The position numbers and the translations under genes are program-made. Under the pieces are notes generated by a model. That model did no database searches, was not told the origin of the DNA, and saw nothing but the letters and a program-made list of their open reading frames with translations. This document shows positions 1-29,797 of a stretch of 29,797 bases of DNA, piece by piece (within the stretch, counting starts at the first letter, position 1; every line of letters starts with the position of its first letter). Source of the DNA: a virus; IMG/VR virus record IMGVR_UViG_3300020159_001056, positions 1 to 29,797 of that record; one strand, written 5' to 3'.

Positions 1-240
1 AAAGGACGGAAGCTTCAAGCTGCCCCTGTAGAAGGGGACTGGCTTTCTAAGCTTGTAGACAACCTTAAGGTAAAGTTTGCACCTGCGGGGTGGTACACGC
101 TCACAGAAGTGGCTAAACGACTTAAGATTGGCAGAACTGCTACACGGAACATCCTCGCTCAAAAGAAAGCCACAAAGCAAAAGTTCTACCATCGCACAAT
201 TGACGGAAGGATCGTTGCCACAACACACTACAAGTTATGA
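1..240 (+). CDS. C-terminal part of a small HTH / winged-helix-like protein (5' truncated)
   Basis: Frame 1 is open from the first base to a TGA at 238-240, giving 79 residues with no start in the window. The stretch G-W-Y-T-L-T-E-V-A-K-R-L-K-I-G-R-T-A-T-R-N-I-L reads as a helix-turn-helix, with helix 2 around T-E-V-A-K-R-L and the recognition helix around R-T-A-T-R-N-I. It is followed by a basic stretch and a short beta-like tail, as in winged-helix DNA-binding proteins. The stop overlaps the next start (ATGA), so it belongs to the rightward early operon. Its target is unknown; an early regulator or replication accessory protein is possible. Confidence 0.6.
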   Translation, partial: KGRKLQAAPVEGDWLSKLVDNLKVKFAPAGWYTLTEVAKRLKIGRTATRNILAQKKATKQKFYHRTIDGRIVATTHYKL

Positions 241-521
241 CCCCCGAGGAAAAGGAACGCCAAGTCATCATCCAGCGCGCAAAGGACATTCTCTCCGAGC
301 ACTTTGAGTGCGGCGAGATCCTCGTTCAAGCGCAGGATGAGAACGATAGCGACAACACGAACCGCTACGAGAGCGGCTGGGGCAATCGTTTTGCCCGAGA
401 CATGCACATTCACCTAATGAACAAGGAACGTGTGCTAGAGCATTCTTGGTCAGAAGAGTGTGGGGATGAGGATGATGACGAGGACGACGACGAGGACGAC
501 AAAATAAAAGCAAAAAAGTAG
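237..521 (+). CDS. hypothetical protein with long acidic C-terminal tail
   Basis: The 94-residue protein starts at an ATG that overlaps the stop of the preceding gene. The N-terminal half is predicted helical (P-E-E-K-E-R-Q-V-I-I-Q-R-A-K). The last third is an almost pure D/E run encoded by GAT/GAC/GAG repeats at about 465-500, closed by a short lysine-rich end. I recognise no family. Acidic tails of this kind occur on proteins that mimic DNA or dock onto replication partners, but nothing here shows which. Expression from the same transcript as the HTH gene is likely. Confidence 0.6.
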   Translation: MTPEEKERQVIIQRAKDILSEHFECGEILVQAQDENDSDNTNRYESGWGNRFARDMHIHLMNKERVLEHSWSEECGDEDDDEDDDEDDKIKAKK

Positions 522-591
522 TTGCGCTCACACAAGCAACGTGTAGCTTGCCGGCATTCGGTGGATGGTCCATCGATGAAACCTTACAAAA

Positions 592-1233
592 ATGAAAGTA
601 GCACAAATTAGCGACTTAGCGAATCTGGCCGATGGCAGCGTCATCGGGGAAATGCGGGTGACGATCAAAGCGACGTTTCCGCCAAAGACTGGTGAAGGCA
701 AGTTTGGACCTTGGCGGGTACAGAACGCGATCCTTCAAGACAGCACCGGCGAGTGCCGAGCCTCGTTCTGGCTACCAGACGAGATGGGCGACCTCAAGGG
801 TCAGATGGTTACGCTCAAGAGCCAAGCTGGCAAGAAGGGCCTCCAGGGCATCAGCGTGAAGCACTCGACGCACTCCGGCGAGAACGAACTGAAGATCACC
901 GACCAGTGTGCAATCATTGATGATGCGGGCGCAGCAGTCGCCGCAGCAGGCCCACGCAAGCCAGTGCAAGCTTCGTCGCCTATCTCGTTGACTGTAGCTG
1001 ACGCCAAGCGTGCGCTCTTCCAAGCTGCACAGCTCATGGCTGAAGCTATCAAAGCTGCTGAGTGGGTTGGCGGACAAGCCAGCGTCACGCCGGAGCAGTT
1101 GCAGGCGATTGCTACGTCACTGTTCATCTCCGCAGATCGTGCGGGGTTTGCGAAAGCATTCCCCTCATCGCAGACTAAGCCGGTCAAGAAAGACGAACCC
1201 GTTGAACTTGAGGAGGACGATCTCAAATGGTAA
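592..1233 (+). CDS. OB-fold single-stranded-DNA-binding-like protein
   Basis: The 213-residue protein probably coats single-stranded DNA during phage replication or recombination. Residues about 1-105 have the alternating beta pattern of an OB fold (G-E-M-R-V-T-I-K-A-T-F, then the W-R-V-Q-N-A-I-L-Q-D-S-T-G-E strand-turn-strand, then G-L-Q-G-I-S-V-K-H). This is the arrangement seen in RPA/SSB-type domains. A helical middle (about 140-180) follows. The protein ends E-L-E-E-D-D-L-K-W, an acidic tail with a terminal aromatic like the partner-docking tail of bacterial SSBs. The start follows A-rich TTACAAAA without a Shine-Dalgarno. The end overlaps the next gene by 7 bases. The SSB role is inferred from fold, tail and neighbours. 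Confidence 0.6.
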   Translation: MKVAQISDLANLADGSVIGEMRVTIKATFPPKTGEGKFGPWRVQNAILQDSTGECRASFWLPDEMGDLKGQMVTLKSQAGKKGLQGISVKHSTHSGENELKITDQCAIIDDAGAAVAAAGPRKPVQASSPISLTVADAKRALFQAAQLMAEAIKAAEWVGGQASVTPEQLQAIATSLFISADRAGFAKAFPSSQTKPVKKDEPVELEEDDLKW

Positions 1234-1415
1234 AAGCCAAAGACATTGCCCAGCTCGCAAACGTCACGCTTCAGACGGTCCTGAAGTGGGCACGCGAGAA
1301 CAAGATTCCACATCACCGTATCAGCGCCCGCTGCCTGCGGTTCAGCATCGAAGAAGTCAACCACTGGCTGCAACAAAAGCGCGATGCCAATAAACTCAAG
1401 AGCCAAGGGGTGTAG
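1227..1415 (+). CDS. excisionase/MerR-type helix-turn-helix protein
   Basis: This 62-residue protein is essentially one DNA-binding domain. K-A-K-D-I-A-Q-L-A-N-V-T-L-Q-T-V-L-K-W-A-R-E-N-K-I-P is a typical HTH of the excisionase/MerR-like class. It is followed by a wing containing C-L-R-F-S-I-E-E-V-N-H-W-L. It overlaps the SSB-like gene upstream and the resolvase-like gene downstream by 32 bases, so the three are probably translated together. No integrase is visible in the window, so a role in excision is not supported; a regulator or replication helper is as likely. Confidence 0.7.
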   Translation: MVKAKDIAQLANVTLQTVLKWARENKIPHHRISARCLRFSIEEVNHWLQQKRDANKLKSQGV

Positions 1416-1767
1416 AGGCGAACGCCTTTGGCGCGACGAACTCCGGGCTGCTGGCTTTACCGCAAGGCGCGGTCAGCAGTTTGCCGGGGGCGGCGACAGC
1501 CCGGATGTGGTTTGTGAGGAGTTGCGCGGACTCCACCAAGAGGTGAAGTTCGTCGAGAATCTTAATCTGATCAAGGCTACTGAGCAGGCTGAACGTGACG
1601 GCGCTGGCAAGCCGTGGATCGTTGCTCATAAGAAAAACCGTACACCCTGGCTAGTGACGATGAACGCTGAGTTGTTCTTTCGGCTGCTTAGGGATGGGAT
1701 GAATACTTTAGCGACACCTGCCCCGCTGGTTTCCGGCGAGCAAGGACTGGGAGATCCCGGTCGATGA
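1384..1767 (+). CDS. Holliday-junction-resolvase-like PD-(D/E)XK nuclease
   Basis: The 127-residue protein has the layout of small archaeal-Hjc-like phage resolvases. Glu13 sits in an N-terminal helix (R-G-E-R-L-W-R-D-E-L). A glycine-rich loop leads to S-P-D-V-V with Asp41, then E-V-K with Glu53 and Lys55, giving the E...D...E-x-K metal site. K-A-T-E-Q-A-E-R-D-G and I-V-A-H-K-K-N-R-T-P-W-L-V-T-M follow as the usual helix-strand end. Such enzymes cut four-way junctions before packaging. It lies beside the SSB-like and exonuclease genes, consistent with a recombination-replication cluster. The last 20 residues look unstructured. Their coding DNA (about 1729-1765) can form hairpins resembling the RNA element just downstream. 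Confidence 0.7.
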   Translation: MPINSRAKGCRGERLWRDELRAAGFTARRGQQFAGGGDSPDVVCEELRGLHQEVKFVENLNLIKATEQAERDGAGKPWIVAHKKNRTPWLVTMNAELFFRLLRDGMNTLATPAPLVSGEQGLGDPGR

Positions 1768-1811
1768 GTGGTGAGTGTGACTGTACCGCACGAATACTAG
1801 TACAGATCGAA

Positions 1812-1917
1812 CGCCGGTTGCCCGCTAGGCGTGACGGCTGGAGAGACAGCATAATTCTCGGACGCGAGATCGGGAACGCCGCCAAGAGTCAATGGGCGTG
1901 ACACTGGGAGAGACTAG
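1812..1917 (+). ncRNA. tandem two-hairpin RNA element with GAGAGA loops (pair A)
   Basis: Two copies lie in the leader of the following gene. Copy 1 has stem CGCC 1812-1815 with GGCG 1828-1831, linker TGACG, stem GCTG 1837-1840 with CAGC 1847-1850, and loop GAGAGA. Copy 2 has CGCC 1877-1880 with GGCG 1895-1898, linker TGACA, stem CTGG 1904-1907 with CTAG 1914-1917 (one G-U pair), and loop GAGAGA. The same architecture recurs at 20120-20219 with different but complementary stem bases, which supports a real RNA structure. The last hairpin ends 18 bases before the ATG at 1936, so it could act on translation. I do not recognise a known riboswitch or ribozyme. Confidence 0.65.
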
Positions 1918-1935
1918 GCCAACTAAAATAAAAAT

Positions 1936-2250
1936 ATGCCCAAGATTAAATTACACACAAAGACATTTGAAGACTTTGCCACATTAACAACATCAATTGG
2001 AACAAACTGCCCACAGGGCGGGGATTCTGGACATGGCGGAAGAACCGTTTTTCGTTTGCTGTGTGATAGTGGAGACATGAATGTTAGAACAGACTTATCT
2101 CCAGAATTACAGCATGTGGAATCTATCGAAATTGTTTTTGGAGGAGACGCAGAGTGCAGGGTTTTTTCAGAGGCACTAGAGTTTGCATTAACAACGCTTC
2201 ATAAGGTTTGCCGAAATCAAGAGACGACAAACGAGGAAGAGTTCGAATAA
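1936..2250 (+). CDS. hypothetical protein downstream of the RNA element
   Basis: The 104-residue protein starts after the tandem hairpin element and an A-rich spacer with no Shine-Dalgarno. The sequence mixes beta-like segments (T-V-F-R-L-L-C-D-S-G-D-M-N-V, H-V-E-S-I-E-I-V-F-G-G) with a helical end (E-F-A-L-T-T-L-H-K-V-C), and ends in a short acidic tail. I recognise no family or catalytic motif. Base composition is more AT-rich than the flanking replication genes, which may mean a later arrival. The dedicated structured leader suggests its translation or transcription is individually controlled. Confidence 0.6.
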   Translation: MPKIKLHTKTFEDFATLTTSIGTNCPQGGDSGHGGRTVFRLLCDSGDMNVRTDLSPELQHVESIEIVFGGDAECRVFSEALEFALTTLHKVCRNQETTNEEEFE

Positions 2251-2297
2251 TTCTGCACCATGCAGGGGCGCGACTGCAAAACGCGCACATTTACCAA

Positions 2298-2549
2298 ATG
2301 ACAAACGAAGAATTAAAAACAATAGAATTTGAGGCAAAGGATGGCGTGTACTGCATCGAGGATGATCGTGTGCAGGCTTTAATTGAGGGATACTCAAACA
2401 AGCTGGATCTGAAATATGAACTTCTTAAGGCATCGGTTTGGTTGCGTAAGAATCGCAGCAGACAACGGGAGAAGAAATTAGTGTTTCGTTTTCTAGTGTG
2501 CTGGTTGATGAGATCATTGAAATATCAAAAACATGAACATAAGCATTAA
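2298..2549 (+). CDS. small protein sharing a C-terminal replication-type motif with its neighbour
   Basis: I place the start at ATG 2298, after TTTACCAA, giving 83 residues; upstream in-frame starts would run into the previous gene. The C-terminal half, K-Y-E-L-L-K-A-S-V-W-L followed by R-x-x-x-x-x-x-x-F-R-F-L-V-C-W-L-M-R-S, matches position by position the E-L-W-K-A-H-A-W-L...G-R-Y-L-N-G-W-L-S-R-A block of the next gene. In that gene the motif resembles a block common in phage replication accessory proteins. The N-terminus (T-I-E-F-E-A-K-D-G-V-Y) is beta-like. It overlaps the next gene by 17 bases. Function is unassigned. Confidence 0.6.
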   Translation: MTNEELKTIEFEAKDGVYCIEDDRVQALIEGYSNKLDLKYELLKASVWLRKNRSRQREKKLVFRFLVCWLMRSLKYQKHEHKH

Positions 2550-3099
2550 CATCACCTATACATTTGGCACAAAGGTCGAACTGGTTGTCCCTCTTGAGGA
2601 GCCGGCGCAGATCGTCAGCCAGCCAGAGTCACCTGTGACACCCGAGCCAGTGCAGCCCGCGCAGGACTTAGCAGACGCGATGGCGGGCATCCCTGTGCTT
2701 ACCGACGAAGAGCGTGAATTGCTCAAGCCGTCCGGCAGGCGATACACGTGCGTGCAAGACATGGTCGATGAGCTTAAGCAAGATCCCGAGTCAGGCAAGA
2801 CGATGAGCCTGTACGACATCGCCTACGTCACCCAAGACGGCAAGGAATGGAAGGTGCCGCCGGGACTAATGAAGGACTTGATCATTATCTATGGCGAGAA
2901 GACCGTCGAGCAGGAGTTGTGGAAGGCCCACGCCTGGCTCGAAGCTGACCCTGCGCGGCGCAAGACCCAGCGAGGCATGGGGCGCTACCTGAATGGGTGG
3001 CTATCTCGTGCATCGTCAATGGTGCGGACACCGATCAAGACTCTACTTAAGCGCGAAAGCTTACTGACCACAAATGGAAACACCCAAGAAAGCTGGTAG
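2533..3099 (+). CDS. putative replication accessory / helicase-loader-like protein
   Basis: The 188-residue protein has a low-complexity P/E/Q-rich linker (about residues 22-45) after a beta-like N-terminus. A middle domain with Y-T-C-V-Q-D-M-V-D-E-L-K is followed by a C-terminal block E-L-W-K-A-H-A-W-L-E-A-D-P-A-R-R-K-T-Q-R with G-M-G-R-Y-L-N-G-W-L-S-R-A. I know this last block from many phage proteins encoded next to replicative helicases, where it is annotated as replication or DNA-binding without firm biochemistry. It sits directly before the DnaB N-terminal half and overlaps it by 26 bases, which fits a loader or primosome role. That role is inferred. Confidence 0.55.
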   Translation: MNISINITYTFGTKVELVVPLEEPAQIVSQPESPVTPEPVQPAQDLADAMAGIPVLTDEERELLKPSGRRYTCVQDMVDELKQDPESGKTMSLYDIAYVTQDGKEWKVPPGLMKDLIIIYGEKTVEQELWKAHAWLEADPARRKTQRGMGRYLNGWLSRASSMVRTPIKTLLKRESLLTTNGNTQESW

Positions 3100-3790
3100 G
3101 CGCAGGCCGGTGGAGCTGCCACCTGACACGGTGGTGCCGACTGCCACCGAGGCTGAACGTGGGATAGCGTCGATTGCGCTGAACCACCCCGAGGTGTTCT
3201 TGCACCACATTAGCGAGAAGAGCTTCAAAGTCAGTGACATCTTTGAGCCGCTCAGTCACCGGGTGTGCGAGATTATCTTGCAGCAACAGAGCCGCAACGC
3301 TTCGTCAGAAATTCGTGTAGTTTTTGAGAAGGTGCGCGAGACGCTACCGACAACCCAGTTCCACGAACTTAGCGAACTCTACACGCTTATGCCCATTGCC
3401 GGCGCGATAGGTGAACTTATCGAGATCGTCAAGTCCACCGCCAAGCGGCGCACCTTGCAGCATGTGGCGCATGAGGTTCTCATGGCGATTGGCGACTCGA
3501 CTGTGCAGACGCCCGAGCTACTGAGCGACGTTGTTATGAAGGTGGAAGGTTTGAGCCGTGAGCTTGCGCCGCCAAAGGTGATGGACACGAAGGCGCTGCT
3601 CATCAATGCGCTCAACCGCTACGAAACGGGGGATGACGAGTCGATGCGGATTAAAACTGGCTACTCTGCTATCGACAACATCTGCCCGATCAGATACGGA
3701 GACTTCGTCGTCATCGGCGGCGAAACAAAGAGCGGCAAGACGATGCTCGCACTCAACATAATTGCAAACTTAATAAATGAAACTAATTAA
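3074..3790 (+). CDS. split DnaB replicative helicase, N-terminal half with Walker A
   Basis: The 238-residue protein is the front half of a DnaB-family helicase, which unwinds DNA ahead of the replication fork as a hexamer. Residues about 25-160 are a DnaB N-terminal domain and linker helices (E-A-E-R-G-I-A-S-I-A-L starts it). The RecA-like domain then begins with I-K-T-G-Y-S-A-I-D and reaches Walker A, G-G-E-T-K-S-G-K-T at 215-223. It stops 15 residues later, after A-L-N-I-I-A-N-L-I-N-E-T-N. The missing remainder is encoded 2.96 kb downstream at 6749-7333. Alone it cannot hydrolyse ATP in the usual way. Its end overlaps the start of the next gene (ATG at 3777), so the truncation is built into the operon. 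Confidence 0.85.
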   Translation: METPKKAGRRRPVELPPDTVVPTATEAERGIASIALNHPEVFLHHISEKSFKVSDIFEPLSHRVCEIILQQQSRNASSEIRVVFEKVRETLPTTQFHELSELYTLMPIAGAIGELIEIVKSTAKRRTLQHVAHEVLMAIGDSTVQTPELLSDVVMKVEGLSRELAPPKVMDTKALLINALNRYETGDDESMRIKTGYSAIDNICPIRYGDFVVIGGETKSGKTMLALNIIANLINETN

Positions 3791-4088
3791 CCTTACTCCT
3801 CACGACATAGCCATCACTGGCTACGGGATCGTGGAACCCAGTGGACAGTCCGTCAAAGTGCATAGTCACCTGTCCAAAGTGGCAGACGCTGACGGTGTGC
3901 CCATCATGTGCTGCAAAGAGAGCAAAGTCTCCAACCTGCCTGACCCTATGGACGGTATCCTGTACATCGTCCCGGCTTACGTCAGAACGGCATTGCCAGA
4001 CAGAACAGATTTGGCGAGTCCAACAAAACTCATCCGCGACGGAGCCGGCAGAATCGTTGGCTGCGGTGCGCTTGAAATCAACCCATAA
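3777..4088 (+). CDS. conserved hypothetical phage protein
   Basis: The 103-residue protein begins I-N-L-T-P-H-D-I-A-I-T and contains I-V-E-P-S-G-Q-S, D-G-I-L-Y-I-V-P-A-Y-V and R-D-G-A-G-R-I-V-G-C-G-A-L. I recall this pattern (N-L-T-P-H-D near the start, P-S-G, a Y-I-V strand, and R-D-x-x-G-R-I-x-G at the end) from small proteins of phages and actinobacteria with no assigned function. It is predicted to be all-beta. The ATG lies inside the last codons of the helicase N-half, so this is the first gene of the block that separates the two helicase halves. Confidence 0.65.
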   Translation: MKLINLTPHDIAITGYGIVEPSGQSVKVHSHLSKVADADGVPIMCCKESKVSNLPDPMDGILYIVPAYVRTALPDRTDLASPTKLIRDGAGRIVGCGALEINP

Positions 4089-4093
4089 CAAAC

Positions 4094-4873
4094 ATGAAAA
4101 CAGAACTATTACAAAACCTAGAGATGACAAAGTACCGTGCCATGCACGGCCTAAGCAAACACAGCCTCGACGCATTCGCCGTGTGTCCCTCGTACTACAA
4201 GTGGAAGGAGTCGCAGGAGTGGAAGCCTAGCCGCGAGATGGAACTTGGCACGCTCGTCCACAGCCTCGCACTTGAGGGGCGCTGCGACTACGCAATTGCT
4301 CCAGCGTGTGATCGACGCACAAAGGAAGGCAAGCTCATCTGGGAGAACTTCTGCCAGGCTAACATCGGCAAGGTCATCCTCAACGAGGACGAAGGGGCGC
4401 GTGTAGAAGGTGCCTGCGCTGCCGTGGAGCCATTGCTTGAGATGGTGACAGCAGCCAAGATTATCGAGGCGTCGATGTTCTGGGAACGTGATGGTGTGCA
4501 GTGCAAGGGGCGCCCCGACATGATAACGGAGATCAAGGGTCGTCCAGCGATTGTGGACCTCAAGACGACCAGCGACTGGTCTAAGTTCGACCACAAGTTC
4601 TTTGGCTTTGGCTACGATCGCCAAGCCGCTTGGTACACCTACGGTTTAGAGCAGATCACTGGCCAAGAGGACATCGACTTCTATTTCCTTGTCGTGGACA
4701 TGCAGGCACCTCACTTGAGTCAGTGGGTGAAGGCATCCACGGAACTTATCAACATCGCCAACGATCAACTCGATGTGACCCTAGCGCAATACAAACTGTG
4801 CTTAGATCAGGACGTGTGGCCCGGTCCACCCACGATGCGCGTGATGTTGCCACGTAGATGGGAGGAAGCATGA
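4094..4873 (+). CDS. RecE-like exodeoxyribonuclease (PD-(D/E)XK family)
   Basis: The 259-residue protein matches the phage exonuclease VIII/RecE-type nuclease fold. The entry motif S-K-H-S-L-D-A-F-A-V-C-P-S-Y-Y-K-W is followed by E-L-G-T-L-V-H-S-L-A-L-E with the conserved His and Glu. The metal site is Asp142 in K-G-R-P-D-M and Asp155-Leu-Lys157 in I-V-D-L-K-T-T. The helix Y-D-R-Q-A-A-W-Y-T-Y-G-L follows, the usual Q-x-x-x-Y motif. Such enzymes resect double-stranded ends for single-strand annealing. A partner annealase is not obvious nearby, unless the SSB-like protein does this job. It lies between the two helicase halves. Confidence 0.8.
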   Translation: MKTELLQNLEMTKYRAMHGLSKHSLDAFAVCPSYYKWKESQEWKPSREMELGTLVHSLALEGRCDYAIAPACDRRTKEGKLIWENFCQANIGKVILNEDEGARVEGACAAVEPLLEMVTAAKIIEASMFWERDGVQCKGRPDMITEIKGRPAIVDLKTTSDWSKFDHKFFGFGYDRQAAWYTYGLEQITGQEDIDFYFLVVDMQAPHLSQWVKASTELINIANDQLDVTLAQYKLCLDQDVWPGPPTMRVMLPRRWEEA

Positions 4874-5205
4874 TCGTTCGACCTAAAGATTTTCTGTATG
4901 ACTTTGATGATCAGCAAAAAACTCACAAAGAGCTTATAGAGTGGGGATGGACTGAAGAGCAAGTTAACGACTATCTGTCGGAACGCTCATTCATTAAAGT
5001 CAGGGGGTTTTTCAATGACATACATTCACTGTGCTTTTGTTGCGGTGAAAGCTTAAAGGCTCCGCTGGTGATGTGGAACGGCACTCACGAACATCTTGTA
5101 GAGAAAGAAAAGCAAATCTGGATGCATCGTAAGTGTTGTGAAAACATGATCGCAGGATTAACCAGAGATGTTGAGCAGTTGAAGCAAGAGGAGGCGCAAC
5201 CATGA
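4870..5205 (+). CDS. small putative zinc-binding protein
   Basis: I choose ATG 4870 (111 residues) rather than 4858 because it overlaps the exonuclease stop as ATGA and has GGGAGGA at optimal spacing. The N-terminus is helical and acidic. The middle has C-F-C-C-G and, about 40 residues on, H-R-K-C-C-E-N, a plausible C-x-x-C/H-x-x-C zinc site. A polar helix (T-R-D-V-E-Q-L-K-Q-E-E) ends it. I recognise no named family. It is translationally coupled on both sides, so it is likely made in step with the exonuclease. Confidence 0.6.
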   Translation: MIVRPKDFLYDFDDQQKTHKELIEWGWTEEQVNDYLSERSFIKVRGFFNDIHSLCFCCGESLKAPLVMWNGTHEHLVEKEKQIWMHRKCCENMIAGLTRDVEQLKQEEAQP

Positions 5206-5444
5206 GCGACTGGGTACTCATCCGCCGCACTAACGTGCTGCAAGACGTGGAGTTGCCGCGCCCTAAGAAGACGCAGGACGTCATCTGTGTTGGCCCGAAA
5301 GACGCGCTTGGCTCGAAGATGGAGGCGCTCATGCTGCTGCCGGAGAATCAATCGACGGACTTGATTGGTGTCGAGTATGTGTTGCAGGAGTACACCGGCC
5401 AACACTCGCACACTTCAGCAAGGCCTGGAAATGGAACACGATAA
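5202..5444 (+). CDS. hypothetical protein upstream of the methyltransferase
   Basis: The 80-residue protein has a clear GGAGG 8 bases before its ATG and overlaps the preceding stop by four bases. It opens S-D-W-V-L-I-R-R-T-N-V-L and looks like a small alpha/beta protein. No motif identifies it. Its stop codon TAA at 5442-5444 shares a base with the ATG at 5444 that opens the +1 overprinted frame. The methyltransferase ATG (5431) lies 14 bases inside its end, so both downstream frames could be coupled to it. Confidence 0.55.
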   Translation: MSDWVLIRRTNVLQDVELPRPKKTQDVICVGPKDALGSKMEALMLLPENQSTDLIGVEYVLQEYTGQHSHTSARPGNGTR

Positions 5445-6780
5445 TGTGGATACTACCAAAACAATTACACACGTTGGCCTCTGTGCAGGATACGGAGGCA
5501 TTGAGCTTGGACTTAAACGAGTCCTCCCAACTTTGCGCTCAGTCGCTCTTTGTGAGATCGAAGCCTTCGCCATTGCGAACTTGGTTGCAAAAATGGAAGC
5601 GGGACTCATGGACGCAGCACCTGTTTGGACGGATCTTAAGACCTTCCCTTGGGAAAGCTTTCGAGATCGAGTGGACATCCTCACTGGCGGCTACCCCTGC
5701 CAGCCATTCAGTGCAGCAGGCAAGCGAGCCGGTAAGGACGACCCACGACACCTGTGGCCTTGGATCGCAGATGGAATTAGGCTTATGCGACCCAGAGTCT
5801 GCTTCTTCGAGAACGTTGAAGGACACATCTCGTTGGGACTCTCCAGCGTCATCAGTGATCTGGAAGAGTTGGGTTACACGGTGTCGTGGAACATATTCAG
5901 CGCGTCGGTCGATGCGGGAGCGCCTCACCAGCGCAAAAGAGTGTTCATCATGGCCCACCGTGAGGACAAACGATTCAGCGGCCGGCAGGCCAAACAATGG
6001 AAGGGACAGAATTGGGAAAAACGGACAGAGGTTTGGAATCAATTTGGCCGACAAAGTCATTGCAATACAGAATTGGCCAAGCCCAGTGGCATCGGAAGCA
6101 AGACAGGGGGTTCAGGATCGATCACGCGGCATGAAGGGGAGCCAGGAGTCGTTGACTACTGTGGTGATCAAGCATGGCCAAGCCGCCCCGGCCAGCCCCA
6201 ACACGCATGGGAGCCGCCTAGAGTTGTGGGCAACTCCGAGTGCATTCGACGGGCAGCGACCAACGGAAACAATGGAGGAGTGGAAGATCAGAAATGCCAA
6301 GAAGAAGGAGCAGAATCCAAATCTTGGGACACTGCACAAGCCGTTGACAGTGCAGGTTACAGAGCAGAAGAACCGTTCAGAGTCGTGGGCAACCCCAACA
6401 GTGACAGACGCGAGTGCGATGTCCCCAGAGATGCGTCCCAGCAGGATAGCCACGGGCAGGACAACGGAGTATCTGGCAAGGCAGATACAATGGGCAACGC
6501 CGACGGCGCGGGATCACAAGAGTGGTCGCGGGAACGAGGAGCGGGAGTACAGCGAGCTGACGCCGATGGTCGAACGGACGCAAAGCGGCAAGCTGAACCC
6601 ACGCTGGGTGGAGACGCTGATGGGGTTGCCAGTGGGTTGGACTATGCCCAGTTGTGCGTCACCTGTGACAATCGAACTGACGAGTTGCGCCTCCTTGGCA
6701 ACGGAGTCGTCCCAGCTACAGCAGCATTAGCGTTTATTACACTACTAAATGAACAAAGGAATACTCGTCATCTCGCTTGA
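5431..6780 (+). CDS. C5-cytosine-specific DNA methyltransferase
   Basis: The enzyme transfers a methyl group from S-adenosylmethionine to cytosine C5, probably to mask phage DNA from host restriction. I choose ATG 5431 (449 residues) because AAGG precedes it and motif I follows soon after. Visible motifs: SAM loop G-L-C-A-G-Y-G-G-I-E-L-G-L from residue 16; catalytic P-C-Q-P-F-S with Cys90; E-N-V at 127-129; Q-R-K-R-V-F-I from 167; and L-G-N-G-V-V-P around 422-427 near the end. The long stretch between (about 180-415) is a G/D/R-rich variable region where the target-recognition domain should be, with repeated V-V-G-N. It overlaps a 428-residue frame almost completely and the helicase C-half by 32 bases. 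Confidence 0.85.
   Translation: MEHDNVDTTKTITHVGLCAGYGGIELGLKRVLPTLRSVALCEIEAFAIANLVAKMEAGLMDAAPVWTDLKTFPWESFRDRVDILTGGYPCQPFSAAGKRAGKDDPRHLWPWIADGIRLMRPRVCFFENVEGHISLGLSSVISDLEELGYTVSWNIFSASVDAGAPHQRKRVFIMAHREDKRFSGRQAKQWKGQNWEKRTEVWNQFGRQSHCNTELAKPSGIGSKTGGSGSITRHEGEPGVVDYCGDQAWPSRPGQPQHAWEPPRVVGNSECIRRAATNGNNGGVEDQKCQEEGAESKSWDTAQAVDSAGYRAEEPFRVVGNPNSDRRECDVPRDASQQDSHGQDNGVSGKADTMGNADGAGSQEWSRERGAGVQRADADGRTDAKRQAEPTLGGDADGVASGLDYAQLCVTCDNRTDELRLLGNGVVPATAALAFITLLNEQRNTRHLA
5444..6730 (+). CDS. overprinted +1 frame inside the methyltransferase gene: W-A/P-T-P repeat protein
   Basis: A 428-residue frame runs uninterrupted inside the methyltransferase gene. Its ATG overlaps the stop of the previous gene as TAATG, a typical coupled start. 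From about residue 155 it looks more protein-like than the host frame: G-R-D-R-I-G-K-N-G-Q-R-F-G-I-N-L-A-D-K-V, several W-(A/P)-(T/S)-P motifs, and L-N-P-R-W-V-E-T-L-M-G-L-P-V-G-W from residue 384. I recall W-P-T-P...L-N-P-x-W-V-E-x-L-M-G proteins from many phages, without a known function. The first 150 residues may simply mirror conserved methyltransferase motifs read one base off. Either a genuine overprinted gene or a long shadow frame. Confidence 0.45.
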   Translation: MWILPKQLHTLASVQDTEALSLDLNESSQLCAQSLFVRSKPSPLRTWLQKWKRDSWTQHLFGRILRPSLGKAFEIEWTSSLAATPASHSVQQASEPVRTTHDTCGLGSQMELGLCDPESASSRTLKDTSRWDSPASSVIWKSWVTRCRGTYSARRSMRERLTSAKECSSWPTVRTNDSAAGRPNNGRDRIGKNGQRFGINLADKVIAIQNWPSPVASEARQGVQDRSRGMKGSQESLTTVVIKHGQAAPASPNTHGSRLELWATPSAFDGQRPTETMEEWKIRNAKKKEQNPNLGTLHKPLTVQVTEQKNRSESWATPTVTDASAMSPEMRPSRIATGRTTEYLARQIQWATPTARDHKSGRGNEEREYSELTPMVERTQSGKLNPRWVETLMGLPVGWTMPSCASPVTIELTSCASLATESSQLQQH

Positions 6781-7333
6781 GATGCCAGCTAACCAAATCA
6801 TCGACCGGCTCGTCGCCCGGCTTGGCAGCGTTAGCCTGCGTACCCTCGCTGAAGGAGCCAAGCTTGAGCGTGACATCCGGGGCGTCCACAGTGCCATCCA
6901 GAAGCTCAATAGCAGCCGTCTGGTAGTGCGCGACGACCTGTACGACATCGCCAACATATGCGCCACGGCACGAGCAATGGCGAAGTCGCCGGATGGTCTC
7001 GGTGTACTGTTCGTGGACTACATCCAGCTAGTGCGTTGCGACCTGGGCAAGGATAGCAGCCGCGAGCGTGAGGTGGCTGAGGTCAGCCGTAGTTTGCGAC
7101 TGCTCGGCATCGAATTAGGTTGCTTAGTCATCTCGATTACGCAACTAAATGAACAGGGCAAAGCTCGCGAAAGCCGCGCAATCGGGCAAGATGCTACAGC
7201 CGTGATGGTTGTAAAGCTGTCTGATGACCCGGAGTTCCGCGAGATTGGCATACCCATCCAACGAAATGGTCCGTGTGGCGTGAGCACAAACTTGCGTTTC
7301 CACGGGAAAACCGCGACATTCCACAATGAATAA
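6749..7333 (+). CDS. split DnaB replicative helicase, C-terminal half with Walker B
   Basis: The 194-residue protein starts exactly where the N-half at 3074-3790 ends in the DnaB fold. N-K-G-I-L-V-I-S-L-E-M-P is the strand and S-L-E-M-P motif that normally follows Walker A and its helix. Then come V-L-F-V-D-Y-I-Q-L with Walker B Asp90, the I-T-Q-L-N-E motif, and the S-R-A-I-G-Q-D-A-T-A-V arginine-finger/loop region. It ends with the usual final beta strands. Together the halves make 432 residues, normal for DnaB. The ATG lies 32 bases inside the methyltransferase end, with no Shine-Dalgarno. It presumably assembles with the N-half in trans. Confidence 0.85.
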   Translation: MNKGILVISLEMPANQIIDRLVARLGSVSLRTLAEGAKLERDIRGVHSAIQKLNSSRLVVRDDLYDIANICATARAMAKSPDGLGVLFVDYIQLVRCDLGKDSSREREVAEVSRSLRLLGIELGCLVISITQLNEQGKARESRAIGQDATAVMVVKLSDDPEFREIGIPIQRNGPCGVSTNLRFHGKTATFHNE

Positions 7334-7541
7334 ACACTACCAAAGCTATATGAAGATTGAACCCGACAACTCCAACAAAGCCGTCCCCTACCTGTGGGGC
7401 TTTGCCGCCCTAGCCATCTTCGATGGACTCGCCATTGCCTACTTCGCAGAAGAACTGTGGGAAGCCGTTGTGCTACTCATCTTGTTCTGGGCGAGCGCAC
7501 TATTTGCAGCTTCAGCGATGGAGGAATGGAAAGGCCGGTGA
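7326..7541 (+). CDS. small membrane protein with two predicted helices
   Basis: The 71-residue protein has two hydrophobic segments, about residues 20-40 (A-V-P-Y-L-W-G-F-A-A-L-A-I-F) and 45-63 (L-W-E-A-V-V-L-L-I-L-F-W-A). It ends E-E-W-K-G-R. The start overlaps the end of the helicase C-half by 8 bases. It is therefore a small two-helix inner-membrane protein of the early operon. Its role is unknown; early phage membrane proteins may affect host physiology or exclusion, but nothing here specifies that. Confidence 0.6.
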   Translation: MNKHYQSYMKIEPDNSNKAVPYLWGFAALAIFDGLAIAYFAEELWEAVVLLILFWASALFAASAMEEWKGR

Positions 7542-7711
7542 AACGAGTCTGCAAAGACTGTGGGGCGCAGATGGTACGAGACTTCTTTGGAGACTGGTTC
7601 TGCGACGAATGTGAATCCAAGCGCATGAAGAATCCACCGAAACTACAAATTATCATTGCACTGCTGAGCATCTTAGCTTTTGCAATCGGTTACGCACTCG
7701 ACCGGGAATGA
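7526..7711 (+). CDS. zinc-ribbon protein with C-terminal membrane helix
   Basis: A 61-residue frame from ATG 7526 (or 57 residues from GTG 7538, which overlaps the previous stop and has AAAGG just upstream) carries a C-x-x-C...C-x-x-C zinc ribbon. The cysteines are 9, 12, 26 and 29 counted from ATG 7526. A single hydrophobic helix follows (I-I-I-A-L-L-S-I-L-A-F-A-I-G-Y-A-L), ending in a short charged tail. Small ribbon-plus-helix proteins are frequent in phages and bacteria, mostly without known function. It is coupled to the genes on either side. Confidence 0.6.
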   Translation: MERPVKRVCKDCGAQMVRDFFGDWFCDECESKRMKNPPKLQIIIALLSILAFAIGYALDRE

Positions 7712-7959
7712 GTGCACAATTAATCGACACACTCATGGAGAAGATCCATGTACTAACAACAGAAAACAAACGACTAACAGATGAGAATACGAAACAGGCA
7801 GAGACAATCGAACGGCTGGGTGGCGCGACTGCGCAAGGTGGACCCACGGGAGTGGCGCAACCGCATCATGGAGTTACCAGTGAAGCTCCAGGTGTTCGTG
7901 GCGCAGATCGTGTGGTGGGACTACTTCGCGGACAAGACGGTGCCAAACCGGTGGAGTGA
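7708..7959 (+). CDS. small coiled-coil protein, possibly frame-shifted
   Basis: The first 38 residues are a clear coiled coil (L-I-D-T-L-M-E-K-I-H-V-L-T-T-E-N-K-R-L). After about residue 40 the frame becomes G/A/P/Q-rich and unlike a folded protein, while the +1 frame starting at 7781 becomes protein-like over the same bases. The ATG overlaps the previous stop (ATGA). Either this is a short coiled-coil protein with a disordered tail, or an ancestral gene that has shifted into the next frame around 7800-7830. Confidence 0.45.
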   Translation: MSAQLIDTLMEKIHVLTTENKRLTDENTKQAETIERLGGATAQGGPTGVAQPHHGVTSEAPGVRGADRVVGLLRGQDGAKPVE

Positions 7960-8107
7960 CCTCGATCTGTGGCTCTGCGCACATCCCTGCACTTTCCGCA
8001 AAGAAATGTGGCCTCCGACTGAACAAATGATTGACGCACTCATCGGCATTGGGTACGAACCGAGAACCGCTCACCGTAGGATGGGCGTGAAATACACAAT
8101 ACAATAA
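7781..8107 (+). CDS. hypothetical protein
   Basis: The 108-residue frame overlaps the coiled-coil gene by 179 bases. The convincing part begins near R-K-V-D-P-R-E-W-R-N-R-I-M-E-L-P-V-K-L-Q and continues through F-V-A-Q-I-V-W-W-D-Y-F-A-D-K to a C-terminal helical region. The start is uncertain: ATG 7781 lacks a Shine-Dalgarno, and ATG 7868 would remove most of the overlap. No family is recognised. Its stop shares a base with the next ATG at 8107. Confidence 0.5.
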   Translation: MRIRNRQRQSNGWVARLRKVDPREWRNRIMELPVKLQVFVAQIVWWDYFADKTVPNRWSDLDLWLCAHPCTFRKEMWPPTEQMIDALIGIGYEPRTAHRRMGVKYTIQ

Positions 8108-8361
8108 TGGAAAAACTACAACTGCAACAGTATATCGACGCTCATAACAAGCAGGTCGATACAATCGCCAAGCTCAAGGCGCAGGTTACTCAGTACAAGC
8201 ACTTCTGCTTGCAAGCTGCTGAAGTCATCGAGGCGCTCAAGCACCGGGTGCTCCGAACCAACGACAACGCAAATGCATTCCCAAACGATCGCACGGTCCT
8301 GCTCGATGCGGATCTTGTGCTGAGTGAGTGCTATAGGATGAACTTGAAGGAGGGGAGATGA
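8107..8361 (+). CDS. small coiled-coil hypothetical protein
   Basis: The 84-residue protein is mostly helical. Residues 1-48 form a probable coiled coil (Y-I-D-A-H-N-K-Q-V-D-T-I-A-K-L-K-A-Q-V). A short segment then ends L-L-D-A-D-L-V-L-S-E-C-Y. It is one of several short coiled-coil proteins between 7.7 and 10.3 kb. No function can be assigned. Confidence 0.55.
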   Translation: MEKLQLQQYIDAHNKQVDTIAKLKAQVTQYKHFCLQAAEVIEALKHRVLRTNDNANAFPNDRTVLLDADLVLSECYRMNLKEGR

Positions 8362-8726
8362 CCGACGAACAAATCAACCTAGCAATTGCCAAGCACCTAG
8401 GGTGGAGAGCAATTGCATTTAGTTACGGCATAGGAGTGATCGGCATTCCCCCTGCCAGAAATGAATGTGACCCCGTACACCCCAAAAGTGTCATGTGGAC
8501 TGCTGACCTCAACGCGATGCACGAGGCGGAGAAGACACTCAAGGGCTATGAGCAGATTCACACCTACGTTTGGAACTTACATAACAGGAACGATTATGTA
8601 ACTGATTTCAAGCTTATGGAAGTGCATGCTTCCGCCAGAGATAGGGCAGAAGCGTTCTTGCGAACACTAGGCAAATGGGACCATTCTGGTGACGCCACCG
8701 AAATGGTGAAGGAGGTGCAGGAATGA
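8358..8726 (+). CDS. phage ABA-sandwich-like protein
   Basis: The 122-residue protein begins with a helix (Q-I-N-L-A-I-A-K-H-L-G-W) and has T-A-D-L-N-A-M-H-E-A-E-K-T-L. It ends with H-A-S-A-R-D-R-A-E-A-F-L-R-T-L-G-K-W. The order D-L-N-A-M-H-E-A-E, then a strand, then A-S-A-x-x-R-A-E-A-F-L matches the small phage ABA-sandwich domain family as I remember it, a family of unknown function common in phage accessory regions. A good GGAGGGGAG precedes the ATG, which overlaps the previous stop. Confidence 0.6.
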   Translation: MTDEQINLAIAKHLGWRAIAFSYGIGVIGIPPARNECDPVHPKSVMWTADLNAMHEAEKTLKGYEQIHTYVWNLHNRNDYVTDFKLMEVHASARDRAEAFLRTLGKWDHSGDATEMVKEVQE

Positions 8727-9022
8727 GCATCACCCCGCGACAACTGTGGATACGCCGCGTCGAAACTCGTAGCGGCATTGCGCCCCTTGACTTCAAGATG
8801 GCCCGGTACATCGAGTTAATGAACATAAGCAACATGCAAGACCTACGCTGGTCGTTCACGACACCAGGCAGCGTGCGCGGCATTGGCGCTGGCACGCTCG
8901 ACAAGCTAAAGGCACTCGCCGGCATGACGGTGCCGCCCAAGCGGGTGACGTGGAAGCGCGAGGCGTTACGGCTATATGCGCTGCTTGAGCAACATGGTAT
9001 AAAGTACGTTAAACAAAAATGA
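8723..9022 (+). CDS. hypothetical protein with an HhH-like segment
   Basis: The 99-residue basic protein has an AAGGAGGTG Shine-Dalgarno and an ATGA overlap with the previous gene. The central segment G-S-V-R-G-I-G-A-G-T-L-D-K-L-K-A-L-A-G resembles a helix-hairpin-helix (G-I-G-x-x-T-L-x-x-L), which would fit nonspecific DNA binding. The C-terminal W-K-R-E-A-L-R-L-Y-A-L-L-E is helical. The match is short, so I leave it without a function. Confidence 0.5.
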   Translation: MSITPRQLWIRRVETRSGIAPLDFKMARYIELMNISNMQDLRWSFTTPGSVRGIGAGTLDKLKALAGMTVPPKRVTWKREALRLYALLEQHGIKYVKQK

Positions 9023-9264
9023 CACCAGAGAACGCTATCGCTGCCGAGATGCTCCTGCTTCAGGCTGAACAGGAGATTTCAAGATTGAAATCCGAAATTC
9101 AAATTTTAAAAAAGGAACGTGAAATTGAGGCTGACATTCAGCTTCGCATCGCGCTCAAGGCGGATCACTACTACATGCAGCTTCAGGCCATCCGAGAGTC
9201 AGCCTTCGGGGACATCAGCGGGATCACGGCGGAAGACCTGTCGTTTATGAGCGAACGAGAATGA
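9019..9264 (+). CDS. small coiled-coil protein carrying an AT-rich repeat
   Basis: The 81-residue protein is a coiled coil over most of its length (A-E-M-L-L-L-Q-A-E-Q-E-I-S-R-L-K-S-E-I-Q). Codons for K-S-E-I-Q-I-L overlap an AT-rich repeat at 9075-9106 whose 13-base core recurs in another coiled-coil gene at 9904. The start follows TTAAACAAAA without a Shine-Dalgarno. It overlaps both neighbours by four bases. No function is assigned. Confidence 0.55.
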   Translation: MTPENAIAAEMLLLQAEQEISRLKSEIQILKKEREIEADIQLRIALKADHYYMQLQAIRESAFGDISGITAEDLSFMSERE

Positions 9265-9842
9265 GCGACAACCCAAAGCGCAAGAAGAGGAACGCCGTGT
9301 ACCGCTCCCCAGAGAGCAGGGCACGGCAGCTTGCTGGTCTGAGTGGCGTGAAGATCGAGAAGCATGTGCCTGGGGTTGTGATGGAGAAGGTCAATGGTCA
9401 AGGGGCGCTTGCTGGCATCCCGCCGGAGATACAGAAGAAGGTGCTGGATCTATTCATCACAGGTCAGCACTCAAGGGCGATTGCGATGCAGCTAGGCATC
9501 AGTGAGCGGAGTGTGGATGAGATTAAGGTATCGGCGCTCGACATGGATAGCCAGTTCCGCAATGCGTACTTCAACACGAACTTGAAGGCGAAGCTGCAAA
9601 GTGTCATCGATGGGGCTGCACAGCGGGTCATGGAATTGATGCCCGAGATGAGCGCGAAGGACGCTGTGCTGGCATTGGGGATCACGCTGGACAAGTACGC
9701 TAATCTGGAAAAGAACAAGACGCCGGATGCGCTGCATCAGCACGTCCACCTACACACAAACCAGGACATCTCTGCCGCTTTCATGGCGGCACTCAAGCCG
9801 CCGAAAGCTCAAGATCATGTTGGAACGATTGAAAACGAGTGA
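9261..9842 (+). CDS. putative terminase small subunit / HTH protein
   Basis: The 193-residue protein has a basic N-terminus (P-K-R-K-K-R-N-A-V-Y-R-S). A helix-turn-helix follows at about 55-85 (I-Q-K-K-V-L-D-L-F-I-T-G-Q-H-S-R-A-I-A-M-Q-L-G-I-S-E-R-S-V-D). Next is a long helical region (A-A-Q-R-V-M-E-L-M-P and A-K-D-A-V-L-A-L-G-I-T-L-D-K-Y), then a histidine-rich strand and an acidic end. HTH followed by an oligomerising helical core is the plan of phage small terminases, which recognise DNA for packaging. It is 4 kb away from the large terminase, so the call is tentative; a regulator is the alternative. Confidence 0.5.
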   Translation: MSDNPKRKKRNAVYRSPESRARQLAGLSGVKIEKHVPGVVMEKVNGQGALAGIPPEIQKKVLDLFITGQHSRAIAMQLGISERSVDEIKVSALDMDSQFRNAYFNTNLKAKLQSVIDGAAQRVMELMPEMSAKDAVLALGITLDKYANLEKNKTPDALHQHVHLHTNQDISAAFMAALKPPKAQDHVGTIENE

Positions 9843-9867
9843 TGCTCTCGCCAGATTGGGGTGGAAA

Positions 9868-10101
9868 ATGGCGACTCCAATTCCGAATTTGCAGGGAGAA
9901 TCTGAAATTCAAATTTCAAATTCAAATTTCAAAATCGAAAATCAAAATTCAAATTTGGTTTTACCGAGCGGGATTGATTTGGCCAATGAGGTTCTCGACC
10001 TGCGCGATCTTACCGAGCGGTATTGGCGCGTCATACAGGCGCAGCATGTTAGGATCGCACGCTTAGAGAGCGAACTATGTGCCAGGACTGCGAGACGCTA
10101 G
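9868..10101 (+). CDS. small protein containing an AT-rich repeat insertion
   Basis: I take ATG 9868, 26 bases after the previous stop, giving 77 residues. Residues about 11-32 are encoded by the AT-rich tandem repeat at 9903-9957 and are rich in N, S, I and K. The rest (D-L-A-N-E-V-L-D-L-R-D-L-T-E-R-Y-W-R-V-I-Q) is a convincing helix. A competing frame (9839-10066) over the same bases is less protein-like. It overlaps the next gene by 25 bases. Confidence 0.45.
   Translation: MATPIPNLQGESEIQISNSNFKIENQNSNLVLPSGIDLANEVLDLRDLTERYWRVIQAQHVRIARLESELCARTARR
9903..9957. repeat. AT-rich imperfect repeat of GAAATTC / CAAATTT units
   Basis: This 55-base stretch is built from repeated AAATTC, CAAATTT and CAAAATC units. 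Its first 13 bases, GAAATTCAAATTT at 9904-9916, also occur exactly at 9094-9106 in an upstream gene. The block falls within an otherwise balanced coding region. Confidence 0.7.
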
Positions 10102-10259
10102 AGGAGGAAGCGGAGTTTTATGCGAGTGAAGCTGCGAAGTGGCGCGCCATGTATGCGCTGGCGCACAAGCGTGAGGTCACACTGGCGCAGAGGCTCAGAG
10201 TGCTGCTCCAGAGCTTGCGCCAGGTTGCGAGGGAAGTGCGAGGGATGGGGCGCAATTAA
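10077..10259 (+). CDS. small helical hypothetical protein
   Basis: The 60-residue protein opens M-C-Q-D-C-E-T and then is a charged helix to the end (A-A-K-W-R-A-M-Y-A-L-A-H-K-R). It is the last rightward gene of the early cluster. Its stop overlaps the stop of the convergent 44-residue gene on the other strand. Function unknown. Confidence 0.5.
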   Translation: MCQDCETLEEEAEFYASEAAKWRAMYALAHKREVTLAQRLRVLLQSLRQVAREVRGMGRN

Positions 10260-10390
10260 GCGTCCTGTGCCTCGTAATGAAACAGCACCTCGAGGTATGC
10301 GATCCGCTCCGCTAGTGTGCCGGCGAAGGGCTCACCGTCAGTGTGCTCGGCCCAGAGTGCTGCGTTGGTTGCGATGGTGTGGTAGGTCAT
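10256..10390 (-). CDS. 44-residue hypothetical microprotein
   Basis: Reading leftward from ATG at 10390 gives an uninterrupted 44-codon frame. It contains I-A-T-N-A-A-L-W-A-E-H and E-R-I-A-Y-L-E-V-L-F-H-Y-E-A, ending TAA at 10256-10258. The composition looks like a folded helical peptide and it fills an otherwise empty 180-base gap. It lies just past the leftward terminator, so it would need read-through or its own promoter. No Shine-Dalgarno is visible. Confidence 0.5.
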   Translation of the reverse strand: MTYHTIATNAALWAEHTDGEPFAGTLAERIAYLEVLFHYEAQDA

Positions 10391-10402
10391 AGGTGTTAAG
10401 GC

Positions 10403-10436
10403 AAAAAAACCCCTAGGCGGTTAACCTAGGGGCTTT
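10403..10436 (-). terminator. Rho-independent terminator of the leftward operon
   Basis: CCCCTAGG at 10410-10417 pairs perfectly with CCTAGGGG at 10425-10432 across a 7-base loop. On the minus strand the hairpin is followed by seven T residues. On the plus strand it is followed only by CTTTGGTT, so it may also weakly stop the rightward early transcript. It sits just beyond the last long leftward gene. Confidence 0.85.
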
Positions 10437-10438
10437 GG

Positions 10439-10702
10439 TTAGGCATTCCAGTTAGCTACATCAAAGTATTCCGGACAACACTCTTCAAATGCCGCCCAAG
10501 CAGATGCAAGGATGCAGTCTTCTTCGCCTTCATTAGGCTCCCACAGCCGTTCCATGGCATCAACTAAGGCGGCTCGCCATACGGCCTCTTCGTGATCGAA
10601 TATCTCAAAAGGATCGTCGTCGATGTGCCATAGATCGCGCCTATCTGCCAAATCACGTAAAAACCAGCGCACATCTTCCTTTGTTGTTGGTATTGGCTTC
10701 AT
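10439..10702 (-). CDS. hypothetical acidic protein
   Basis: I start it at the ATG at 10702, two bases beyond the GP88-like stop, rather than the longer frame that would overlap that gene; this gives 87 residues. It is acidic and helical, with R-W-F-L-R-D-L-A-D-R-R-D-L-W-H near the start and A-W-A-A-F-E-E-C-C-P-E-Y-F-D near the end. No family is recognised. It is the last clear gene before the terminator. Confidence 0.6.
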   Translation of the reverse strand: MKPIPTTKEDVRWFLRDLADRRDLWHIDDDPFEIFDHEEAVWRAALVDAMERLWEPNEGEEDCILASAWAAFEECCPEYFDVANWNA

Positions 10703-10704
10703 CC

Positions 10705-11310
10705 TTAGTGGAGGCGATAGGTTACAGTTTGAACGTCTTTGGACCAGCAGCGCCGGCAATCGCCGCACTTGTTGCCTTGCGTAGGAGCAGGACAATCACC
10801 GCTTGTGGACGAGACTTCGCTAGTGGTCAGCCCTAGGCCATGCGCTAGGCTGTTGGGGCCAGCCCGGTCGACCATATAAGCGGAGAGCCGGACGGTAAGG
10901 TTGGATGGGAATGCACCAAACAATTCGTAGTACTCGGAAACGATGCCATACTCCTTAGTGGGCAGCCAGAATTGGATATCAGGCAAAGCAATGGCAATGC
11001 GCACGATGGATTTGAGCGTTTTGAGCGATTGAAGGTCGCCGCTGTCGAACCAGCGGAAAAAGCCGCTCTTTTCGGTGCTGCGAATCTTGGCAATCATGGC
11101 GGGTACCCATTCAGGCAAGTCCATCATTGCAAGCCTTTGCTGCAAGGCACGCTGTACGTTAGGCATGCGGTAAAAACCGGATAAGGCGTAGCAGCCATGG
11201 CAGACCGAGCCTTCAACTTGAGCGAGTTTTGAGCCTGTTTTGCAGGCGAGAGCTGGAACGCTCCATCCTTGGCAAGGCATTTTTGAGGGTTGTGATAGGG
11301 TAAGAATCAT
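10705..11310 (-). CDS. GP88-like (gene product 88) phage protein with cysteine motifs
   Basis: The 201-residue protein has Cys13 and Cys23 followed by V-C-H-G-C-Y-A (Cys37, Cys40). R-W-F-D-S-G-D-L-Q-S appears mid-protein, and the C-terminal cluster is D-C-P, K-C-G-D-C-R-R-C-W. This two-cluster pattern with C-H-G-C-Y-A and C-G-x-C-x-x-C-W is that of the phage gene-product-88 family first named in mycobacteriophages, whose activity is unknown to me. The cysteines would suit a metal or Fe-S site. Its start follows a leader motif (11319-11334) shared with the first gene of the leftward operon. Confidence 0.65.
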   Translation of the reverse strand: MILTLSQPSKMPCQGWSVPALACKTGSKLAQVEGSVCHGCYALSGFYRMPNVQRALQQRLAMMDLPEWVPAMIAKIRSTEKSGFFRWFDSGDLQSLKTLKSIVRIAIALPDIQFWLPTKEYGIVSEYYELFGAFPSNLTVRLSAYMVDRAGPNSLAHGLGLTTSEVSSTSGDCPAPTQGNKCGDCRRCWSKDVQTVTYRLH

Positions 11311-11385
11311 ATGGTTTGTTTGTAGTTTGTTTAACGGAGCGTCTTTGCTCCCTACTGGCCACCCGTAGATGACCAGCGTGGGAAC

Positions 11386-11673
11386 CTAGTTCAGCGCCGC
11401 TTTAACATCCGCAAGCGTGATTGGACGCACACCAAAAGTACTTCGTAGCCAGTTACATGCTTCAGCGCATGGCAGACCCCAATCTGAGTTCCTGTCTTCA
11501 AGGTGCGCGGTGTCTCTAAACGTATTCCACGCCCTCAGTTGAGCGGCAGTGAGCTTGAATGACGTAATGGCAGGCGTTCCAGTTAATTGCGCTTCCAGAT
11601 TGGATTTAACGAGTGTTATTATCATATGTTGCGCTTGTGTTGGTTTACTTGCGGTTGCTTTTGCGGTAGTCAA
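11386..11673 (-). CDS. hypothetical protein
   Basis: The 95-residue protein has a T/A/K-rich N-terminus and a helical body (F-K-L-T-A-A-Q-L-R-A-W-N-T-F-R-D). It ends I-T-L-A-D-V-K-A-A-L-N. A later start at M-I-I-T-L (residue 17) is possible. It overlaps the preceding leftward gene by 29 bases. No family is recognised. Confidence 0.55.
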   Translation of the reverse strand: MTTAKATASKPTQAQHMIITLVKSNLEAQLTGTPAITSFKLTAAQLRAWNTFRDTAHLEDRNSDWGLPCAEACNWLRSTFGVRPITLADVKAALN

Positions 11674-11788
11674 AATAGACTGACATCCAAAGGGTTGCGG
11701 TTGCGAGTGCGCATCCTCCCATAAGGAGGAAAAGGCACAAGCGGACGTAGGCGGCGTATTCGAGGGCGTTCATATCGTTGGTGTTCAT
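11645..11788 (-). CDS. single-pass small membrane protein
   Basis: Starting at ATG 11788 (M-N-T-N-D-M-N-A-L-E-Y) the protein has 47 residues. One long hydrophobic helix, L-C-L-F-L-L-M-G-G-C-A-L-A-T-A-T-L-W-M, is followed by Y-F-D-Y-R-K-S-N-R-K. By the positive-inside rule this suggests an N-out, C-in single pass. The longer frame start (11833) would overlap the preceding gene and is less likely. Role unknown. Confidence 0.5.
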   Translation of the reverse strand: MNTNDMNALEYAAYVRLCLFLLMGGCALATATLWMSVYFDYRKSNRK

Positions 11789-11802
11789 AGGGTTGGATTG
11801 GG

Positions 11803-12051
11803 TTACAGACAGACAGTTTGACCAGACGCGCAAAGAAAAAGCCTGTCTGTATCGTCAGTGATTTCAGAAAGCGTCTCATCATCTAAACCCCTCTCGTCCA
11901 TTACGTCAGAGACAAGGTGTAGTGTGGAGCCAATACGGATGTACTGATCTCCGTCAGAGTCAGTGTGGATTGCAATGGTCAGGCCGTGACTGACAGCGAA
12001 ACCGTCGCGGTTCAAGAGAGTTGCATCTGTGGAGAGGATGTTTTGTGTCAT
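11803..12051 (-). CDS. hypothetical protein, first gene of the leftward operon
   Basis: I choose the ATG at 12051 (M-T-Q-N-I-L-S-T), 82 residues, over the longer frame because an A-rich ACTACAAAAC context directly precedes it. The sequence has beta-like parts (T-I-A-I-H-T-D-S-D-G-D-Q-Y-I-R-I) and an acidic D-D-E-T-L-S-E-I-T-D-D stretch. I recognise no family. It lies at the edge of the divergent region, so its promoter is presumably between 12070 and about 12200. Confidence 0.55.
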   Translation of the reverse strand: MTQNILSTDATLLNRDGFAVSHGLTIAIHTDSDGDQYIRIGSTLHLVSDVMDERGLDDETLSEITDDTDRLFLCASGQTVCL

Positions 12052-12320
12052 GTTTTGTAGTGTGTTTAAGGTTGTACTAACGAGAGCGAGACTAGCGATG
12101 CGATGCGATGATGCAAACAAAAAAGCAAAGAAAAGCAACGTGCCTGGTGCAGTGCAGTGCAGTGCGTGGTGCGTGCGTGCATATGTGCGGAGCTAATGTG
12201 CGGAGTGCGTGCGAGTGCGTGCGTGGGGCGAGAGAGCGCGGGCGAAAGCGGCGGGCGAATACCCTACTAGTTTGGTAGGGATTAAAATGCGTTACGACCT
12301 CCGCAGCACAAGCAACGACC

Positions 12321-12394
12321 GCGCGCCCGCCAAGCACCTCGTGCGGCCCGCCTGGCGTCCCCTCGGCACGTCACAAGCGCGCCCGCCAAGCACC
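12321..12394. repeat. 18-base direct repeat, two copies
   Basis: The 18-base unit GCGCGCCCGCCAAGCACC occurs at 12321-12338 and again, identical, at 12377-12394, starting 56 bases apart. The DNA between is also GC-rich. Two identical sites in a divergent intergenic region suggest protein binding. Confidence 0.75.
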
Positions 12395-12527
12395 ATTCCA
12401 GCCACCCCGACACCTGCCGTTTAGACGGCCCTTGCAAGCGGCTGCGGTTGAGCACCTTGCCAATAACACAATACAACACATATCATATGGAATGGGGTTT
12501 TTACTCTGTAAAACCGGCCACAGGGGG

Positions 12528-12590
12528 GGAGGGGGTTCGACCTGGATATACGACGGCGACGACGACGCATTACCCCCCTCAGACTTTTTT
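12528..12590 (+). terminator. possible terminator/attenuator with T7 tract
   Basis: GAGGGGG at 12528-12534 can pair with CCCCCTC at 12573-12579, followed four bases later by seven T residues (12584-12590). The 38-base loop is long for a terminator, so this is tentative. Confidence 0.3.
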
Positions 12591-12665
12591 TCGCCAACTG
12601 GCCCCCTTCGCGCTTGCGCATCACCGTCGCCATGTTACATTCCCCTACGTCCGCCAAGACACCTC

Positions 12666-12733
12666 CCAGCCGTGCGCAGCGGCTGGCCTAGCCCGTTACA
12701 CCGTCGTAAGTGTAGCGGGCTTTCTCTTTCCTC
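12666..12733 (+). terminator. two adjacent hairpins, the second terminator-like
   Basis: CCAGCCG 12666-12672 pairs with CGGCTGG 12680-12686. AGCCCGTTACAC 12690-12701 then pairs along 12 bases (one G-T) with GTGTAGCGGGCT 12710-12721, followed by the T-rich TTCTCTTTCC. It lies in front of the structural transcription unit, so it may attenuate that transcript rather than end an upstream one. Confidence 0.55.
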
Positions 12734-12775
12734 ACCTTGCACACTACATCGCCGTGGTGTACCGTCGCTGGTATT

Positions 12776-13186
12776 ATGACCAAGTACACACTAAGCGAAA
12801 AGACGGTTAAGCAGCACCTAGGCCCCGCGTATCGGCCTACGTCATACAAGCTCGGGGAGGACTACATCGAGCGTAAGTGCTTCAAGAGCTTTAAGCGCAT
12901 CTATCGCAGTGACCTCTTGGACGGCACGCTGCCCGGTGAAGTGGCCGAGGCGACAGGCATCGCCTGCACTGACGTTGATGCATCACCTGTGGAGCCGGCT
13001 GTTACGGAACCTCGCTACATCCCGGTACATAACGAGAGTACGCAGCAGAAGATCGTGTACTTGTACCCCAACAAGCGGTGGGTAAGGACGGATGTGGAGG
13101 ATATGGTGTTTGTGGGGATGAAGGGCGTCAACTTTCGGCAGGGTCAACAAATTTGGGTTAAGAACAAGACGCTATGCATAAGATGA
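12776..13186 (+). CDS. hypothetical protein at the start of the late unit
   Basis: Starting at ATG 12776 (M-T-K-Y-T-L-S-E-K-T-V-K-Q-H-L-G) the protein has 136 residues. The N-terminal part, with V-K-Q-H-L-G-P-A-Y and K-S-F-K-R-I-Y-R-S-D-L-L, could be a divergent HTH. A variable P/V/E-rich middle follows. The C-terminus is beta-like (K-I-V-Y-L-Y-P-N-K-R-W-V-R). It is the first gene of the rightward late region, ahead of the terminase, so a packaging or regulatory role is possible but unproven. Confidence 0.5.
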   Translation: MTKYTLSEKTVKQHLGPAYRPTSYKLGEDYIERKCFKSFKRIYRSDLLDGTLPGEVAEATGIACTDVDASPVEPAVTEPRYIPVHNESTQQKIVYLYPNKRWVRTDVEDMVFVGMKGVNFRQGQQIWVKNKTLCIR

Positions 13187-13377
13187 CGCTTAAGGACAAG
13201 TTGGCGGTATATGAACAAGTCGATAAGCTTAAGGGTAAGCTTAAGTCGCTTATGTTCGCACTTAGCGCAGGTTATATTCTCCATATCGCGCTTAAGTGGT
13301 GCTTAAGCCTGGTGAACGCGCAAGAGATGCAGCTTAACACGTTTGAGCTAGCGATACTGTGGATTATCTGTTCTTAA
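13174..13377 (+). CDS. small membrane protein rich in Leu-Lys
   Basis: The 67-residue protein overlaps the preceding gene by 13 bases. A charged helix (L-K-D-K-L-A-V-Y-E-Q-V-D-K-L-K-G-K-L-K) leads into a hydrophobic stretch (L-M-F-A-L-S-A-G-Y-I-L-H-I-A-L-K-W). A second hydrophobic segment lies at the very end (F-E-L-A-I-L-W-I-I-C). Size and topology would allow a holin-like role, but the lysis genes are elsewhere. The hexamer CTTAAG occurs six times in and just around this gene. Confidence 0.45.
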   Translation: MHKMTLKDKLAVYEQVDKLKGKLKSLMFALSAGYILHIALKWCLSLVNAQEMQLNTFELAILWIICS

Positions 13378-13877
13378 GCTGAGATCAAGTTCTTACTCAC
13401 TAGTGATATTCCCCTTCTCTAGTGATCTTCTCTTACTCTTGCTTCGTGTTGCCGTTCGCACTAGGCTTCGCCCAGATGCTCACTCTCGCAGCTAACGCTG
13501 CTCACCGGAGGAGATAAACAATCCGGCAAGGAGAGTTGCGAGTGAGCATAGTACCCCCAAGACTCAGCATTACTGCCTATCTTGGGGGAGTACTATACAA
13601 AAAGGAGATCAACGATCCGTATAAGTGTCGTCGTTCGTTTCGCAATTACAGTCATGAGTGATGGCTACCCGTTCGGGAAACTCTTGCCCTTCTCGTAGGC
13701 GTGACTGTCAGCACTCTGCAACTTTGTGACCGATGCAGATGTTTAATCCAGCTCAAGAGGAATAGCTGGAACCATTTAGTCGCTCGTGCGTCCGATGTTT
13801 CAGGTGGCGCAGAAGGTACACGGTCGTTATTTGACGACACAGGGAATATAGAGCATCGTAGGGAAAACGTCAACACT
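13378..13877 (+). promoter_or_regulatory. 500-base structured leader before the terminase gene
   Basis: This stretch has no convincing gene if the terminase starts at 13878. It opens with two CTAGTGAT repeats (about 13401 and 13422). The elaborate fold at 13477-13623 follows, then a 7-base inverted repeat ACAGTCA 13648-13654 / TGACTGT 13702-13708 enclosing CCC-GTTC-GGG. The GTG-initiated extension of the terminase frame from 13701 lacks recognisable content. The region probably carries late-gene regulatory signals. Confidence 0.5.
13477..13623 (+). ncRNA. candidate structured RNA in the terminase leader
   Basis: TGCTCACT..CGCA (13477-13490, two-base bulge) pairs with TGCG-AGTGAGCA (13537-13548). 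It encloses a CAGC-TAAC-GCTG hairpin (13489-13500) and a CCGG/CCGG hairpin (13505-13526), like a three-way junction. Next, AGTAC-CCCCAAGA (13550-13562) pairs with TCTTGGGG-GA-GTACT (13580-13594). Finally TATAC (13594-13598) can pair with GTATA (13619-13623). The loops of the CCGG hairpin and the last one share GGAGAT[A/C]AAC[A/G]AT followed by CCG, presenting a Shine-Dalgarno-like sequence. No known class is recognised. Confidence 0.5.
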
Positions 13878-15596
13878 ATGAATGAAGAAAATCAGGAAAT
13901 TATCGAGAAAGTTCTAGCCTATAAGCTGGAGGAACATCCGACGTTGCCGGCACCCAATAAGAGGCAGCGCCTGGAGATGATTGAGAACATTGGCCCGGAG
14001 AAGGTGCTCGATCTCTTCCTCATGCGGGAGAACAAGATTAAGGCTGAGCAGAACGATCCGATGCGCTATGGCCACGAGCTACCGCACTGGCCCGATGCAG
14101 ATAAGCTGTTAGACCGCTATAATGAGCTAGTCGTCCTTGGGGGGAACCGCTCTGGTAAGACCGAGTTCGCCGCCAAACGTATGGCTGAAGCTTTCATTGG
14201 CACTGACCTCAATGGCCATACACCTAGCTGGATCAAGGAACGTCACGGGAAACGTAACATCCGCATCTGGTGCCTGCACACAACCCACATGACCAGTGTG
14301 TCCGCCCAACAGAACGTCTTCTACAAGTACTTGCCGCCTGAGATACGGAACATCAAACGTACTAATCACACCCAGATTAGTTTTAGCCAGAAGAACGGCT
14401 TTAGCGATAACACGGCGGTGTATATGGGTAACCAGATCTGGTTCCTCAACTACGCCCAGGACATTAAGGTCGTCGAAGGCGGTGAGGTGGACTACGTCTG
14501 GTGCGATGAACTTGTGCCGCAGAACTGGCTGGAGACACTCCGCTACCGTTTGGTCACCCGCTCGGGTAAACTGATCGTCACCTTTACCCCGGTGCAGGGG
14601 TATACCCAAGTCGTGAAAGAGTACATCAATAGCGCCAAGGTAACAGCTACCCGCAAATCTCCACTCTTACCCAATAACAATGTTCTAACGGTCCCCAAGG
14701 GTGAGATGCCCTACATGGCGGAGAACCTGTATGGCCGGCACGCTTGTATCTGGTATCATACGGAACTTAACCCGTACAACAACTGGGAACGGATGAAGCA
14801 GGAGCTTTCGGGGCGCTCTAGCCACGACATTAAGATCCGCGCTTATGGCTGGGCAGATCAGACGGCTGGCTCCGAATTTCCCATGTTTGGTGACCATAAC
14901 CTGTGGAAAGGTGACGCGGAGGACGTTATTCCTGACGGAAGCAACTATATGGCTGTCGATCCGGCTGGGGCGCGGAACTGGTTTATGCTCTGGGCTAGGG
15001 CAGACAAGCACGGTATACTGTGGGTCTACCGTGAGTGGCCCGACCAAAGCTACGGGGAATGGGCGCTTCCTAGTGACAAGCCCGACGGTCGAGCTGGCCC
15101 GGCACAGAAGGCGGGTGCTGGCCGTGGGGTGAACGAGTATACTGAGCTTATCTGGAGCTTGGAAACTGCCGGGGACAAGCGTGAGATGATTGTAGACCGT
15201 TGGATTGACCCAAGGACTGCCGGCACCGAGACAATCACTAAAGACGGTGGCGTCACTGTACTTGACCTGCTTAGTCAGGCTGACAATCCACTCATCTTTA
15301 CACCCGCAGCAGGCCTGCCAATTGAGGAGCGGGTGCTATTAATCAATGATCTTTTGTCATGGGATAGAGAAAAACCAATGGTAAAAGGTGAAAACCACCC
15401 AAAACTGATGGTACACGAGTCTTGCCAGAACTTGATTTATAGTTTAAAGGAATGGACTGGACAAGATGGACAAAAAGGTGCTAGTAAAGATCCTATCGAC
15501 GCTTTAGGGTATATGGTTGTGATGCAGCCGCAATACTTTGGCGGCTTGGATTGGGAAAAGCAATCTAAACGAATGTCTATGACCGGAAGTTATTAA
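13878..15596 (+). CDS. terL: terminase large subunit (TerL)
   Basis: The 572-residue packaging motor pumps DNA into the prohead and cuts the concatemer. I start it at ATG 13878 (M-N-E-E-N-Q-E-I-I-E-K) because the upstream extension to a GTG at 13701 shows no conserved content. The ATPase half has Walker A G-G-N-R-S-G-K-T at 88-95 and Walker B V-W-C-D-E-L with Asp210-Glu211. The nuclease half starts near A-V-D-P-A-G-A-R-N-W with Asp361 and has V-D-R-W-I-D-P-R and P-I-D-A-L-G-Y further on. Length is usual for the family. Portal follows three bases later. Confidence 0.9.
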   Translation: MNEENQEIIEKVLAYKLEEHPTLPAPNKRQRLEMIENIGPEKVLDLFLMRENKIKAEQNDPMRYGHELPHWPDADKLLDRYNELVVLGGNRSGKTEFAAKRMAEAFIGTDLNGHTPSWIKERHGKRNIRIWCLHTTHMTSVSAQQNVFYKYLPPEIRNIKRTNHTQISFSQKNGFSDNTAVYMGNQIWFLNYAQDIKVVEGGEVDYVWCDELVPQNWLETLRYRLVTRSGKLIVTFTPVQGYTQVVKEYINSAKVTATRKSPLLPNNNVLTVPKGEMPYMAENLYGRHACIWYHTELNPYNNWERMKQELSGRSSHDIKIRAYGWADQTAGSEFPMFGDHNLWKGDAEDVIPDGSNYMAVDPAGARNWFMLWARADKHGILWVYREWPDQSYGEWALPSDKPDGRAGPAQKAGAGRGVNEYTELIWSLETAGDKREMIVDRWIDPRTAGTETITKDGGVTVLDLLSQADNPLIFTPAAGLPIEERVLLINDLLSWDREKPMVKGENHPKLMVHESCQNLIYSLKEWTGQDGQKGASKDPIDALGYMVVMQPQYFGGLDWEKQSKRMSMTGSY

Positions 15597-15598
15597 AT

Positions 15599-17704
15599 AT
15601 GATATCGCCAGTTGATCCTTTAGCTATTGCTTCTGATACGCCTGACATTGGCGAGCTATTGAGCGAGTACAACCGCTCGATGATTAACTCGTCACAGGGC
15701 AACTTGGTGACTAAGTTTGATAACATCCGTTTTGCTCGCTGGGCGGGACAGACTGACGACGGCAAAAAGCACAGTACGGCGCGCCCCGAGGGTAGTCCGG
15801 CGTGGCCGTTTGAAGGTGCGAGCGACGTTCGTAACCGCCTCATCGACTCGTCCTGCAACGAACTATCCGCGCTACTGGTCACAGCCTTTCAACGTGCAAC
15901 CATTAGAGCATCTGGTGTTACACTCGACGATGCGCCGGTTAGCGGCATTGCAACGAACCTTTTGCACTGGATTCGTGACTCTAAGATGCCGCAGGAGTTG
16001 CGTAAAGAAGCTGAACTTGGCGCTCAGTACGCTTTGCAGTACGGTTGGTCTGCATTCTTCGTAGGCTGGCAGCAGAGTATCAGCAAGCGCACACAGGAGA
16101 TTACCGCTGAAGAACTCTTCCAGATGGCCGCGCAGGCGCAAGGCTCTGTGCTTGCGGAACTGCCGCAGATGATTCTTGACGCGCCCGACCAGGCTGCGGC
16201 AATCATTCAAGCTGCGATCCCTGACCTTGACGCTTCGGAGGCCAAGCGCATGGTCAACGAGATGGCTACGACTGGCCGTGCGACGTATGACCAAGAGTAC
16301 GTCAGCCGAAACCTTCCTGAGATCGTTGCGCTTAAGCCTTGGGATGAGATCATCGTTCCACCAGAGACGGCTGACTTGCAGCGATCACGGGTCATTTACC
16401 GTAGGACATGGATGTCCGAGGTTGAGTTGCGTGAGAAGATCACTACGGAAGGCTGGGACCCGGCTTGGGTTGAACGTGCGCTGCAACAGATCGGCAAAAG
16501 CAGTTCGTTCTACAACATCAACTTGCTGCCGACAACGACCATGTTGGTTTACAACGGCGTAAACTACATGAACATGGTGGAGGTTGTTTATGCTTACACG
16601 AAGAGTCTCGACGGAAAAGCTCCCGCCATCTACTTCACCGTTTTTTGTCCGCAAGCCGCGTCTAATCGAAGAGAAGATGCAGCCTCGTGGGCTATTCATC
16701 AGCGACTTGATTACGCTCATGGCGAATACCCGTTTGTGGAATTCCGTCGTGAACAGTTGCGCCGCGCTATTACTGATACTCGTGGTATACCCGAGTTGGC
16801 TGTCACTGATCAAGACGAGATCAAGGCGCAGCACGATTCCATTCGGGATCACACTGCCTTCTCGACTCTTCCTCCCATCAAAGTCGTCAAACGAATTGGT
16901 GCCATCAACAAGGTGGGCCCAGGAGTACAGCTCCCTGTCGTAAGTCCGACCGACTACAGTTTCATGGAGCCGCCGGCCCGTGAACCCACGGTGGCGTTCA
17001 AGCTCATCGAGCGTGTCGAGGCCAACCACGCCGCTTACTTTGGCACAGTCAACGCTCTGGTGCCACCCGTAAAGACGCAGATGCTCCAGCAGTTGCTCGT
17101 CAATAGCTGGCTGCTTAGCTGGCGCAGTATCTACCGGCAGATGTTTGCTCTGTGCTGCCAGTACATGAGTCCAGAGGAGATCATGCGTGTCACTGGCGGG
17201 CAGTTGCCGCAAAGCATGTCTGAGATACACAACGAGTTCGACCTTAACGTCCGATTTGACGTGATGGACATGGATAAAGAGTACATTGCGCAAAAAATTC
17301 AATTTCTTGCAAGTATCGCTCAAATGGACACTGGTGGTGTGCTTAACAGAACACGCATGACCGAAATGATGATACAAGCCGTTGCTCCAGAAATGGCAAG
17401 CGAGCTTATCGTCAACCAGCAACAGGCCAGCATGCAGATGTTTAAGGGCGTGCAGAGTGACATTGGAAACATGTTGCTCGGCAACGAGGCGCTCTACCAA
17501 GAGAATGACCCGGCTGCACAGACCAAGCTGCAATACACCCAGCAGGTGATGCAGTCCAACCCGAAGGCACAGGCGGCGCTCCAACAGGATGAGAACTTCC
17601 GGGCGCTCTTTGAGAACTACGTTAAGAGCCTTCAGATGTCTGTTATGCAACAGCAAAATGCGCAGATTGGCCGGATTGGTGTAACTCCTGTATCCCAACA
17701 ATGA
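15599..17704 (+). CDS. portal protein
   Basis: The 701-residue protein follows the terminase directly, the normal place for the portal, the dodecameric ring through which DNA enters and leaves the head. Supporting features are W-P-F-E-G-A-S-D-V-R-N-R-L-I-D near the start, a long helical middle, T-R-G-I-P-E-L-A-V-T-D-Q-D-E-I-K (a portal-like core helix) and a Q/M-rich C-terminal tail. The length fits large podovirus-type portals better than the roughly 400-500 residues common in siphoviruses. A 438-residue antisense frame at 16385-17701 is a shadow. The stop overlaps the next start as ATGA. Confidence 0.8.
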   Translation: MISPVDPLAIASDTPDIGELLSEYNRSMINSSQGNLVTKFDNIRFARWAGQTDDGKKHSTARPEGSPAWPFEGASDVRNRLIDSSCNELSALLVTAFQRATIRASGVTLDDAPVSGIATNLLHWIRDSKMPQELRKEAELGAQYALQYGWSAFFVGWQQSISKRTQEITAEELFQMAAQAQGSVLAELPQMILDAPDQAAAIIQAAIPDLDASEAKRMVNEMATTGRATYDQEYVSRNLPEIVALKPWDEIIVPPETADLQRSRVIYRRTWMSEVELREKITTEGWDPAWVERALQQIGKSSSFYNINLLPTTTMLVYNGVNYMNMVEVVYAYTKSLDGKAPAIYFTVFCPQAASNRREDAASWAIHQRLDYAHGEYPFVEFRREQLRRAITDTRGIPELAVTDQDEIKAQHDSIRDHTAFSTLPPIKVVKRIGAINKVGPGVQLPVVSPTDYSFMEPPAREPTVAFKLIERVEANHAAYFGTVNALVPPVKTQMLQQLLVNSWLLSWRSIYRQMFALCCQYMSPEEIMRVTGGQLPQSMSEIHNEFDLNVRFDVMDMDKEYIAQKIQFLASIAQMDTGGVLNRTRMTEMMIQAVAPEMASELIVNQQQASMQMFKGVQSDIGNMLLGNEALYQENDPAAQTKLQYTQQVMQSNPKAQAALQQDENFRALFENYVKSLQMSVMQQQNAQIGRIGVTPVSQQ

Positions 17705-17952
17705 CGGAAAATCAAAAGGATGCCTTTGGCTTTTCAGGGAAAAACTCCGTCTGGAGCGAGGTGCTAAAAGTTATTGAGCAGTTGCAGGAGCAACATTGGA
17801 TGCTTGCTATAAGTAAAGACTGCAAAGGAGAAGATAGGATACATGCAGCAGGACAAGCTGACGGAATTAATCTACTTTTGAGTACACTTATTGAATTAAG
17901 AAAACAAGCTAGAGAATTAAACGGCTTGACAACAAACGAAGATTTGGCATAA
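17701..17952 (+). CDS. small conserved protein between portal and scaffold
   Basis: The 83-residue protein contains S-V-W-S-E-V-L-K-V-I-E-Q-L and D-R-I-H-A-A-G-Q-A-D-G-I-N-L-L-L-S-T-L. A small helical protein with this kind of A-x-G-x-x-x-G/A-x-x-x-L pattern is often found between portal and capsid genes in phages, with unknown function. It is AT-richer than its neighbours. ATGA-coupled to the portal gene. Confidence 0.55.
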   Translation: MTENQKDAFGFSGKNSVWSEVLKVIEQLQEQHWMLAISKDCKGEDRIHAAGQADGINLLLSTLIELRKQARELNGLTTNEDLA

Positions 17953-18014
17953 CGCTAAAAGCGGGCTAACCAGCGTTACTGGTTTGATTAAATAAGGACT
18001 TGCTACCTATTAGC
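17953..18014 (+). promoter_or_regulatory. intergenic hairpins before the scaffold gene
   Basis: AACCAG 17968-17973 pairs with CTGGTT 17979-17984 over a 5-base loop. AACGCT at about 17951-17956 can alternatively pair with AGCGTT 17972-17977, so the two hairpins exclude each other. The second is not followed by a T tract. This could tune expression of the abundant scaffold and capsid relative to the portal. Confidence 0.4.
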
Positions 18015-19013
18015 ATGAACGAAACACAATCACAGCCTGACGCCGGGAGTCAGGAGGCAGGCAGTACACCCGTTGCACAGAAACTCGGTTTGCTGGACCA
18101 GCAAAGTCTTAGTGACCTGCTCAAGTCTGGTTTCCTTGACGAGAAGGAGGCGGCTCCCGCCACAGAGGAGAAGGTTGAACCTATAGCTGAGACTGAGGAG
18201 CCAATTGTGGACTCGGAAGCTGAAGCAGAGGTGGAAGCCGATCAGCCCATTGAAGAAGAAGCTGAAGCTGAAGAAAGTTCGTTAAGCAAGGGTGTCCAGA
18301 AGCGCATCAACAAATTGGTTGCTGCGAAGAAGGCCGCTCAAGCTGAACTGGAAGCGCAAAAGTCGCGTTTGTCTGAACTGCAAAAAGAACTGGAGACTGC
18401 AAAGTCCTCAGTGCCGGCAAGACAGGTGGACGTATCTGATGTTGTCGAGCGTTTGTCCACACTTGAACAGGTGAAGGAAGAGCGCCAGAGAGCATTGGAA
18501 GTCATTATGTGGTGCGAAGAGAACCCGGATGGTGGAGTCATCACCCTGCCCGATGGCACGGAGAAGGATCTTACCGACCAAGAAGTTCGCAGCATGAAAA
18601 GACTGGCAATTCGGCGCAAGGAAATCGAGCTGCCCGCCCGCGCAGAATATCTGCAACAGCAGTCCTACGTCGAGGGTGAAGTGGTGAAAGACTTTCCTTG
18701 GTGGAGCAAGCCAGAGACTGAGGAGTATCAAACTGCTCAACAGATTCTGCGTGAGTTCCCAGAGCTGAAGAAGCGCCGGGCAGATTGGAAACATGTAGCT
18801 GGATTATTAGTTATGGGAATCAAAACCTACGGCGAAAAGAAAGCACAAAAGAAACCAACTGCACCGATCAAACGCGCCCCTGCTCAACCGTCGATTAAGG
18901 CGGCACCAGCAAGGACGACCCAGACGGACCTTCAGAAGGCTAAGCAATCGTTCATTCGGAACAATTCAAGAGATGGGATGACTGACGTAATCAAAGCAAT
19001 GGGACTTGTGTAA
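18015..19013 (+). CDS. capsid scaffolding protein
   Basis: The 332-residue protein sits immediately before the major capsid gene. ATG 18015 is preferred to a TTG at 18000. Residues about 40-88 are strongly acidic (E-A-E-A-E-V-E-A-D). A coiled coil follows at about 90-135 (V-Q-K-R-I-N-K-L-V-A-A-K-K-A-A-Q-A-E-L). The C-terminus is basic, rich in K, A and P, and ends in a helix. An acidic, helical, coiled-coil protein with a basic C-terminal capsid-binding end is the standard plan of phage scaffolds, which shape the prohead and are then expelled or cleaved. No protease gene is visible nearby. Confidence 0.75.
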   Translation: MNETQSQPDAGSQEAGSTPVAQKLGLLDQQSLSDLLKSGFLDEKEAAPATEEKVEPIAETEEPIVDSEAEAEVEADQPIEEEAEAEESSLSKGVQKRINKLVAAKKAAQAELEAQKSRLSELQKELETAKSSVPARQVDVSDVVERLSTLEQVKEERQRALEVIMWCEENPDGGVITLPDGTEKDLTDQEVRSMKRLAIRRKEIELPARAEYLQQQSYVEGEVVKDFPWWSKPETEEYQTAQQILREFPELKKRRADWKHVAGLLVMGIKTYGEKKAQKKPTAPIKRAPAQPSIKAAPARTTQTDLQKAKQSFIRNNSRDGMTDVIKAMGLV

Positions 19014-19047
19014 GTCCTTAACAATCAAACGCAGTTTACTCTTACTT

Positions 19048-20103
19048 ATGGCTATTCTTACTGAACCCCAACTTAGCGGTCGCGGTCTACGCGAAGACTT
19101 GATGGACATGATTGCGCTCGTTGACGCAAAGGATACTCCCTTTACGTCGATGGCTCGCAAAGGCAGCAAGCCCGGGAATATGTACTTCCGCTGGCAGTCT
19201 GACTCGCTTCCTACCCCTCAGGTAGGTGGTGTGGTTGACGGCACGGACGTTTCCACCTACGACAACTACGTCGTTGGCTACCGCGCTGAACTCGCCAACT
19301 ACGCGCAGGTTTTCCGGCGTGCAGTGCGCGTGTCCCGCCTCACTCAGGACATCGCTGATGTCGCAGGTGTGCGTGACGAACTGGCTGACAACGTCAGCAA
19401 GGGGATCACTGGCATCAAGCGTGACATGGAAGCGACCTTCACGTCGAACCAGCTCTCGCAGCAGGACAACGGCACGACTCAGGCTTACCGCACCGCTGGT
19501 GTGCAGACCTGGATCAGCACCGCTGGTACTGGAACGCCAACTCCTGGAGACATTCCTTCGATCTTCCGTACTCCTTCGACCTCGATCCTCACTGGTGCAT
19601 CCAGCGGGTTGACGGACGCAGGTGTGCAGGGGCTTCTGAAGTCGATCTTCGACCAGACTGGCCACTACACCAGCTTCGACGCCATCGTCGGAACGGACCT
19701 TAAGCGTGCCTTCACCGGCCTGCTCGGGACCACGGCTCTGACCACGGTCAGCAACTCCAGCAACACGCTTGCTGCTGGTGCGACCAAGGTGCAGACCTTC
19801 CAGCGTGACGCTGCTGCTGACACCTTCATCCAGAGCTTGGATGTGTTCCAGGGTGACTTCGGAACGGTGCGTCTGCATCCTTCCACGTTCATCGGAACTG
19901 TGTCTGGCACGAGCTGGACGCCTACGCCTTACAAAGGCCTTGTGCTCGACATGAACCTCATCGAGGTTCGCTACGGCGGAAACGTCGCTAACGTCACCGC
20001 ACTGCCAGATTACGGTGGTGGTCCTGCTCGCCTCATCGAAGCCGTCGCTGGCTTGGTTGTTGGCAACCCGCTCGGCCTCGGGAAATTCGACTACTCCTCC
20101 TAG
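19048..20103 (+). CDS. major capsid protein, SU10/DUF5309-like
   Basis: The 351-residue shell protein starts at ATG 19048 (M-A-I-L-T-E-P-Q-L-S-G-R). Its N-terminal region, G-L-R-E-D-L-M-D-M-I-A-L-V-D followed by T-P-F-T-S-M-A-R-K-G-S, together with the later Y-R-A-E-L-A-N-Y-A-Q-V-F-R-R, matches the SU10-type (DUF5309) HK97-fold capsid family. The order scaffold then capsid is standard. GC content and codon use are more even here than in flanking genes, as expected for a highly expressed gene. The C-terminus ends in a beta-rich segment (Y-G-G-G-P-A-R-L-I-E-A-V). Confidence 0.85.
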   Translation: MAILTEPQLSGRGLREDLMDMIALVDAKDTPFTSMARKGSKPGNMYFRWQSDSLPTPQVGGVVDGTDVSTYDNYVVGYRAELANYAQVFRRAVRVSRLTQDIADVAGVRDELADNVSKGITGIKRDMEATFTSNQLSQQDNGTTQAYRTAGVQTWISTAGTGTPTPGDIPSIFRTPSTSILTGASSGLTDAGVQGLLKSIFDQTGHYTSFDAIVGTDLKRAFTGLLGTTALTTVSNSSNTLAAGATKVQTFQRDAAADTFIQSLDVFQGDFGTVRLHPSTFIGTVSGTSWTPTPYKGLVLDMNLIEVRYGGNVANVTALPDYGGGPARLIEAVAGLVVGNPLGLGKFDYSS

Positions 20104-20119
20104 TAGTTGTTGATCAGTG

Positions 20120-20219
20120 ACACCTACTTAGTGGTGTGACAGCCGGGAGAGACCGGCAGCGACACCTGCGTGGTTTGACCTTATCGGGCTAGAAGTGGTG
20201 TGACAGCCGGAGAGACGGC
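20120..20219 (+). ncRNA. tandem two-hairpin RNA element with GAGAGA loops (pair B)
   Basis: Copy 3: ACACC 20120-20124 pairs with GGTGT 20133-20137, then GCCGG 20142-20146 with CCGGC 20153-20157 over loop GAGAGA. Copy 4: ACACC 20162-20166 with GGTGT 20197-20201, then GCCG 20206-20209 with CGGC 20216-20219 over GAGAGA. The linker is GACA in both; counted from GGTG it reads TGAC as in pair A. Stems differ from pair A at 1812-1917 by paired changes. Each GGTGT could instead pair with the ACACC (or CACC at 20219-20222) that follows, so alternative folds exist. It ends 11 bases before the next ATG. Confidence 0.7.
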
Positions 20220-20230
20220 ACCATTTTAAT

Positions 20231-20575
20231 ATGATTACAATCCCTACTGACTTAGTGCCTCAACTTGAACAAGAGTTGCGTAAAGGCTGGCAAAAGAACC
20301 GCATTGAAGCGGAAGTGCAGGCCAAGCAAAACGAAAAGATCAATAAGCAGAAGCACAGGTCAATTGAGGGGTTGGGTCAACTGACTGCTCGTATACCTCC
20401 CACAGCTTACCACTTTTGGGGCCAAAAGCTCGGATATGAATGCTGGAACGATAAAGCGTTCATGGATGAGTTTTTGCGTGACAATCCTGAGTGCCGAGTC
20501 AATAGTGGAGGGACCAAAGAAATCCATGTTGGCTGGACGCCGACAAATGTTCGTTCCCGCACCGTTTATCAATGA
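20231..20575 (+). CDS. hypothetical protein after the capsid gene
   Basis: The 114-residue protein has a helical, charged first half (V-P-Q-L-E-Q-E-L-R-K-G-W-Q-K-N-R-I-E-A-E-V) and a more globular second half (T-A-Y-H-F-W-G-Q-K-L-G-Y-E-C-W). It ends with basic residues. It is preceded by the tandem RNA element and overlaps the next gene by four bases. Position suggests a virion or assembly protein, but no family is recognised. It shares no similarity with the other protein behind the same RNA element (1936-2250). Confidence 0.55.
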   Translation: MITIPTDLVPQLEQELRKGWQKNRIEAEVQAKQNEKINKQKHRSIEGLGQLTARIPPTAYHFWGQKLGYECWNDKAFMDEFLRDNPECRVNSGGTKEIHVGWTPTNVRSRTVYQ

Positions 20576-21780
20576 AGACCGTTCCGTTTAGCGACATTCT
20601 TGCTTCTGTCTGCCAGCTTGTTGGCTTGGACCGCACTACGCTAAACGATAAGGCATTTGGGGCAATCCGCGACTTTACAGGACGCCGGCTTACTGTGATC
20701 TGGGACCGCGAGGAGTGGCCTGATGTGCAAAGATACATGTACACATGGCCTGGGATGCCTGTGCAGTCGATATTGGCTGCTACAAACATTCTTGCAACCG
20801 AGACAGACGAATTCCTCGACACTGAAGACTCGGAAAACATTCTTACGCAAAATCAGGCAAACACGAACACGACGCGGATTAACTTTGACACGAACTTCAA
20901 GCGGATTTACCTGCAAGATTTCTTGCATGACAGGTACAAGCTTGGAACAGTAGGAGAATCTTACGTCAAGTTTCTGAACCCTTTTTATGGGTCTGTGGAT
21001 GGTGGGCCGTTAACGTCTGTTAGCGAGAATCAGTACAACTTTACATACTCAACTGCCACTGATGATCTTGGCCAGTATATTACTGGGATTGACATTGAGA
21101 CAGACTTTACAAACACAAACTACTTCACTTACGCAGGGCCGAACTCGCCCCTAGCAACTAAAGTGTTGTTCATGGATAACCAGCAGTTGCTTATCCAGAT
21201 TCCCCAGGGATCACTGCAAGGTTTGGCGATTTACACGAATGACCCGCGTCAGACTACCAGGGCCATCCCGCTGCCGTTCATTGCGGAAGACTTTGCTGAC
21301 CAGACGCCACAGACGTTTGGTGATGACGTTAATTACCTGCGTACATTTAACACATCGAAGCAGTTTGTGCAGTACCGGCTCACGCCCCCGCGTATGTTTG
21401 GTGTGAAGTACGATCCAATCGTGACCTACACTGCCGGCTCGCAGATTTACTTTGATCTTGGACAAAACACGGGCAACTACGCAATTTCCGACAAGACCAA
21501 GGCGAGCAATGGCAATTTCTTTTTTGCCAACACAAACGTATCGGCAGGCGTAACGCCATCAAGTCAAACATCTGAGATCTGGCAGATTCTTGAGATTCCA
21601 GCCAGGTTCAGAGACTACTTGGCGAACTCAGTGTCCGCTGATTTCCTTAAGTCTGAAGGGCGCATTGAAGAAGCTGTCACGCTTGAGCAGCTCGCTGAGA
21701 CAGCCATCCAGCAGCAGATTGACGTACTTATCCGCCAGCAGGCGCAGAACCAGCGTCTAAACATGGCTTACACCTACTAA
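20572..21780 (+). CDS. putative head-tail connector / virion structural protein
   Basis: The 402-residue protein begins with a helical segment (F-S-D-I-L-A-S-V-C-Q-L-V-G-L and F-G-A-I-R-D-F-T-G-R-R-L). It continues with a long beta-rich body and ends with a helical Q-rich tail (A-E-T-A-I-Q-Q-Q-I-D-V-L-I-R-Q-Q-A-Q-N-Q). A helical N-terminus of this type is seen in neck or adaptor proteins. It is the only large gene between capsid and fibres, so it may combine adaptor and tail functions. This is inferred from position; no sequence family is recognised. Confidence 0.5.
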   Translation: MKTVPFSDILASVCQLVGLDRTTLNDKAFGAIRDFTGRRLTVIWDREEWPDVQRYMYTWPGMPVQSILAATNILATETDEFLDTEDSENILTQNQANTNTTRINFDTNFKRIYLQDFLHDRYKLGTVGESYVKFLNPFYGSVDGGPLTSVSENQYNFTYSTATDDLGQYITGIDIETDFTNTNYFTYAGPNSPLATKVLFMDNQQLLIQIPQGSLQGLAIYTNDPRQTTRAIPLPFIAEDFADQTPQTFGDDVNYLRTFNTSKQFVQYRLTPPRMFGVKYDPIVTYTAGSQIYFDLGQNTGNYAISDKTKASNGNFFFANTNVSAGVTPSSQTSEIWQILEIPARFRDYLANSVSADFLKSEGRIEEAVTLEQLAETAIQQQIDVLIRQQAQNQRLNMAYTY

Positions 21781-21781
21781 G

Positions 21782-21979
21782 ATGATTACGCGATTTCTAA
21801 GGAAACGGAATAATAATACCGCGCTTGATGCAAACAAGAATTTTGCTCGCATTCAAGTCAGGGGCAATTCACAAACGTTTCAATACAAGAAGATAGACAT
21901 TCCATCATCTTCTCGTCTCTTGACACAAGCAGATGATTTTCTTAATACTGAAGCTAGTCAGCGCATTAACATTGGTTAA
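21782..21979 (+). CDS. small hypothetical protein before the fibre genes
   Basis: The 65-residue basic protein starts one base after the previous stop. It contains N-F-A-R-I-Q-V-R-G-N-S-Q-T-F-Q-Y-K-K-I-D-I-P and ends L-N-T-E-A-S-Q-R-I-N-I-G. It is followed after three bases by the first fibre-like gene, so it may be a small tail or neck component. No family is recognised. Confidence 0.5.
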   Translation: MITRFLRKRNNNTALDANKNFARIQVRGNSQTFQYKKIDIPSSSRLLTQADDFLNTEASQRINIG

Positions 21980-21982
21980 ACC

Positions 21983-22705
21983 ATGAGCATTAGAATTTCC
22001 AACCTTGAAGCAGCCGTTGCTGTAAACAATGAGGATCTTGTTCCCATTGTACAAAATGGTACAACCAAAAAAGCGACCGCTGATCTAATCCGTCCCATAT
22101 TTGGAACTGCTGCTGGAACAGTTTGCCAAGGGAACGATCCTCGTTTGATTGATTCTCGTACACCAAGCGGTCCAGCTAGCGGCGACCTGACTGGAGATTA
22201 TCCCGGCCCTGCTCTGACGACAACTGGTGTTGTCGCGCTCACTTATGGATCTGCAAGTCAGATTCCCCAGTTCACTGTAGACGCAAAAGGACGAATCACA
22301 AGTGCAACTACTGTTTCGCTTAGCCCATTAAGCAGTCCAACAATCAACAGTCCAACAATCAACAACGGCACATTTAACGGTTACGTCGAAGGAAACACGA
22401 ATATTGGCACTGTTGGCGCATCTGCAACTCTTAGCATTTCCAGCAGCACTGTGCTTACGGCTACGCTTACGGCTGGAACGGCCACGACGTTCACGATGCC
22501 AGCAGCAGCAGCAGGGAAAGCGTTTACATTGTATCTCAAGCAGCCTGCGTCTGGAGCCGTTGGTTCAGCTACGTTTACTGGCGTCAAATGGCAGAATGGC
22601 GGCGCTCCTGTTATCACTGGGTTAAACGGCAGACTAGACATTCTTCCGTTTGTCTCCGATGGAGTTAACTGGTACGGATCTTTCGTTCAAAATTTCGAAT
22701 ACTAA
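21983..22705 (+). CDS. short tail-fibre-like protein
   Basis: The 240-residue protein opens with I-S-N-L-E-A-A-V-A-V-N-N-E-D-L-V-P-I-V-Q-N-G-T-T-K-K-A-T, closely parallel to the start of the next, much larger fibre. G-D-L-T-G-D-Y-P-G-P near residue 67 is a motif of phage fibres. A low-complexity S/T/P stretch and a beta-rich C-terminal domain (A-A-G-K-A-F-T-L-Y-L-K-Q and G-R-L-D-I-L-P-F-V-S-D-G-V-N-W-Y) follow. The shared N-terminus probably attaches both fibres to the same virion site. Confidence 0.65.
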   Translation: MSIRISNLEAAVAVNNEDLVPIVQNGTTKKATADLIRPIFGTAAGTVCQGNDPRLIDSRTPSGPASGDLTGDYPGPALTTTGVVALTYGSASQIPQFTVDAKGRITSATTVSLSPLSSPTINSPTINNGTFNGYVEGNTNIGTVGASATLSISSSTVLTATLTAGTATTFTMPAAAAGKAFTLYLKQPASGAVGSATFTGVKWQNGGAPVITGLNGRLDILPFVSDGVNWYGSFVQNFEY

Positions 22706-22711
22706 GTCGCT

Positions 22712-25700
22712 ATGTCTGACATTAAAATATCTCAACTTCCCGTAGCCAATATAGTCAACGATGCGGATATCGTTGTCTTGAACCAAGGTGGCGACACCAA
22801 GACTGCTGCGAAGAGCCTTATCGTTGCCGGACTAGCTACGACGGACCAAGTATCCGGGTTTACAAATAGCGCCCAAGTAGAAGCACTCGCTTCCGCTCAG
22901 ATCGCTGCGATTACACCTGCGAGCATCGGTGCTTTTGCTACGAGTGATGTCATTGCTATTAGCAACGGCGGAACCGGGGCAACCGACGCTGTAAGCGCGT
23001 TGACCAACCTAGGAGGGATCACGTCTGCTCAAGTGCCTGCGTTTGATACGCAACAGTTGAATGGCTATGTGCTGAAGGCCGGAGACACAATGGACGGTCG
23101 CCTAATCATGGCGGCTACTACAGCGCAGGCCAAGGCAAACATTGGGGGCGCTCTTTCTGGTGTTGCAGCTCCAGCAAGTTCGATTGCAGGGGATGTTTGG
23201 GTCAGCAACCAGAGTAAGCTGACGTTTTCCCCATCCACAGGTACGGCGATAACTGTTGCTGGACTTTCACAACAAAACACGTTTAACCAAACTCAAACAA
23301 TTGGAGTTGGCGGAACTGTAAACTCGCTTACGGTTAGCAACAACGGCACAGGTCGCGCTGCTACGTTTACAGCCAATTCCACTGCACCTGCTGTTGCAAT
23401 TACGCAGTCTGGCACAGGCGCGGCGCTATCGGTGGACAGTAAGGGTATTCTGTTTTACGACGGTTCAATTCAGACTGGCGGCACAGGCCACTACATGGTG
23501 GATCTTGCTGCACCTACAAATCAAGCTGGAACCTCAAACATTGGGGTCACACCAAACACGTTTACTTACACCACTTTTGCAACGCCTCAAGTCGATGGTA
23601 TTCCTATCTCTGTGGGAAACATGGTTGTTTTCACAGCGCAATCAGACTTGAAGCAAAACGGGCCGTGGATTGTAACTTCAGTAACTCCTGGAGTTGCTGG
23701 TGCCGTGTTGACTCGTCCAACTTGGTTTACTGGCACAATCAAACAGGGCGTCACTATTAGTGCTGGAGCTGGCAATACACGGTTTGGGCAGATTTATAAT
23801 GTTGGCAAGTCCACCAGCGGATCAGTTGTGGTTGGCTCAAGCGACATTTCTGTCTCTGTTGTCAACTACAACCAGAACGCGCTTACCACGGCGCAGATTT
23901 CGGGATTTGCAACCACGGCACAGCTTGGCGGTTACGCGACTACTTCGCAGATTGTTGGGATTGCGACAACCTCACAGTTATCTGGGTTTGCCACAACTGA
24001 GCAACTCAGTGGCTACGCAACCACAACTCAGCTTGATGCGCTTCAACCTGCGTTGACATCTTCCGCGCCCCTTGCGCTTTCGCAGGGTGGCACAGGAGCA
24101 ACGACTGCGGTCGCTGCGTTGTCTAATCTTGGGGCGTTGTCTGCGACTGCCGCTGCTGGCGGAGATCTGTCTGGCAACTACCCGAACCCAACGGTGGCGA
24201 AGATTCAGGGGTATGCGCTATCCTCTAGTGCGCCAGCAAGCGGACAAGTGTTGACATGGGATGGATCTGCATGGACGGCTACAGCCCCTGCTGCTGGCGG
24301 GTCTGGCGGAGGTGGAGTGCTGTTCTACTTCAATTATGGCACAAACCCGGATGCACCTGCTCCTGGCGGGTCAAAAGAACTTGGGCGTACCGCTGAAGTT
24401 GCGCAGACAAGCGTCACTAGTGGCACGCTAACCACTGGCGTGTGGACTGAGATTGCTGGGTTTGTCTCGGACACGCTGGATCCAAATCTTGAGTTTTTGC
24501 CCGCTGGGCTATTTGACTTCAACGTGTGGTGCCGAGGCACAGCGAACGTAAATGCACCTACCTCGCTGCGTGTAATTGTAAACAAATGGGACGGCACAAC
24601 GTCTACGGCTATCGCTACGTCTGGCAGTGCTATCGTTAGCAACAACGGCACAAGCGTGCAGACGGCTATTTCGCTGGTTATCCCACAAACGGACATCACG
24701 GCCTCAGATCGTCTGTACATCGTCATTGAAGCTCAAGCGACTGGTTCTGGCCACACGGTTACCATTGATTTCGGTGACAGCACTCCTTCGCACGTTCACA
24801 CGACGATCCCATCTGTGGGTGGCACTGGTGTGGTGAAGGTTATTAACGGCGTTCCGCAGAACCCAGCGTCGCTCATAACTGACTCGGACGTTTCGACTGC
24901 CGCGCCCCTTGCGCTGGATAAAGTGCAGATGGGTCAGGTGAGCGTCCTTGCCGGAGACGGACTGACTGGCGGTGGCGATCTTTCGACGAGCCGCACTCTC
25001 GCACTAGCTACTACTGGGATCGCTGCTATCACGGCAGGATCATCCTCGGTTGTGCCAGTCATCACGACCAACATCTACGGGCAAATTACGGCACTCACGA
25101 CTGAGGCTATTGCTGTTAGCGGAGCAGGCACGGTAACGTCAATTACGGCTGGCACGGGGCTCACAGGTGGCACCATCACGACAGACGGCATCATTGCTCT
25201 TGAGACTGCTGGTCCAGGTGTACTGACCAACGTAGGTTCCAGCGCAGCGGTGCCAGTCATTAGCGTTGACGCTTACGGGCGCATCAGTGCGCTTGAAACG
25301 GCTTCCTTGGCTGGATTGGGCACAGTGACGAGCATTGCGATGACAAGCCAAGTGTCCGGCCTGTCCTTCTCACCAACGAGTGCAATCACTGACAATGGCA
25401 CCTTCAATCTGACTGGTACGCTTGATATCTCCAACGGCGGGACGGGTGCAACTGACGCACCATCTGCACTGAGCAACCTTGGTGGGATCACCTCGGCGTC
25501 ACTGAGCGGATTAGCGACAACGGATCAGTTGTCTGCTTACCAACCTGCGCTTACGACGGCTGCTCCGCTGGGTATCGAGCTTGGTGGAACGGGGGCTACG
25601 ACTGCACTTGCTGCGCTGACTGCACTTGGCAACATGCACTTTACTGGCGGCTGGTCGCAAACGAGTGCTGTTACAGGCACAATGGATACTGGTGTAACGC

Positions 25701-26575
25701 CAAACACGTTCACAGTAACAGCTTCCGGCGCACTGTCTGTGGATGGGGGAAGCCCAATAGCTGGAGATGTTGTGGTGTTTATTTCACAGCCTACGGCATC
25801 ACAGCATTTTGGAAGAGACAACGGTCCGTGGGTTGTGGTAAATCCCGGGGCGGCTGGGGTTCAGGCAACGTTTGTGCGCCCAGCATGGTTTAGTGGCACG
25901 GTAAAGACCGGGATGCTTGTCAGTAATCAATATGGCTCGCAGCGTACTGGGACAACGTATGGGATTCAGGGGCCGCTTACAACAACGTCTGGAGATTTCA
26001 TTAATGTTGGAACAGACATTTTAAGTGTTTTTACAGCCTATCAACGTGCTGGAAATGCCGTTACTGGAGCAAATACATATAGCGGTAGGCAGACTTTAGT
26101 TGCCAACTCAACTACAGTTAACCCAATTAACTTTAGCACAGCGGCAAACAACCTTTTGTCCACCCGCGCACTTGGCGCTCTTGAGTGGGACAACACGCAG
26201 CTTTACATTACATCATCGAGCCAGTTCGCATTGCTCAATCGCAATCCGATTGCTACGGCAACGGTGCTAATCAACGCACAAACTGGCACGACGTTCACGC
26301 CGGGACTCACAGACGCTGGTAAGCTGGTCACAGCAAGCAATGCTTCGCCAATCTCGCTGACGATCCCTGTAGATGCTACTGTGGACTTCCCTGTTGGCAC
26401 GCAGATCCTCGTGATGCAGCTTCTCGCGGGTCAGGTGACGGTGAGTGCAGTGACGCCCGGGACGACGACTGTAAGCAGCAAGAACGGCACGAAGACCTCT
26501 GGACAATATGCAGTCATTTCGCTAATCAAAGTGGCCGCAAATAGCTGGGTCGTTGGTGGCGATGCAACAACGTAA
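22712..26575 (+). CDS. long tail fibre protein
   Basis: The 1287-residue protein is a modular fibre, presumably for host recognition. An attachment-type N-terminus (K-I-S-Q-L-P-V-A-N-I-V-N-D-A-D) is followed by repeats. G-G-T-G-A-T-x-A-x-x-A-L-x-N-L-G occurs at about residues 87, 458, 908 and 958. An A-T-T-x-Q-(L/I)-x-G ladder runs at about 395-445, and T-S-I-x-x-G-T-G-L-T-G-G-type segments lie near 810. A domain around 255-395 and another around 975-1115 share T-P-N-T-F-T, G-P-W-x-V and a tryptophan-rich strand, so one duplicated the other. The C-terminus (about 1180-1287) resembles common fibre tips. No enzymatic motif is seen. Confidence 0.8.
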   Translation: MSDIKISQLPVANIVNDADIVVLNQGGDTKTAAKSLIVAGLATTDQVSGFTNSAQVEALASAQIAAITPASIGAFATSDVIAISNGGTGATDAVSALTNLGGITSAQVPAFDTQQLNGYVLKAGDTMDGRLIMAATTAQAKANIGGALSGVAAPASSIAGDVWVSNQSKLTFSPSTGTAITVAGLSQQNTFNQTQTIGVGGTVNSLTVSNNGTGRAATFTANSTAPAVAITQSGTGAALSVDSKGILFYDGSIQTGGTGHYMVDLAAPTNQAGTSNIGVTPNTFTYTTFATPQVDGIPISVGNMVVFTAQSDLKQNGPWIVTSVTPGVAGAVLTRPTWFTGTIKQGVTISAGAGNTRFGQIYNVGKSTSGSVVVGSSDISVSVVNYNQNALTTAQISGFATTAQLGGYATTSQIVGIATTSQLSGFATTEQLSGYATTTQLDALQPALTSSAPLALSQGGTGATTAVAALSNLGALSATAAAGGDLSGNYPNPTVAKIQGYALSSSAPASGQVLTWDGSAWTATAPAAGGSGGGGVLFYFNYGTNPDAPAPGGSKELGRTAEVAQTSVTSGTLTTGVWTEIAGFVSDTLDPNLEFLPAGLFDFNVWCRGTANVNAPTSLRVIVNKWDGTTSTAIATSGSAIVSNNGTSVQTAISLVIPQTDITASDRLYIVIEAQATGSGHTVTIDFGDSTPSHVHTTIPSVGGTGVVKVINGVPQNPASLITDSDVSTAAPLALDKVQMGQVSVLAGDGLTGGGDLSTSRTLALATTGIAAITAGSSSVVPVITTNIYGQITALTTEAIAVSGAGTVTSITAGTGLTGGTITTDGIIALETAGPGVLTNVGSSAAVPVISVDAYGRISALETASLAGLGTVTSIAMTSQVSGLSFSPTSAITDNGTFNLTGTLDISNGGTGATDAPSALSNLGGITSASLSGLATTDQLSAYQPALTTAAPLGIELGGTGATTALAALTALGNMHFTGGWSQTSAVTGTMDTGVTPNTFTVTASGALSVDGGSPIAGDVVVFISQPTASQHFGRDNGPWVVVNPGAAGVQATFVRPAWFSGTVKTGMLVSNQYGSQRTGTTYGIQGPLTTTSGDFINVGTDILSVFTAYQRAGNAVTGANTYSGRQTLVANSTTVNPINFSTAANNLLSTRALGALEWDNTQLYITSSSQFALLNRNPIATATVLINAQTGTTFTPGLTDAGKLVTASNASPISLTIPVDATVDFPVGTQILVMQLLAGQVTVSAVTPGTTTVSSKNGTKTSGQYAVISLIKVAANSWVVGGDATT

Positions 26576-26578
26576 TTT

Positions 26579-28888
26579 ATGTTCTCTTCTATGTTATCCT
26601 TACTAGGCAGTCTCAGGCGCGGAAACTTTGTCACGAACTCACTTCGGTTTCGGTCGAGTGCGTCTGCCTACTTGAGTAGGACACCGACTGATCTTGGAGA
26701 CCGCCGCATTTTCACTTGGTCTGGTTGGTTAAAAAGAGGAACACTAGGAACAGTGCAGTATGTGTTTTTTGCTGGGACTACATCGACTGATTACGGTGGA
26801 CTTGCATTTAATGGCGATCAATTTTTTGTAACCAATGTAATTTCAAGTGGAGGCACATTAACTCTTGGAACACAGGCTGTATTTCGCGACCCATCGGCAT
26901 GGTATCATTTTGTTGTGTCTATAGACACAACTCAGGCATTGAGTACAAATGGTGTTCGCATGTGGGTAAATGGAGTTGCGCAAACATTAAATGTTACAAC
27001 ATACACACAAAACACAACCTCTCAGATTAACAATACAATCCAGCACAGTGTATCAAGTTCAAACTCTGGTGTTCGCGCTCAATACTTCGACGGCTACCTC
27101 ACAGAAGTCAACTTCATCGACGGCCAAGCACTGACGCCATCCTCATTTGGCCAGATCGAGTCCACGACTGGCGTGTGGTCGCCCAAGCAGTACGTTGGCA
27201 CTTACGGCACGAACGGGTTCTACCTCAAGTTTGGCAACACATCGTCTGTGGCGGCGCTGGGCACGGACAGCTCGGGGAATAGCAACACTTGGACGGTGAA
27301 CAACGTGTCGCTGACGGCTGGGGCAGGATACGACAGCATGATCGATGTCCCGGTGAACTACAGTGACAGTGGGAACGGCAGGGGGAATTACCCCACGCTG
27401 AATCCTGTAGATGTTACGGCAGGGGGGGGTGGAGGCGTTGCAAATTTTTCTAATGGAAATTTGCGCGTCACTGGTAGCGCCGGAAACAGATGGTCGCCCA
27501 CCACAATGCGAATTCCTAGTGGAAAGTTTTACTTTGAAGCAACACTAGAATCTGTGCCCACGCCAAATACATCTTGTGTATTTTTAAATTATGGAAGTAC
27601 TTATTGGCAATATAATTTTTGGAGCGGCCAAATATTTGTAAATGGAGTTTTATCAACAACTGTCGCAGCACCAGTAAATGGAGATGTAATTGGATATGCA
27701 GTTGACAGGGACGCAAACACTGTTGCGCTTTATAAAAATAATACGTTGTTAAATACATCGTCAGGATTAAGCGCAGGCGAAATGCTTCCAGTTATTTTTA
27801 CAAGTGGAATTGTTGATGTAATTACAATTAACTTCGGCCAACGCTTATTTAACACGACAAACGGATTGCCCCCCGCTGGCTTCCGCGCACTGAACACAAA
27901 CAACCTACCGACACCAACGATTGTCAATGGTGCGAACTTCATGGCAGCTACGACCTACACGGGCAACGCTGCTGCACGGTCACTGTCAAATGCGGTGAAC
28001 AACGTGTCGTTCCAGCCGGACTTGGTGTGGATCAAGTCACGGACACCGGGCGCTACAAGCCATGCGCTGTTTGACTCTGTGCGTGGAACTGCAAAGTATC
28101 TTTCGTCTGATACGACTGCCGCTGAAACGACCAACGCAAACACACTGACAGCATTTAACGGCGATGGCTTTAGCCTTGGCACAGACACGACGCTGGTCAA
28201 TGCAAATGCCAACTTGTACATTGCATGGCAGTGGAGGGAGAATATCACCGCTGGATTGGATGTTGTGTCCTACGCTGGTACAGGCATAGACAGGACGGTT
28301 GCACACAACCTTGGCGTTGCTCCTGCGATGATCATCGTCAAGCGGTCACAAACTGGCGCTACAAGCAACTGGCAGGTGCGCCACACGTCGATTACTGCGG
28401 CAAATAGCATCCAGCTTAATTTACCAAACCAAGCCGCCGCTGCTACGACGGTGTGGGCAAGTACCGCCCCAACATCAAGCGTGTTTACTGTTGGCACATC
28501 CGCAGATGTTAATGCTTCTGGCATCAGCTACATCGCCTACTGCTTTGCTGAGATTGCAGGCTTTAGCAAGTTTGGTAGCTACACGGGGAATGGACTGGTT
28601 GACGGGCCGTTTGTGTTCTGTGGGTTTAGGCCGAAGTTTGTGATGTATAAGAGCACAACAGAAACAACTGGTTGGGCAATTATTGACACATCAAGGAACA
28701 CAAGCAATGTTGCTGATAAGTATTTAAATCCAAATGACTCAACAACAGAAGGAACGTCTAATTTAATTGATGTTCTTAGCAATGGATTTAAATTTAGAAC
28801 AATAGCTGGGGGAAACAACGCTTCCGGCCAAATCTACATCTTCGCAGCCTTCGCGGAAGTGCCTAGCAAGTACGCTTTAGCTCGCTAA
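26579..28888 (+). CDS. tail appendage protein with LamG-like, SPRY-like and repeat domains
   Basis: The 769-residue protein has a concanavalin-like (LamG-type) domain at about 20-210 (L-R-F-R-S-S-A-S-A-Y-L-S-R-T-P then W-S-G-W-L-K-R). A SPRY-like domain lies at about 285-435 (G-K-F-Y-F-E-A-T-L-E, I-G-Y-A-V-D-R-D). About 450-769 is a repeated beta region with F-Q-P-D-L-V-W-I-K-S-R and G-F-R-P-K-F-V-M-Y-K-S, a pattern I associate with tail proteins of aquatic phages (DUF7483-like). Carbohydrate binding at the cell surface is the likely task. Base composition switches within the gene between AT-rich (26.8-27.1 and 27.4-27.9 kb) and GC-rich blocks, suggesting mosaic assembly. Confidence 0.75.
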   Translation: MFSSMLSLLGSLRRGNFVTNSLRFRSSASAYLSRTPTDLGDRRIFTWSGWLKRGTLGTVQYVFFAGTTSTDYGGLAFNGDQFFVTNVISSGGTLTLGTQAVFRDPSAWYHFVVSIDTTQALSTNGVRMWVNGVAQTLNVTTYTQNTTSQINNTIQHSVSSSNSGVRAQYFDGYLTEVNFIDGQALTPSSFGQIESTTGVWSPKQYVGTYGTNGFYLKFGNTSSVAALGTDSSGNSNTWTVNNVSLTAGAGYDSMIDVPVNYSDSGNGRGNYPTLNPVDVTAGGGGGVANFSNGNLRVTGSAGNRWSPTTMRIPSGKFYFEATLESVPTPNTSCVFLNYGSTYWQYNFWSGQIFVNGVLSTTVAAPVNGDVIGYAVDRDANTVALYKNNTLLNTSSGLSAGEMLPVIFTSGIVDVITINFGQRLFNTTNGLPPAGFRALNTNNLPTPTIVNGANFMAATTYTGNAAARSLSNAVNNVSFQPDLVWIKSRTPGATSHALFDSVRGTAKYLSSDTTAAETTNANTLTAFNGDGFSLGTDTTLVNANANLYIAWQWRENITAGLDVVSYAGTGIDRTVAHNLGVAPAMIIVKRSQTGATSNWQVRHTSITAANSIQLNLPNQAAAATTVWASTAPTSSVFTVGTSADVNASGISYIAYCFAEIAGFSKFGSYTGNGLVDGPFVFCGFRPKFVMYKSTTETTGWAIIDTSRNTSNVADKYLNPNDSTTEGTSNLIDVLSNGFKFRTIAGGNNASGQIYIFAAFAEVPSKYALAR

Positions 28889-28891
28889 CTT

Positions 28892-29152
28892 ATGCCAAAG
28901 AAATCCGTATCACTAGCAGTAGGACGCGGCGAGAAACTGCCTGTGTCTAAGGGCGCAGGGCTGACAGCAAAAGGTCGAGCCAAGTACAACCGCGCCACTG
29001 GCAGCAACCTGAAGGCTCCTGCGCCTAACCCAAAGACCAAGGCTGACGCTGGCCGCAAGAAGTCATTCTGCGCTCGTATGGCAGGTGTCGTCGCCAAAGC
29101 TAAAGGGCCAGCAGAACGGGCCAAGGCAAGCATGCGGCGCTGGAAGTGCTGA
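28892..29152 (+). CDS. DUF6321-like small basic protein
   Basis: The 86-residue protein is very basic. It ends K-K-S-F-C-A-R-M-A-G-V-V-A-K-A-K-G-P followed by A-S-M-R-R-W-K-C. The S-F-C-A-R-M...R-R-W-x-C ending is the signature of a small phage family (DUF6321 as I recall) found near structural or lysis genes, with unknown role. The two cysteines and the basic body suggest a nucleic-acid or virion-associated protein. Confidence 0.7.
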   Translation: MPKKSVSLAVGRGEKLPVSKGAGLTAKGRAKYNRATGSNLKAPAPNPKTKADAGRKKSFCARMAGVVAKAKGPAERAKASMRRWKC

Positions 29153-29156
29153 CTTT

Positions 29157-29336
29157 ATGGAACATATGATGGAGTTGGTCGTAAACAAAGTTGTTGAACA
29201 AGGGTTTTCGGTGTTTGTTTTGGCCGTAGCTCTTTGGTATTTGCACGTTAAACTGACGAAAGTAGAAAACAAAATCTCCGAGTGCGAGCAAGATAGGCTC
29301 AAGCTTTGGGAGAAAATCGCTCAACTACACAACTGA
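29157..29336 (+). CDS. small membrane protein with coiled-coil tail (holin-like)
   Basis: I start at ATG 29157 (M-E-H-M-M-E-L-V-V-N-K), giving 59 residues. One membrane helix (F-S-V-F-V-L-A-V-A-L-W-Y-L-H-V) is followed by a charged coiled coil (K-L-T-K-V-E-N-K-I-S-E-C-E-Q-D-R-L-K-L-W). This layout is shared by BhlA-like and other one-helix lysis accessory proteins. It precedes a second small hydrophobic protein and the endolysin, supporting a lysis function. Confidence 0.6.
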   Translation: MEHMMELVVNKVVEQGFSVFVLAVALWYLHVKLTKVENKISECEQDRLKLWEKIAQLHN

Positions 29337-29337
29337 T

Positions 29338-29493
29338 ATGAAAGAATACCTCAAACAACCTTCCACTTGGTTAGGGCTTGCTAAACTTGGCGCTGCTGTT
29401 GGATTGTACAGCACCGGCATCGGTGGAGCCATCGCTCAAGGCGTTATGGCAATCTTTGGCGTAATTGACGTAATCCGTAACGAGAAACGGTGA
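29338..29493 (+). CDS. 51-residue holin-like protein
   Basis: An ATG at 29338, one base after the previous stop, opens a 51-codon frame. It begins M-K-E-Y-L-K-Q-P-S-T-W-L-G-L-A-K and continues with hydrophobic, glycine-rich G-G-A-I-A-Q-G-V-M-A-I-F-G-V-I, ending N-E-K-R. Short phage proteins with P-S-T-W near the start and two weak membrane helices are frequent holin candidates directly upstream of endolysins. Its stop overlaps the endolysin start. Confidence 0.65.
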   Translation: MKEYLKQPSTWLGLAKLGAAVGLYSTGIGGAIAQGVMAIFGVIDVIRNEKR

Positions 29494-29797
29494 TTGACGA
29501 ACGGTCAGCTAAACACATTTTAACCTTGCTCCCTGAAGTACAGGGCGCATTTACGGCCTTTCTGCTCGATGCTAAAGAGCTGGCAGCTAAAGATGGCTTG
29601 GACTACAAAGTCATCTGCGGCACTCGGTCTTGGGAAGAACAAGCTGCGCTGTACGCCAAGGGACGTACGGCACCGGGGCCAAAAGTGACCAATGCAAAGC
29701 CAGGATCATCGATGCACAACTTTGGACTCGCCATCGACTGTGGGGTGTTCAAGGGCAAAGTGTACATGGATGGCAGCACACCCGCTGACGCGCAGAT
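29490..29797 (+). CDS. M15-family peptidoglycan endopeptidase (endolysin), 3' truncated
   Basis: From GTG 29490, overlapping the holin-like stop, the frame runs open to the window end (102 codons). The sequence Y-K-V-I-C-G-T-R-S-W-E-E-Q-A-A-L-Y-A-K-G-R and S-S-M-H-N-F-G-L-A-I-D carries the S-x-H-x-x-G-x-A-x-D zinc motif (His76, Asp83) of VanY/L-alanyl-D-glutamate peptidases. It would cut the peptide cross-links of the host wall at the end of infection. The second zinc histidine should lie beyond the window. Confidence 0.85.
   Translation, partial: MIDERSAKHILTLLPEVQGAFTAFLLDAKELAAKDGLDYKVICGTRSWEEQAALYAKGRTAPGPKVTNAKPGSSMHNFGLAIDCGVFKGKVYMDGSTPADAQ

Follow-up and report, generated by a model that had tools for sequence, protein, structure and literature searches.

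The window, by which we mean the whole 29,797-nucleotide stretch of viral DNA analysed here, carries on its + strand two open reading frames that both match the DnaB family of replicative helicases. The first (3074..3790, 238 aa, hereafter the N-half) contains the N-terminal domain, the linker, the first motor strand, Walker A and helix alpha-1, and the second (6749..7333, 194 aa, the C-half) contains the remainder of the RecA-type motor, assignments that rest on phrog_19, Pfam DnaB_C, the solved DnaB structure 2R6A and dN/dS. Taken together, the two halves meet the domain order of N-terminal domain, linker and RecA-type motor.

The N-half aligns to positions 155-377 of phrog_19 (DnaB-like helicase, E 2e-16) and to positions 2-45 of the 255 in DnaB_C, with a weak match to the DnaB N-terminal-domain profile, and the C-half aligns to positions 381-580 of phrog_19 (E 2e-34) and to 49-255 of DnaB_C (E 1.6e-30). 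Because these ranges adjoin, we conclude that the halves abut. On 2R6A the N-half corresponds to residues 11-227 and the C-half to 233-432, which leaves a surface loop as the sole missing part. The first-pass annotation had described a two-gene helicase in these frames with no element missing or duplicated: both frames are present as described and sum to 432 aa (238 + 194), and no element occurs twice, but about three profile positions are absent. No third DnaB_C match was found in the window record.

Motifs and selection in the two halves

The N-half stops 15 residues past Walker A (GGETKSGKT, 3716..3742, + strand, ending at T223 of 238), as had been noted before. The motifs previously placed in the second half were all located there, namely Walker B (VLFVDYIQL, 6992..7030), the ITQLNEQ motif (7136..7156) and the arginine-finger region (IQRNGP, 7256..7273, R172), together with SLEM (6773..6784), all on the + strand; E11 of SLEM is presumably the catalytic glutamate, a role taken from established DnaB knowledge. 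The DnaB motif set of Walker A, SLEM glutamate, Walker B, ITQ and arginine finger is therefore complete across the two halves. In 19 relatives the ATPase residues are invariant in both halves even though they lie on different chains: G215, G216, K219, S220, G221, K222 and T223 of Walker A, and E11, D90 of Walker B, Q132 of the ITQ motif and the QRNGP string of the C-half. One position departs from the family: where bacterial DnaB and an intact sister clade keep a lysine two residues ahead of the arginine finger, members of the split clade have I, Y or F, so that the split-clade motor may differ in detail.

Strong purifying selection acts on both halves (dN/dS of 0.050 for the N-half and 0.040 for the C-half). 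Within the N-half, the invariant share is 51% in the motor part versus 16% in the N-terminal domain. In the single-chain model of the N-half the N-terminal domain is confident and the motor part (186-228) has a pLDDT <50, as expected for a piece that needs its partner. The best structural matches of both single-chain models are DnaB chains, although these models are of modest confidence and rest on shallow alignments. Furthermore, the evolutionary distances of the N-half motor part show the highest correlation with those of the C-half (0.96 versus 0.92 and 0.89), a weak test since every gene of the block co-varies.

Genes in the gap and recurrence of the cut

The gap in the window holds five tandem + strand frames, starting at 3777, 4094, 4858, 5202 and 5431, plus one extra overlapping +1-frame ORF (5444-6730); the earlier count of six intervening frames is thus refined, and the exonuclease and methyltransferase named among them are both there. 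A 103-aa 'LTPHDI' ORF (3777..4088, phrog_30542, unknown function) overlaps the N-half stop and is the first gap gene in 72/72 loci. It is followed by a RecE/exonuclease VIII-like PDDEXK nuclease (4094..4873; phrog_412, E 1e-55; PF12684), likewise inside the gap in every one of the 72 loci, by a 115-aa ORF for which profile searches gave no family match (4858..5205), and by an 80-aa ORF of unknown function (5202..5444) whose cluster, cluster 4, occurs in 69/72 loci. The last, a C5 cytosine methyltransferase (5431..6780, PF00145, phrog_363, first ATG at 5431), is an optional cassette present in 19 of the 72. The tight overlaps with the halves reported earlier hold, at 14 nt with the N-half (3777-3790) and 32 nt with the C-half (6749-6780). 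No HNH or GIY-YIG family matched the gap ORFs of the window; the gap genes of the relatives were clustered and not all scanned. A scan for promoters and terminators gave no signal above chance. Directly upstream of the N-half lies an initiator-like gene (2533..3099, + strand) without family match.

The first-pass annotation had proposed a search of relatives for the same arrangement, and we found the cut at the identical place in 77 distinct contig regions from more than 40 metagenomes, none of them intact (0/77), with N-halves diverging down to about 50% identity. The separately assembled MAG contig L237 carries the same cut. Misjoined metagenomic contigs do occur, and an assembly artefact or a decaying gene would be the most trivial reading of the locus; we give it next to no credence, since recurrence in 77 distinct regions excludes chance and assembly error and a dN/dS of about 0.05 in both halves speaks against decay, so that recurrence and selection already refute it. 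Neither of the two findings, testable from sequence data, that could have undone the earlier claim was seen: independent assemblies are all split, with no contiguous helicase gene, and each of the 25 long contigs (37-44 kb) has exactly one N-half and one C-half, with no other DnaB or DnaB_C in those contigs that could leave the halves to decay. A MAG labelled Pedosphaera (Verrucomicrobiota) includes one split-type contig; among 388 Verrucomicrobiota genomes only that MAG has the split type, and the host is not fixed.

Next to the split clade, which forms one group, stands an intact DnaB-like sister clade (L327, L328, L330 and L332) of 436-452 aa, with one frame running across the loop, and this topology fits one old splitting event. 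The sister was recovered only with a search for the DNA pattern GKTM...SLEMP; two profile scans for intact relatives returned split loci alone, and a genome scan for relatives gave one phage contig and far more distant, mostly bacterial DnaBs. In L321, L327 and L328, the gene immediately before the intact dnaB is a homologue of the initiator-like gene of the window. The two frames of the window together match the four intact relatives, without intein features at the break.

Rejoined, separate or assembled halves

Introns occur in phage genes, and removal of the block, by RNA splicing (cis or trans) or by programmed DNA excision, would in principle restore the reading frame before translation. 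We nevertheless regard such rejoining as very unlikely, because the gap is anywhere between 1.3 and 3.8 kb long and differs in the genes it holds, while a stop codon and a start codon are preserved at the break in all loci. No Rfam intron was found at E <= 1 in the window between 2500 and 8000, nor at E <= 0.1 in six relatives, which leaves an undescribed RNA possible. DNA excision was rejected, as the words shared at the junctions (mean 6.9 versus 6.4 in shuffles) are no longer than in shuffled sequences; the 8-base junction word of the window, TAAATGAA, would give a joining in the wrong frame.

Joining at the protein level through a split intein has precedent in fractured phage genes, reportedly described by Dassa 2009 and said to be the source of the gp41 helicase inteins. 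DnaB is itself a known intein host, and its known inteins are located in the P-loop and in motif H4 (PMC6195587). The break described here differs from both sites. There is also no room, as the N-half stops a few residues after helix alpha-1 (about 26 extra residues in its tail are confined to one subgroup) and the C-half, which opens with M-x-x-G-I-L, has two or three residues ahead of strand beta-2. None of the intein residues looked for at the break was conserved (Cys/Ser at the start of the tail, HN before it, Cys/Ser/Thr after it), in agreement with the earlier report of no intein motif, and we consider this route extremely improbable.

Alternatively, the halves could have separate functions with no helicase rebuilt, the N-half for example binding the host helicase or primase while the phage uses host DnaB. 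By itself, the N-terminal domain of DnaB is known to serve in interactions, and it is the confidently modelled part here. However, the N-half retains Walker A although it has no Walker B, and the C-half retains Walker B, SLEM and the arginine finger although it has no Walker A; the motor part is the best-preserved part of the N-half, and both halves co-occur in 25/25 long contigs. This makes separate functions quite unlikely.

Collectively, beyond the observed arrangement, its recurrence, its fit to a single origin, the purifying selection acting on each half and the lack of another DnaB, we conclude that the halves are very likely the phage's own DnaB-family replicative helicase, cut once, with two chains assembling non-covalently. 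The two chains probably form one composite ATPase; assembly and activity are inferred, without RNA, protein or two-chain structure data. Trans-assembly had been proposed as the simplest reading, and the sequence data (no intein, intron or repeat, selection, no second DnaB) support it, still as an inference. The pair descends from DnaB and probably acts in the same way, yet it is no standard DnaB protein, being split in all 77 distinct regions.

Under this two-chain assembly, the starting point would have been a single gene of about 440 codons, interrupted one time in an ancestral phage. The break would fall in the surface loop that follows Walker A and helix alpha-1 and precedes strand beta-2 and SLEM, and a block of ordinary phage genes would now occupy it. 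The halves would be separate genes of one tightly packed run, presumably co-transcribed, and their products would fold onto each other without a covalent bond as an inferred heterodimer, the N-half supplying the collar domain, the linker and Walker A and the C-half the catalytic glutamate, Walker B, the ITQ motif and the arginine finger. A DnaB-type ring of twelve chains may arise from six of these heterodimers, ring and helicase activity both being inferred.

More tentatively, and on balance doubtfully, the split may be used and not merely tolerated, with the ring built around single-stranded DNA or the ratio of chains gating the start of replication. Walker-B chains would then dock onto the N-half collar around single-stranded DNA, and a ring-opening loader might be replaced or simplified. 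If so, this would be a replicative hexamer with each ATP site made from three chains, a P-loop chain, a Walker-B chain and the arginine finger of the neighbour.

Comparison with known systems

Replicative helicase rings are usually regarded as motors that cannot be divided. A phage lineage that stably places Walker A on one polypeptide and Walker B on another would provide a natural two-chain RecA-type motor, one that makes assembly of the RecA-type fold in trans and ring loading by docking of parts testable and that bears on the question of how an essential gene can withstand interruption. For the design of switchable helicases, the break indicates a natural place to divide the protein. The intact sister clade offers a natural control for the split helicase. 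This sister belongs to the same family, shares the GKTM...SLEMP signature around the loop and, like the window, has a similar initiator-like gene directly upstream of dnaB; unlike the split clade it has an uninterrupted gene of 436-452 codons, with a dNMP kinase gene upstream of dnaB rather than inside.

Members of the DnaB family (bacterial DnaB, P1/P7 Ban, Pseudomonas phage HU1) match the combined halves in domain order, motifs and fold. They are single polypeptides with about 27-37% identity, and typical members keep the lysine that the split clade has lost. Split-intein fractured genes (gp41-1 and relatives) and DnaB inteins are likewise cases of interrupted environmental-phage or DnaB-family helicase genes, but with an intein at the break and at another position in the protein (PMC6195587).

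Split phage enzymes are already known; a DnaB cut inside its motor is unreported in the literature we searched, where no intein-free DnaB divided between two genes came up, subscription papers being largely outside coverage. The known cases include Aeh1 NrdA, T4 topoisomerase gp39/gp60 and the gene 43A/43B polymerase, and where tested the two chains make a working enzyme without splicing (PMC2988022); in jumbo phages, DNA polymerase III alpha is split (PMC7824862). Like the window, these systems divide an essential enzyme into two genes. All of them, however, concern enzymes other than DnaB, and the T4-type splits are associated with homing endonucleases or with a spacer that is not translated, whereas the gap in the window holds ordinary, exchangeable phage genes and its cut parts Walker A from Walker B.

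Two complementary halves of a DnaB-like sequence

The complete virus record of 29,797 bases carries two ORFs that both match phrog_19, the DnaB-like replicative helicase family. The N-half (3074-3790, 238 aa) covers phrog_19 positions 155-377 and Pfam DnaB_C positions 2-45, and the C-half (6749-7333, 194 aa) covers phrog_19 positions 381-580 and DnaB_C positions 49-255. Compared with the solved DnaB structure PDB 2R6A, the N-half profile corresponds to residues 11-227 and the C-half profile to residues 233-432, leaving about 5 loop residues without counterpart and no part duplicated. On this mapping, the cut falls in the loop that joins helix alpha-1, downstream of Walker A, to strand beta-2, the lead-in to the catalytic SLEM motif. 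The first-pass annotation, a DnaB divided between Walker A and Walker B, proved accurate.

Furthermore, single-chain AlphaFold2 models of both halves have DnaB chains as closest structural matches. The N-terminal domain of the N-half is predicted confidently, but pLDDT lies under 50 for residues 186-228; for the C-half on its own, the mean is just 65.5. These models agree with the halves completing one fold, a support that is weak because the alignments are shallow and the partner chain is absent.

Conservation of the cut and of both halves

IMG/VR was scanned with each half separately, giving 80 loci per half from more than 40 metagenomes. Wherever both halves are found they lie on one strand in identical order, and the search of relatives proposed by the first-pass annotation recovered the same cut, never joined, in 77 regions distinct in sequence (gap 1,323-3,785 bases, median 2,076). 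Although identity to the window drops as low as 49% for the N-half and 67% for the C-half, the position of the cut is constant: the N-half mostly ends within a few residues of ...GGETKSGKTMLALNIIANLI, and the first residue of the C-half is a methionine that never varies and lies two to three residues ahead of G(I/V)L..SLEMPA. An intact second DnaB, which beside decayed halves would have refuted the split-helicase reading, was also sought; 25 contigs of 37-44 kb, close to the length of the longest relatives and of unproven completeness, each hold exactly one N-half and one C-half, with no further DnaB_C match. Checks for an intron, an intein or DNA excision that might rejoin the halves detected none. 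The split is real and old.

One subgroup (L144, L145, L146 and L149) carries, unlike all others, about 26 additional residues beyond helix alpha-1 at the N-half C-terminus.

Within the close group, median dN/dS was 0.050 for the N-half (1,034 pairs) and 0.040 for the C-half (778 pairs), with highest values of 0.098 and 0.126, far below 1 throughout; the pairs are not independent. Both halves are under selection. Across 19 diverse relatives, Walker A residues G215, G216 and K219-T223 of the N-half are invariant, as are E11 of SLEM, D90 of Walker B, Q132 of ITQL and R172 of QRNGP in the C-half. If the N-half served as a binding domain only, its P-loop part would be expected to decay first; instead, it is the best-kept part of the N-half, with invariance of 51% in the motor part (192-234) versus 16% in the N-terminal domain. 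At 7256-7273, bacterial DnaB and the intact sister clade have a lysine (K) two positions ahead of the arginine finger, where every split relative examined has I, Y or F; the split-clade motor may therefore differ in detail from DnaB.

Intact relatives and the genes in the gap

Profile scans returned split relatives only. Uninterrupted relatives were found with a DNA pattern placing GKTM and SLEMP 48-78 bases apart, and a follow-up scan added more. The intact loci L327 and L328 (436 aa each) and L330 and L332 (452 aa each) have one ORF across the loop, e.g. GSGKTMLALNIVANILREGAPGACVICSLEMP, with identity to the split halves of up to 44% (C-half) and 33% over the N-half. In a tree that also includes DnaBs from bacteria and other phages, the split clade forms a single group (99/96) next to the intact one, and the two are united at 100/100; placement of the pair among other DnaBs is unsure because of long branches. 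Even so, the data fit a single splitting event. An initiator-like gene (homologue of window 2533-3099) lies directly upstream of both the intact dnaB and the N-half. A deoxynucleoside monophosphate kinase (phrog_139) is found upstream of the intact dnaB, but inside the gap in divergent split phages. The simplest history, an inference, is that one recombination event inserted an early-gene block into the loop and that the block has changed ever since. In L321, a phage with intact helicase, positions 3811-4229 contain repeats in head-to-tail arrangement that can be read as multiple ANTLFTLRSGQQF units.

In all 72 loci, the gap opens with an ORF of about 104 aa ('LTPHDI') and also includes a RecE/exonuclease VIII-like nuclease; cluster-4 ORFs occur in 69 of them. 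The slot adjoining the C-half start (window 5431-6748, with its counterpart in L045, L026, L019 and L054) is an exchange site for DNA-modification genes, occupied by a C5 methyltransferase in 19 of the 72 loci (5431-6780, + strand, in the window), by a Mom-like DNA modification protein (phrog_1384) in 6 and by neither in the remainder. In the 19 loci the methyltransferase gene is nearly all covered by a +1-frame ORF (5444-6730, + strand, in the window; phrog_1008 'DNA methyltransferase', E 2.5e-22; motif LNPRWVETLMGLPVGWT), which may represent either a separate second gene or a frameshifted stretch of the methyltransferase. The six frames initially counted between the halves stand as a number, with one of them being this overlapping ORF. 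In the window, genes overlap at both junctions of the gap with the halves, and in 63 of the 77 regions the C-half begins within an ATGA. This makes coupled translation from one transcript likely, although it has not been demonstrated.

The split-DnaB contig L237 (JAFMIZ010000069.1) has a ThyX-type thymidylate synthase in its gap and was binned in a Pedosphaera (Verrucomicrobiota) MAG, a weak hint of the host.

Proposed assembly and known split enzymes

Most likely, the two polypeptides would together complete one RecA-type fold, the N-half supplying the collar domain, linker, first strand, P-loop and alpha-1, and the C-half the remaining sheet with the catalytic residues and arginine finger. 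Six such pairs would form a DnaB-like ring, so that each ATP site would combine a P-loop chain, a Walker-B chain and the arginine finger of the neighbour. The split dnaB is a well-supported genomic fact, surprising in its enzyme and its cut site, and the biochemistry remains to be done.

Split inteins of the gp41 helicase are among those from fractured phage genes. No report of a DnaB encoded by two genes without an intein turned up in the open-access literature. Working split phage enzymes include the Aeh1 ribonucleotide reductase, the T4 topoisomerase gp39/gp60 and the gene 43A/43B polymerase (PMC2988022), and jumbo phages have a divided DNA polymerase III alpha (PMC7824862). DnaB inteins are located in the P-loop and motif H4 (PMC6195587) and not in the loop that is cut here.
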